45,884 nucleotides of DNA from Cupriavidus gilardii J11 (GTDB lineage: Bacteria; Pseudomonadota; Gammaproteobacteria; Burkholderiales; Burkholderiaceae), in contig NZ_VLJN01000023.1 of assembly GCF_007829435.1 (NCBI RefSeq), positions 8,802-54,685 on the forward strand, given 5' to 3'. Below are positions 1 to 45,884 of this stretch, in pieces. Each line of letters starts with the position of its first letter. Position 1 is the stretch's first letter. A program made the translations under genes and the position numbers. Below the pieces are notes generated by a model that saw only the letters and a list, made by a program, of their open reading frames with translations, was not told the DNA's origin and made no database searches.

Positions 1-1405
1 GGCGCTGGCCCTGGGCACGGCCGGCATGGGGCTGGCAGCGCCCGCCGCGGCGCCCGCCGTGGCCGAGGCGGCCCCCGCCGCCGCCCCCACCCCAACCCCC
101 GACAAGGGCGACACCGCCTGGCTGCTGGTATGCACGGCATTCGTCATCCTGATGACGCTGCCGGGCCTGGCGCTGTTCTATGGCGGCCTGGTCCGCTCCA
201 AGAACATGCTGTCGATCCTGATGCAATGCCTGATGATCTTCTCGCTGGTATCGATCCTGTGGGCGATCTACGGCTACAGCTTCGCGTTCACCGAGGGCAA
301 CGCCTTCTTCGGCGGCACCGATCGCCTGTTCATGAAGGGACTGACGCCGGACGCCGTCGCCGCGACCTTCAGCAAGGGCGTGGTGATCCCGGAACTGGTG
401 TTCTTCTGCTTCCAGTGCGCCTTCGCCGCGATCACCTGCAGCCTGATCATCGGGGCCTTCGCCGAGCGCGCCAAGTTCTCCGCGGTGCTGGTCTTCGTCG
501 TGCTGTGGTTCACCTTCGCCTACATCCCGATGGCGCATATGGTCTGGTTCTGGCCGGGTCCGGACGCCTACACCGATGCGGCGGCGGCCGAAGCCGCGAC
601 CGCCAAGGCGGGCTGGCTGTTCCAGAAGGGCGCGCTCGACTACGCCGGTGGCACGGTGGTGCATATCAACGCCGCGGTGGCGGGCCTGGTCGGCGCCTAC
701 ATGTTCGGCAAGCGCCTGGGCTTCGGCCGTGAAGCGCTGCGTCCGCACAGCCTGACCTTCACCATGGTGGGCGCCTCGCTGCTGTGGTTCGGCTGGTTCG
801 GCTTCAATGCCGGCTCGGGCCTGGAGGCCAACGGCGGCGCCGCGCTGGCCTTCGCCAACACGCTGCTGGCCACCGCCGCCGCGGTGCTGTCGTGGACCTT
901 CGGCGAATGGATCGGCAAGGGCAAGCCCTCGATGCTGGGCGGCGCCTCGGGCGCGGTCGCCGGTCTGGTGGCCATCACGCCGGCCGCCGGCTTCGTCGGC
1001 CCGATGGGCTCGATCGTGATGGGCCTGATCGCCGGCCTGGTGTGCCTGTGGGGCGTCAACGGCCTGAAGCGCCTGCTGGGTGCGGACGACTCGCTGGACG
1101 TGTTCGGCGTCCACGGCGTCGGCGGCATCATCGGTGCGCTGCTGACCGGCGTGTTCGCGGCGCCGAGCCTGGGTGGCGTGGGCATCTACGACTACGTCGC
1201 CAACAAGGTGTCCGACGACTACTCGATCGCCACGCAGGTCTGGGTGCAGTTCGAAGGCGTGCTGACCACGCTGGTCTGGTCGGCGGTGGTGGCCTTCGTC
1301 GCCTACAAGGTGGTGGATCTGTTGATCGGCCTGCGCGTCCCCGAGGACGAGGAGCGCGAGGGCCTGGATATCACGTCGCACGGCGAGACCGCGTACGAAG
1401 CCTGA
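1..1405 (+). CDS. amtB: Ammonium transporter AmtB (5' end outside window)
   Basis: Inner-membrane ammonium/ammonia channel of the Amt/Rh family. The frame is open from the first base of the window, and the codons before the first ATG (26) encode a hydrophobic Ala/Leu/Gly stretch that runs into an Ala/Pro linker. The true start with its signal peptide is therefore probably upstream. Numbering from the ATG at 26, the Amt signatures are visible: TLPGLALFYGGLVRSKN near 44-60, FAAITCSLIIGAFAERAKF near 133-151, and the pore twin histidines H213 (GGTVVHINA) and H363 (DVFGVHGVGG), with D205 before the first. Eleven or so hydrophobic segments fit the family. In this group amtB usually follows a PII gene (glnK), which would lie left of the window. 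An intrinsic terminator follows at 1514-1538. Identity is very secure; only the start is unknown. Confidence 0.95.
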   Translation, partial: ALALGTAGMGLAAPAAAPAVAEAAPAAAPTPTPDKGDTAWLLVCTAFVILMTLPGLALFYGGLVRSKNMLSILMQCLMIFSLVSILWAIYGYSFAFTEGNAFFGGTDRLFMKGLTPDAVAATFSKGVVIPELVFFCFQCAFAAITCSLIIGAFAERAKFSAVLVFVVLWFTFAYIPMAHMVWFWPGPDAYTDAAAAEAATAKAGWLFQKGALDYAGGTVVHINAAVAGLVGAYMFGKRLGFGREALRPHSLTFTMVGASLLWFGWFGFNAGSGLEANGGAALAFANTLLATAAAVLSWTFGEWIGKGKPSMLGGASGAVAGLVAITPAAGFVGPMGSIVMGLIAGLVCLWGVNGLKRLLGADDSLDVFGVHGVGGIIGALLTGVFAAPSLGGVGIYDYVANKVSDDYSIATQVWVQFEGVLTTLVWSAVVAFVAYKVVDLLIGLRVPEDEEREGLDITSHGETAYEA

Positions 1406-1513
1406 TCGCGACAGGAATCCCGGCACGCCGCCCGACCCCATGGCATCACGGGCGGCGCGCCGCAAACGGTGTTGTGCTGGAGAGCTGATTGGGAATCTTC
1501 TCTCAGGAGTTTT

Positions 1514-1538
1514 GCCCGGCCTCGAGCCGGGCTTTTTT
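1514..1538 (+). terminator. Intrinsic terminator after amtB
   Basis: A 7-bp perfect stem (GCCCGGC at 1514-1520, GCCGGGC at 1526-1532) with a 5-base loop is followed by six T. It lies about 110 bases after the amtB stop. Confidence 0.85.
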
Positions 1539-1572
1539 CTTTGGGCGCGGCTTGACACGCCGACGGTGTGCT

Positions 1573-1597
1573 CCCCTCTCGCAAAGCGGGAGAGGGG
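1573..1597. repeat. Palindromic extragenic repeat (CCCCTCTC...GAGAGGGG)
   Basis: Inverted repeat with arms CCCCTCTC (1573-1580) and GAGAGGGG (1590-1597) around a GCAAAGC-containing loop. The same core CTCTC-CGCAAAGCGGGAGAGG recurs at 43939-43966, and a partial copy of the outer arm starts at 45868. This looks like a dispersed REP-like element. Confidence 0.6.
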
Positions 1598-1689
1598 CCG
1601 GGGAAGAGGGGATCCTCCCGCTCTTCGAAGCCGCCGACCCCCTATTTCGCAAACTACTTAATTCCGACTTCAAAAAGCTTCATTTGTGT

Positions 1690-1797
1690 TAGGGACTGCA
1701 CCCGCATAGCATTCAGTCGAGGCAGTTTCCTCCACCTGCAGAACGCTCCCCGTATCTGTCAGGCCATTTCAAACGCGGCGCAGCCGCGTTTTTTTTT
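1690..1797 (+). ncRNA. Possible small RNA or orphan terminator region
   Basis: The 544 bases between amtB and gshA hold no convincing gene. After the amtB terminator and a palindromic repeat there is a locally AT-richer stretch (1645-1700) and then a second, strong intrinsic terminator at 1771-1797 with no coding sequence feeding it. A 5-bp ACTGC/GCAGT pairing (1695-1699 with 1722-1726) could form a 5' hairpin. No clear sigma-70 promoter was found, so the 5' end is a guess. It could equally be a second terminator for amtB readthrough. Confidence 0.25.
1771..1797 (+). terminator. Strong intrinsic terminator upstream of gshA
   Basis: Arms AAACGCGGC (1771-1779) and GCCGCGTTT (1783-1791) pair perfectly around a 3-base loop and run into a T tract ending at 1797. 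No coding sequence immediately precedes it. Confidence 0.8.
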
Positions 1798-1908
1798 GCC
1801 GACCGCCCCATCCGGCGCGGCCCTCTTTGAATTTCCACGCCAATCCCCATATGGTTAGCCCATGCGGTCCGACTAAAGCGTGACCAAGCATGTGATTGGC
1901 CGTTCCTC

Positions 1909-1914
1909 TACAAT
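1909..1914 (+). promoter_or_regulatory. Likely -10 box of the gshA promoter
   Basis: TACAAT lies about 35 bases before the ATG at 1950; the -35 region is weak. Transcription from here would begin near 1921, after the upstream in-frame ATG at 1896, which supports a downstream start for gshA. Confidence 0.45.
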
Positions 1915-1949
1915 CGGGGCGGACGATAAAGACGATCAATAGGATGGAT

Positions 1950-3245
1950 ATGGTCCCGCATCTCATCACCGCCCTCAACGGCCCGCTGCTCGAACTGGAA
2001 AAGAAGATTCTGGACGCCACGCCGTCCATCGAGCGCTGGTTCCGTCTGGAATGGCAGGAACATACTCCCCCGTTCTATTGCTCGGTCGACCTGCGCAATG
2101 CCGGGTTCAAGCTGGCTCCGGTCGACACCAACCTGTTTCCCGGCGGCTTCAACAACCTGGCGCCCGAAATGCTGCCGCTGGCCGTACAGGCCGCGATGGC
2201 GGCAATCGAGAAGATCTGTCCGGACGCCAAGAACCTGCTGCTGATCCCCGAGCGCCATACCCGCAATACCTTCTACCTGCAGAACGTCGCCCGCCTGTCG
2301 CTGATCATGCGACAGGCCGGCCTGAACGTGCGCCTCGGCTCGCTGTCGGAAGACATCACCGAGCCCACCCCGATCGAGCTGCCCGACGGCCAGACCCTGG
2401 TGGTCGAACCGCTGGTGCGCCTGGGTACCAAGGACCGCCGGCTGGGCCTGAAGGACTTCGATCCCTGTTCGATCCTGCTCAATAACGACCTGTCGGCCGG
2501 CGTGCCGCCGATCCTCGAGAACATCAATGAGCAATACCTGCTGCCGCCGCTGCACGCGGGCTGGTCGACGCGCCGCAAGTCGGCGCACTTCCACGCGTTC
2601 GACGAGGTCGCCAAGAAGTTCGCCAAGCTGATCGACATCGATCCGTGGATGGTCAACCCGTATTTCGCCAAGGTGGGTGGCATCGACTTCCACGAGCGGG
2701 TGGGCGAGGAAGCGCTGGCCGACGCGGTCGAGGCCGTGCTCAAGAAGATCGCCAAGAAATACCGCGAGTACGGCATCAAGGAAACGCCGTACGTGGTGGT
2801 CAAGGCCGACGCCGGCACCTACGGCATGGGCGTGATGACGGTGCGCGATCCTTCCGAGGTCAAGGGCCTGAACCGCAAGGAACGCAACAAGATGAGCGTG
2901 GTCAAGGAAGGGCTCGCCGTCAACGACGTCATCATCCAGGAGGGCGTGCATACCTTCGAGAAAGTCAACGAAGCCGTCGCCGAGCCGGTCGTCTACATGA
3001 TCGACCGCTATGTCGTCGGCGGCTTCTACCGCGTGCACACCGGCCGCGGCGTCGACGAGAACCTGAACGCGCCGGGCATGCATTTCGTGCCGCTGGCCTT
3101 CGCCCCGAACAGCATTCCGGATACCCACGCCAAGCCTGGCGCGGCGGTGCCCAACCGCTTCTATATGTACGGCGTGGTCGCCCGCCTCGCGCTTCTCGCC
3201 GCATCGCTGGAACTGGAAAGGACCGATCCCAATCCGATCCTGTAA
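1950..3245 (+). CDS. gshA: Glutamate-cysteine ligase (T. ferrooxidans-type GshA)
   Basis: First step of glutathione synthesis: ATP-dependent joining of glutamate and cysteine in the cytoplasm. The protein, 431 residues from [19 protein letters not shown], matches the betaproteobacterial/acidithiobacilli GshA family, which has no sequence likeness to E. coli GshA; its usual length is about 430. The C-terminal half shows an ATP-grasp-like strand [19 protein letters not shown]. The frame is open further upstream (ATG at 1896), but a TACAAT box at 1909-1914 sits inside that extension, and AGGATGG directly precedes ATG 1950 (ATG 1944 is also possible). It is followed after 59 bases by gshB, so the two glutathione enzymes form an operon. 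A GCCGCCGG/CCGGCGGC hairpin sits in the gap. Function is secure; the start is moderately so. Confidence 0.9.
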
Positions 3246-3304
3246 TGCCCTGCCGCCGGTCCCTCCGGCGGCCTTCGCGATCCGGCCAACGAGACCCAGC
3301 CAGC

Positions 3305-4258
3305 ATGCGCATTCTGTTCATTACCGACCCGCTCGAGACCTTCAAGACCTACAAGGATTCGACCTACGCGATGATGGTCGAGGCCGCCGGACGCGGCCAC
3401 TCGCTGTATTTCTGCCTGCAATCGGAGCTGTCGCTGAACGGCGGCGCGGTGGAGGCGTTCGCCCGCCCGCTGCATCTCACCGGCGACAGCGGGCAGTGGT
3501 TCCGGCTCGACGCCGCCGCCGCCACGCCGCTGCAGCAGTTCGACGCGGTGCTGATGCGCAAGGATCCGCCGTTCGACATGGAATACGTGACCAGCACCTG
3601 GCTGCTGGAGCTGGCCGAGACGCAGGGCGCCAACGTATTCAACCGTCCCCAGGCCATCCGCGACCATTCCGAGAAGATCGCCATCGCGCAGTATCCGCAG
3701 TTCATCACGCCCACGCTGGTGACCCGCGATGCCAAGCGCATCCGCGCCTTCCATGCCGAGCATGGCGACATCATCGTCAAGCCGCTCGATGGCATGGGAG
3801 GCATGGGCGTGTTCCGCGTGGGGCGCGACGGCATGAACCTCGGTGCCATCGTCGAGACGCTGGGCGACGACGGCGCGCGCACGCTGATGGCGCAGCGCTA
3901 CATTCCCGAGATCAAGGACGGCGACAAGCGCATCCTGCTGATCGGCGGCGAACCGGTGCCGTACTCGCTGGCGCGCGTGCCGCAGGCCGGCGAAGTGCGC
4001 GGCAACCTGGCGGCGGGTGGCACCGGCCGCGCGCAGCCGCTGTCCGCCCGTGACCGCGAGATCGCCGAAACGCTGGCGCCGCAGCTATGGCAGCGTGGCC
4101 TGCTGCTGGTGGGCCTGGACGTCATCGGCGACTATCTGACCGAGGTCAACGTCACCAGCCCGACCTGCTTCCAGGAAATCATGCAGCAGACCGGCTTCCC
4201 CGTCGCGGGCATGTTCGTCGACGCGCTGGAACGCGCGGTGGCGGCGCGGCAACGCTGA
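3305..4258 (+). CDS. gshB: Glutathione synthetase
   Basis: Second step of glutathione synthesis: ATP-dependent ligation of gamma-glutamylcysteine to glycine. The 317-residue product has the expected length (E. coli GshB 316) and family features in order: N-terminal [20 protein letters not shown], the pre-ATP-grasp motif [28 protein letters not shown], the ATP-grasp loop [18 protein letters not shown] near 155-172, and the C-terminal metal/substrate segment [15 protein letters not shown]. The frame is open far upstream of ATG 3305, but that part overlaps gshA and shows no family likeness. No strong Shine-Dalgarno sequence is visible. It is co-directional with gshA, and the PTS genes follow after about 90 bases with their own TACAAT box. 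Confidence 0.96.
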
Positions 4259-4313
4259 CAGCCGTCGGCGCAAGTCGCCGCCGATAGCGGCGTATGGCGC
4301 CGACCCTGCCTGC

Positions 4314-4319
4314 TACAAT
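4314..4319 (+). promoter_or_regulatory. Likely -10 box upstream of the PTS genes
   Basis: TACAAT ending 27 bases before the EIIA start codon; the -35 region is poorly conserved. It suggests the PTS cluster can be transcribed separately from gshAB. Confidence 0.4.
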
Positions 4320-4346
4320 CCGGGGCAATCCACAGGATTCACCATC

Positions 4347-4802
4347 ATGGCAGGCATTCTGATCATCGCGCATGCGCCGCTGGCGTCCGCGCTTCGCGAC
4401 TGCGCGGCGCACGTCTATTGCGGCGATCCGGACCGGGTCGAGGCCATCGACGTGGCGCCCGACGCGGAGCCCGCGGCCGTGCTGGCCGAGGCGCGCCGCC
4501 GCCTGGCCGCCGTGACGGAAGACAACGGCGCGCTGGTGCTGACTGATATCTTCGGCGCCACTCCCGCCAATATCGCCGCGCGGCTGGCCGACCCCGGCCG
4601 CGTCAAGGTGCTTGCCGGCGTCAACTTGCCGATGCTTGTACGCGCGATCTGCTACCGCATGGAAAAGCTGGACCAGCTCGCCACCAAGGCGTTGGCCGGC
4701 GGCTCGCAGGGCGTGCTGCAGGTCGGCTCCACCACTGTCCAGAACCAGATCGCCAACCATCCCGACAAGTATGCTGCAGAGGGACGTCACCATCATCAAT
4801 AA
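4347..4802 (+). CDS. PTS system mannose-type EIIA protein
   Basis: Cytoplasmic phosphocarrier of the EIIA-Man fold, 151 residues. The phosphoryl-accepting histidine is H9 in the N-terminal strand GILIIAHAPLASALR, and the family segments ALVLTDIFGATPANIA and VLAGVNLPMLVRA are intact. It is a stand-alone EIIA: no IIB, IIC or IID genes lie near, so it probably acts in regulation rather than sugar uptake. An AGGA box lies 9 bases before the ATG. Its 3' end overlaps the HPr gene by 32 bases in another frame, implying translational coupling. The next genes, HPr and enzyme I, complete a phosphorelay from PEP. In the related Cupriavidus necator, ptsH/ptsI lesions affect polyhydroxybutyrate mobilisation (established knowledge). 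Confidence 0.92.
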   Translation: MAGILIIAHAPLASALRDCAAHVYCGDPDRVEAIDVAPDAEPAAVLAEARRRLAAVTEDNGALVLTDIFGATPANIAARLADPGRVKVLAGVNLPMLVRAICYRMEKLDQLATKALAGGSQGVLQVGSTTVQNQIANHPDKYAAEGRHHHQ

Positions 4803-5040
4803 GCTCGGGCTGCATGCCCGGGCATCCGCCAAACTGACACAACTGGCCGGTAGCTTTGCCTGCCAGGTCCGCATGTCGCGCAACGGCCGGCAGGTCGACG
4901 CCAAGAGCATCATGGGTGTGATGATGCTGGCCGCCGGCATCGGCTCCACGGTGACGATCGAAACCGAGGGGCCGGACGAACAGGAAGCGATGGACGCGCT
5001 GACCGCGTTGATCGCCAACCGCTTCGGCGAGGCGGAATGA
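4771..5040 (+). CDS. ptsH: Phosphocarrier protein HPr
   Basis: Small soluble phosphocarrier passing phosphate from enzyme I to EIIA proteins, 89 residues. The active-site histidine is H15 in NKLGLHARAS, and a serine is kept at position 46 in AKSIMGVMMLAA, the site used by HPr kinases in organisms that have one. The start ATG (4771) lies inside the end of the EIIA gene, 32 bases before its stop, in a different frame, so the two are probably translationally coupled. The frame is open upstream, but only this ATG gives a correctly sized HPr. ptsI follows after 50 bases. Confidence 0.95.
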   Translation: MLQRDVTIINKLGLHARASAKLTQLAGSFACQVRMSRNGRQVDAKSIMGVMMLAAGIGSTVTIETEGPDEQEAMDALTALIANRFGEAE

Positions 5041-5090
5041 GGCTGGCGCCCCGGCGCTCACTATCAACACGTTCCTGAACGGAGCGGTCC

Positions 5091-6869
5091 ATGCCATTCG
5101 CCCTGCACGGCATCCCGGTCTCGCGCGGCGTCGCGATCGGACGGGCCCACCTGCTCGCGCCCGCCGCGCTCGACGTCTCGCACTATCTGGTCGACGAGGA
5201 CCGGATCGAGGATGAGGTGCAGCGGCTGCGCGCCGCGCGCGCCGCGGTGCGCGCGGAGCTGTCGGCGCTCAAGCGCGACCTGCCGCGCGATGCGCCCGAG
5301 GAAATGGGCGCCTTCCTCGACGTCCACGCGATGATCCTGGACGACGAGATGCTGTCGCGCGAGCCGGAACGGCTGATCCGCACGCGGCGCTACAACGCCG
5401 AGTGGGCGCTGACCACGCGGCTCGAAGAGCTGATGCGCCAGTTCGATGAGATCGACGACGAATACATCCGCGAGCGCAAGGCCGATATCGAGCAGGTGGT
5501 CGAGCGGATCCTCAAGGTGCTGGCCGGCGCGCCGGTACTGGTCCCGGCGCCGGCGCCGGCGCTTTCGGCCGATGGCGAGCCCGCCCCCGGCGTCATTGTG
5601 GTGGCCCACGATATCTCGCCGGCCGACATGCTGCAGTTCCGCCATACGGTGTTCCACGGCTTCGTCACCGACATGGGCGGACGCACCTCGCACACCGCAA
5701 TCGTCGCGCGCAGCCTGGACATTCCCGCCGCGGTGGGCGTGCAGAACGCCAGCGAGCTGATCCGCCAGGACGACTGGATCATCATCGACGGCGACGCCGG
5801 CCTGGTGATCGTCGACCCCACGCCGATCATCCTCGAGGAGTACCGGCATCGGCAGAGCGAGCGCGCGCTGGAGAAGAAGCGGCTGCAACGGCTCCGGCAC
5901 ACACCGGCGGTAACGCTGGACGGCATCGAGATTGACCTGCTCGCCAATATCGAGATGGCCGAGGACGCGACCGCCGCGCTGGCGGCCGGCGCGGTCGGTG
6001 TCGGCCTGTTCCGCTCGGAATTCCTGTTCATGAACCGGCGCGGCGAACTGCCGGGCGAGGACGAACAGTTCGAGGCGTATCGCGCCGCCGTGGAGGCCAT
6101 GCACGGCCTGCCGGTGACCATCCGCACCATCGACATCGGCTCCGACAAGCCCCTGGACGCGCGCGATGGCCGTGATGGCCGTGCCGACGAATACGAGACC
6201 GCGCTGAACCCGGCGCTGGGCCTGCGCGCGATCCGCTGGTCGCTGTCCGAGCCGGCGATGTTCCTGACGCAGCTGCGTGCGCTGCTGCGCGCGTCGGCCT
6301 ACGGGCCGGTGCGGCTGTTGTTCCCGATGATGGCGCACGCCCGCGAGATCGACCAGACGCTGGAGCTGGTGGCGCGCGCCAAGCGCGACCTGCAGGAGCG
6401 CGGCGTGCCGTTCGACGCCCACCTGCAGGTGGGCGCCATGATCGAGATCCCGGCCGCCGTGCTGCTGCTGCCGCTGTTCCTCAAGCGGATGGACTTCCTG
6501 TCGATCGGCACCAACGACCTGATCCAGTACACGCTGGCGATCGACCGCGCCGACAACGCGGTCGCCCACCTGTACGATCCGCTGCACCCGGCGGTGCTGC
6601 AGCTGATCGCCCGTACCATCCGCGAAGCCAACGAGGCCGGCGTGCCCGTGGCCGTCTGCGGCGAGATGGCCGGGGACCCCGCCATGACGCGGCTGTTGCT
6701 TGGCATGGGGCTGCGCGAATTCTCGATGCACCCCGCCCAGCTTTTGCGGGTCAAGCAGGAGGTACTGCATGCGGACTGCGGCCAGCTGAGCGCGCTCGTC
6801 GATGCGGTGCTGCAGGCGTACGAACCCGAGGAGGCCGCCGCCGCGCTGGCGCGGCTCTCTCGCGGCTGA
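5091..6869 (+). CDS. ptsI: PEP-protein phosphotransferase, enzyme I
   Basis: Transfers phosphate from PEP to HPr; soluble dimeric enzyme of 592 residues, the usual length. Domain order is standard: N-terminal HPr-binding helical region, swivelling domain with active-site histidine H201 in GGRTSHTAIV, linker helix, and C-terminal PEP-binding barrel with GLFRSEFLFMNR, the DIGSDKPL motif, IGTNDLIQYTLAIDRAD and the catalytic-cysteine motif AVCGEMAGD. ATG 5091 follows an ACGGAG box. It ends the EIIA-HPr-EI set. With no permease nearby, the relay probably signals PEP/pyruvate status. Two mutually exclusive hairpins follow the stop (6869-6921). Confidence 0.96.
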   Translation: MPFALHGIPVSRGVAIGRAHLLAPAALDVSHYLVDEDRIEDEVQRLRAARAAVRAELSALKRDLPRDAPEEMGAFLDVHAMILDDEMLSREPERLIRTRRYNAEWALTTRLEELMRQFDEIDDEYIRERKADIEQVVERILKVLAGAPVLVPAPAPALSADGEPAPGVIVVAHDISPADMLQFRHTVFHGFVTDMGGRTSHTAIVARSLDIPAAVGVQNASELIRQDDWIIIDGDAGLVIVDPTPIILEEYRHRQSERALEKKRLQRLRHTPAVTLDGIEIDLLANIEMAEDATAALAAGAVGVGLFRSEFLFMNRRGELPGEDEQFEAYRAAVEAMHGLPVTIRTIDIGSDKPLDARDGRDGRADEYETALNPALGLRAIRWSLSEPAMFLTQLRALLRASAYGPVRLLFPMMAHAREIDQTLELVARAKRDLQERGVPFDAHLQVGAMIEIPAAVLLLPLFLKRMDFLSIGTNDLIQYTLAIDRADNAVAHLYDPLHPAVLQLIARTIREANEAGVPVAVCGEMAGDPAMTRLLLGMGLREFSMHPAQLLRVKQEVLHADCGQLSALVDAVLQAYEPEEAAAALARLSRG

Positions 6870-6921
6870 CGGTTTGAGACCTTTCTGAAACCGTCGATGA
6901 CTGCCGCGCCGGTCATCGACG
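6869..6921 (+). repeat. Overlapping inverted repeats after ptsI
   Basis: ACGGTTT (6869-6875) can pair with AAACCGT (6888-6894), and CGTCGATGAC (6892-6901) with GTCATCGACG (6912-6921). The two share bases 6892-6894, so both cannot form fully together. No T tract follows, so this is not a standard intrinsic terminator; it may stabilise the 3' end of the pts mRNA. Confidence 0.45.
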
Positions 6922-6989
6922 TGGCGCCGTAACTCCTTGATTCGATTAAGAAGTGACGACAAGCGCCCATTGACCCTAGCTTTATTAAT

Positions 6990-7023
6990 GGGAATTGTTA
7001 TCATTTTTGATCTCTGTTATTCT
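6990..7023 (+). promoter_or_regulatory. Fur-box-like operator over the bfd promoter
   Basis: On the complementary strand, bases 7008 to 6990 match 14 of 19 positions of the Fur consensus (core AATGATAA). The site overlaps a possible -35 TTGTTA (6995-7000), spaced 17 bases from TATTCT (7018-7023). Iron control would suit the bacterioferritin genes downstream. Confidence 0.5.
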
Positions 7024-7073
7024 GCGTCCAGACAGCTACGACATGCCGGTGTCGCGGCCAGAAAGGAGGCTTT

Positions 7074-7379
7074 GTGTACGTCTGCATCTGCAACCAGGTA
7101 ACCGACCGCGAGATTCATGGCGCCGCGCGCCTGGGCGTCTCCACGATGGACGAACTGGCCGAGTCGCTTGGCGTCGGCACCTGCTGCGGTCGCTGCCGCG
7201 ATTGCGCCAGCCGCGTGCTGCAGGAAGGCGTTGCAGCGGTGGCCGAGGCGGCCGAGCCCGTCACGAGAACGGTGCAATTCGTCGCGCTTTCTTCCTGTTC
7301 CTCGCCGGGGTCGCGTGCCATAATGGACACACGGGACCCGGCAGTCGCGAACGACCAGCAAACCGAACTCGTTGCATGA
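7074..7379 (+). CDS. bfd: Bacterioferritin-associated ferredoxin Bfd
   Basis: Small [2Fe-2S] protein that in studied bacteria delivers electrons to bacterioferritin to release stored iron. The N-terminus MYVCICNQVTDREI and the cysteine set C4, C6, C38, C41 (within TCCGRC) match Bfd. Two additional cysteines, C37 and C44, flank the second pair. The product is 101 residues, longer than the roughly 64 of E. coli Bfd; the extra C-terminal 45 residues are low-complexity and of unknown role. Translation starts at GTG 7074, chosen because a very strong AAAGGAGG box lies 4 bases before it and the Cys motif begins at residue 4. The Fur-like promoter lies upstream and bfr follows 138 bases downstream. 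Confidence 0.9.
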   Translation: MYVCICNQVTDREIHGAARLGVSTMDELAESLGVGTCCGRCRDCASRVLQEGVAAVAEAAEPVTRTVQFVALSSCSSPGSRAIMDTRDPAVANDQQTELVA

Positions 7380-7456
7380 CGCACGCATGACAGCAGGCGC
7401 CAAGATCCACGCGATCTGGCGCGGTTTGTCGTTTCTGGTTTTCTGATACTGACTGC

Positions 7457-7489
7457 ACGCGGCGCCGATCGGCGCCGCGTCGCGTTTTT
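7457..7489 (+). terminator. Palindrome with T tract between bfd and bfr
   Basis: A perfect 24-base palindrome (7457-7480, arms ACGCGGCGCCGA and its complement) is followed closely by TTTTT (7485-7489). It probably ends or attenuates the bfd transcript just before bfr. Confidence 0.6.
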
Positions 7490-7517
7490 GCGGGCCCCGT
7501 AGCAACAGGAGCCTCAT

Positions 7518-7997
7518 ATGAAAGGTGACAAGAAGGTCATCCAGTATCTGAATGCGCAGCTCACCAACGAGCTGACCGCGGTCAACCAGTATTTCCTCCA
7601 TGCCCGCATGTATCGCCACTGGGGCCTGAAAAAGCTTGGCGACGTCGAGTACAAGGAATCGATCGGCGAGATGAAGCACGCCGACCGGCTGATCGACCGC
7701 ATCCTGATGCTCGACGGCCTGCCCAACCTGCAGGACCTGCACAAGCTGCTGATCGGCGAGAACACGCCCGAGATGCTCAAGTGCGACCTGACGCTGGAGC
7801 AGACCGCCCACGTGACGGTCAAGGAAGGCATCGCCTATTGCGAATCGGTCGGCGACTACGTCAGCCGCGAGATTCTGGTCGATATCCTGACCGATACCGA
7901 GGAACACATCGAGTATCTGGAAACGCAACTGGACCTGATCGACAAGGTCGGCCTGCAGAACTACCTGCAGTCGCAGATGGAGCCGGGCGAGCAGTAA
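7518..7997 (+). CDS. bfr: Bacterioferritin
   Basis: Haem-containing iron storage protein that assembles into a 24-mer cage; 159 residues, standard length. Ferroxidase ligands E18, E51, H54 and E94 and haem ligand M52 are at the canonical positions ([13 protein letters not shown]). At position 127, where E. coli Bfr has the ferroxidase glutamate of its DEEGH motif, this protein reads T in DTEEH, with glutamates at 128 and 129 and H130 kept. A shifted ligand (E128 or E129) or a subfamily variant is possible. A CAGGAG box precedes the ATG. It pairs with bfd just upstream. Confidence 0.95.
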
Positions 7998-8128
7998 GCC
8001 CCGCGCGGCATCGACGGCCCGTCCCGGGCCGGCGTCCCAATCGGCCGGCGCGAAGGCCAACGCTGCGCGCGCCCTGCAGCCGAAACCCCTCTCATTCCCA
8101 TTCGGTTTCTCATCCCGGGAGCCCGCGC

Positions 8129-9204
8129 ATGACAGAGCGGATCCGCCTCACGCAGTACAGCCATGGTGCAGGCTGCGGATGCAAGATTTCCCCCAAGGTC
8201 CTCGACGTGATACTGGCCGGCAGCGGTCCGCAGCATCTCGATCCGCGCCTGTGGGTCGGCAACGCGTCGCGCGACGATGCCGCCGTGTACGGTATCGACG
8301 ACCTTGCCAGCGATGACCCCCGCGGCCGGGCCGTGGTCTCGACCACCGATTTCTTCATGCCGGTCGTCGACGACCCGTTTGACTTCGGCCGCATCGCCGC
8401 CACCAACGCCATCAGCGATATCTATGCGATGGGCGGCGATCCGCTGCTGGCCATCGCCATCCTCGGCTGGGCGGGCCACCGGCCGCCGGCCGCGGGCGCG
8501 CGCGCGGCGGGGGGGGGGGCCCCGCCCCCCCCCGCGCCGGCGACGAGGCCGGCATTCCGCTGGCGGGCGGCCATTCGATCGACGCGCCCGAACCCATCTT
8601 CGGGCTCGCCGTGACGGGCATGGTCGAGCGAGGCCGCCTGAAGCGCAACGATACGGCGCAGCAGGGCTGCCGGCTCTACCTGACCAAGCCGATCGGCATC
8701 GGCGTGCTGACCACCGCCGAGAAGCAGGGCAAGCTGCGCGACGAACACCGGCAGCTCGCCACCGACTGGATGTGCAGGCTCAATCGTCCCGGCAGCCGCT
8801 TCGGCCGCCTGCCGGCGGTGCGCGCGATGACGGACGTCACCGGCTTCGGGCTGCTGGGCCACCTGGTCGAAATGGCCGATGGCAGCGGCCTGACGGCGCG
8901 GGTGCGGCGCGACGCGGTGCCGCTGTTGCCGGGGGTGCGCGACTATATCGGCCTCGGTTGCGTGCCCGGCGGCACGCAGCGCAATTTCGACAGCTATGGC
9001 CATCGCATCGCCGGCGGCGAGACCGGCCTCGATGCCACGGACCGCGCCATCCTGTGCGATCCGCAGACCAGCGGCGGCCTGCTGGTCGCGGTGTCGCCGG
9101 GCGGCGAGAGCGACTTCCTGGCGGCGGCCGCCGAATTCGACCTGAAGCTCGATTGCATCGGAGAGATGATCGCGCGCGGCAGCCATGCCGTGGAGGTGCG
9201 GTGA
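8129..9204 (+). pseudogene. selD: Selenide, water dikinase, frameshifted by a G/C tract
   Basis: SelD makes selenophosphate from selenide and ATP. The first part (from ATG 8129) has the catalytic Cys/Lys motif [13 protein letters not shown] (C16, K19; a cysteine, not selenocysteine) and [20 protein letters not shown]. The remainder, from [19 protein letters not shown] at 8548 to the stop at 9204, is in the next frame. The two halves abut where SelD normally has about 22 residues between GW and AGIPLAGG. Here bases 8471-8547 (77 bases) are almost purely G and C, with 11 G (8509-8519) and 9 C (8525-8533) runs, and translate to unrelated Ala/Gly/Pro in the first frame. Everything either side is well conserved, so a sequencing or assembly error is more likely than true loss. 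The stop overlaps the mnmH start by one base. Confidence 0.85.
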
Positions 9205-10349
9205 TGGGCGAAGCGGCGCCGCGCGACCTATCCGGGGCGGCGCAGCCGCGCGCGGACACCGCCGACTTCGGGACAGTGCTGCTGTCGGGCGTGCCGCTGC
9301 TGGACCTGCGCGCCCCCGGCGAATTCGCGCGCGGCGCGTTTCCCGGCGCGGTGAACCTGCCGCTGATGGACGATGATGAGCGCCATCTCGTGGGCTGCCG
9401 CTACAAGGAACAAGGACAGCAGGCCGCGATCGTGCTGGGCCATGAACTGGTCAGCGGCGCCCGCAAGGACGCGCGGATGGCGGCGTGGGCGGACTTCGCG
9501 CGGCGCCATCCCGACGGCTATCTGTATTGCTTCCGGGGCGGCCTGCGCTCGCAGATCGTGCAGCGCTGGCTGCGCGACGAGGCCGGCATCGCCTATCCGC
9601 GCGTCGTTGGCGGCTACAAGGCCATGCGGACGTTTCTGCTGGACAGCCTGGATGCGGCCGCAAGCGAAGCCGACTGGCTGGTGCTGGGTGGCATGACGGG
9701 CAGCGGCAAGACCGAGCTGCTGATTGCACTGGACAGCGGCGTCGACCTGGAGGGCCACGCCATGCATCGCGGCTCCAGTTTTGGCCGGCGCGCGCGCCCG
9801 CAACCGTCCCAGATCGACTTCGAGAACGCGCTTGCGATCGACCTGCTGCGCCGGCGACGAGCGGGCGCGCATACGCTGATGATCGAGGACGAGGGCCGTT
9901 TCATCGGCAGCCGTGATGTGCCACCGCGGCTCTATGCGCGGATGCAGGCAAGCCCGCTGGTGTGGCTCGACGAACCGTTCGATGCACGGGTGGAAAGGGT
10001 GCTGGGAGACTACGTGGTGGACCTGTCAGCCGAGTTCATCGATGCGCATGGTCCCGAACTGGGGTTCGATGCGTTCGCGGCGCGGCTGCGCCAGGCGCTG
10101 GCCGATATCGCCCGCCGGCTCGGAGGCGCACGCCATGCGGAACTGGCCGCGATGCTCGACCATGCGCTGCGGCGCCAGCGGGAACATGGCGATGTCGCCG
10201 CGCATCGCGGCTGGATCGCCGGACTGCTGCGGCACTATTACGACCCGATGTACGACTACCAGCGGCAATCGCGCGAAGCGCGCGTCGTGTTCCGCGGCGA
10301 CCGGGTGGCCGTGATGGACTTCCTGCGCGCCAGGACTCGCCTGTCGTAA
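9204..10349 (+). CDS. mnmH: tRNA 2-selenouridine synthase
   Basis: Uses selenophosphate to turn 2-thiouridine into 2-selenouridine at the tRNA wobble position (also named SelU/YbbB). The product is 381 residues. An N-terminal rhodanese domain carries the active cysteine C109 in [11 protein letters not shown], followed by a P-loop domain with GGMTGSGKT at 162-170. The start ATG (9204) shares its A with the selD stop codon, so the pair is translationally coupled and supplies substrate and enzyme of one pathway. The frame is open well upstream, but that part overlaps selD. It converges on the moeB-like gene, with only 15 bases between them. Confidence 0.93.
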
Positions 10350-10364
10350 GCCGCGCTACCCGGC

Positions 10365-11117
10365 TCAATGGCGGTGGCCGCAGACCTCGCAGTCCGGCGA
10401 GCGGGCCAGTGCCATCGTCGTCCATTCCATGCGGAAGGCATCCACCATCAGCAGGCGGCCGGCCAACGTCTGTCCCACGCCCGTGATGACCTTCAACGCT
10501 TCGGCGGCCTGCACCGTGCCGACCATGCCGACCAGCGGCGCGAACACACCCATGGTCGCGCACGCCGCTTCGGGTGCTTGTTCCGACGGCGGAAACAGGC
10601 AGGCGTAGCAGGGCGCGTCGGGCTGGCGGCGGTCGAACACGCTGATCTGCCCGTCGAAGCGCAGCGCCGCGCCGGACACCAGCGGCACCCGATGCGCGAC
10701 ACAGGCTCGATTGACGGCATGGCGCGTCGCGAAGTTGTCGCAGCAATCCAGCACCACATCGGCATCGCTCACAAGCCGGTCCAGCTCCGGGTCCCCCACG
10801 CGCTCGGCCACCACGCGCACATCGATCTCCGGATTGATGCGCAGCATGCCCTCGCGCGCCGATTCCACCTTGGCGCGGCCGATGTTGGCCGTGGAATGCA
10901 GGATCTGCCGCTGCAGGTTGGTCAGGTCCACCGTGTCGTTGTCGACCACCACGATACGTCCGACACCGGCCGAAGCCAGATAGGGCAGGGCGGCCGCGCC
11001 AAGTCCGCCCGCGCCGATCACCAGCGCGCGGCCGGCCAGCAGCCGGCCCTGTCCCTCGATGCCCAGCTCGTCCAGCAGGATATGCCGGGAGTAACGCAGC
11101 AACTGATCGTCGTTCAT
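10365..11117 (-). CDS. moeB: MoeB/ThiF/HesA family adenylyltransferase
   Basis: Activates the C-terminus of a small ubiquitin-like sulfur carrier (MoaD or ThiS) by adenylation; 250 residues, the length of E. coli MoeB and ThiF. Features: N-terminal RYSRHILLDELGIEGQ, nucleotide-binding loop VIGAGGLGAAALPYLASAG, the catalytic-arginine motif DLTNLQRQILH, DVVLDCCDNFATRH, and two zinc-type CxxC pairs (CYAC and CEVC near the C-terminus). Whether it serves molybdopterin or thiamine cannot be told from sequence; moeB is the usual assignment in this setting. An intrinsic terminator ends only 5 bases before the start codon and there is no visible Shine-Dalgarno box, which is odd. Confidence 0.85.
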   Translation of the reverse strand: MNDDQLLRYSRHILLDELGIEGQGRLLAGRALVIGAGGLGAAALPYLASAGVGRIVVVDNDTVDLTNLQRQILHSTANIGRAKVESAREGMLRINPEIDVRVVAERVGDPELDRLVSDADVVLDCCDNFATRHAVNRACVAHRVPLVSGAALRFDGQISVFDRRQPDAPCYACLFPPSEQAPEAACATMGVFAPLVGMVGTVQAAEALKVITGVGQTLAGRLLMVDAFRMEWTTMALARSPDCEVCGHRH

Positions 11118-11122
11118 GAAGG

Positions 11123-11149
11123 AAAAACGGCGGGGTGGTAGCCCCGCCG
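11123..11149 (-). terminator. Intrinsic terminator after ctpA, abutting the moeB start
   Basis: On the minus strand an 8-bp stem (11142-11149 with 11128-11135) with a 6-base loop is followed by TTTTT (11127-11123). It ends the ctpA transcript and lies directly before the moeB ATG at 11117. Confidence 0.8.
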
Positions 11150-11170
11150 CATCGGTGTGGTTGCTTGGAT

Positions 11171-12763
11171 TCAGGGCGCCTTGCCGGTCGGCGTGCCGAG
11201 CGGCTTGCCCATCGGCGCGCTGGCCGGCGGACGCGATTCCGGCTTGACCTCGGACGGGGCCGGCGGCTTGCGCTGGCTGTCGCGCTTGACCGGGCCCTTT
11301 GGCGTCTTGTCGGACACCGGCGTCGCTTCCAGCTTGGAGCGCGACCGCTTCACCGGCTCGCCCTTGAGCTGATGGATCGCCTGTTGCAGCATGAAGTCCT
11401 CGCTGGAGCCGAACTCCACCGGCTTCTTGCGGCGGTCCTTCTCGCGCTCTTCCGGCGTCTTCTTCGCGTTTTCTTCCTCGAGGCGGCGCAGTTCCTCGAC
11501 ACGCCGCTGCTCGCGTTCGGTCATCTCGGCCTCTTCGGACTCCTGCTTGTTGTGCAGGTGGCGCTCGGTATCGATTTCGCGCGTGATCAGCGCGTCGTCG
11601 GGATCGCCGTCCGGATTCTGGTCGACCGGGATATCGGGGCGGATGCCCTTGGCCTGGATCGACTTGCCCGACGGCGTGTAGTAGTACGCGATCGTCAGCT
11701 TGATGCCGGTGTCGTTGGTCAGCGGCCGCACGGTCTGCACCGAGCCCTTGCCGAAGGTGGTCTTGCCCATGATCAGCGCGCGCTTGTGGTCCTGCAGCGC
11801 GCCAGCGACGATTTCCGACGCCGAAGCCGAATAGGCGTTGGTCAGCACCACCATCGGGATCTTCTTGTACAGCGGCGGCAGGTCCTTCAGCGGATCGTCC
11901 TCGATCGACGACAGCCGGTACGCATTGAACGAGGTCTTGTAGACGCGCTTGGCGTCCGGCACCTGGCCGTTGGTCGACACCACCGTGACGTCTTCCGGCA
12001 GGAAGGCCGCCGACACGCCGACCGCGCCCTGCAGCACGCCGCCACCGTTATTGCGCAGGTCCAGCACCAGCCCCTTCATGTTCGGGTTCTTCTCCGCCAG
12101 TTCCTTCAGCCGGCGGCCCAGGTCGGCCACCGTGCGTTCCTGGAAGCTGGTCAGCCGCACCCAGCCCACGGCCGGATCGACCATCTTGGCCTTGACCGAC
12201 TGCACGCGGATCTCGGCGCGGGTGATCGACACCGGGAAGGTGCGCTCCTCGCTCTTGCGATAGATGGTCAGCGTGACCTTGGTACCCGGCTCGCCGCGCA
12301 TGCGCTTGACCGCCTGCTCCAGCGGCAGCCCGCGCACCGGCTTGTCGTCGATGCGGGTGATCAGGTCGCCCGGCTGGATGCCGGCGCGGAAGGCGGGCGT
12401 GTCCTCGATCGGGTTGATGACCTTGACCAGGCCCTCCTCCTGCGAGATCTCGATGCCCAGGCCCGCGAAGCGGCCGCGGGTGCCTTCCTGCAGTTCCTTG
12501 AAGTCCTTGGCGTCCAGGTACGACGAATGGGGGTCGAGGCTGGACACCATGCCCTTGATGGCCTCGGTAAGCAGTTTCTTGTCGTCGACCGGTTCGACGT
12601 ATTCGCGCTTGATCTGCCCGAAGATGTCCGCCATCAGCCGCAGCTGCTCCAGGGGCAAGGGCCCGGACGCATTCTGCGCGGTAGCGGAAAGCTGCAGCGT
12701 GGCCAGCACGCCGGCAACGAGTCCCGCGGAAACAAGGCTGATGTTCTTGAGCGTGTTACGCAT
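11171..12763 (-). CDS. ctpA: S41A carboxy-terminal processing protease
   Basis: Periplasmic serine protease of the Prc/CtpA family, 530 residues from the ATG at 12763. A signal or anchor segment at about 8-30 is followed by a PDZ domain around 95-170 (AFRAGIQPGDLITRIDDKPV). The peptidase core carries the catalytic Ser/Lys pair S314 (YSASASEIVAGAL) and K339 (KTTFGKGSVQ), with Q343. After about 400 comes a highly charged Glu/Arg region (likely coiled coil) and a Lys/Pro-rich tail that many family members lack. The frame is open 14 codons further upstream, but the segment from 12763 gives a clean signal peptide. A TATACT box (complement of 12841-12846) lies upstream on this strand. gpmA precedes it on the same strand. 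Confidence 0.93.
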   Translation of the reverse strand: MRNTLKNISLVSAGLVAGVLATLQLSATAQNASGPLPLEQLRLMADIFGQIKREYVEPVDDKKLLTEAIKGMVSSLDPHSSYLDAKDFKELQEGTRGRFAGLGIEISQEEGLVKVINPIEDTPAFRAGIQPGDLITRIDDKPVRGLPLEQAVKRMRGEPGTKVTLTIYRKSEERTFPVSITRAEIRVQSVKAKMVDPAVGWVRLTSFQERTVADLGRRLKELAEKNPNMKGLVLDLRNNGGGVLQGAVGVSAAFLPEDVTVVSTNGQVPDAKRVYKTSFNAYRLSSIEDDPLKDLPPLYKKIPMVVLTNAYSASASEIVAGALQDHKRALIMGKTTFGKGSVQTVRPLTNDTGIKLTIAYYYTPSGKSIQAKGIRPDIPVDQNPDGDPDDALITREIDTERHLHNKQESEEAEMTEREQRRVEELRRLEEENAKKTPEEREKDRRKKPVEFGSSEDFMLQQAIHQLKGEPVKRSRSKLEATPVSDKTPKGPVKRDSQRKPPAPSEVKPESRPPASAPMGKPLGTPTGKAP

Positions 12764-12942
12764 GTGGGCTGCCTGAACGTTGAATGATCGCGCCGGTTGC
12801 AGCATGGCGCGTAAGGCGCAGCCGGTCCGGTCTGACCGACAGTATAAGAGCGCCGCCGGAAAAAGGCCGGGCGCCGCGTGCGCGGGCGCTCGCGACGGCC
12901 GTCCCGGGCGGCCCGGTTGGCCCTGGCCCGGGACGAGGCGGA

Positions 12943-13689
12943 TCAGCGCGCCTTGCCCTGGCTGGCCACGGCCGCCAGCGACGCGGCGATCGCTTCCTGG
13001 TCGCCGAGGTAATAGTGCCGCAGCGGCCGGAGGTCGGCGTCGAGCTCGTAGACGAGCGGCGTGCCGTTGGGGATGTTGAGGCCCACGATATCGTCATCGG
13101 AAATCTGGTCGAGGTACTTCACCAGCGCGCGGATGCTGTTGCCGTGGGCCGCAATGACCACGCGCTTTCCGGCTTTGATGTCGGGAGCAATGGATTCGTT
13201 CCAGAGCGGCAGCACGCGGGCCACCGTGTCCTTCAGGCATTCGGTCAGCGGGATCTGCTCGCGCGGCACGCTGGCGTAGCGCGGATCGTTGAACGATGCC
13301 CGGGGATCGGTCGGCTCCAGCGCCGGGGGCGGCGTGTCGTAGCTGCGGCGCCAGACCAGCACCTGCTCGTCGCCGAACTTCGCCGCCGTCTCGGCCTTGT
13401 TCAGCCCGGCCAGCGCGCCGTAGTGGCGCTCGTTCAGCCGCCATTCGTTGCGGACCGGAATCCACATCAGATCCATTTCATCCTGCACGTGCCACAACGT
13501 GCGGATCGCGCGCTTGAGCACCGACGTGTAGGCGACGTCGAAGGCGTAACCGGCCTCCTTCAACAGCGTGCCGGCCTGGCGGGCCTGCGCCGCCCCGGTC
13601 TCGGTCAGGTCCACGTCGACCCAGCCGGTGAAGCGGTTTTCCAGATTCCAGGTCGATTCGCCATGGCGGATGAGAACGAGTTTGTACAT
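12943..13689 (-). CDS. gpmA: 2,3-bisphosphoglycerate-dependent phosphoglycerate mutase
   Basis: Glycolytic interconversion of 3- and 2-phosphoglycerate. The protein is 248 residues, the length of the cofactor-dependent family. The phosphohistidine motif [12 protein letters not shown] places the catalytic residue at H9; [29 protein letters not shown] and the second-histidine motif [17 protein letters not shown] are intact. A GGAAG box lies 8 bases before the ATG. It is divergent from the rhodanese gene at 13828, in a layout that resembles the gpm-yibN-grxC-secB-gpsA neighbourhood of enteric bacteria. Confidence 0.96.
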
Positions 13690-13791
13690 ATGACTTCCAG
13701 AGAGTGAGAATCCGGTGGCGGTGCCGGCGCGCGCTCCAGATGGCGCATGGCGCGCATGCGAAGAAGGGACGGGCCGCGAAACCGGCTATTT

Positions 13792-13797
13792 TATAAT
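13792..13797 (+). promoter_or_regulatory. TATAAT -10 box for the rhodanese-grxC-secB cluster
   Basis: A perfect TATAAT 30 bases upstream of the GTG at 13828; the -35 is weak. Transcription would start near 13803, downstream of the in-frame ATG at 13747, which argues for the GTG start. Confidence 0.55.
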
Positions 13798-13827
13798 GCC
13801 GCCGACTCAACCCACTGGAAACGAAAC

Positions 13828-14241
13828 GTGAATTTCTTCACCGACTACAACAACCTCGCGCTGATCGCGCTGGCCATCGTGTCGGGCGGCCTGCTGGCGT
13901 GGCCCGCCATCTCGCGCAGCGCCGCCGGCAAGACCGTCAATGCGACCACCGCCACGCAGCTCATCAATCGGCGCGGCGCCGTGGTCGTCGATATCCGCGA
14001 TGCCGCGGAATTCGCCAAAGGTCATCTGCCGCAAGCCAAGAGCGCGCCGCTTGCCGACATCCCGGCCCGGGCGGCCGGCCTTGCAAAGGATAAATCCGTC
14101 CCGATCATTGTCGTAACACAAACCGGCCAGGGTTCGTCCAAGGCTCAAGCGGCGCTGAAGCAGGCCGGCTACGGCGAAATCTACGCGCTGGAAGGCGGCG
14201 TGGCCGCCTGGCAGCAGGCCGGCCTGCCGCTGGTCCGGTAA
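13828..14241 (+). CDS. Membrane-anchored rhodanese-like protein (YibN-type), no catalytic Cys
   Basis: 137 residues from GTG 13828: an N-terminal membrane segment (about 9-29) and a single rhodanese domain with VVVDIRDAAEFAKGHLPQA and the C-terminal GGVAAWQQAGLPLV. In active rhodaneses the loop begins with cysteine (CxxGxRS); here it reads T97-Q-T-G-Q-G-S, so the sulfur-accepting cysteine is replaced by threonine and the domain is probably not a sulfurtransferase. Its place upstream of grxC, secB and gpsA matches yibN of enteric bacteria. A role near the membrane, perhaps in protein export or insertion, is inferred only from context and from reports linking YibN to YidC. The start is supported by the TATAAT box at 13792. 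Confidence 0.82.
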   Translation: MNFFTDYNNLALIALAIVSGGLLAWPAISRSAAGKTVNATTATQLINRRGAVVVDIRDAAEFAKGHLPQAKSAPLADIPARAAGLAKDKSVPIIVVTQTGQGSSKAQAALKQAGYGEIYALEGGVAAWQQAGLPLVR

Positions 14242-14366
14242 GCGGGATACGCGCATTCCAGATCGCTGGTAAAGTGGGTCGGAGGCCACCACGGTGGCAC
14301 GCCGCCCACGATCGACCGCACCATTGAACCGGTCGATGCAATCGACACAAATCAGGAGGATGAAGC

Positions 14367-14624
14367 ATGGCCCGCGTCGTCATGTACAGCACGATGGTCT
14401 GCCCGTATTGCAATATGGCCGAACGGCTGTTGCGCTCGAAGGGCGTGGAAACGATCGAGAAGATCCTGATCGACCGCGAACCCGGCAAGCGCGAGGAAAT
14501 GATGAGCCGCACCGGCCGCCGTACCGTTCCGCAGATCTATATCGATGACCGTCACGTCGGCGGCTTCGACGATCTGTCGGCGCTCGACCGCCAGGGCGGC
14601 CTGGCGCCGCTGCTGGCTGCCTGA
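14367..14624 (+). CDS. grxC: Glutaredoxin 3
   Basis: Small glutathione-dependent thiol-disulfide oxidoreductase, 85 residues. The dithiol active site CPYC is at C12-C15 (MYSTMVCPYCNMAERLL); the GSH-binding TVPQIYIDDRHVGGFDDL segment is present. A strong AGGAGG box precedes the ATG by 6 bases. It lies between the rhodanese gene and secB in the conserved order, and uses the glutathione made by gshAB elsewhere in the window. Confidence 0.95.
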   Translation: MARVVMYSTMVCPYCNMAERLLRSKGVETIEKILIDREPGKREEMMSRTGRRTVPQIYIDDRHVGGFDDLSALDRQGGLAPLLAA

Positions 14625-14638
14625 CCTTCGGGAAACGG

Positions 14639-14661
14639 CGCGGATGAATTCGCCATCCGCG
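14639..14661 (+). repeat. Hairpin in the grxC-secB gap
   Basis: Arms CGCGGATG (14639-14646) and CATCCGCG (14654-14661) with a 7-base loop, 15 bases after the grxC stop. No T tract follows directly; it may be a partial attenuator or RNA-stability element. Confidence 0.4.
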
Positions 14662-14764
14662 TCATGTACCATATGCGTTTTCCAACCGGACCCCGCGGTT
14701 GGCCGGCGCAGCCTCGCGCGGCCACCGGGCCGCGTCCAATTCACCGCCTTCGCGGCAGCCATCC

Positions 14765-15283
14765 ATGAGTGACCAGCAAGCCAATCCCCAGGACGATCAA
14801 CCGTACTTCAATATCCAGCGCGTCTATCTGAAGGACATGTCGCTGGAGCAGCCCAATTCGCCGCAGATCTTCCTGGAAACCGAGGCGCCTTCGGTCGAGG
14901 TGCAGGTCAATGTCGGCGCTTCGCAGCTGGCGGACGGCATCTTCGAAGTGGTGGTGACCGGCACGGTGACCACCAAGGTGCAGGACAAGGTGGCCTTCCT
15001 GGTCGAAGCGCACCAGGCCGGTATCTTCGACATCCGCAACGTGCCCGTCGAGCAGCTCGATCCGCTGCTGGGCATCGCATGCCCGACCATCCTGTACCCG
15101 TACCTGCGCGGCAATATCGCGGACGTGATCACGCGCGCCGGATTCCAGGCCATCCATCTGTCGGAAATCAACTTCCAGGCGCTGTACGAGCAGCGTCTGC
15201 AGGCCGCGATGGAAGAGGCGCAGGCCGGGCAGGGCGGCGCTTCAGGCATCGTGATGCCCGACGGCACGCAAGCGCGCCACTAA
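14765..15283 (+). CDS. secB: Protein-export chaperone SecB
   Basis: Cytoplasmic export chaperone that holds precursor proteins unfolded and hands them to SecA. 172 residues with the family landmarks [19 protein letters not shown], the acidic strand region, [19 protein letters not shown] and the C-terminal helix [15 protein letters not shown]. The frame is open upstream of ATG 14765 but is unrelated there; the Shine-Dalgarno sequence is weak. It is followed by a terminator-like hairpin (15304-15329) and gpsA. Confidence 0.96.
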
Positions 15284-15303
15284 GCATCGCCGGCGCACGC
15301 ATG

Positions 15304-15329
15304 AACGGGGCTGCGGCCCCGTTTTGTCT
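15304..15329 (+). terminator. Intrinsic terminator between secB and gpsA
   Basis: An 8-bp stem (AACGGGGC 15304-15311 with GCCCCGTT 15316-15323), TGCG loop, then TTTTGTCTT. Some readthrough into gpsA is likely, as no clear gpsA promoter is visible. Confidence 0.7.
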
Positions 15330-15377
15330 TTCCAGGAGGCGCGTCGCCGCCATCTCTTCTCGCATGGGCGCACTGTC

Positions 15378-16403
15378 ATGAACCTTACCTTTCTCGGAGC
15401 CGGTGCCTGGGGCACCGCGCTGGCCAGCCACGCCGCGGTCGCGCACGACGTGCTGCTGTGGGGCCGCGACGCCGGGCAACTGGCGGCCATGGCGGCGTCG
15501 CGCGTCAACGCGGCCTATCTGCCCGACCTCGCGTTGTCGGAACGGCTGGCGTTCGAGGCTGATTTCGAAAGGGCGGCGGCGCATGCGATGTCGGAAGACG
15601 ACGGGCTGGTGATCGTCGCCACGCCGGTCTCGGGGCTGCGGGAAATGACACGCCGGCTGGCCGTGCTGGCCGCGGCCCGGCAGCGGCCGCTGCGGATGCT
15701 GTGGCTGTGCAAGGGCTTCGAGGCCGGCACGCACCGGATGCCCCACCAGATGGTCGCCGATGAACTGGACGCGGCCGGCCCCGGCATTGCGGTCGACTAC
15801 GGCGTGCTGTCGGGTCCCAGCTTCGCGCGCGAGGTCGCCCAGGGTTTGCCGTGCGCGCTGACCGTGGCCGGCAGTGCGCCGGTGCTGGCGGAGCTGTCGC
15901 AACGCGCCTTCCACCACCATGCGATGCGGATCTATGGCAGCGATGACCTGATCGGCGTCGAGGTGGGCGGCGCGGTGAAGAACGTGCTGGCCATCGCCAC
16001 GGGCGCCAGCGATGGGCTGGGGTTGGGCCTCAACGCGCGAGCGGCGCTGGTCACGCGTGGTCTTGCCGAGATGACCCGGCTCGGTCTCGCACTCGGCGGG
16101 CGTGCAGAAACGCTGATGGGGCTGGCCGGCGTGGGCGACCTGATCCTGACCGCGACCGGCGACCTGTCGCGCAATCGCACGGTTGGCCAGCAGCTTGCCA
16201 GCGGCAAGACGCTGGACCAGGTACTGGCCGACCTCGGCCACGTCGCGGAGGGCGTGCGTTGCGCCAAGGCCGTCGCCGCGCTGGCCGACGCGCATGGCGT
16301 CGACATGCCGATCACGCGCGCGGTGTGCGCGGTCCTGTTCGATGGACTGGCTGCGGCCGACGCCGTGGCGCAACTGCTGCAGCGCGACGCAAGGGACGAG
16401 TGA
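15378..16403 (+). CDS. gpsA: NAD(P)H-dependent glycerol-3-phosphate dehydrogenase
   Basis: Reduces dihydroxyacetone phosphate to sn-glycerol 3-phosphate for phospholipid synthesis. 341 residues, normal length. Nucleotide-binding motif [16 protein letters not shown] at the N-terminus; [15 protein letters not shown], the catalytic-lysine segment [17 protein letters not shown] and substrate-binding [20 protein letters not shown] follow in order. ATG 15378 is chosen because the Rossmann motif must begin at once; upstream codons in frame have no family match. The stop is only 2 bases from the ATG of the Bug-family gene, so the two are translationally coupled. Confidence 0.96.
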
Positions 16404-16405
16404 TC

Positions 16406-17398
16406 ATGGCGACGTTCACCGCCCGCCGGCGGCTGCTGGCTGCCATGGCCGCCGCCGGCGCGGCCGCCGCGCTGCCGCTGGTTGCACGGGGTCAATCCGG
16501 GTGGCCGGCACGGCCCCTCCGCATGATCGTGCCGTTTCCGCCCGGCTCCTCGCCGGACCTGATCGCCCGCCTGCTGACCGAGCGGCTGGCCGCTTCGCTC
16601 GGCCAGCCGGTGGTGGTCGAAAACCGTCCCGGCGCCGGCGGCAATATCGGTACCGGCCAGGTGGCCCGCGCGGCCCCGGATGGCTACACGCTGCTGTTCA
16701 CCATCAACGGCCCGCTGGTCACGGCGCCCACGCTGTCGCGCCATTTGAACTACGACCCGATGCGGCAGCTGGCGCCCATTACGCTGGTCGCGACATCGCC
16801 GAACGTGCTGGTGGTGGACCCGAACCTTGGCGTGCGGAATCTGCGCGAATTCGTCGCGCTGGCCCGCTCCCGTCCGGGTGCGCTCAACTATGGCTCCGTC
16901 GGCAACGGCAGCGCCGCCCATCTGGCGATGGAGCAGTTGAAGACGCGCGCGGGAATCGCGCTGGAGCACATTCCGTATCCCGGCTTTCCGCAGATTGCCG
17001 CGGCGATCATCGCCGGCCAGATCCAGGCGGGCTTCATGGTGCCCGCCATCGCGATGCCGCAGGTGCAGGCCGGCCGGTTGCGCGTACTGGCGGCCACCAC
17101 GACGGGACGTACCGCACTGCTGCCCGATGTGCCGACCGTCGCGGAATCGGGGTATCCCGGCTTCGAGGCGATTTCATGGCAGGCGGTGCTCGCACCCGCC
17201 GGCACGCCAAGGGCCATTATCGACAGGCTCTACCGCGAGCTTGTGGCCATCATCGGCAGCGATGCGGTGCGTGAGCGGATGCGGGCGCAGTACTTCATAC
17301 CGGCTGGAACCGCGCCGGAGTCGCTGCGTCAGACCATGGCGAGCGAGAAGGCGCGCTGGGACAAGGTGATCCGCGCGGCCGGCGTGCAGCCGGAATAG
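16406..17398 (+). CDS. Tripartite tricarboxylate transporter substrate-binding protein (Bug/TctC family)
   Basis: Periplasmic solute-binding protein of the Bug family, highly expanded in Bordetella and Cupriavidus; 330 residues. The N-terminus TARRRLLAAMAAAGAAAALP has consecutive arginines and a hydrophobic core, so export by Tat or Sec is plausible. Family motifs include RMIVPFPPGSSPDLIARLL, VVVENRPGAGGNIGTGQVA, DGYTLLF, YGSVGNGSAAHLAMEQLK and PDVPTVAESGYPGFE. No membrane components (TctA/TctB) are near, so this is an orphan receptor; the ligand cannot be deduced. The start codon is 2 bases after the gpsA stop, an unusual partner for a Bug gene. It converges on trmL. Confidence 0.93.
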   Translation: MATFTARRRLLAAMAAAGAAAALPLVARGQSGWPARPLRMIVPFPPGSSPDLIARLLTERLAASLGQPVVVENRPGAGGNIGTGQVARAAPDGYTLLFTINGPLVTAPTLSRHLNYDPMRQLAPITLVATSPNVLVVDPNLGVRNLREFVALARSRPGALNYGSVGNGSAAHLAMEQLKTRAGIALEHIPYPGFPQIAAAIIAGQIQAGFMVPAIAMPQVQAGRLRVLAATTTGRTALLPDVPTVAESGYPGFEAISWQAVLAPAGTPRAIIDRLYRELVAIIGSDAVRERMRAQYFIPAGTAPESLRQTMASEKARWDKVIRAAGVQPE

Positions 17399-17452
17399 GG
17401 CCCGTAGGGCGCGTAGCCACCGGCCCGCGCAGCCACGGGAAAATGAACGCGT

Positions 17453-17923
17453 TCAGGCGCCCCCGGCAAAGCCCTGCTGGCGCCAGGCCTCGAACACGAC
17501 CACCGCGACGGTATTCGACAGATTGAGGCTGCGGTTATGCGGCCGCATCGGCAGGCGGATGCGCTGCGCCGACGGAAACCATTCGCGCCGCTCGGGCGAC
17601 AGCCCGCGCGTCTCCGACCCGAACACGAACCAGTCGCCCGGCGCAAAGCTGACCTGCCCGAACGGCGTCGAGCCGTGCGTGGTCAGCGCGAACATCCGTT
17701 GCGGATCCGGCCGCTCGGCCGCGAGGAACGTGTCCCAGTCATCATGGACGCGCATGGTCGCGTATTCGTGATAGTCCAGCCCCGCGCGGCGCATGCGCGC
17801 ATCGTCCAGCGGAAAGCCCAATGGCCTGATCAGGTGCAACTGCGCGCCTGTGTTGGCGCACAGCCGGATCACGTTGCCGGTATTGGGCGGAATTTCGGGC
17901 TCGACGAGGACGACGTGGAACAT
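17453..17923 (-). CDS. trmL: tRNA (cytidine(34)-2'-O)-methyltransferase TrmL
   Basis: SPOUT-fold enzyme that methylates the wobble-base ribose of leucine tRNAs; 156 residues, the family's length. Motifs: N-terminal VVLVEPEIPPNTGNVIRLCA, LIRPLGFPLDD, the cofactor-knot segment FVFGSETRGLSPE, and the C-terminal RSLNLSNTVAVVVFEA. Start ATG at 17923. It lies 86 bases after comF on the same strand. Confidence 0.94.
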   Translation of the reverse strand: MFHVVLVEPEIPPNTGNVIRLCANTGAQLHLIRPLGFPLDDARMRRAGLDYHEYATMRVHDDWDTFLAAERPDPQRMFALTTHGSTPFGQVSFAPGDWFVFGSETRGLSPERREWFPSAQRIRLPMRPHNRSLNLSNTVAVVVFEAWRQQGFAGGA

Positions 17924-18009
17924 GGCTTAGGCAGCGGAGATCGGGCGGGAAGCTTAGCGTGGCTGCGGGGTGGTGTCACGGGGTGGGTTTGGATTTGCCG
18001 ACACTGCCC

Positions 18010-18771
18010 TCACTCCCCAGGCGCCGGCGTGCGCAATACCACCGCCACCGTCACCCGTGCCGCCCCATGGCGCTTCAATGTCGCCGACGCCTCCGCCAGT
18101 GTGGCTCCGGTGGTCATCACATCGTCCACCAGCACGATATGGCGTCTGGCCACGCGATCGGCCCGGGGCACCACAAAAGCCCCCGCGATGTTGGCATGGC
18201 GGTCCACCAGCGGCAGCCCGCTCTGCGCCGAGGTGTCATGCCGGCGCGCCAGCAGCGTGGGGTCGGCCGACCATGCTAGCCGTGCCGCCATCGCGCGGGC
18301 GATTTCCCATGATTGATTGAAGCCGCGCTGCGCGAGCCGGCGCGGTCCGAGCGGGATCGGCGCGATCAGCGGTAGCGGCTGCGCGCAGGCGAGGCCTTGC
18401 ACGCGCCAATGCGCGCCCACCGCATCGGCCAGCTGCCGTCCCAGCCATGACGCAAGCGCCAGCGTGCCGCGAAACTTCAGCGCCAGCACCAGCGCGTCGC
18501 GCGGCGGCCGGTAGTCGGCCAGCGTGACGGCGGCGTCGTACGGTGGCGGCAACAGCTGGCAGATGGCACACGGCATATCCGCGGCGGTGCCGGATGAGGC
18601 GGGGCTCAGCGGCAGCGCACACTGTGGGCAACGCGGCGTCGTACGGCCGAGGCCGAGATCCTCCGCGCAATCGTGGCAAACCACATCGCCCTGGATACGC
18701 CCGCATTGCGCGCAGGCGCAAGGAACGAGCGCGCGCAGCCACCCGCCGACGCGCGCTGCCCATGACGACAC
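18010..18771 (-). CDS. comF: ComF family phosphoribosyltransferase-like protein
   Basis: ComF/GntX family protein, linked in competent bacteria to DNA uptake and processing of incoming DNA; 253 residues from GTG 18771. An N-terminal zinc-finger-like region has C-x2-C pairs (CAQC, CHDC, CPQC, CAIC), and the C-terminal phosphoribosyltransferase domain has the PRPP motif IVLVDDVMTTGATLAEA. The frame is open far upstream on this strand, but that part lies over the divergent methyltransferase gene and is its shadow. GTG 18771 is the first plausible start downstream of the palindromic GTATAC promoter region (18790-18795). The start is the uncertain part. Confidence 0.88.
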   Translation of the reverse strand: MSSWAARVGGWLRALVPCACAQCGRIQGDVVCHDCAEDLGLGRTTPRCPQCALPLSPASSGTAADMPCAICQLLPPPYDAAVTLADYRPPRDALVLALKFRGTLALASWLGRQLADAVGAHWRVQGLACAQPLPLIAPIPLGPRRLAQRGFNQSWEIARAMAARLAWSADPTLLARRHDTSAQSGLPLVDRHANIAGAFVVPRADRVARRHIVLVDDVMTTGATLAEASATLKRHGAARVTVAVVLRTPAPGE

Positions 18772-18852
18772 GCGTATTCCAGTGGCCGCGTATACTGTCG
18801 GCCCGGCGGGAGTTCCCTGGTCCCGCCTTCCGATTTGCGTGTCGCCATCGCC

Positions 18853-19800
18853 GTGTCCCTGCATTCCGCCGCTTCCTCCGACGCTTATTTGCCCCCCGCG
18901 CGACTGACGCGGCTTGCCTTCGACCGCCGCAGCGCGGCGTTCGACCGGCTGGAATTCCTGCTGGGTGAAGTCGGCCAACGGATGCAGGAACGCATGCCGC
19001 TGATCCGCATCCAGCCAGAGCGCGCGCTCGACATCGGCTGCGGGCACGGCCAGGGGCTGGCGGCGTTGCGGGCCCAGTACCCGGATGCCCAGATCGCCGG
19101 GCTCGACATTTCGGGGGCGATGCTGGCCCATGCGGCGCAACGGGACCCGCAGCGGCAGCCCGGCTGGCTCGGGCGGCTGCTGGGCAAGCGGCCGACCTTC
19201 GATCTGGTGCAAGGCGATCTTGCCACACTGCCGTTCGCCGATGGCGCATTCGACCTGCTGTGGTCCAATCTTGCGCTGCACTGGCATCCCGAGCCCCACC
19301 TGGTGTTCCCGGAATGGCACCGGGTCACGCGCCAGGAGGGACTGGTGCTGTTTTCGTTGTTCGGACCCGACACCCTGAAGGAACTGCGCTCCGCCTTTGC
19401 CGACGTGGATGCCCAGGACCACACGCTGCGCTTCGTGGACATGCACGACATCGGCGACATGCTCGTCAACAGCGGCTGGTCCACGCCGGTGATGGACATG
19501 GAGACCCTGACCGTGACCTACGAGACGCCGGAACGGCTGCTCGAAGAAGTCCACACGCTCGGCGGGCTGCGGCACCCGCCGGGCGCGTTCGCGGGGATGC
19601 GCGGCAAGCGCTGGCGCGCCGCGCTGCTGGCGGCGCTGGACCGGCGCCGCAACGCCGACGGCGTGATTCCGTTGACCTTCGAGATCGTCTACGGACACGC
19701 GTGGAAGCTCGCTCCACGCGTGGCGCAGGAGCGCGACGCCGAGGGCCGCGCCGTGGTGCCGATCGACCGCATTGGCCGCCGCCGCCCGCCACGGGCCTGA
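18853..19800 (+). CDS. BioC-like class I SAM-dependent methyltransferase
   Basis: About 315 residues. The SAM-binding loop ALDIGCGHGQGLAALRAQYP, motif II region DLVQGDLATLPFADGAFDLL and SNLALHWHPEP, and the BioC-like middle segment FSLFGPDTLKELRSAF are clear. BioC methylates malonyl-ACP to start pimelate synthesis for biotin; the likeness and common placement beside comF favour this, but no other biotin genes are in the window. No ATG is available: GTG 18853 is preferred, with TTG 18835 in the same frame as an alternative. A TATACT box at 18791-18796 sits upstream in the 60-base gap shared with divergent comF. Confidence 0.78.
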   Translation: MSLHSAASSDAYLPPARLTRLAFDRRSAAFDRLEFLLGEVGQRMQERMPLIRIQPERALDIGCGHGQGLAALRAQYPDAQIAGLDISGAMLAHAAQRDPQRQPGWLGRLLGKRPTFDLVQGDLATLPFADGAFDLLWSNLALHWHPEPHLVFPEWHRVTRQEGLVLFSLFGPDTLKELRSAFADVDAQDHTLRFVDMHDIGDMLVNSGWSTPVMDMETLTVTYETPERLLEEVHTLGGLRHPPGAFAGMRGKRWRAALLAALDRRRNADGVIPLTFEIVYGHAWKLAPRVAQERDAEGRAVVPIDRIGRRRPPRA

Positions 19801-19886
19801 CCGCGGCCCCACGCGCGGCGCGCACCGCCACCGTGCATCAAAGCGCGTCGCCACGACGGATGCGCGCCACAGCCCACCGGACCGCG

Positions 19887-19915
19887 GCTTGTTCCGGTAG
19901 ACGAAGCGCCATATA
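19887..19915 (+). promoter_or_regulatory. Sigma-70 promoter of the cta cluster
   Basis: TTGTTC (19887-19892), 17-base spacer, perfect TATAAT (19910-19915). It is the best sigma-70 promoter in the window and heads the DUF2244-cta genes. The transcript would carry a leader of about 180 bases, which fills most of the 302-base gap. Confidence 0.75.
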
Positions 19916-19964
19916 ATGCGCCAGTTTGTCGCAGTGGTCCCCTGGCACTTCGCCTATCGGTTTG

Positions 19965-19979
19965 GCACCACGTTGGTGC
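19965..19979. promoter_or_regulatory. NtrC-like palindrome in the cta leader
   Basis: GCACC-N5-GGTGC with 6-base arms (GCACCA/TGGTGC). It matches the core NtrC recognition pattern but lies about 40-55 bases downstream of the predicted start site, so it could instead act as an RNA hairpin or as the operator of another regulator. Confidence 0.35.
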
Positions 19980-20102
19980 AACTCCGTAAGCATACGTCCC
20001 AGGCGCGCATCCGGTGCAGAGTGGTTGGCGATGCATTACGCGGTTATCGCACTCCAGGCGGCGCATGGCGGATCCGGGAATCATCGCAGCGGGGTCCTTG
20101 CC

Positions 20103-20543
20103 ATGCCGTGCAACGACTGGCTGATGAAGCGGAATTGTTCGCTATCCCCACGCCAGGTCGGCTGGTTCTACCTCTCCATCGTCTGTTTTTCCCTCGCCAT
20201 CGCGCTGTTTTTTGCGTGGCGGGGCGCTTGGCTCGTGTTGCCCTTCGCGGGAATGGAGCTGGCGGGGCTCGGCGTGGCGCTACTGGTCTACGCGCGACAC
20301 GCGACCGACTATGAACGCGTCACGCTTGCGAACGGCAGACTGGTAGTGGAGACGGCCAGCGGAGGTCGCGTGACGCGGCAGGAACTCAACCCTCACTGGG
20401 TGCGGGTCGAACTGGGCGAATCCGCCCCGGCGCTGGTGGTGTTGCGCTCGGGCAGGCAGACTGTGCAGGTGGGGTGCTTTCTGGACCCGTACAGTCGGCG
20501 GAAGTTCGCACGGGAACTCGTTGCGGCGTTGCGCCGGCAGTAA
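20103..20543 (+). CDS. DUF2244 family membrane protein
   Basis: 146 residues from ATG 20103 (MPCNDWLMKRNCSLSPRQVG). The KRNCSLSPRQ box near residues 9-18, two adjacent membrane segments (about 21-60), and a C-terminal soluble domain ending CFLDPYSRRKFARELVAAL fit the DUF2244 family, which has no known biochemical function and often lies by cytochrome oxidase genes. The frame is open back to 19926, but that part is not family-like. It is the first gene after the strong promoter at 19887 and shares direction with ctaC 58 bases downstream, so a role in oxidase biogenesis is a reasonable inference. Confidence 0.75.
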   Translation: MPCNDWLMKRNCSLSPRQVGWFYLSIVCFSLAIALFFAWRGAWLVLPFAGMELAGLGVALLVYARHATDYERVTLANGRLVVETASGGRVTRQELNPHWVRVELGESAPALVVLRSGRQTVQVGCFLDPYSRRKFARELVAALRRQ

Positions 20544-20601
20544 AGGGCGCGCCGGCCGGGCGGGGAGACAGAGTTGAATCTGTAATTTGGGTAGATAACA
20601 A

Positions 20602-21849
20602 ATGAAAATGTGGAAGAAGGCATCCGCAGCATGTCTGGCCAGCTTGTCCCTCCTGGCCAGCCAGACAGCCCAGGCGGTCAGCGACATGCCGGGCGGCCCC
20701 GCCGTCCGACAGCTCAACCTGACCGAGCCCGTTACCAAGATCGCCGAGCAGATTCACTGGCTGAACTGGATGATGCTGATCATCTGCACGGTGATCTTCG
20801 TGTCGGTGTTCGCGGTGATGTTCTATTCCGTCTTCACCCACCGCAAGTCCAAGGGCGCCAAGCCCGCTTCCTTCCACGAAAGCATCACCGTCGAGGTGGT
20901 GTGGACCGTGATCCCTTTCCTGATCGTGATCGGCATGGCGCTGCCCGCCACCAAGACCGTGGTCGCGATGAAGGACACCACCAACTCCGACATCACCATC
21001 AAGGCCACCGGCTACCAGTGGAAGTGGGGATACGACTACCTGAAGGGCGAGGGTGAAGGCATTTCCTTTGTCTCCACGCTCACCACGCCGCGTGAGCAGA
21101 TCAACAACGAGGCGCCGAAGTCGAACACCTACCTGATGGAGGTGGACAACGAGATGGTGGTGCCGGTCAACAAGAAGATCCGCATCGTCACCACGGCCAA
21201 CGACGTGATCCACGCGTGGATGATCCCGGCGTTCGGCGTCAAGCAGGACGCGATTCCCGGCTTCGTGCGCGACACCTGGTTCAAGGCCGAGAAGACCGGC
21301 GTCTACCGCGGCCAGTGCGCCGAGCTGTGCGGCAAGGAACACGCCTTCATGCCGATCGTGGTGCGGGTCGTCACCGACGCCGAGTACACCAAGTGGGTCG
21401 ACGAGAAGAAGAAGGCGATGGCCGCCGCGGCCGACGATCCCAACAAGACCTGGACGCTGGACGAGCTGAAGGTGCGCGGCCAGCAGGTCTACGCGGCCAA
21501 CTGCGCGGTGTGCCACCAGCCGAACGGCAAGGGCGCCGGCGCGTTCCCCGCGCTGGACGGCTCCAAGGTGGTCAACGGCCCGAAGGCGCCGCAGATGCAT
21601 ATCCTGCTGGAAGGCAAGGGCGGCATGCCGTCGTGGAAGCAGCTGTCGGACACCGAACTGGCCGCGGTCATGACGTACACCCGCAATAACTGGGGCAACA
21701 AGACCGGTGAAGTGATTCAGCCGAGCGAGTTCGTCAACGCGCGCGCCGGCAAATTCCCCGAGGGCGGCGGCACCGAGGCGCCGAAGGCGGAAGACAAGCC
21801 CGCCGCGGGCCAGCAGGCCAGCGTCGCCGCCGAGCGCGCCGCTAGCTGA
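20602..21849 (+). CDS. ctaC: Cytochrome c oxidase subunit II with fused cytochrome c (caa3 type)
   Basis: Electron entry subunit of the haem-copper oxidase, 415 residues. A signal peptide (about 1-25), two membrane helices (about 55-78 and 97-118) and a periplasmic cupredoxin domain with the full CuA set follow: H204, then C239, C243, H247 and M250 (CAELCGKEHAFM). An additional C-terminal haem c domain has CAVCH at 301-305 and the likely axial methionine in GGMPSWKQLSD, so this is a caa3-type subunit. A Pro/Ala/Glu tail ends the protein. The first of two ATGs (20602, 20608) is taken; the Shine-Dalgarno sequence is weak. It is followed by ctaD after 38 bases. Confidence 0.97.
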   Translation: MKMWKKASAACLASLSLLASQTAQAVSDMPGGPAVRQLNLTEPVTKIAEQIHWLNWMMLIICTVIFVSVFAVMFYSVFTHRKSKGAKPASFHESITVEVVWTVIPFLIVIGMALPATKTVVAMKDTTNSDITIKATGYQWKWGYDYLKGEGEGISFVSTLTTPREQINNEAPKSNTYLMEVDNEMVVPVNKKIRIVTTANDVIHAWMIPAFGVKQDAIPGFVRDTWFKAEKTGVYRGQCAELCGKEHAFMPIVVRVVTDAEYTKWVDEKKKAMAAAADDPNKTWTLDELKVRGQQVYAANCAVCHQPNGKGAGAFPALDGSKVVNGPKAPQMHILLEGKGGMPSWKQLSDTELAAVMTYTRNNWGNKTGEVIQPSEFVNARAGKFPEGGGTEAPKAEDKPAAGQQASVAAERAAS

Positions 21850-21887
21850 GCGCAGCAGTCAGAACAGGATTTGAGGAGCTTTTTGCG

Positions 21888-23504
21888 ATGAGTACTGCTA
21901 CCCCGGACGCACTCGCCCATCCGCACGACCCGGCGCACGGTCACGCGCACGACGAACACCACGACCATCCGCACGGCTGGCGCCGGTGGCTGTTCGCCAC
22001 CAACCACAAGGACATCGGCACGCTGTACCTGCTGTTCTCCTTCACCATGCTGCTGTCGGGCGGCGTGCTCGCGCTGCTGATCCGCCTGGAGCTGTTCGAG
22101 CCGGGCCTGCAGTTCTTCCGCCCCGAACTGTTCAACCAGTTCACCACGATGCACGGGCTGGTGATGGTGTTCGGCGCGATCATGCCGGCCTTCGTCGGCT
22201 TCGCCAACTGGATGATTCCGCTGCAGATCGGCGCGTCCGACATGGCGTTCGCGCGCATGAACAACTTCAGCTTCTGGCTGCTGCCGCCGGCCGCGCTGCT
22301 GCTGGCCGGGTCGTTCTTCGCGCCGGGGGGCGCCACCGCCGCCGGCTGGACGCTGTACGCGCCGCTGTCGGTGCAGATGGGCCCGGGCATGGACATGGCC
22401 ATTTTCGCGATGCACATCATGGGCGCGTCGTCGATCATGGGCGCGATCAACATCATCGTGACCATCCTCAACATGCGCGCGCCCGGCATGACGCTGATGA
22501 AGATGCCGATGTTCTGCTGGACGTGGCTGATCACCGCCTACCTGCTGATCGCCGTGATGCCGGTGCTGGCCGGCGCGATCACCATGGTGCTGACCGATCG
22601 CCACTTCGGCACGAGCTTCTTCTCCGCGGCGGGCGGCGGTGACCCGGTGATGTATCAGCACATCTTCTGGTTCTTCGGCCACCCCGAGGTGTACATCATG
22701 ATCTTGCCGGCGTTCGGGATCATCTCGCAGGTGGTGCCGGCGTTCTCGCGCAAGCGCCTGTTCGGCTACAGCTCGATGGTGTACGCGACCGCCTCGATCG
22801 CGATCCTGTCGTTCATCGTGTGGGCCCACCACATGTTCACGACGGGCATGCCGGTGACCGGCCAGCTGTTCTTCATGTACGCGACGATGCTGATCGCGGT
22901 GCCGACGGCGGTGAAGATCTTCAACTGGATCGCCACCATGTGGCGCGGCTCGATGACCTTCGAGACGCCGATGCTGTTTGCCATCGGCTTCATCTTCGTG
23001 TTCACCATCGGCGGCTTCACCGGCCTGATCCCCGCGGTGGCACCGATCGATATCCAGATCCAGGACACCTACTTCATCGTGGCGCACTTCCACTATGTGC
23101 TGGTGGCCGGCTCGCTGTTCGCGCTGTTCGCGGGCTTCTATTACTGGGGGCCGAAGTGGAGCGGTTTCATGTACAACGAAACGCGCGGCCAGATCCACTT
23201 CTGGGGTTCGATCATCTTCTTCAACATCGCCTTCTTCCCGATGCACTTCCTCGGGCTGGCCGGCATGCCGCGCCGCTATGCGGACTACGCGGTGCAGTTC
23301 GCGGACTTCAACGCGATCTCGTCGATCGGCGCGCTGGGCTTCGGGCTGATGCAGGTGTATTTCTTCTTCTTCGTGGTGCTGCCGTCGTATCGCGGCGGCG
23401 AAAAGGCCGCGGACAAGCCGTGGGAAGGCGCCGAAGGCCTGGAATGGACCGTGCCCTCGCCGGCTCCGTTCCATACCTTTGAAGTGCCGCCGCAGGTTCG
23501 CTAA
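21888..23504 (+). CDS. ctaD: Cytochrome c oxidase subunit I
   Basis: Catalytic subunit of the terminal oxidase, 538 residues, twelve membrane helices. Metal ligands are complete: low-spin haem a H89 (FTTMHG) and H402, haem a3 H400 (VAHFHYVL), CuB H265 in WFFGHPEVYIM (with the cross-linked tyrosine Y269) and H314/H315 (WAHHMFTTG). K-channel residues are in YSSMVYATASIAILSF. The N-terminal 30 residues are strikingly His-rich, with nine histidines between 11 and 29 ahead of the conserved GWRRWLFATNHKDIGT. A GAGGAG box precedes the ATG. Order ctaC-ctaD-small protein-ctaG-ctaE is typical of this group. Confidence 0.97.
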   Translation: MSTATPDALAHPHDPAHGHAHDEHHDHPHGWRRWLFATNHKDIGTLYLLFSFTMLLSGGVLALLIRLELFEPGLQFFRPELFNQFTTMHGLVMVFGAIMPAFVGFANWMIPLQIGASDMAFARMNNFSFWLLPPAALLLAGSFFAPGGATAAGWTLYAPLSVQMGPGMDMAIFAMHIMGASSIMGAINIIVTILNMRAPGMTLMKMPMFCWTWLITAYLLIAVMPVLAGAITMVLTDRHFGTSFFSAAGGGDPVMYQHIFWFFGHPEVYIMILPAFGIISQVVPAFSRKRLFGYSSMVYATASIAILSFIVWAHHMFTTGMPVTGQLFFMYATMLIAVPTAVKIFNWIATMWRGSMTFETPMLFAIGFIFVFTIGGFTGLIPAVAPIDIQIQDTYFIVAHFHYVLVAGSLFALFAGFYYWGPKWSGFMYNETRGQIHFWGSIIFFNIAFFPMHFLGLAGMPRRYADYAVQFADFNAISSIGALGFGLMQVYFFFFVVLPSYRGGEKAADKPWEGAEGLEWTVPSPAPFHTFEVPPQVR

Positions 23505-23563
23505 GTTGTAAACCGGCGCGCGGATCGCGACACCGGCGATCCGCGCGCCAACAGGCAAGGGCA

Positions 23564-23695
23564 ATGGAGCATCCAGAAAAAAGTCCAGTGGCACCGGATC
23601 GCAAGGCCGCCAATCGCCGTCTCGGCCTGATCCTGCTGTCGATCGCCGTGGCCTTCTTTCTGGGTTTCTTCGCCAAGATGCTGCTGATGGGCTGA
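23564..23695 (+). CDS. Cytochrome oxidase small assembly protein (43 aa)
   Basis: A 43-residue open frame between ctaD and ctaG. The N-terminal third is polar and charged (MEHPEKSPVAPDRKAANRRL), followed by one hydrophobic segment, GLILLSIAVAFFLGFFAKML, likely a single membrane helix with the positive end in the cytoplasm. Small single-span proteins at exactly this position are known in betaproteobacterial cta operons and are annotated as small assembly proteins; the function is inferred from context. AGGCAAGG lies just before the ATG, and ctaG begins 22 bases after the stop. Confidence 0.8.
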   Translation: MEHPEKSPVAPDRKAANRRLGLILLSIAVAFFLGFFAKMLLMG

Positions 23696-23717
23696 GGGCC
23701 CGCAGCCAGGTACCGAT

Positions 23718-24335
23718 ATGAGCACCAACATGCCGCCGGCACCGTCCGGCGACGCCGACGACAAGCGCTACAACCGCGGCATGATGCTGCGGCTGCTGGT
23801 GATCGTTGTCGTGATGTTTGCGTTTGGCTACGCGCTGGTGCCGCTGTACAAGAAGATCTGCGAGATCACCGGCATCAACGTGGTCACCACGCGCGAGCTG
23901 TACGGCACCAGCGCGGCGAAGAACACGCAGGTCGACACCAGCCGCACCGTGACGGTCGAATTCGACTCCAACGCGCGCGGACCCTTTGCGTTCCGCCCGG
24001 TCAGGAACAGCATGGAGGTGCATCCTGGCGAGATGGCCACCATCGTGTACGAGGTGGCCAACGGGCAGGACCGCGATATCTCGGCGCAGGCGATTCCGAG
24101 CTACGCGCCCAAGCAGGCCACGCAGTACTTCAAGAAGCTGGAGTGCTTCTGCTTCAAGCAGCAGACGCTGAAGGCCAAGGAAGGACGGGAAATGCCGGTG
24201 GTGTTCGTGATCGACCCGGATTTGCCGAAGGACGTGAAGAACATCACGTTGTCTTATACCTTCTTCGAAATCGGCTCGCCGGTCGCCCAGACGCCGCAGG
24301 GCCGGCTCGAAGACAAGCCGGCCGGCGGTGGCTGA
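23718..24335 (+). CDS. ctaG: Cytochrome c oxidase assembly protein CtaG/Cox11
   Basis: Copper chaperone that inserts CuB into subunit I. 205 residues: one N-terminal membrane anchor (about 22-44) and a periplasmic immunoglobulin-like domain with the copper-binding CFCF motif (C143, C145 in LECFCFKQQTL). VEFDSNARGPFAFRP and MPVVFVIDPDLPKDVKNITLSYTFF segments are typical. AGGTACCG lies before the ATG. It is placed between ctaD and ctaE as in related genomes. Confidence 0.96.
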   Translation: MSTNMPPAPSGDADDKRYNRGMMLRLLVIVVVMFAFGYALVPLYKKICEITGINVVTTRELYGTSAAKNTQVDTSRTVTVEFDSNARGPFAFRPVRNSMEVHPGEMATIVYEVANGQDRDISAQAIPSYAPKQATQYFKKLECFCFKQQTLKAKEGREMPVVFVIDPDLPKDVKNITLSYTFFEIGSPVAQTPQGRLEDKPAGGG

Positions 24336-24362
24336 GCGGATGGCAGTGGAGGAGGGGCGGCG

Positions 24363-24575
24363 ATGGACGACCTGAAGGACGCGGTAAAGCGCAAGATGTC
24401 GTTCGGTCAGACGCTGCGGGCGGTGTTCTGGTCGTTTATCGGCCTGCGCAAGGGCGCCGAGCACGAGCGCGACATGGCCAGCCTGAACCCGGTGCATGTG
24501 ATCATCGCCGGCATCCTCGCCGCGGTAATCCTGATCGTGGTGCTGATCACGATCGTGCGGCTGGTGGTCGGCTGA
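24363..24575 (+). CDS. DUF2970 family small membrane protein
   Basis: 70 residues: a basic N-terminal part with MSFGQTLRAVFWSFIGLRKG, then a C-terminal membrane helix (VIIAGILAAVILIVVLITIV). It matches the DUF2970 family, found in cta clusters of betaproteobacteria between ctaG and ctaE; no function is known. A strong GGAGGAGG box precedes the ATG. It lies 27 bases after ctaG. Confidence 0.85.
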   Translation: MDDLKDAVKRKMSFGQTLRAVFWSFIGLRKGAEHERDMASLNPVHVIIAGILAAVILIVVLITIVRLVVG

Positions 24576-24607
24576 AGCCGGCGGCAGGCAGCGGGCGGTA
24601 GCCATAC

Positions 24608-24636
24608 AGCGGGACATAGCGGGACATAGCGGGACA
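24608..24636. repeat. Tandem 10-base repeat before ctaE
   Basis: Almost three head-to-tail copies of AGCGGGACAT (24608-24617, 24618-24627, 24628-24636 with the last base changed), in the 154-base gap between the DUF2970 gene and ctaE. The rest of the gap holds nothing else recognisable. Confidence 0.8.
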
Positions 24637-24729
24637 GATAGCAGCGACATATAACAGCGCCGGCGGCTCGCCAGGGCCGCAAGGTGCATAACGATGACTG
24701 AATCACAGATCTGAGCTGGAGAAAAAAGA

Positions 24730-25590
24730 ATGAGTGCGAACCGCGCAAACGCTCCGTACTACTTCGTACCGGGCCCGTCGCGCCATCCGATCACGGCTAG
24801 CCTCGGCCTGCTGTTGACGGCGGCGGGCGCAGCCGGCTGGGTGAACGGCCAGCCCTGGGCGCCGTACGTCTGCATCGCCGGCCTGGTGTGGTTCCTGTTC
24901 GTGCTCAAGAGCTGGTTCGGCGACGCCATCGGTGAATCGGAGGGCGGCATGTACGGACGGCGCATCGACGTGTCGTACCGCTGGTCGATGGGCTGGTTCA
25001 TCTTCTCGGAAGTGATGTTCTTCAGCGCCTTCTTTGGCGCCTTGTTCTATGCTCGCGTCTACACGATGCCGTGGCTGGGCGATCTGAACAACAAGATCCT
25101 GTGGCCCGACTTCGCCGCGGTGTGGCCCAACTCGGGGCCCGCAGGCACCGTGGAGCCCTATGAGGCGATGGGCCCGTGGCCGATCCCGACCATCAATACG
25201 GCGCTGCTGCTGATGTCCGGCGTGACGCTGACCTGGGCGCACCACGCGCTGCTGGCGGGCAAGCGCAACCAGGTGATCCAGGGTCTGGTGCTGACCATCC
25301 TGCTGGGCGCCGTGTTCATGGGCTTCCAGGTGTACGAGTACATGCACGCGTACACCGAGCTGAACCTGAAGCTGACCTCCGGCATCTATGGCTCGACCTT
25401 CTTCCTGCTGACGGGCTTCCACGGCTTCCACGTGACGATGGGCGCCATCATGCTGGCCGTCGTGCTCGGCCGCGTGCTGAAGGGACATTTCACGCCCGAC
25501 AACCATTTCGCCTTCGAAGGCGCGGCGTGGTACTGGCACTTCGTCGATGTGGTTTGGTTGTTCCTCTACGTCGTGGTGTACTGGCTGTAA
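24730..25590 (+). CDS. ctaE: Cytochrome c oxidase subunit III
   Basis: Seven-helix integral subunit III, 286 residues. Family landmarks: N-terminal YYFVPGPSRHPITASLG, SMGWFIFSEVMFFSAFFGALFY, LLMSGVTLTWAHHALL, LTGFHGFHVTMGAIML and the C-terminal AAWYWHFVDVVWLFLYVVVYW. A GGAGA box lies about 9 bases before the ATG. An intrinsic terminator follows at 25681-25722, closing the first cta transcription unit. Confidence 0.97.
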   Translation: MSANRANAPYYFVPGPSRHPITASLGLLLTAAGAAGWVNGQPWAPYVCIAGLVWFLFVLKSWFGDAIGESEGGMYGRRIDVSYRWSMGWFIFSEVMFFSAFFGALFYARVYTMPWLGDLNNKILWPDFAAVWPNSGPAGTVEPYEAMGPWPIPTINTALLLMSGVTLTWAHHALLAGKRNQVIQGLVLTILLGAVFMGFQVYEYMHAYTELNLKLTSGIYGSTFFLLTGFHGFHVTMGAIMLAVVLGRVLKGHFTPDNHFAFEGAAWYWHFVDVVWLFLYVVVYWL

Positions 25591-25680
25591 GCCGGACGAT
25601 GCGCCGGCATGGTCCGGCGCGACCGGGAAACCATGGAGCGCAACGATCGCGCCCCGCAATCCCGGCAGGCCGATGGAACG

Positions 25681-25722
25681 AGCGCCGCAGCGAGGAATCC
25701 CACTGCGGCGCTTGTGCTTTTT
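25681..25722 (+). terminator. Intrinsic terminator after ctaE
   Basis: A 10-bp perfect stem (AGCGCCGCAG 25681-25690 with CTGCGGCGCT 25703-25712), 12-base loop, then TGTGCTTTTT. It lies between ctaE and the convergent DUF2909 gene. Confidence 0.8.
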
Positions 25723-25762
25723 GGCGGTGTCCGTATCGGCTGGCTTTGGCTAATCCTTCCCG

Positions 25763-25963
25763 CTAACGGATGCCGGTGCTCTCGATCCACCCCATCCAGT
25801 AAGAGAACAGGATAAAGAGGAACAGCGCGACGGAAAGGCCGACGCGGACCGTCAGCGAGCGCACCATGTTCGGCGTCTTGCCCCGGTCTCGCATCATGAA
25901 GAACAGTGCCGAGGCCAGGCTGGCGAGAATCAGGATAAAGGCGATGACGATGACGATACGCAT
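25763..25963 (-). CDS. DUF2909 / twin-transmembrane protein
   Basis: 66 residues with two membrane helices (about 2-22 and 40-60) joined by a short basic loop, MRDRGKTPNMVRSLTVRV. This matches the DUF2909 twin-transmembrane family that sits in cta clusters, where it is transcribed against the oxidase genes, as here: convergent with ctaE and divergent from surf1. No biochemical function is known; oxidase biogenesis is inferred from context. Confidence 0.82.
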   Translation of the reverse strand: MRIVIVIAFILILASLASALFFMMRDRGKTPNMVRSLTVRVGLSVALFLFILFSYWMGWIESTGIR

Positions 25964-26020
25964 GACAGGGCCGGGGACGATGAGCGGCCATTATCGCATC
26001 GCCGCGACGGGGGGGTGCCG

Positions 26021-26806
26021 ATGACATCATGGTGGCGCGGCTTGAGCCCACTGCCCACGCTGGCGGCCGTGCTGGTCATTGCCATTACCTGCGCGCTGGG
26101 GAACTGGCAACTCGATCGTGCCCACCAGAAGACGGCGAGGGCCGAACGCCTCCATCGCCTGGCGGCAATGCCGCCGCTGGACTTGGCCGCGGTGCCGCCG
26201 GCAATGCGCGGGGAAGAGCTGGTCGATCGCCCGGTGCAGGCACACGGCCGCTTCGATAGTCGCCACGTCGTACTATTGGAGAACCGGCCGCATGGTGATG
26301 GCCGCGATACGCGGTCCGGGTTTCTGGTGCTGACGCCGTTGTGGCTCGATGGCCAGCGCGACGCTGGCGACGCGTCCGGACAACGTTCGGCGGTGTTGGT
26401 GCTTCGTGGCTGGCTTCCGCGCGATCCGGTCGATCGCACGCGCATCGCACCGTTTACGACGCCCGACGACATTGTTTCCGTCCATGGTGTGGCGCTGGGC
26501 AGCGTTCCGCGGGTCTACAGCCTGGGCGATGCCGGCGACGAGGCGGGACAGACCATTCGCCAGAACCTGGACCTGCAACGCTACGCAGCCGAGACCGGCC
26601 TGCCGCTGCTGCCCATCGTGCTGCGGCAGCATGGCGGTTCGGCTGACGGGCTGGCCCGCGACTGGCCGGCCGCCGACCTCGGGGCGGAGCGCCACTACGG
26701 CTACGCCTTCCAGTGGTTCGGATTGGCTTCGCTGACACTGGTGTTGCTGCTCGGGCTTTCGTGGCGCCGCGCCCGACGCATGCGGGCTCCGCAACGGTCG
26801 GCATGA
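26021..26806 (+). CDS. SURF1 family cytochrome oxidase biogenesis protein
   Basis: Assists haem a insertion into subunit I (role known for Surf1/Shy1). 261 residues with the family's two end helices: N-terminal (about 10-28, running into GNWQLDRAHQK) and C-terminal (YGYAFQWFGLASLTLVLLLGL). Conserved segments between them include VQAHGRFDSRHVVLLENRP, GFLVLTPLW and VLVLRGWLPRDPVDR. ATG 26021 follows a G-rich box; GTG 26015 is an alternative. The gene starts a second, plus-strand half of the cluster that runs on to sco. Confidence 0.9.
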   Translation: MTSWWRGLSPLPTLAAVLVIAITCALGNWQLDRAHQKTARAERLHRLAAMPPLDLAAVPPAMRGEELVDRPVQAHGRFDSRHVVLLENRPHGDGRDTRSGFLVLTPLWLDGQRDAGDASGQRSAVLVLRGWLPRDPVDRTRIAPFTTPDDIVSVHGVALGSVPRVYSLGDAGDEAGQTIRQNLDLQRYAAETGLPLLPIVLRQHGGSADGLARDWPAADLGAERHYGYAFQWFGLASLTLVLLLGLSWRRARRMRAPQRSA

Positions 26807-26846
26807 ACCGACCCGGCAACAATCCATCCGACCCTCACCTGGCCGC

Positions 26847-27521
26847 ATGCCCGATTACCATCCATTGAACCGTTCCATGCCAACCGACCCAGGCGCCGAT
26901 CGCGCCGCGACCCAAGACACCCGCATCGACGCCCGCACCCGCAAGGGGCGAATCCAGATGCTGTTGCTGCTGCTGGTGTGCGCGTCGCCGGTGATTGCGT
27001 CGTACCTGACGTTCTACGTCATCAAGCCTGCCGGTGGCGAGACCAACTACGGCACGCTGATCGAACCGCAGCGCCCGCTGCCGGCGGTCTCCGTCACCGA
27101 CGAACGCGGCACGCCCGTGCCGTTGGCGCAGTTCAGGGGCAAATGGCTGCTGGTGTCGACCGACGCGGCAGCGTGCGACGAGGCGTGCGCGAAGAAGCTT
27201 TTCACCATCCGCCAGATACGGGCGGGGCAAGGTAAGGAGCGCGAGCGCATCGTGCCGGTCTGGCTGATCACCGGAGAGGGCAGCATCGATCCCCGCCTGA
27301 CCGCCGCGTACAACGAGCCCTATGCCGGCGTGCGCTTCCTTCGCATCGACGGTGAAGCCGCGCGCCGCTGGCTGCCCCCCGCTGAGGGCGAGCGCATCGA
27401 GTCCACGCTGTATCTGGTCGATCCGCTGGGCAATCTGATGATGCGCTTTCCCAAGGACCCGGATCCCAAGAAGGTCCATTCCGACCTGAACCGCCTGCTC
27501 AAGTACTCGCGCATCGGCTGA
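26847..27521 (+). CDS. Sco-like thioredoxin-fold membrane protein of the cta cluster
   Basis: 224 residues: one membrane helix (about 38-58) after a polar N-terminus, then a thioredoxin-like domain. FRGKWLLVSTDAAACDEACAKKLFTIRQ places a C110-x3-C114 pair where Sco proteins have their copper-binding CxxxC, and LYLVDPLGNLMMRFP matches the late Sco strand. The usual third Sco ligand, a histidine in a DHS-type loop, is not evident. It lies between surf1 and ctaA and is usually left as a hypothetical cytochrome oxidase-linked transmembrane protein. A copper or thiol role in CuA maturation is inferred. ATG 26877 is an alternative start. Confidence 0.75.
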   Translation: MPDYHPLNRSMPTDPGADRAATQDTRIDARTRKGRIQMLLLLLVCASPVIASYLTFYVIKPAGGETNYGTLIEPQRPLPAVSVTDERGTPVPLAQFRGKWLLVSTDAAACDEACAKKLFTIRQIRAGQGKERERIVPVWLITGEGSIDPRLTAAYNEPYAGVRFLRIDGEAARRWLPPAEGERIESTLYLVDPLGNLMMRFPKDPDPKKVHSDLNRLLKYSRIG

Positions 27522-27557
27522 GCGGAGAACCGGCCCAGAAACGAAAGTATTGCCCCC

Positions 27558-28682
27558 ATGCTGACCCAACTCGCCCTGATCGGCCTGCTGATCGCGCTGC
27601 TGCCGCTGTCCTATGTGCTGGTCCGCAGCAGCCGCGACAAGTACCGCAAGCTGGTGTGGATCACCGCCTTCCTGACGCTGGACCTGATCATGTTCGGCAG
27701 CTTCACCCGGCTGACGGATTCGGGCCTGGGCTGCCCCGACTGGCCCGGCTGCTATGGCCATTCGAACCCGTACGCCGCGATGGAGCATATCCGCGCGGCG
27801 GAAACCGCGATGCCGAGCGGCCCGGTGACCTTCGTGAAGGCATGGATCGAAATGATCCACCGCTACTTCGCGATGGCGGTGGGCGTGCTCATCATCGCGC
27901 TGGTGGTGCTGGCGTGGACCAGGCGGCGTGAATTGAAGCAGTCGCCCTGGCTTGCCACCGGCGTGCTGGTGCTGGTTTGCGTGCAGGGGGCGTTCGGTGC
28001 GTTCACGGTGACAATGAAGCTGCAGCCGATCATCGTGGTGACGCATCTGCTGCTTGGCATGGCGCTGCTGGCCTCGCTGATCTGGCTCGGCTCGCGCAGC
28101 GACCCGCCACGGCTGGTGCCACGTGCCGCCGGCCGTCTGCTGTGGCCCGCCCGCATCGCGCTGGCGCTGCTGGCGATCCAGATCTTCCTCGGCGGCTGGG
28201 TCAGCACCAACTACGCGGTGCTGGCCTGCACCGACTTCCCGCTATGCAACGGCGAGTGGGTGCCGCGGATGGACTTTCGCAATGGCTTCACGCTGTGGCG
28301 GCCGCTCGGCATGACCGCGGATGGCGCCTATATCCCGCATGCGGCGCTGGTGGCGATCCATTGGGTCCACCGCGGCTTCGCCTTCGTGGTGCTGGCGTAC
28401 CTCGCGTGGTTCGGCTGGCGTGCGCGCCGCTTCGAGCCGCTGGCGCGCCATGGCGGATGGCTGCTGGCCGTGCTGGTGCTGCAACTGGCGACCGGCCTGT
28501 CGAATGTGGTGTTCGATTGGCCCCTGGGCGCCGCCGTGGCGCACAACGGAGGCGCCGCGCTGCTGCTGATGCTGTTGGTCAGGCTCCATTACAATATAGG
28601 GCTCGCGACGCAGCCCGCCTCCGTGATGGAGCAGGCCGCCGATCTGACGACCCGGCCCGCCGATACGGCGCGCGCCTCATGA
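27558..28682 (+). CDS. ctaA: Haem A synthase
   Basis: Cox15/CtaA family membrane oxygenase that converts haem O to haem A; 374 residues and about eight helices. Visible features: the paired cysteines of the first loop, [10 protein letters not shown] (C59 and C65), [10 protein letters not shown], the haem-ligand histidine segment [11 protein letters not shown], a second half with [13 protein letters not shown], and [10 protein letters not shown]. Its stop overlaps the ctaB start (ATGA), so the haem O and haem A enzymes are translationally coupled. Confidence 0.95.
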
Positions 28683-29614
28683 AAGACAAGACCTCTCCGT
28701 TGGCTACCGCTACCCATACCCAACCCCTCGGCCGGGCGCGCCATCTGGTGCGCCAGTACGCGGCGTTGACCAAGCCGCGTGTCACGCAGCTTGCGGTGTT
28801 CTGCTCCATCATCGGCATGTTCCTGGCCACGCCCGGCATGGTGCCGTGGTCCGTGCTGATTGGCGGCGCCGCGGGCATCTGGCTGCTGGCCGGCGCGGCC
28901 TTCGCCATCAATTGCCTGGTCGAGCAGAAGGTCGACGCGCTGATGCGGCGCACCGCATGGCGGCCATCGGCCACGGGCGAGATCACCACCGGCCAGACGC
29001 TGCTGTTCTCGCTGGTACTGGGCGGCGCCGGCATGTGGACGCTGCATGTGTTCACCAACGACCTGACCATGTGGCTGACCTTCGCCACCTTCGTTGGCTA
29101 TGCGGTCGTGTACACGATCCTGCTCAAGCCCGCCACGCCGCAGAACATCGTGATCGGCGGCCTTTCGGGCGCGATGCCCCCGGCCTTGGGCTGGGCGGCA
29201 GTGGCCAACGACGTGCCGGCCGAAGCCTGGTTCCTGGTGCTGATCATTTTTACCTGGACGCCGCCGCACTTCTGGGCGCTGGCGCTGTATCGGCGCGCCG
29301 ATTACGCCAAGTCCGGGCTGCCGATGCTTCCCATCACGCATGGCGAGCGCTATACGCTGCTGCACATCCTGCTCTACACGCTGGTGATGATTGCCGCCAC
29401 GCTGCTGCCCTTCGTCTACGGTATGAGCGGGTACATCTACCTTGCGGCCGCGCTCGGTCTGGGGGGCTGGTTCCTGGCCTATGCGTGGCGCCTGTACCGC
29501 CAGTATTCGGACGCGCTGGCGCAGCGCACCTTCCGGTTCTCGATCGTTTACCTGGCGCTGCTGTTCGCCGCGCTGCTGGTCGACCACTACTTCAAGTTCG
29601 TGCCACAGGTCTGA
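28679..29614 (+). CDS. ctaB: Protohaem IX farnesyltransferase (haem O synthase)
   Basis: UbiA-family prenyltransferase that attaches farnesyl to haem B, giving haem O for CtaA. 311 residues and multiple helices. [15 protein letters not shown], the first prenyl-diphosphate-binding region [39 protein letters not shown] and the motif [20 protein letters not shown] are all present. ATG 28679 overlaps the ctaA stop by 4 bases. The frame is open far upstream but that part is the shadow of ctaA. Confidence 0.96.
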
Positions 29615-29625
29615 CGGCAAGGGCG

Positions 29626-29648
29626 GGGCGCGACATCTTGTCGCGCCC
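29626..29648 (+). repeat. Perfect hairpin between ctaB and sco
   Basis: 10-base arms GGGCGCGACA (29626-29635) and TGTCGCGCCC (29639-29648) with a 3-base loop, 11 bases after the ctaB stop. No T tract follows, so it may slow decay or cause weak termination before sco. Confidence 0.5.
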
Positions 29649-29755
29649 GTGCCCTCCGCCATCATGGTCGGCGATACTTCGAGGCTGCGCCCGCCCCGTT
29701 CGCCTGCTGTCCGTCACTCGCGGCCGCCGCTGCATCCGCCCTTTTTCGAGCCACC

Positions 29756-30385
29756 ATGCGCATTTCCGATCATTCCGTCCCCTATCCCGGTATCGCCCGC
29801 CGACTCGCCGTCACCTTGCTTGCGGGGCTGTTCACGCTGCTGCTGGCGGCCTGCGGACAACCCAAGGCTTCGTTCCAGAACATCGATGTGACCGGCGGCA
29901 GCGAATTCGGCAAGGACTTCGCCCTGACCGACCACCACGGCAAGGTGCGCACGCTGTCCGACTTCAAGGGCAAGGCCGTGGTGCTGTTCTTCGGCTACAC
30001 CCATTGTCCCGACGTCTGCCCGACCACGATGGTGGAGTGGAAGGCCGTGATGGAACAACTCGGCCCCGACGCCGACCGGGTCCAGGTGATGTTCGTCACC
30101 GTCGACCCCGAGCGCGATACCCAGCAACTGCTGGCGCAGTATGTCCCCGCCTTCGATCCGCGTTTCCTTGGCATGCGACCGGCCGATGAGGCGGCACTGC
30201 AGAAGATCGCGAAGGACTTCAAGGTGTACTACGCGAAGGTACCGGGCAGCGCACCGGGCAACTACACGATGGACCACTCCGCCGGCAGCTATGTGTTCGA
30301 TCCGGAAGGGCGCTTGCGGCTCTTCATCCGCCACGGGCAGGGCACCGATCCCATCGTGCATGATCTGAAGCAGTTGCTGTCGTAG
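29756..30385 (+). CDS. sco: SCO1/SenC family copper chaperone
   Basis: Membrane-tethered thioredoxin-fold copper protein that matures the CuA site of subunit II. 209 residues: a signal sequence ending in a lipobox (LLAAC, C33), so probably a lipoprotein, and the complete copper set C84-P-D-V-C88 (FFGYTHCPDVCPTTM) and H174 (YTMDHSAGSYVFD). VMFVTVDPERDT is also typical. It is the last gene of the cluster and ends at a strong terminator shared with convergent rpoH. Confidence 0.94.
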   Translation: MRISDHSVPYPGIARRLAVTLLAGLFTLLLAACGQPKASFQNIDVTGGSEFGKDFALTDHHGKVRTLSDFKGKAVVLFFGYTHCPDVCPTTMVEWKAVMEQLGPDADRVQVMFVTVDPERDTQQLLAQYVPAFDPRFLGMRPADEAALQKIAKDFKVYYAKVPGSAPGNYTMDHSAGSYVFDPEGRLRLFIRHGQGTDPIVHDLKQLLS

Positions 30386-30414
30386 CCCGGGGCTCCCACG
30401 CCGTTCAGGGCAGC

Positions 30415-30446
30415 AAAAAGCCGGTTCCGAAGAACCGGCTTTTTTA
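30415..30446. terminator. Bidirectional terminator between sco and rpoH
   Basis: AAAAAGCCGGTTC (from 30415) pairs with GAACCGGCTTTTT (to 30445) around a CGAA loop. The A tract and T tract on either side let it work for both convergent genes. Confidence 0.85.
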
Positions 30447-30473
30447 TTTGCTGGAATGGCGCTTTTCTTTCAC

Positions 30474-30510
30474 CGTCGTCCCCGCGAACGCGGGCACCCA
30501 GCGTCTTTCG
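30474..30510. repeat. Short dispersed palindrome (CCCGCG-AA-CGCGGG)
   Basis: The motif GTCGTCCCCGCGAACGCGGG followed by CACCCAGCG is a familiar intergenic palindrome type in Burkholderiales genomes (recalled, not searched). It lies between the sco terminator and the rpoH stop. Confidence 0.45.
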
Positions 30511-30523
30511 GCGCAACGATCCG

Positions 30524-31453
30524 TCAAGCAAACGCCTGCAGCGCGCCCTTCATCTTCTTCATCGCCGCGCTTTCGATCTGGCGGATCCGTTCGGCGGATA
30601 CGCCGAACTCGTCAGCCAGTTCATGAAGCGTGGCGCCGCCCGAGCCGTCGTCGTTCACCTGCAGCCAGCGCGCCTCGATGATGCGGCGGCTGCGCGGGTC
30701 CAGCGTGGTCAGCGCCTTTTCCAGCCCCTCGACTTGCATGCGGTCCTGGCGCTGCGATTCCAGCACGCGGGTCGGCTCGTTGTGGCTGTCGGCAAGGTAG
30801 GCAATCGGCGCGAACTCTTCCTCGCCGTCTTCCACCTGGCCTTCCAGCGCCAGATCGCCACCCGACAGCCGGGTCTCCATTTCCTTGACCTCTTCGGGCT
30901 TGACGTTCAGTTCGCGGGCCACCGCGTCGATCTCGTCAGGGGTCAGCGCCTGGGAGCCGCGCTTGCGGCTGCGCAGGTTGAAGAACAGCTTGCGATGCGC
31001 CTTGGTCGTCGCGACCTTGACCATGCGCCAGTTGCGCAGCACGTACTCGTGAATCTCGGCCTTGATCCAGTGGATGGCGTACGACACCAGCCGGACACCC
31101 TGGTCGGGGTCGAAGCGGCGCACGGCCTTCATCAGGCCGATATTGCCTTCCTGGATGAGGTCGGCATGCGGCAAGCCATAGCCCAGGTACTGGCGGGCAA
31201 TCGACACGACGAGCCGCAGGTGCGACATCACCAGACGACGGGCGGCGTCCACGGAATCGTGGTCGCGCAGCTCACGGGCGAGCCTCTGTTCCTCTTCGGC
31301 CGTGAGCATCGGAATACGGTGAACAGCCTGGATATAGCTGTCCAGATTGCCCAGGCCGACAGGCAGGCTCAGCGCGAGACTGTTGGTGCGCTGGGGCACC
31401 ATCGGAAGATGGTCTTTCATTTCAATCGGATCGGCAGACAGCACTGCGTTCAC
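30524..31453 (-). CDS. rpoH: RNA polymerase sigma factor RpoH (sigma-32)
   Basis: Heat-shock sigma factor, 309 residues. Region 2 has HLRLVVSIARQYLGYG, DLIQEGNIGLMKAVRRFDP and SYAIHWIKAEIHEYVLRNWR. The RpoH-specific box RKLFFNLRSRKR follows, and region 4 ends with EFGVSAERIRQIESAAMKKM. Translation begins at GTG 31453 (MNAVLSADPIEMKD), supported by AAAGGAG 7 bases before it; the frame is open 20 codons further with no likeness. About 80 bases upstream a perfect CIRCE operator overlaps the promoter, so HrcA probably represses this gene. It is convergent with sco. Confidence 0.96.
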   Translation of the reverse strand: MNAVLSADPIEMKDHLPMVPQRTNSLALSLPVGLGNLDSYIQAVHRIPMLTAEEEQRLARELRDHDSVDAARRLVMSHLRLVVSIARQYLGYGLPHADLIQEGNIGLMKAVRRFDPDQGVRLVSYAIHWIKAEIHEYVLRNWRMVKVATTKAHRKLFFNLRSRKRGSQALTPDEIDAVARELNVKPEEVKEMETRLSGGDLALEGQVEDGEEEFAPIAYLADSHNEPTRVLESQRQDRMQVEGLEKALTTLDPRSRRIIEARWLQVNDDGSGGATLHELADEFGVSAERIRQIESAAMKKMKGALQAFA

Positions 31454-31528
31454 TAAAGGCTCCTTTCGCATCCGGCGGGTGGCGTTGCCGGTCCCGAAGA
31501 GGACCGCACGCACACGACAATGCCACAG

Positions 31529-31558
31529 ATATTAGCACTCCAGCCGGGTGAGTGCTAA
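31529..31558 (-). promoter_or_regulatory. rpoH promoter overlapped by CIRCE
   Basis: Read on the minus strand: TTAGCA (31558-31553), 18-base spacer, TAATAT (31534-31529). Both hexamers are partly formed by the CIRCE arms, so HrcA binding would occlude RNA polymerase. Confidence 0.55.
31532..31558. promoter_or_regulatory. CIRCE operator (HrcA site), perfect match
   Basis: TTAGCACTC (31532-31540), nine-base spacer, GAGTGCTAA (31550-31558): an exact fit to the CIRCE consensus. The palindrome extends one base pair further outwards. It stands in the 336-base gap between rpoH and the divergent pirin gene, 79 bases from the rpoH GTG. The rest of the gap holds no gene; only a CCGGT/ACCGG hairpin is seen. 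Confidence 0.95.
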
Positions 31559-31789
31559 TTGGAGTCCTGGGCCTGTTGATAGTTCCCGGTAATCAGAAAA
31601 CCGGTGCAATAGTCGGAGGAATCTCGAATCCCGCGACCCTGGTTAGAGCTGTTCCGGCGACGACGGTTCGGTGTGTGGCGTGAGCGCACGCCCGCGCTGC
31701 CGTGCAGCGTGGATGGCGGCGAGACCGGCTCCGCGAGGCGGCGGACGGGGCTACACTTGCCAGCGTCCCGTAACCATCCCGGAGGCGCC

Positions 31790-32662
31790 ATGTCCGCCAT
31801 CGAGCATCTACTGAAGCCGCACGTCCGCGATATCGGCGCCTTTTCCGTACGCCGGGTACTGCCAGCCGCCGCGGCGCAGACCGTGGGCCCGTTCATCTTC
31901 TTCGATCACATGGGGCCGGTCGCCCTGCCGGCCGGCGAGGGCATGGATGTGCGCCCACATCCTCATATCGGTCTGGCCACCGTCACCTACCTGTTCGAGG
32001 GCGAGATCACGCACCGGGACAGTCTGGGCAGCGAGCAGGTGATCCGGCCAGGCGATGTCAATTGGATGACCGCTGGCCGGGGCATCGTCCATTCCGAACG
32101 TTCGCCGCAGTCCGCACGCGATGCCGGGGCCCGGGTGCATGGCATCCAGACGTGGGTTGCGCTGCCGCGCGAGTTCGAGGAGGTCGAGCCCGCTTTCCAT
32201 CATCATCCGGCCGCCACGCTGCCGCGCGTGGCGCGGCCCGGCGCCCGGATCACCGTAATTGCCGGCGATGCCTTCGGGGTACGTTCGCCCGTCAAGGTGT
32301 TCAGCCGCACGCTGTACGCCGCGCTGGAGCTGGATGCGGGCGCGAGCCTGGAAATTCCGGCCGATCACGCGGAGCGGGGCGTCTATCTGGTCAATGGTGC
32401 CGCCGTGGTGGACAACGAGGCGCTGCCGGCCGAGCATCTGGCGGTGCTGACGCCTGGAGTGGACGCCACCGTCAGCGCGCTGGAGCCGTCGAAGCTGATG
32501 CTGGTGGGCGGCGACCCCACCGACGGCCGGCGCCATATCTTCTGGAATTTCGTCGCCAGCAGCCGCGAGGCGATCGAGGCGGCCGCGCAGCGCTGGGAGA
32601 ACGACGAATTTCCGCCGGTGCCCGGCGAGCACGAGCGCATTCCACTGCCGCGCCGGCCTTGA
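31790..32662 (+). CDS. Pirin family protein
   Basis: Cupin-superfamily protein of 290 residues. The metal-binding set of pirins is intact: H57 and H59 (RPHPHIGLATVTYLFEG), H101 and E103 (WMTAGRGIVHSERSP). Some bacterial pirins act as quercetin dioxygenases or bind metabolic enzymes; the substrate here is unknown. ATG 31790 follows a GGAGGC box; the frame is open upstream without likeness. It is divergent from rpoH, and no clear partner gene is present. Confidence 0.9.
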   Translation: MSAIEHLLKPHVRDIGAFSVRRVLPAAAAQTVGPFIFFDHMGPVALPAGEGMDVRPHPHIGLATVTYLFEGEITHRDSLGSEQVIRPGDVNWMTAGRGIVHSERSPQSARDAGARVHGIQTWVALPREFEEVEPAFHHHPAATLPRVARPGARITVIAGDAFGVRSPVKVFSRTLYAALELDAGASLEIPADHAERGVYLVNGAAVVDNEALPAEHLAVLTPGVDATVSALEPSKLMLVGGDPTDGRRHIFWNFVASSREAIEAAAQRWENDEFPPVPGEHERIPLPRRP

Positions 32663-32702
32663 GCGGCGCGCCGCCGCTTTGGCATGACATGAGGACACGA
32701 GC

Positions 32703-33716
32703 CTAGATCGGATTCGCCCAGCTCACCCGCGCGCCGTCACGCATGCAGGTGCGGATGGCGTCGATCTGCCCGAGAATCGGCGCGGGAACCTGCACCGCGC
32801 CGTCGATGACCTGACGGGTCCACGACGCCGTGGCCGCCAGATCGGTGCCGACTGGCAGTTGCGGCACATCGGCGATCGACCCCGGCATGGGGTCGACCAG
32901 CGTTCGCTGGTGACCATCGTGCAGCCAGTCGATGCGGCCCGCGCGGCGCGCGTCGGCGACGGGCTCCCCTTCGGTGCCGCGCATCAGCAGCACGTTGGCG
33001 GGCTCGTGCGAGAAGAACTCGGTCAGCGTCTCCCGGTATTCCGGATGCGTGTAGCTGTACAGTCGCAGCGCCTCGGCGGGCGTATGCGAGCCGACCGGCT
33101 GCAACATCTTCACGATCGTGTGCGAGGAGTTGCGCAGCCCAATGACCGTGCGCTTGTCCAGCAGCGCGGTCAGCGCGGGCGAGAGCACATCGATGGGCAA
33201 CGCGGCCACCGGGCCGTGCGGGCTGCCGCCGGCCAGGCGCTGCGACGCCTCGTCGGTGCTGGCGCAGGGTGCGATGCCCAGCGCCTCGAACAACATCATG
33301 CTGGTGATGCGGTCGTTGAAGCGGCGGGTGCCATGTACCAGCACGGGAATGCCTTCGCGCGCCAGCAGTAGCGCCAGCAGCGGCACCAGGTTCGGCTGCT
33401 TGCGGGCGCCGTTGTAGCTGGGGATCACCACCACCGGGCGCTCCGGCGGCATCGCGACGGGCAGGCAATGGGCATGCGCGGCTTCCAGCATGCCGGATAA
33501 CTCATGCGGCGCTTCGCCCTTGATGCGGTAGGCCATCAGCACCGCACCGAGTTCCACGTCGGACAGGCGTTTGTCCAGCATGGCGTCGAACAAGGCCCGC
33601 GCATCGTCGCGCTGCAGGGCGCGCGCGCCGTTCACGCCGCGGCCGATCTCCTTGATGAAGCGCGCGGCTGCGAACGGCGGTTGCGGCGAAGTGGGAGCGT
33701 TCTGGTTCGGTTCCAT
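32703..33716 (-). CDS. ybiB: DNA-binding protein YbiB (TrpD2-like, glycosyltransferase family 3)
   Basis: 337 residues with the anthranilate-phosphoribosyltransferase fold: N-terminal helical domain (AARFIKEIGRGVNGARALQ, LDKRLSDVELGAVLMAYRIKGE) and a nucleoside-phosphorylase-like core with VVIPSYNGARKQPNLVPLLA and LVHGTRRFNDRITSMML. In the studied E. coli YbiB, a TrpD2 protein, the role is nucleic-acid binding rather than tryptophan synthesis (established). ATG 33716 gives the family length; an upstream in-frame start (33779) is possible. It lies 91 bases after nrtD on the same strand, so it may be partly co-transcribed with the nitrate transporter genes. Confidence 0.86.
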   Translation of the reverse strand: MEPNQNAPTSPQPPFAAARFIKEIGRGVNGARALQRDDARALFDAMLDKRLSDVELGAVLMAYRIKGEAPHELSGMLEAAHAHCLPVAMPPERPVVVIPSYNGARKQPNLVPLLALLLAREGIPVLVHGTRRFNDRITSMMLFEALGIAPCASTDEASQRLAGGSPHGPVAALPIDVLSPALTALLDKRTVIGLRNSSHTIVKMLQPVGSHTPAEALRLYSYTHPEYRETLTEFFSHEPANVLLMRGTEGEPVADARRAGRIDWLHDGHQRTLVDPMPGSIADVPQLPVGTDLAATASWTRQVIDGAVQVPAPILGQIDAIRTCMRDGARVSWANPI

Positions 33717-33807
33717 GGGGCAGGGGAGAAGCGCTGGTTTTGCCGATGATAGCGTGATCGGGCCGGCGGCATCCGGCACCTGCCTTCACCGCATCCGGTC
33801 AACCCCG

Positions 33808-34611
33808 TCATGCCGCTTCCTTCAGCGCCGGACTGCGCTGCTTTCGGTGGAGGAAGTCGAGCACCGCGCCACGGCATGCCAGGTAGGTGGGATCCTCGAC
33901 CAGCGCCATGCGGTCGCGCGGCCGTGGCAACGGCACCGGCAGGATTTCACCGATGGTGGCCGCCGGGCCATTGGTCATCATCACGATGCGGTCGGCGAGC
34001 AGCACCGCCTCGTCGACATCGTGGGTGACCATCACCACGGTGCTGCGTGTCTTGGCGACGATCTTCAGCAACTCGTCCTGCAGATGGGCGCGCGTCAGCG
34101 CGTCCAGCGCGCCGAACGGCTCGTCCATCAGCAGCATCTTCGGCTCCATCGCCAGCGCGCGGGCAATGCCCACCCGCTGCTTCATGCCGCCGGAGATCTC
34201 GTGCGGATATTTGCCCTCGGCGTGCGACAGGCCAACCAGCTCCAGCGCCTCGCGCGTGCGGGCCTTCAGCTGCGCCCTGCTTTCCGAGCCGCCGAATACG
34301 CGTTCGACGCCAAGATGCACATTGTCGAAGCACGACAGCCACGGCAGCAGCGAATGGTTCTGGAACACCACGGCGCGGTCCGGGCCTGGACCCGCGATCT
34401 CGCGGCCCGCGCAGATCAACGTGCCGGAAGTCGGTGCGGTCAGGCCCGCCAGCAGATTCAGCAGCGTCGACTTGCCGCAGCCGGAATGGCCGATCAGCGC
34501 GATGAACTCTCCGGCCGCGATCGACAGACGGATATCGCGCAGCGCGACGAACGGCCCCTTGCGCGTCTTGAAGACCTGTCCAACGTCCTCGATGCTCACG
34601 AACTTATCCAT
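33808..34611 (-). CDS. nrtD: Nitrate/nitrite ABC transporter ATP-binding protein
   Basis: ATPase subunit of an NrtABD-type importer, 267 residues. Walker A GHSGCGKST, Q-loop FQNHSLLPW, signature ISGGMKQRVGIARAL, Walker B MLLMDEPFGALDAL and H-loop VTHDVDEA are all intact. A GGAGGAA box precedes ATG 34611; the frame extends 12 codons further without likeness. It is the last gene of the nrtA-nrtB-nrtD set, 36 bases after nrtB. Substrate assignment rests on the NrtA-type binding protein and on nasT; the taurine/sulfonate ATPases are close relatives. Confidence 0.9.
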   Translation of the reverse strand: MDKFVSIEDVGQVFKTRKGPFVALRDIRLSIAAGEFIALIGHSGCGKSTLLNLLAGLTAPTSGTLICAGREIAGPGPDRAVVFQNHSLLPWLSCFDNVHLGVERVFGGSESRAQLKARTREALELVGLSHAEGKYPHEISGGMKQRVGIARALAMEPKMLLMDEPFGALDALTRAHLQDELLKIVAKTRSTVVMVTHDVDEAVLLADRIVMMTNGPAATIGEILPVPLPRPRDRMALVEDPTYLACRGAVLDFLHRKQRSPALKEAA

Positions 34612-34647
34612 GCGTTCCTCCGATTGGTGCCGATTGGACGCATGCAA

Positions 34648-35532
34648 TCAGCCGTCATGGCTGAAGCGCCGTGCCAGCGCCAGCAGCGCGTGTTCGAGCA
34701 GCAGGCCGACGACGCCGATCACGAAGATCGCGATGACGATGTGCTCGACCTTCAGGTTGTTCCATTCATCCCACAGCCAGAAGCCGATGCCGGTGCCGCC
34801 GGTCAGCATCTCGGCGGCGACGATGACCAGCCAGGCCGTGCCGATCGACAGGCGCACGCCGGTCAGCATGTACGGCAGCACGGCGGGGAACAGCACCTTG
34901 GTGAAGACCTTCCATTCGGACAGGTCGAGCACGCGGGCGACGTTCAGGTAGTCCTGCGGCACGCGGCTGACACCGACCGCGGTGTTGATCACCATCGGCC
35001 AGATCGAGCAGATGAAGATGGCCCAGATCGCCGCCGGGTTTGCCGCCTTGAACAGCAGCAGGCCGATAGGCAGCCACGCCAGCGGGGACACCGGGCGCAG
35101 CAGGCTGATGATTGGCGCCGCCATCGCGTTCAGGAAGGCGAAACGACCCAGCGCGAAGCCGGCCGGGATGCCGATCAGCGCGGCTAGGCCAAAGCCGGCG
35201 CCAACGCGCGCGAGCGACGCCAGCACGTTCCAGCCCACGCCCTGGTCGTTGGGACCATTGCGATAGAACGGGTCCGCGAACAGCGGCAGCGCCGCGTCCC
35301 AGGTTGCGCCCGGCGTGGGCAGCGCCGGAATCCACGTGGCAATGCCATGCCACGCCAGCAGGAACAGCACGAAGCCGGCAAGTGGCGGGCACAGCTTCAG
35401 CATGCCGTGCGCCAGCGCATCGCGGCGGGCGGCGCGGCGCTCCTCGCGCTGCTGTTCCAGGGCGCGCCGCTGCGCGCGGGCCTGCCCATCGTCGGCGCCC
35501 ACATCGTCGCTGGATTGCGCGATCGCGTTCAT
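34648..35532 (-). CDS. nrtB: Nitrate/nitrite ABC transporter permease
   Basis: Inner-membrane permease, 294 residues. A charged N-terminal stretch rich in Arg/Glu/Gln (about 18-42) precedes about six helices. RPVSPLAWLPIGLLLFKAAN and the cytoplasmic EAA-type coupling loop DLSEWKVFTKVLFPAVLPYMLTG (its core begins near 198) are characteristic of NtrB permeases. AAGGAGATCGAT precedes ATG 35532. The open frame continues upstream into nrtA, but that is its shadow. It lies between nrtA and nrtD in one operon. Confidence 0.92.
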   Translation of the reverse strand: MNAIAQSSDDVGADDGQARAQRRALEQQREERRAARRDALAHGMLKLCPPLAGFVLFLLAWHGIATWIPALPTPGATWDAALPLFADPFYRNGPNDQGVGWNVLASLARVGAGFGLAALIGIPAGFALGRFAFLNAMAAPIISLLRPVSPLAWLPIGLLLFKAANPAAIWAIFICSIWPMVINTAVGVSRVPQDYLNVARVLDLSEWKVFTKVLFPAVLPYMLTGVRLSIGTAWLVIVAAEMLTGGTGIGFWLWDEWNNLKVEHIVIAIFVIGVVGLLLEHALLALARRFSHDG

Positions 35533-35627
35533 ATCGATCTCCTTGCGAGGCACGCGGCGCTCGTGGCCGCGGGCAGACGTTGAGAACAACGGGTGGGGCG
35601 GCGCTCCCGGGGGCGCCGCCCCTGGCA

Positions 35628-36947
35628 TCACACCTTGATCTTGAAGCCGTCGGCGTACGCCTTCGGGTCCTTGGTGGCATCCCACACCACGCCGTCCAGC
35701 AGCTTCGCGGTGCGGAAATCGCTCTTGGGCAACGGCACTTGCGCGGCCGTCGCGGCCTGCCTGTAGATGTCCACGCGATTGACCTTCTTCGCCACGGCGA
35801 GATAGTCCGGATGCTCCTTCAACAGGCCCCAACGCTTGTGCTGTGTCAGGAACCACATGCCGTCGGACAGGAAGGGATAGTTCGCGACGCCGTCCTGATA
35901 GAACTTCATCGCGTCGGCGTCGTCCCAGGTCTTGCCCAGGCCATTGGTGTAGCGGCCAAGCATGCGGTCGAGGATGATGTCCATGTCGGTGTTGACGTAG
36001 GACTTGGCCGCGATGGTCTCGGCGGTCTTGCGTCGGTTCGATACCGAAGCATCGATGAACTTCGACGCCTCCAGCACCGCGGCGACCATCGCGCGCGCGG
36101 TGTTGGGGTACTTCTGCACGAAGTCGGCGGTGGTGCCGAGCGTCTTCTCGGGGTGGTCCTTCCAGATGCCTTGCGTGGTTTCTGCGGTGAAGCCGATCCT
36201 GTCCGCGATGGCACGCGCGCCCCACGGTTCGCCCACGCAGAAGCCGTCCATATTGCCCACACGCATGTTCGCGACCATCTGCGGCGGCGGCACGGTGATG
36301 GCGCGCGCGTCCTGCATCGGATGGATGCCGTGCGCCGCGAGCCAGTAGTACAGCCACATCGCGTGCGTGCCGGTGGGGAAGGTCTGCGCGAAGGTGTAGT
36401 CGCGCTTCTCGCGGCTCATATGGGCGCGCAGCGACGCACCGTCGCGCACGCCTTTTTCCGCCAGCTTGGACGACAGCGAGATGGCCTGGCCGTTATGGTT
36501 CAGGCTCATCAGCACCGCCATGTCCTTCTTCGGCCCGCCGATGCCGAGCTGCACGCCGTAGATAAGGCCGTACAGCACGTGCGCGGCGTCGAGTTCGCCG
36601 TTGACCAGCTTGTCCCGCACGCCGGCCCACGACGCCTCCTTGGTCGGGGTGATCCTGATGCCGTACTTCTTGTCCAGGCCCAGCGTCGCGGCCATCACCA
36701 CCGATGCGCAATCGGTCAGCGGAATGAAGCCGATCTTCACCTCCGTCTTTTCCGGCGCATCGGAGCCGGCAGCCCATGCGCCCGCCTTCACCATCGGATC
36801 GACCAGCGTCATCACGCTGGCGCCGGCGATGGTCGCCATGGCCCGGCGGCGGCCCTGGCTGGCTGGCGCCGCGTCGGCGGAGCCGCCGGTAACGGGATCG
36901 ATGACCGCCGGGCGTCGCGGCTTGGCGGTGGACGGGCGAGAGGGCAT
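35628..36947 (-). CDS. nrtA: Nitrate/nitrite ABC transporter substrate-binding protein (NrtA/CmpA family)
   Basis: Periplasmic nitrate/nitrite receptor, 439 residues. The N-terminal region carries a run of three arginines (33-35, SQGRRRAMATIAGASVM), consistent with Tat export. The binding domain shows VKIGFIPLTDCASVVMAATL, ASWAGVRDKLVNGELDAAH, GIGGPKKDMAVLMSLNHNGQ, MRVGNMDGFCVGEPW and YPNTARAMVAAVLEASKF, all typical of NrtA. ATG 36947 is preferred because TTTGGAG lies 7 bases before it. The leader upstream contains an intrinsic terminator and ANTAR-type hairpins, so expression should need NasT antitermination. It heads nrtA-nrtB-nrtD. Confidence 0.92.
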   Translation of the reverse strand: MPSRPSTAKPRRPAVIDPVTGGSADAAPASQGRRRAMATIAGASVMTLVDPMVKAGAWAAGSDAPEKTEVKIGFIPLTDCASVVMAATLGLDKKYGIRITPTKEASWAGVRDKLVNGELDAAHVLYGLIYGVQLGIGGPKKDMAVLMSLNHNGQAISLSSKLAEKGVRDGASLRAHMSREKRDYTFAQTFPTGTHAMWLYYWLAAHGIHPMQDARAITVPPPQMVANMRVGNMDGFCVGEPWGARAIADRIGFTAETTQGIWKDHPEKTLGTTADFVQKYPNTARAMVAAVLEASKFIDASVSNRRKTAETIAAKSYVNTDMDIILDRMLGRYTNGLGKTWDDADAMKFYQDGVANYPFLSDGMWFLTQHKRWGLLKEHPDYLAVAKKVNRVDIYRQAATAAQVPLPKSDFRTAKLLDGVVWDATKDPKAYADGFKIKV

Positions 36948-36961
36948 GCAAGGCTCCAAAG

Positions 36962-37012
36962 AAAAAGCGTCCCGCCCCGTCGCGCGGGAAGCGCGCGACG
37001 GGGGCAGGACGC
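36962..37012 (-). terminator. Regulated intrinsic terminator in the nrtA leader
   Basis: On the minus strand a long G/C stem (37012-36967, arms beginning GCGTCC and ending GGGACGC) runs into TTTTTC, and the nrtA Shine-Dalgarno sequence follows at once. A terminator between a promoter and its first gene implies antitermination. Confidence 0.85.
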
Positions 37013-37020
37013 CGTTGTCC
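37007..37020 (-). promoter_or_regulatory. Third ANTAR-like hexaloop hairpin, overlapping the terminator
   Basis: Minus-strand GGAC-AACGGC-GTCC: a 4-bp stem with a six-base loop having A at 1 and G at 4. Its 3' arm (37010-37007) is also part of the terminator stem, so the two structures exclude one another. Confidence 0.5.
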
Positions 37021-37024
37021 GAAA

Positions 37025-37055
37025 GATGCCGGGGACCGTCGTTGGCCGCCGCATC
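37025..37055 (-). promoter_or_regulatory. ANTAR target hairpin 2 in the nrtA leader
   Basis: Minus-strand hairpin: an interrupted stem (GATGC...GCATC at the base) closes a six-base loop AACGAC (37043-37038), with A at position 1 and G at position 4 as ANTAR proteins require. Confidence 0.65.
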
Positions 37056-37063
37056 GAGTCATC

Positions 37064-37083
37064 GCCAGCCGCCGTTGGCTGGC
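37064..37083 (-). promoter_or_regulatory. ANTAR target hairpin 1 in the nrtA leader
   Basis: Minus-strand GCCAGCC and GGCTGGC form a perfect 7-bp stem around loop AACGGC (37076-37071), with A at 1 and G at 4. Confidence 0.7.
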
Positions 37084-37095
37084 ATCGGCGATAAC

Positions 37096-37110
37096 GCAAT
37101 CGGTGTGCCA
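37096..37110 (-). promoter_or_regulatory. Sigma-54 promoter of nrtABD
   Basis: Minus-strand TGGCAC-ACCGA-TTGC: GG and GC elements with exactly ten bases between them, fitting the -24/-12 consensus. The start site would be near 37084, giving a leader of about 137 bases. Confidence 0.75.
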
Positions 37111-37244
37111 TGCAGCAATGCTGGAGAGCGGTGCGGGGACGGACCGATCGCGGGGCGCGATTCCCGCCGGCGGCGCGCGGTGCACGAAGCGGGAGAACGG
37201 GGCATGACCGCTAAGGGTGCGGGGCGGCGCTGTTGTTGTGCGTT

Positions 37245-37259
37245 GCACCAGCGGGGTGC
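37245..37259. promoter_or_regulatory. NtrC-like upstream activator site
   Basis: GCACC-N5-GGTGC, matching the NtrC core, about 160 bases upstream of the predicted sigma-54 start site and just after the nasT stop. This is a usual place for an enhancer of this type. Confidence 0.6.
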
Positions 37260-37299
37260 GGGAGAGGGCAGTCACCGCCCGCCCGCGCCCCCGAAGAAA

Positions 37300-37944
37300 T
37301 CACCCCATCACGTCAATCACCCGCTGCGCCGCCTCCAGCAGCTTGATGCCCCGCTCCATCGCCATATTGCGCAGCCGCTTGTACGCCTCGTCCTCGCTCA
37401 TGCCCCGCTCCTTCATCAGCAGGCCCTTCGCGCGCTCGACCGTCTTGCGCTCGGCCAGCTTCAGCCGGGTGGCGTCCAGTTCTGCCCGCAGCGCCTGGTC
37501 CAGCTCGAAGCGCGCATAGGCGACGTCAAGCACGGTCTTTACGCGCTCGGCGCGCAGGCCGTCCACGATATACGCGGTGATGCCGGCCGACAGCGCGGCC
37601 TTGATCCGTTCGGCATCGTCGTTGTCGGTAAACAGCACGATGGGACGCGGCGCGTGCTGGGTCGACACGCAGACGTGCTCGACGGTATCGCGCGCCGCGG
37701 ATTCCGACGCGATGATGATCAGGTCCGGCTGGCGCGCTTCGATGGCGTCGGGCAGCGTGATGCCGGCGTCGACCGTCTCCACGTCATCGAAGCCGGCCGC
37801 CGACAGGCCCGCACGAATCGTCTCGACGTTGAGCGGATCGGCGTCCAGCGGGTCGCGCACGAGCAGGATGCGCAGCGCACGGGGCGCGGCGGGCGGGGCC
37901 GTCGTGGTGGCAGGGGCTTCGGAGGGGACGCGACGTCGGTTCAT
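37300..37944 (-). CDS. nasT: ANTAR-domain antiterminator NasT
   Basis: RNA-binding antiterminator for nitrate assimilation genes, 214 residues. The N-terminal receiver-like domain (about 24-140, starting ALRILLVRDPLDADPLN) lacks the phospho-acceptor aspartate: PDLIIIASESA has A79 where receivers have D. The C-terminal ANTAR domain (about 155-210) reads ERAKGLLMKERGMSEDEAYK followed by LRNMAMERGIKLLEAAQRVI. ATG 37944 is chosen; the upstream in-frame codon is TTG. The gene lies directly upstream of nrtABD on the same strand, whose leader has matching hexaloop hairpins. Known partners are nitrate-sensing NasS proteins; no separate nasS is in the window. Confidence 0.92.
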   Translation of the reverse strand: MNRRRVPSEAPATTTAPPAAPRALRILLVRDPLDADPLNVETIRAGLSAAGFDDVETVDAGITLPDAIEARQPDLIIIASESAARDTVEHVCVSTQHAPRPIVLFTDNDDAERIKAALSAGITAYIVDGLRAERVKTVLDVAYARFELDQALRAELDATRLKLAERKTVERAKGLLMKERGMSEDEAYKRLRNMAMERGIKLLEAAQRVIDVMG

Positions 37945-38163
37945 GGCATTGGCGGGAGGTCGGACGGTTTTATGCAAGATTCAAGCCGGCCCCACGTGCG
38001 CCAGGCTGCCTCGCGCGGCGCGACGGGTGTATGCTGATGCCCTGCCGCGGCGGCTTGGAGCAGCCACGCGGCTCCGGTCGCGACCCGTGGAATCCATCGA
38101 TCCACGGAGCCACGACGGCGGCCGGCAAACCCCGATTCCCATACCGACAAGCTGGAGAGATGC

Positions 38164-38865
38164 ATGACCGAGTTCGTTTTCACCCCGCCCGCGCCCGTTG
38201 GCGTGCCGGTGCGCGGCAGCAGCGCGCGCTTCCCGGTGCGGCGCGTCTATTGCGTCGGCCGCAACTACGCCGCGCACGCGCGTGAAATGGGCTCGGACCC
38301 CGACCGCGAACCGCCGTTCTTCTTCTGCAAGCCCGCCGATGCGGTCAGCTATGTCGCCGACGGCTCCGAAGGCGCCTTTCCCTATCCGCCCGGCAGCGGC
38401 AACGTGCACTACGAGGTCGAGATGGTGGTCGCGATCGGCAAGGGCGGTCGCGATATCCCGGTCGACCAGGCGGCCTCGCATGTGTTCGGCTACGCCATCG
38501 GCCTGGACATGACGCGCCGCGACCTGCAGAACGAATCGAAGAAAACCGGCCGTCCGTGGGAAACCGGCAAGGCCTTCGACCACTCCGCGCCGATCGGTCC
38601 GATCGTGCCGGTGGAGGCCATCGGCCATCCGCAGCGTGGTGCCGTGACGCTGGCCGTCAACGGCGCCGAAAAGCAGCGCGGAGACCTGTCTGACCTGATC
38701 TGGTCGGTGCCCGAGATGGTGGCGTACCTGTCGCGCCTGTTCGAGCTGCAGCCGGGCGACCTTATCTACAGCGGCACGCCCGAGGGCGTCGGCCCGGTGG
38801 TCCGGGGCGACCGCATGGAATGCGCGATCGAGGGGCTGGGCGAGCTCGTCGTCAAGGTGGTGTAA
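38164..38865 (+). CDS. Fumarylacetoacetate hydrolase family protein (fumarylpyruvate hydrolase-like)
   Basis: 233 residues, the short form of the FAH fold. VYCVGRNYAAHAREMGSDP, the metal-binding ExE in VHYEVEMVVAIG, GYAIGLDMTRRDLQNESKK and LIYSGTPEGVGPV are intact. This size class cleaves acylpyruvates such as fumarylpyruvate, the end of the gentisate pathway, rather than fumarylacetoacetate itself. The isomerase gene four bases downstream supports this; the gentisate dioxygenase is not in the window. A GGAGAG box precedes ATG 38164. It is divergent from nasT across 219 bases in which I see no clear operator. Confidence 0.9.
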   Translation: MTEFVFTPPAPVGVPVRGSSARFPVRRVYCVGRNYAAHAREMGSDPDREPPFFFCKPADAVSYVADGSEGAFPYPPGSGNVHYEVEMVVAIGKGGRDIPVDQAASHVFGYAIGLDMTRRDLQNESKKTGRPWETGKAFDHSAPIGPIVPVEAIGHPQRGAVTLAVNGAEKQRGDLSDLIWSVPEMVAYLSRLFELQPGDLIYSGTPEGVGPVVRGDRMECAIEGLGELVVKVV

Positions 38866-38869
38866 GGCG

Positions 38870-39517
38870 ATGCTGAAGCTCTACAGCTACTTCCGCAGCT
38901 CGGCTTCGTTCCGCGTGCGCATCGCGCTGGGGCTCAAGGGCCTGCCTTATGAGTACGTGCCGGTGCATCTGCTCAAGGACGGCGGCCAGCAATTCGCCGA
39001 ATCGTATCGCGCGCTGAACGCCGACGCGCTGGTGCCCACGCTCGTCGATGGCGACCATGCGCTGGCACAGTCGATGGCGATCATCGAATACCTGGACGAA
39101 ACGCATCCGGAGCCCGCGCTGCTGCCCGGCAGCGCGCTGGATCGCGCCTATATCCGTGCGCTGGCGCAAGGCATCGCCTGCGAGATTCACCCGGTCAACA
39201 ACCTGCGCGTGCTCAAGTACCTGAAGCACACGCTGGGCGTCAGTGACGAGGCCAAGGAGGCATGGTACCGCCACTGGATCGAGCTGGGCTTTACGTCGAT
39301 CGAAGCGACGCTGGCACGCGAAGGCAAGGCCGGGCGGTTCTGCTTCGGCGATACGCCGACGCTGGCGGACATCTGCCTGGTCCCGCAGGTGTTCAACGCG
39401 CAGCGCTTCCAGATCGGCCTCGAGCCCTATCCGACCATCTCGCGGGTGTTCGATGCCTGCATGGAGATGCCGGCGTTCCAGCAGGCCGCGCCAAAGGCGC
39501 AGCCGGACGCGGAGTAA
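38870..39517 (+). CDS. maiA: Maleylacetoacetate/maleylpyruvate isomerase (zeta-class GST)
   Basis: Glutathione-dependent cis-trans isomerase, 215 residues. N-terminal thioredoxin-like domain with LYSYFRSSASFRVRIALGLK (the family often has SSCS; here the cysteine is alanine while the serines remain), ALVPTLVDGDHALAQSMAII and LDETHPEPALLP. The helical C-terminal domain has CEIHPVNNLRVLKYL and FCFGDTPTLADICLVPQVFN. It starts 4 bases after the FAH-family gene, so the two are coupled. Substrate, maleylpyruvate or maleylacetoacetate, is inferred from the pairing. Confidence 0.92.
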   Translation: MLKLYSYFRSSASFRVRIALGLKGLPYEYVPVHLLKDGGQQFAESYRALNADALVPTLVDGDHALAQSMAIIEYLDETHPEPALLPGSALDRAYIRALAQGIACEIHPVNNLRVLKYLKHTLGVSDEAKEAWYRHWIELGFTSIEATLAREGKAGRFCFGDTPTLADICLVPQVFNAQRFQIGLEPYPTISRVFDACMEMPAFQQAAPKAQPDAE

Positions 39518-39563
39518 GGTGGGGCGGGGGTGAGGGCGGTCACGGCTGAACAGCCGCCGCCCG

Positions 39564-40916
39564 TCACTCCCCCACCAATGCCTGCGCGAACTCGTCCGCC
39601 TTGAACGGCTGCAGGTCCTCGACCTTCTCCCCAACACCGATGAAATAGACCGGCACCGGACGCTGGCGCGCGATCGCCGCCAGGATGCCGCCCTTGGCCG
39701 TGCCGTCCAGCTTGGTGACGATCAGACCCGTCAGCTGCAACGCGTCATCGAACGCCTTGACCTGTGCCAGCGCGTTCTGCCCGGTATTGGCGTCGATCAC
39801 CAGCAGTACCTCGTGCGGCGCGGTTGGCATCGCCTTGCCGATCACGCGCCTGACCTTCCGAAGCTCTTCCATCAGATGCAGCTGGGTCGGCAGCCGGCCA
39901 GCGGTATCGGCCATCACGATATCGACGCCGCGTGCGCGCGCGGCATTGACCGCGTCGAAGATCACCGCCGCCGGATCGCCGCTCTCCTGGGCGACCACGC
40001 TGACGTTGTTGCGCTCGCCCCAGATGGTCAGCTGTTCGCGAGCCGCGGCGCGGAAGGTGTCGCCCGCGGCCAGCAGCACGGATTGGCCGTAGTGCTGGAA
40101 GTGCTTGCAGAGCTTGCCGATGCTGGTCGTCTTGCCCGCGCCATTGACGCCGGCGATCATCATGACCAGTGGCTGCTCGCGGCCGAGCTCCATGGTCTTT
40201 TCCAGTGGCCGCAGCAGTTCGGTCAGCAATTCTCGCAACGCCACGCGCACGCCCTCGGCGGTTTCGATGCGCTGGGTCCTGACGCGCTTGCGCAGCTCCC
40301 CGAGCAGGTACTCGGTGGCTTCAACGCCGGCATCGGCCATCAGCAGCGCGGTCTCGAGTTCCTCGAACAGCGCCTCGTCAACCTTGACGCCGACGAACAG
40401 CGTGGTGATGCCACGGCTGGTCTTCGACAGGCCGGTACGCAGCCGCTGCATCCAGCCGCGCTTGGCTTCCTCGCTCGGGGGCGGTACCGGAACGAGGACC
40501 ATCTCGTCGTCGTCCGCCGGGGCGGGCGGCGCGGACGGAGCAAGGACCGCGGCCTGCGGCTGCGGAGCGGGCGAGGGTTGTGCAACGGGCTCCGGCGCGG
40601 CTTCCGGCTCCGGTTGCGGTGCCGGTTGTTGCGCGGGCTGTTGCGCTGCTTGCGGTACCGGCTGCGGCACGGCTTCCTGCGCCGGCTGCGACGACCGCGA
40701 GAACCAGGACAGCGGCGACAGTCGGGACGGCGCTGGCTCGGGCCTGGCCGGTTCGGAGGGGGCGGGCGAAGCGATCGGCGCGGGCTGCGTCGGCTCCGGC
40801 GGTGCGGACGGAACCGATGGCGCCTCTGACGCCGGTGCCTGCGCCGCCGGCTCCGGTGGCGCCTCGGCGGGCGCGCTGACCGGCTCGGCCTTGCGCTTCT
40901 TCCAGAAACTAAACAT
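39564..40916 (-). CDS. ftsY: Signal recognition particle receptor FtsY
   Basis: SRP receptor GTPase that docks ribosomes making membrane proteins; 450 residues. The N-terminus FSFWKKRKAEP is basic, followed by about 140 residues rich in Ala/Pro/Gln/Glu (the variable A domain, with repeated PAQ/PAP units). The conserved NG domain then has KRGWMQRLRTGLSKTSRGIT, P-loop GVNGAGKTTSIGKL, DTFRAAAREQL, DTAGRLPTQ, TKLDGTAKGG and the C-terminal VGEKVEDLQPFKADEFAQAL. ATG 40916 is chosen because FtsY of this group begins MFSFWKK; the open frame extends upstream into the promoter region. It is divergent from the M16 peptidase pair. Confidence 0.95.
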   Translation of the reverse strand: MFSFWKKRKAEPVSAPAEAPPEPAAQAPASEAPSVPSAPPEPTQPAPIASPAPSEPARPEPAPSRLSPLSWFSRSSQPAQEAVPQPVPQAAQQPAQQPAPQPEPEAAPEPVAQPSPAPQPQAAVLAPSAPPAPADDDEMVLVPVPPPSEEAKRGWMQRLRTGLSKTSRGITTLFVGVKVDEALFEELETALLMADAGVEATEYLLGELRKRVRTQRIETAEGVRVALRELLTELLRPLEKTMELGREQPLVMMIAGVNGAGKTTSIGKLCKHFQHYGQSVLLAAGDTFRAAAREQLTIWGERNNVSVVAQESGDPAAVIFDAVNAARARGVDIVMADTAGRLPTQLHLMEELRKVRRVIGKAMPTAPHEVLLVIDANTGQNALAQVKAFDDALQLTGLIVTKLDGTAKGGILAAIARQRPVPVYFIGVGEKVEDLQPFKADEFAQALVGE

Positions 40917-40939
40917 TGGGAAAGGGGTCCATACCCCGG

Positions 40940-40962
40940 TAGAATCGATCGCCAAAATTCTA
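40940..40962. promoter_or_regulatory. Overlapping face-to-face -10 boxes of ftsY and the M16 pair
   Basis: TAGAAT on the plus strand (40940-40945) precedes the peptidase ATG by 31 bases; its mirror, TAGAAT on the minus strand (40962-40957), precedes the ftsY ATG by 40 bases. The predicted start sites cross over each other. The -35 elements are weak. Confidence 0.5.
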
Positions 40963-40976
40963 GCAGACGGGGTCGC

Positions 40977-42506
40977 ATGAACCATCGCGCAGTGTCGACC
41001 GGGACGGGCACCACGCCCACCCACGCCCATATCAACACCCGTACAGCCCGCGCCCGCCCGCGCGGTTTTCTTTTGCGTTCCCTTCCGCTCGCCCTGCTGG
41101 CCGCGGGCTGGCTGTCAATGCCGGTCCTGGCACAGGGCCAGGGCGTGGCCGTGGACGCCCCACCAGCGCCCGGCGCGGTCGTACGCGGCACCGTCGCGGA
41201 CTCCGGCACCACCGAATTCCAGCTCGCCAACGGCATGCGGGTGATCGTCAAGGAAGACCACCGGGCGCCCACGGTGGCCCACCAGGTCTGGTACCGGGTC
41301 GGCGGCATCGATGAGGTCAGCGGCACCACCGGCGTGGCCCACATGCTCGAACACATGATGTTCAAGGGCACGCCGAAGGTCGGCCCCGGCGAGTTCTCGC
41401 GGCAGATCGCGGCGCTGGGCGGTCGCGAGAACGCGATGACCAATCGCGACTTCACGATGTACTTCCAGCAGATCGGCAAGCAGCATCTGCAGCGCATGAT
41501 GGAGCTGGAAGCCGACCGCATGGCGAACCTGATCATCAAGCGCGACGACTTCGATCGCGAGATGCGGGTCGTGATGGAGGAGCGGCGGTTGCGTACCGAC
41601 GATTCGGCGCGCGGCACCGTGTACGAACAGCTGCTGGCCACCGTCTACACCGCGGCCGCCTACCGCCATCCGGTCATCGGCTGGATGAACGACCTGCAGA
41701 ACATGCGGGTAGAGGACGTCCGCAAGTGGTATCGCGAATGGTATGTGCCCAACAACGCGATCCTCGTGGTGGCAGGCGACGTCAATGCCGCCGAAGTCCG
41801 CGCGATGGCCGAGCGCACCTACGGCAGGCTCAAGCCACGCGCGCTGCCCGAACGCAAGCCGCAGCTCGAGCCGCCGCAGTTGGGCGCCAAGCGGATCTGG
41901 GTCAAGGCGCCGGCCGAGAATCCCTATGTGGTGCTGGCCTACAAGGTGCCGCGCCTGCGCGACGTCGAGAAGGACGTCGATCCCTACGCGCTCGAAGTGC
42001 TGGCCGCCGTCCTCAACGGCTACGACAATGCGCGGCTCACGCGCGAGCTGGTGCGTGTCCGGCGGCTGGCCGACGATGTCAATGTGGGCTACGACAGCAT
42101 CAATCGCGGCGAGTCGCTGTTCGTGATGGACGGCACGCCCGCCAACGGCCACAGCACCGAGGAGATCGAGCGAGCGCTGCGCGCGGAGATCGACCGCATC
42201 GCGCGCGAGGGCGTATCGGCCGACGAACTGCAGCGGGTCAAGGCGCAGGTGGTGGCCAGCCAGATCTACAAGCGCGATTCGGTGTTCGGCCAAGGCATGG
42301 AGATCGGTATTGCCGAGATCGCCGGTATCTCATGGCGCGACATCGACCGCATCCTGGAACGGATCAAGCAGGTGACCCCCGAACAGGTGAAGGCGGTCGC
42401 GGCGAAGTACTTCAGTGAAGATAACCTGACCGTCGCCACGCTGCTGCCCCAGCCCATCGATCCCAACAAGCCCAAGCAGCAGGCGCCCGCCGGCCTGCGC
42501 CACTGA
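40977..42506 (+). CDS. M16 family zinc metallopeptidase (active subunit)
   Basis: 509 residues with an N-terminal signal segment (about 31-52). The inverted zinc motif HxxEH is present as H122-M-L-E-H126 (VAHMLEHMMFKGT), with a downstream glutamate near 202 (VVMEERRLR) as third ligand. The second M16 half carries GYDNARLTRELVR. Probably a periplasmic processing or clearing peptidase. Its neighbour 9 bases downstream is a shorter M16 protein without the zinc motif, giving the usual active/inactive pair of bacterial M16B enzymes. Divergent from ftsY, as in many betaproteobacteria. Confidence 0.92.
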   Translation: MNHRAVSTGTGTTPTHAHINTRTARARPRGFLLRSLPLALLAAGWLSMPVLAQGQGVAVDAPPAPGAVVRGTVADSGTTEFQLANGMRVIVKEDHRAPTVAHQVWYRVGGIDEVSGTTGVAHMLEHMMFKGTPKVGPGEFSRQIAALGGRENAMTNRDFTMYFQQIGKQHLQRMMELEADRMANLIIKRDDFDREMRVVMEERRLRTDDSARGTVYEQLLATVYTAAAYRHPVIGWMNDLQNMRVEDVRKWYREWYVPNNAILVVAGDVNAAEVRAMAERTYGRLKPRALPERKPQLEPPQLGAKRIWVKAPAENPYVVLAYKVPRLRDVEKDVDPYALEVLAAVLNGYDNARLTRELVRVRRLADDVNVGYDSINRGESLFVMDGTPANGHSTEEIERALRAEIDRIAREGVSADELQRVKAQVVASQIYKRDSVFGQGMEIGIAEIAGISWRDIDRILERIKQVTPEQVKAVAAKYFSEDNLTVATLLPQPIDPNKPKQQAPAGLRH

Positions 42507-42515
42507 GGAGCCCCG

Positions 42516-43904
42516 ATGTTCGCGCTGAACGCGATCTCCCTTTATCGTTCGCCGTCCCGACCCGAGGTGCGCCGCGCCGGGTGGATGCGCGCGCTGACGG
42601 CCGCCGTGCTAGGCGTGCTGTCCATGCCCGCCGCACGTGCCGCGATTCCGATCGAACACTGGACAGCGTCCACCGGTGCGCGCGTCTACTTCGTCCATAG
42701 CCCTTCGATTCCGATGCTCGACGTCAATGTCGACTTCGATGCCGGCACACGGTACGACCCGCCGGGCAAGGCCGGCCTCGCCACGCTGGCGGCGGCACTT
42801 CTGGACAAGGGCGCGGCCGCGATCGACGGCCAGCCGGCGCGCGATGAGGCCGGCATCGCCGACGGGTTCGCCGATACCGGCGCGAGCTTCGGCGGGGCCG
42901 CAAGCGGCGACCGCGGCGGCATCGGGCTGCGCACGCTGACCTCGGAGCCGGAACTGTCCCGTTCGCTGGCGCTGGCCGCGCAGTTGATCAAGGCGCCGAC
43001 CTATCCGCAGGCGGTTGTCGAGCGCGAAAAGGAAAGGATGATCGCCGCGATCCGCGAAGGCGATACACGGCCCGGCGTGATCGCCGACAAGCTGCTGTCG
43101 AAGGCGATCTACCCGAATCATCCGTACGGCGTCTCGGCGACACCCGAGTCGGTCGCCGCCATCACGCGCGACGATCTGGAGCGGTTCTGGCGCGACAACT
43201 ATGCGGCCTCGCGCGCGGTGGTCACGCTGATCGGGGCCATCGACCGTCGCAAGGCCGAGGCGATCGCCGAACAACTGACCAGCGGCCTGCCGGCGGGAAC
43301 CGCGCCGGCGGCAATGCCGCAGGTGCAGATGCGTATCCCGGCGACGGTGCAGCGCGTTTCGCATCCGGCGCAGCAGGCCACCGTGGTGCTCGGTCAGCCG
43401 GCCATCGCCCGGGGCGACCCGGACTATTTCGCGCTGCTGGTGGGCAACTACGTGCTCGGCGGCGGAGGGTTCAGCTCGCGGCTCACCGAGGAAGTGCGAG
43501 AGAAGCGCGGGCTGACCTATGGCGTGGACAGCTATTTCGCGCCGGCCAAGCAGCCCGGACCCTTCGGTATCGGCCTGCAGACGCAGAAGGCGCAGACCGA
43601 CGAAGCGCTGGCGCTGGTCCGGCAGGTAGTGGCGCGGTTCGTCGCCGAAGGCCCCACCGCGGCGGAGCTGAAGGCGGCCAAGGACAATCTGGTCAATGGC
43701 TTTCCGCTGCGCATCGACAGCAACCGCAAGCTGCTGACCAATGTGGCCAATATCGGCTGGTATGGGCTGCCGCTAGACTATCTCGATACGTGGACCGCGC
43801 AGATCGCCAAGGTCTCGCGCCAGCAGGTCAAGGAAGCATTCCAGCGGCATGTGGATCCCCAGGGCATGGCCACGGTGATCGTTGGGGGGCCGGAGGGGAA
43901 GTAG
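42516..43904 (+). CDS. M16 family peptidase-like protein (non-catalytic partner)
   Basis: 462 residues; signal segment about 22-43, then M16 N-terminal fold with SIPMLDVNVDFDAGTRYDPP. Where active members have HxxEH this one reads AGLATLAAALLDKGAA, so no zinc can be bound. The C-terminal half keeps the substrate-binding Arg/Tyr motif SSRLTEEVREKRGLTYGV. This matches the R-Y partner subunit that completes the chamber with the active subunit upstream. A GAGGAG box precedes the ATG, with a 9-base gap to the first gene. Confidence 0.92.
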   Translation: MFALNAISLYRSPSRPEVRRAGWMRALTAAVLGVLSMPAARAAIPIEHWTASTGARVYFVHSPSIPMLDVNVDFDAGTRYDPPGKAGLATLAAALLDKGAAAIDGQPARDEAGIADGFADTGASFGGAASGDRGGIGLRTLTSEPELSRSLALAAQLIKAPTYPQAVVEREKERMIAAIREGDTRPGVIADKLLSKAIYPNHPYGVSATPESVAAITRDDLERFWRDNYAASRAVVTLIGAIDRRKAEAIAEQLTSGLPAGTAPAAMPQVQMRIPATVQRVSHPAQQATVVLGQPAIARGDPDYFALLVGNYVLGGGGFSSRLTEEVREKRGLTYGVDSYFAPAKQPGPFGIGLQTQKAQTDEALALVRQVVARFVAEGPTAAELKAAKDNLVNGFPLRIDSNRKLLTNVANIGWYGLPLDYLDTWTAQIAKVSRQQVKEAFQRHVDPQGMATVIVGGPEGK

Positions 43905-43920
43905 GCGTTCTTGTCGGGAT

Positions 43921-43984
43921 GGGACTGCCCTCTCCGCCGCCCCTCTCCGCAAAGCGGGAGAGGGCCGGCGGAGAGGGCAGTCCC
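43921..43984. repeat. Long palindromic extragenic repeat
   Basis: An 18-base perfect inverted repeat (43921-43938 with 43967-43984) encloses an inner hairpin with one bulge (CCCTCTC...GAGAGGG around CGCAAAGCG). It lies 16 bases after the second M16 gene and could also act as its transcription end. It shares its core with 1573-1597 and its outer arm with 45868-45884. Confidence 0.8.
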
Positions 43985-44050
43985 AGCAAAACCCCCGCAA
44001 TGTGCCCCACCGCCCCCAGCCACCTCCGCGACAGGCTCTACAATCACGAC

Positions 44051-44698
44051 ATGCCTTCGCCATCCCCATCATCCCCTTCATCCGCCATGCCACCCCCCCG
44101 CGGCCGGACCCGGCCGCCCGCTCCGCGCCAGACCCCGGCCCAGGTCCGGATCATCGGAGGGCGCTGGAAGCGCACGCCGCTGCCTGTTCTGGAAGCCGAC
44201 GGCCTGCGGCCCACACCCGATCGCGTCCGCGAGACGCTGTTCAACTGGCTTGGCCAGGACATGGCTGGCCTGGCCTGCCTCGACCTGTTTGCCGGTTCAG
44301 GCGCGCTGGGCTTCGAGGCCGCATCCCGCGGCGCTGCCACGGTCACGATGGTGGAAGCGAACCCTCGCGTCGCCAGGCAACTGCGGGACAACCAGTATCG
44401 GCTCGGCGCCGAGCACATCCAGATCCTGCAGGGTGACGCATTCGCCATTGCGGCGCAGATGCCGGACGCTGCGTACGACGTCGTCTTTCTCGATCCGCCC
44501 TTCGCCCACGACTGGATCGGACCGTCGCTTGCGCACGCCGCGCGGCTGGTGCGCGATCATGGCGCCGTCTACGTGGAGAGCGACTCGCCGCTGACCGGCG
44601 CCGATGCGCCGGTGCCGGCCTCGCTGGAAATCGTGCGCCATGCGCGCGCCGGCGCGGTACATTTCCATTTGCTACGCCCGCGCGGCGTCGCACAATAA
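44051..44698 (+). CDS. rsmD: 16S rRNA (guanine(966)-N2)-methyltransferase RsmD
   Basis: Methylates G966 of 16S rRNA during 30S assembly; 215 residues. After a Pro/Ser/Arg-rich tail come QVRIIGGRWKRTPLPV, GLRPTPDRVRETLFNWL, the SAM loop CLDLFAGSGALGFEAASRGA and the catalytic DPPF in VVFLDPPFAHDW. A TACAAT box (44039-44044) ends only 6 bases before ATG 44051, so either the mRNA is nearly leaderless or translation begins at ATG 44087 (MPPPRGRTRPP). It precedes coaD, a common pairing. Confidence 0.93.
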   Translation: MPSPSPSSPSSAMPPPRGRTRPPAPRQTPAQVRIIGGRWKRTPLPVLEADGLRPTPDRVRETLFNWLGQDMAGLACLDLFAGSGALGFEAASRGAATVTMVEANPRVARQLRDNQYRLGAEHIQILQGDAFAIAAQMPDAAYDVVFLDPPFAHDWIGPSLAHAARLVRDHGAVYVESDSPLTGADAPVPASLEIVRHARAGAVHFHLLRPRGVAQ

Positions 44699-44753
44699 CC
44701 TCACGCCGCTACCGGTCGGTCACCGCCCACCATGTGCCGCGCAAGGCGGATAA

Positions 44754-45778
<1,025 letters not shown>

Positions 45779-45802
45779 AGCGGTACGGGTACTTTTGCAT
45801 TG

Positions 45803-45837
45803 AGCCCCGGCATCCTGGCGATGGCGGGGCTTTTTGT
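45803..45837 (+). terminator. Intrinsic terminator after the ferredoxin gene
   Basis: AGCCCCG (45803-45809) pairs with CGGGGCT (45825-45831), with an inner CATC/GATG stem, and runs into TTTTTGTTTTTTT. Confidence 0.85.
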
Positions 45838-45867
45838 TTTTTTGTGGGGCGACCGATTTCTTGCTGT

Positions 45868-45884
45868 GACTGCCCTCTCCCCCG
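45868..45884. repeat. Start of a palindromic extragenic repeat, cut by the window end
   Basis: ACTGCCCTCTCC is identical to the outer arm at 43924-43935; the rest of the element lies outside the window. Confidence 0.5.

Follow-up and report, generated by a model that had tools for sequence, protein, structure and literature searches.

The window analysed here, a stretch of 45,884 nucleotides from Cupriavidus gilardii J11 (contig NZ_VLJN01000023.1), contains a run of minus-strand genes in which nasT, encoding an ANTAR protein, is followed by nitrate transport genes. The features that matter for the argument are given below in their minus-strand order.

37300 to 37977, minus strand: nasT (ANTAR match at 4.2e-19, over the cut-off; Response_reg match at 7.5e-5, below the cut-off)
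37245 to 37259, minus strand: NtrC-like site GCACC-N5-GGTGC, with 10 of 10 consensus letters
37096 to 37110, minus strand: sigma54 -24/-12 promoter motif TGGCAC-N5-TTGC (TGGCACACCGATTGC), with an inferred +1 near 37084
37063 to 37084, minus strand: first hairpin (HP1, or P1, the recruitment hairpin), eight pairs (seven plus one U-G), loop AACGGC at 37076-37071
37025 to 37055, minus strand: middle hairpin (HP2), predicted in folds, loop AACGAC at 37043-37038
37007 to 37020, minus strand: predicted third hairpin (HP3, or P2, the antiterminator hairpin), GGAC-AACGGC-GUCC, loop at 37016-37011
36967 to 37013, minus strand: intrinsic terminator stem of about 47 bases, predicted to be mutually exclusive with P2
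36962 to 36966, minus strand: U-run of the terminator, from the sequence and a terminator scan
36954 to 36957, minus strand: GGAG ribosome-binding site of nrtA, from the sequence, with the ATG at 36947
35628 to 36947, minus strand: nrtA, nitrate-type binding protein (NMT1_2, 2.2e-103), with a Tat-like signal by eye
34648 to 35530, minus strand: nrtB, nitrate ABC permease, start approximate (TIGR01183, 239.3 bits, over the cut-off)
33808 to 34647, minus strand: nrtD, nitrate ABC ATPase (TIGR01184, 338.7 bits, over the cut-off)
32703 to 33779, minus strand: ybiB, last gene of the run (NF006005, 4.4e-128)

NasT is the sole ANTAR match in the genome; its receiver match reaches 23.3 bits at a cut-off of 30.2, and 33 of its 35 named relatives at 77-92% identity belong to Cupriavidus. 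An earlier note on this DNA had described two hairpins with the loops AACGGC and AACGAC, a strong terminator ending just upstream of the nrtA ribosome-binding site and nasT as the next upstream gene on the same strand, and all of these were confirmed at the positions listed above. Two long plus-strand open frames (35112-37094 and 36601-38037) run antisense through the leader; in DNA as GC-rich as this, they do not speak for genes.

Between nasT and nrtA, the minus strand presents the NtrC-like site, the sigma54 motif, HP1, HP2, HP3 overlapping the terminator and finally GGAG. All three hexaloops have A at position 1 and G at position 4 (A1/G4) and a C-G closing pair, and they are packed within 70 nt. 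The linkers measure 7 nt between HP1 and HP2 and 4 nt between HP2 and P2, and of the 42 nt that separate HP1 from P2, 31 lie inside the middle hairpin. The GUCC 3' arm of HP3 doubles as the foot of the terminator, and because this arm is common to both, HP3 and the terminator are mutually exclusive by predicted pairing. It is this third hexaloop hairpin, set within the terminator's 5' foot, that the list of two hairpins had missed. HP1 and HP2 alone were rejected as an antiterminator, since neither reaches the terminator and no exclusion by pairing would result. The P2 of the classical ANTAR antiterminator is the third hairpin and its P1 is HP1; these two form the constant pair, and HP2, which the earlier note had counted as half of the working pair, is a variable middle hairpin. 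What stood of that proposal is an ANTAR-type leader, with NasT as its likely reader and nrtABD under predicted antitermination, and what fell is the two-hairpin antiterminator. The analysis is firm on the leader of three hairpins, whose P2 lies on the terminator foot, on its sigma54 motif and on a sister leader before narK, described below.

The minus-strand leader, for which a folding analysis had been proposed, folds far better than its shuffles (z -4.68). Taken alone, HP1 (z -3.90) stands out, and so does the terminator, with an energy of -44.9 kcal/mol (z -6.82) that none of 200 shuffles equals; the energies of HP2 (z -0.78, 35 of 200 shuffles as good) and of P2 (z -0.92, 28 of 200), each taken alone, are not above those of shuffles. 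Four truncated leaders were folded: the best folds of those ending at 37006, 36996 and 36976 contain all three hairpins, P2 is missing from the best fold of the one ending at 36986 and likewise from the centroid at 36996, and in the full-length RNA HP3 is displaced by the terminator. Among 4000 dinucleotide-preserving shuffles of 37084-36962, in which A1/G4 hexaloop stems of at least four pairs were counted, 497 contained one such stem, 25 contained two and none contained three. The three hairpins of the leader are also the only AACGGC or AACGAC hairpins with at least four pairs on either strand of the window.

Conservation was first surveyed at 30 nasT loci, 18 from the same genus and 12 from the genus g24, which we take to be Ralstonia-like (genera g9, g10 and g11, mentioned below, are presumably Burkholderia-like). 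The HP3 motif with a sigma54 motif upstream occurs in 26 of the 30 loci, and L025 also has both; L005 and L007 are without the HP3 motif and L031 stops short of it. The g24 leaders have two hexaloops instead of three. As a separate feature, five g24 loci (L023, L026, L029, L031 and L032) carry degenerate arrays of a repeat of about 40 nt (GCCGAGTTCCGAACCTCAACCGCCGAGCTAAAAGCC...), varying in length, upstream of the leader between nasT and nrtA.

Across 16 leaders of the genus, seven of the ten HP2 pairs are changed on both sides, at a shuffled mean of 3.9 for the structure (8 of 500 shuffles as high), and 82.3% of the cells of HP2 and HP3 are paired vs 21-52% when the stems are slid. The four core pairs of HP3 are invariant in this set, and further pair types show no excess over shuffles in the 16-leader alignment (265 of 500 as high). 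A covariance model of HP2 and HP3 (R1) was built from 16 seeds including the window leader, so that seed scores such as the 47.6 bits of the window leader are high by construction; elsewhere in the genome the model reaches at most 21.7 bits. The g24 leaders outside the seed set reach 37 bits (E 3e-7). Over 200 genomes of the family, 105 contain an R1 match at E 0.01 or better, the weak ones being mostly candidates. Thirteen matches outside the seed set score above 31 bits; 12 of them, read at their loci, lie at nrtA leaders (11 in g24, one in G069), and the thirteenth, G158:C92, is a candidate. The weak matches L094, L095, L097 and L115-L120 were dropped, being without leader anatomy by eye.

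A search for the exact 14-mer of P2, GGACAACGGCGTCC, which by its design holds P2 constant and passes over variants, gave 122 occurrences in 59 of 60 genus genomes, compared with 32 for a reversed-pattern control. Classed by start-codon motifs, and with one occurrence in G045 left out, 121 of them fall into 52 nrtA leaders, 57 narK leaders, 4 leaders of a formate/nitrite-type transporter and 8 background occurrences. Two further genomes missed by the 14-mer, G216 and G218, contain full nrtA leaders with the P2 loop AACGAC. The nrtA leader is present in 52 of the 55 NasT-bearing Cupriavidus genomes. All these sequences are related, so that conservation counts are not independent. P1 was first picked with a preference for A1/G4, and the search was repeated with letters ignored: the loop of the longest stem at the P1 position is then A1/G4 in 52 of 52 nrtA and 47 of 57 narK leaders, and with one mismatch allowed in 50 of 52 and 57 of 57, respectively. 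The loops of P1 and P2 are 58-64 nt apart in the 47 narK leaders scored, 59-63 nt in 38 of 51 nrtA leaders and 72-100 nt in the other 13.

For stem counts across genera the MAFFT alignment (A2), which put the loops out of register, was set aside in favour of loop-anchored stems. When each distinct stem is counted once, both sides are changed in 9 cells for the nrtA P1, 14 for the narK P1 and 43 for the middle stem, and these figures fall to 0-2, 0-6 and 2-14, respectively, when the stems are slid by one or two. In the loop-anchored stems 85-89% of the cells are paired, compared with 7-48% when slid, a share inflated for the 27 distinct middle stems, which were anchored at their best pairing. 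CG is the first pair, without exception, in the 14 and 17 distinct P1 stems and the 27 distinct middle stems. In the related leaders, whose alignment the earlier note had called for, P1 and middle stems covary, and the constant elements are P1 and P2. Near a T-run, a foot able to pair with the 3' arm of P2 is found in 109 of 109 leaders, GGAC being exact in 96, in a permissive test that 2962 of 5450 shuffled controls pass too. In another genus, L048 shows a three-way change, GAAC/GTTC/GAAC, in the P2 arms and the terminator foot.

Upstream of the hairpins, the -24 GG and -12 GC of a sigma54-type promoter are found at their fixed spacing, at motif level. The site at 37110-37096 was called with what we take to be the sigma54 -24/-12 consensus, and that at 37259-37245 with what we take to be the NtrC consensus. 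The relaxed sigma54 motif is present at all 52 nrtA and all 57 narK leaders and begins 32-36 nt before the P1 loop wherever P1 was scored. A sigma70 promoter scan of 36800-38300 found none. Because the sigma54 promoter would put +1 at HP1, the leader need not be transcribed from nasT, and an obligatory read-through from nasT was rejected, the motif sitting just before HP1. The NtrC-like site, whose position varies among relatives, is suggestive only: the best match has 9 or 10 of 10 letters in 41 of 52 nrtA upstream regions, at a mean of 7.3 in resampled controls.

The genome of J11 contains a second leader of this kind (G000:C4:23317-23367; L114, L055), immediately in front of narK, with nirB 1.4 kb downstream. 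It is composed of a sigma54 motif, GGGCC-AACGGC-GGCCC, a non-ANTAR middle hairpin, GGAC-AACGGC-GUCC and a terminator. Its R1 score of 20.0 bits lies within background, and it was identified because of its anatomy and exact P2 motif, not by model score. A sub-threshold match of this leader to SR6_antitoxin and other weak Rfam matches were taken as chance. In four genus genomes (L199, L209, L215, L228), the P2 motif also stands before a gene starting MAYLAPAEFV or MAYLAPTEFV, which we take to be a formate/nitrite transporter; the sigma54 motif was not found at these four loci.

A NasT ortholog is encoded in 55 of the 60 genus genomes. In four others (G002, G069, G089 and G184) the only ANTAR-type match is a different one, within a long frame (468-496 residues); one genome, 54% complete, has no ANTAR match. 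The G069 protein combines NIT and ANTAR domains, the plan of NasR, and aligns at 60-79% with the long ANTAR proteins of G184, G002 and G213. NasR-type proteins replace NasT in G069, G002 and G184, and probably in G089. The narK leader is kept in all four of these genomes, and the nrtA leader also in G069 and G002, which indicates that two sensor designs, NasT and NasR, operate on the same RNA leaders. In G213 a NasR-type protein occurs alongside a NasT ortholog. Two nasT matches, those of G223 and of G236:C9 (L253, L252), fall into two pieces, either genuinely or through sequencing error; a further and longer match of G236 lies at C6.

Comparison with known systems places the leader in familiar company. 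The ANTAR dual hairpin has its P2 on the terminator foot (PMC3369931), and NasR SELEX prefers A1/G4 with a C-G closing pair (PMC7496416). EutV/eutP, NasR/nasF and AmiR/amiE share with the window leader the A1/G4 hexaloops closed by C-G, a P2 that is the 5' foot of the terminator and nitrogen genes downstream (PMC3369931, PMC7496416); in the window, two six-base A1/G4 loops with C-G closure, P2 on the terminator base and an encoded ANTAR protein are all found. The Klebsiella NasR (NIT-ANTAR)/nasF leader follows the same RNA logic, although the window genome has NasT and not NasR. The NasS-NasT systems (Paracoccus nas, Bradyrhizobium nosR) also combine NasT with nitrate-related genes and a hairpin leader before the first gene; the window differs in that its target includes a nitrate ABC transporter and no separate NasS was found. 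In Paracoccus, NasT binds the nasA leader and nitrate dissociates NasS-NasT (PMC3795266), and mutation of hairpin HI severely reduces expression (PMC5424462). Unlike the dual-hexaloop systems, the window has three hexaloops, and its P1 and P2 are separated by 42 nt with a bridging hairpin instead of a linker of 5-12 nt. It is well supported that this leader belongs to a known switch type, departing from it slightly in the third loop and the 42-nt distance.

Taken together, the predicted structure and the comparisons favour a sigma54-driven, nitrate-responsive ANTAR antitermination leader, a reading to which a probability of roughly 0.88 may be given. From these data we infer the binding of NasT, the direction of control, the nitrate signal, the start site and the role of the middle loop. 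RNA polymerase would start near 37084, and P1 and the middle hairpin would emerge first, followed by P2. If free NasT is lacking, the terminator would take the 3' arm of P2 and transcription would halt before nrtA. Nitrate or nitrite would free NasT, which would be recruited to P1, move to the emerging P2 and hold it, so that the terminator is blocked and nrtABD-ybiB can be made. The stretch from P1 to P2 would be folded away by the middle hairpin, whose ANTAR loop in nrtA leaders would probably act as a relay or as a third place for NasT to dock. Such bridging must be assumed because 42 nt exceed natural linkers: those of EutV measure 5-12 nt, with induction already reduced at 3 or 14 nt (PMC3369931), and an additional 20 nt between the hairpins abolished antitermination (PMC8934654). 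The successive steps resemble those described for EutV, in which single hexaloops are recognized and bound in succession, P1 recruiting and P2 antiterminating (PMC8934654). Leaders of this kind may not act as modelled in every case: in Bradyrhizobium, the expression of narK genes carrying predicted NasT hairpins went up and not down when nasT was missing (PMC6759348).

The middle hexaloop was chosen as the best hexaloop hairpin with letters ignored. In the nrtA leaders of NasT genomes it is A1/G4 in 49 of 50 (the exception, G152, has GACGAC), and with G216 and G218 in 51 of 52; loop positions 5 and 6 vary. It is ANTAR-type in none of 57 narK leaders and in neither nrtA leader of the NasR genomes G069 and G002. 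The G017 leader, from another genus, apparently has an ANTAR-type middle loop too, by eye. As the sequences are related, the A1/G4 middle loop is to be taken as evidence of constraint and not as a probability. The middle hairpin probably bridges P1 to P2 and serves as a third NasT site. Two other roles were considered. HP2 and P2 might be the working ANTAR pair, HP1 being an extra recruitment or 5'-stabilising hairpin; the 4-nt gap between them is near known linkers, and their loop spacing of 24-27 in the scored same-genus leaders resembles the 22 of the two-hairpin leaders of g24. This is unlikely, however, for the middle loop is non-ANTAR in all 57 narK and two NasR-genome nrtA leaders while P1 and P2 are kept, and the ANTAR loops of the organism's own narK leader are P1 and P2 only. 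Alternatively, the middle loop might be a decoy, NasT on HP1 and HP2 leaving P2 free and damping nrtA relative to narK. The restriction of the ANTAR-type middle loop to nrtA leaders and the possibility that nrtA encodes NasT's own restrainer would suit this idea, but EutV is reported to contact hexaloops one by one, which favours a relay (PMC8934654), and a decoy appears quite improbable.

At the gathering score, the Rfam scan found no family in the window or in 13 related loci. The narK RNA family (RF03032) matches the window with its full model at 37109-37046 (26.8 bits, E 0.0012; gathering score 43.2) and the organism's own narK leader at 21.3 bits; membership of the window leader was rejected on this cut-off, and it is best described as a sub-threshold relative. 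Both the RF03032 consensus and the window leader have sigma54-like letters, a P1 with the loop AACGGC and a potential P2 hexaloop, which in the consensus is a 3' tail, CGAC-AAAGAC-GUCG, marked unpaired. The Rfam model differs in having no middle hairpin and no P2 annotated as paired. Among 200 family genomes, 35 matched RF03032 at E 0.01 or better, none over the cut-off, and many of the matches coincide with the leaders described here. In 369 genomes of the class, six matches were obtained at 1e-4 or better, two of them over the cut-off. All six have two A1/G4 hexaloops, the second of which (AAAGGC) runs by eye into a U-tailed stem, with a mismatch in L345. The strict sigma54 pattern is found in one of the six; inspected by eye, the other five show TGGCA-N6-NTGC. 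L342 is flanked by a nasT-type gene and an MFS transporter, the gene before L345 encodes a protein that is NasR-like by eye, and the one after L346 is a putative nrtA-type gene. Judged from this anatomy, narK RNA looks like an ANTAR leader plus its promoter, with P2 left unpaired in the model. In a full-text literature search on ANTAR, NasT and narK RNA leaders no account of the nrtA leader was found; the 2017 paper that is reportedly the source of narK RNA was outside the scope of that search. A plain attenuator or a ligand-binding RNA, with the adjacency of NasT incidental, would agree with the cataloguing of RF03032 only as a cis-regulatory RNA and with the intrinsic terminator. Yet the paired hexaloops in all six class-wide matches, the ANTAR gene adjoining L342 and, by eye, L345, and the fact that 59 of 60 genus genomes contain either a NasT ortholog (55 genomes) or some other ANTAR-type match (four) make it very improbable.

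How NasT would be switched is a more delicate matter. A genome search with NrtA at E 0.001 matched only NrtA itself, so that a separate NasS was not found and the one NrtA/NasS-type protein is NrtA with its Tat-like signal. In the Burkholderia-like genera, nasT is followed by a NasS-like binding protein without visible signal, and it is the position of this gene that nrtA occupies in the window. Five genomes are without an nrtB ortholog (matches of 23-35% identity only), namely the genus NasT genomes G115, G079 and G233 and, from other genera, G038 (70% complete) and G016. In all five the binding protein remains beside nasT. The leader is gone in G115 and G079, an eroded P2 and terminator are left by eye in G233, and the P2 motif was not found in G038 and G016. 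The hydrophobicity of the signal core is 0.94 in G079, 1.14 in G233 and 0.52 in G038 vs 1.79-2.12 for the other 11 members of the genus that were compared; in G115 it is 1.61, but the core there has been rewritten to include charged and polar residues. The NasR-type genomes G184 and G089, which have no nrtB ortholog, are also without an nrtA ortholog. Genomes lacking nrtB thus keep the binding protein with NasT and lose it with NasR, which implies that it follows NasT and not the transporter. On sequence grounds this argues for, and is not proof of, NrtA doubling as NasS; the tree of 31 binding proteins has no sure root. In the five nrtB-less genomes, ybiB (32703-33779 in the window) keeps its place after the nasT-nrtA run, suggesting a possible tie to nitrate assimilation.

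It is conceivable that NasT is switched by means other than NrtA, such as phosphorylation or an undetected NasS. The Tat-like signal seen by eye in the window's NrtA and the conjectural nature of an NrtA-NasT contact lend weight to this option, whose chances are not far short of even; against it stand the failure to find a second NrtA/NasS-type protein in the genome and the binding protein beside nasT in five nrtB-less genomes but absent from two NasR-type ones. The middle loop as a relay and NrtA as a sensor are both hypotheses. The full proposal, in which NasT passes from P1 over the ANTAR middle loop to P2, NrtA is both periplasmic transporter subunit and cytoplasmic NasS, and narK RNA is the same kind of leader, common to NasT and NasR, is tentative and, as a whole, rather doubtful.

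With the additions made here, the two hairpins described earlier become a complete testable switch consisting of promoter, recruitment hairpin, bridge, antiterminator and terminator. The ANTAR middle loop of nrtA leaders vs the non-ANTAR one of narK leaders in the same genomes offers a natural test of successive hexaloop binding, and a function is suggested for the catalogued RNA family narK RNA. The binding protein of the transporter, NrtA, may also be a nitrate sensor; if this is true, the nrtA leader switch would feed back on its own sensor.
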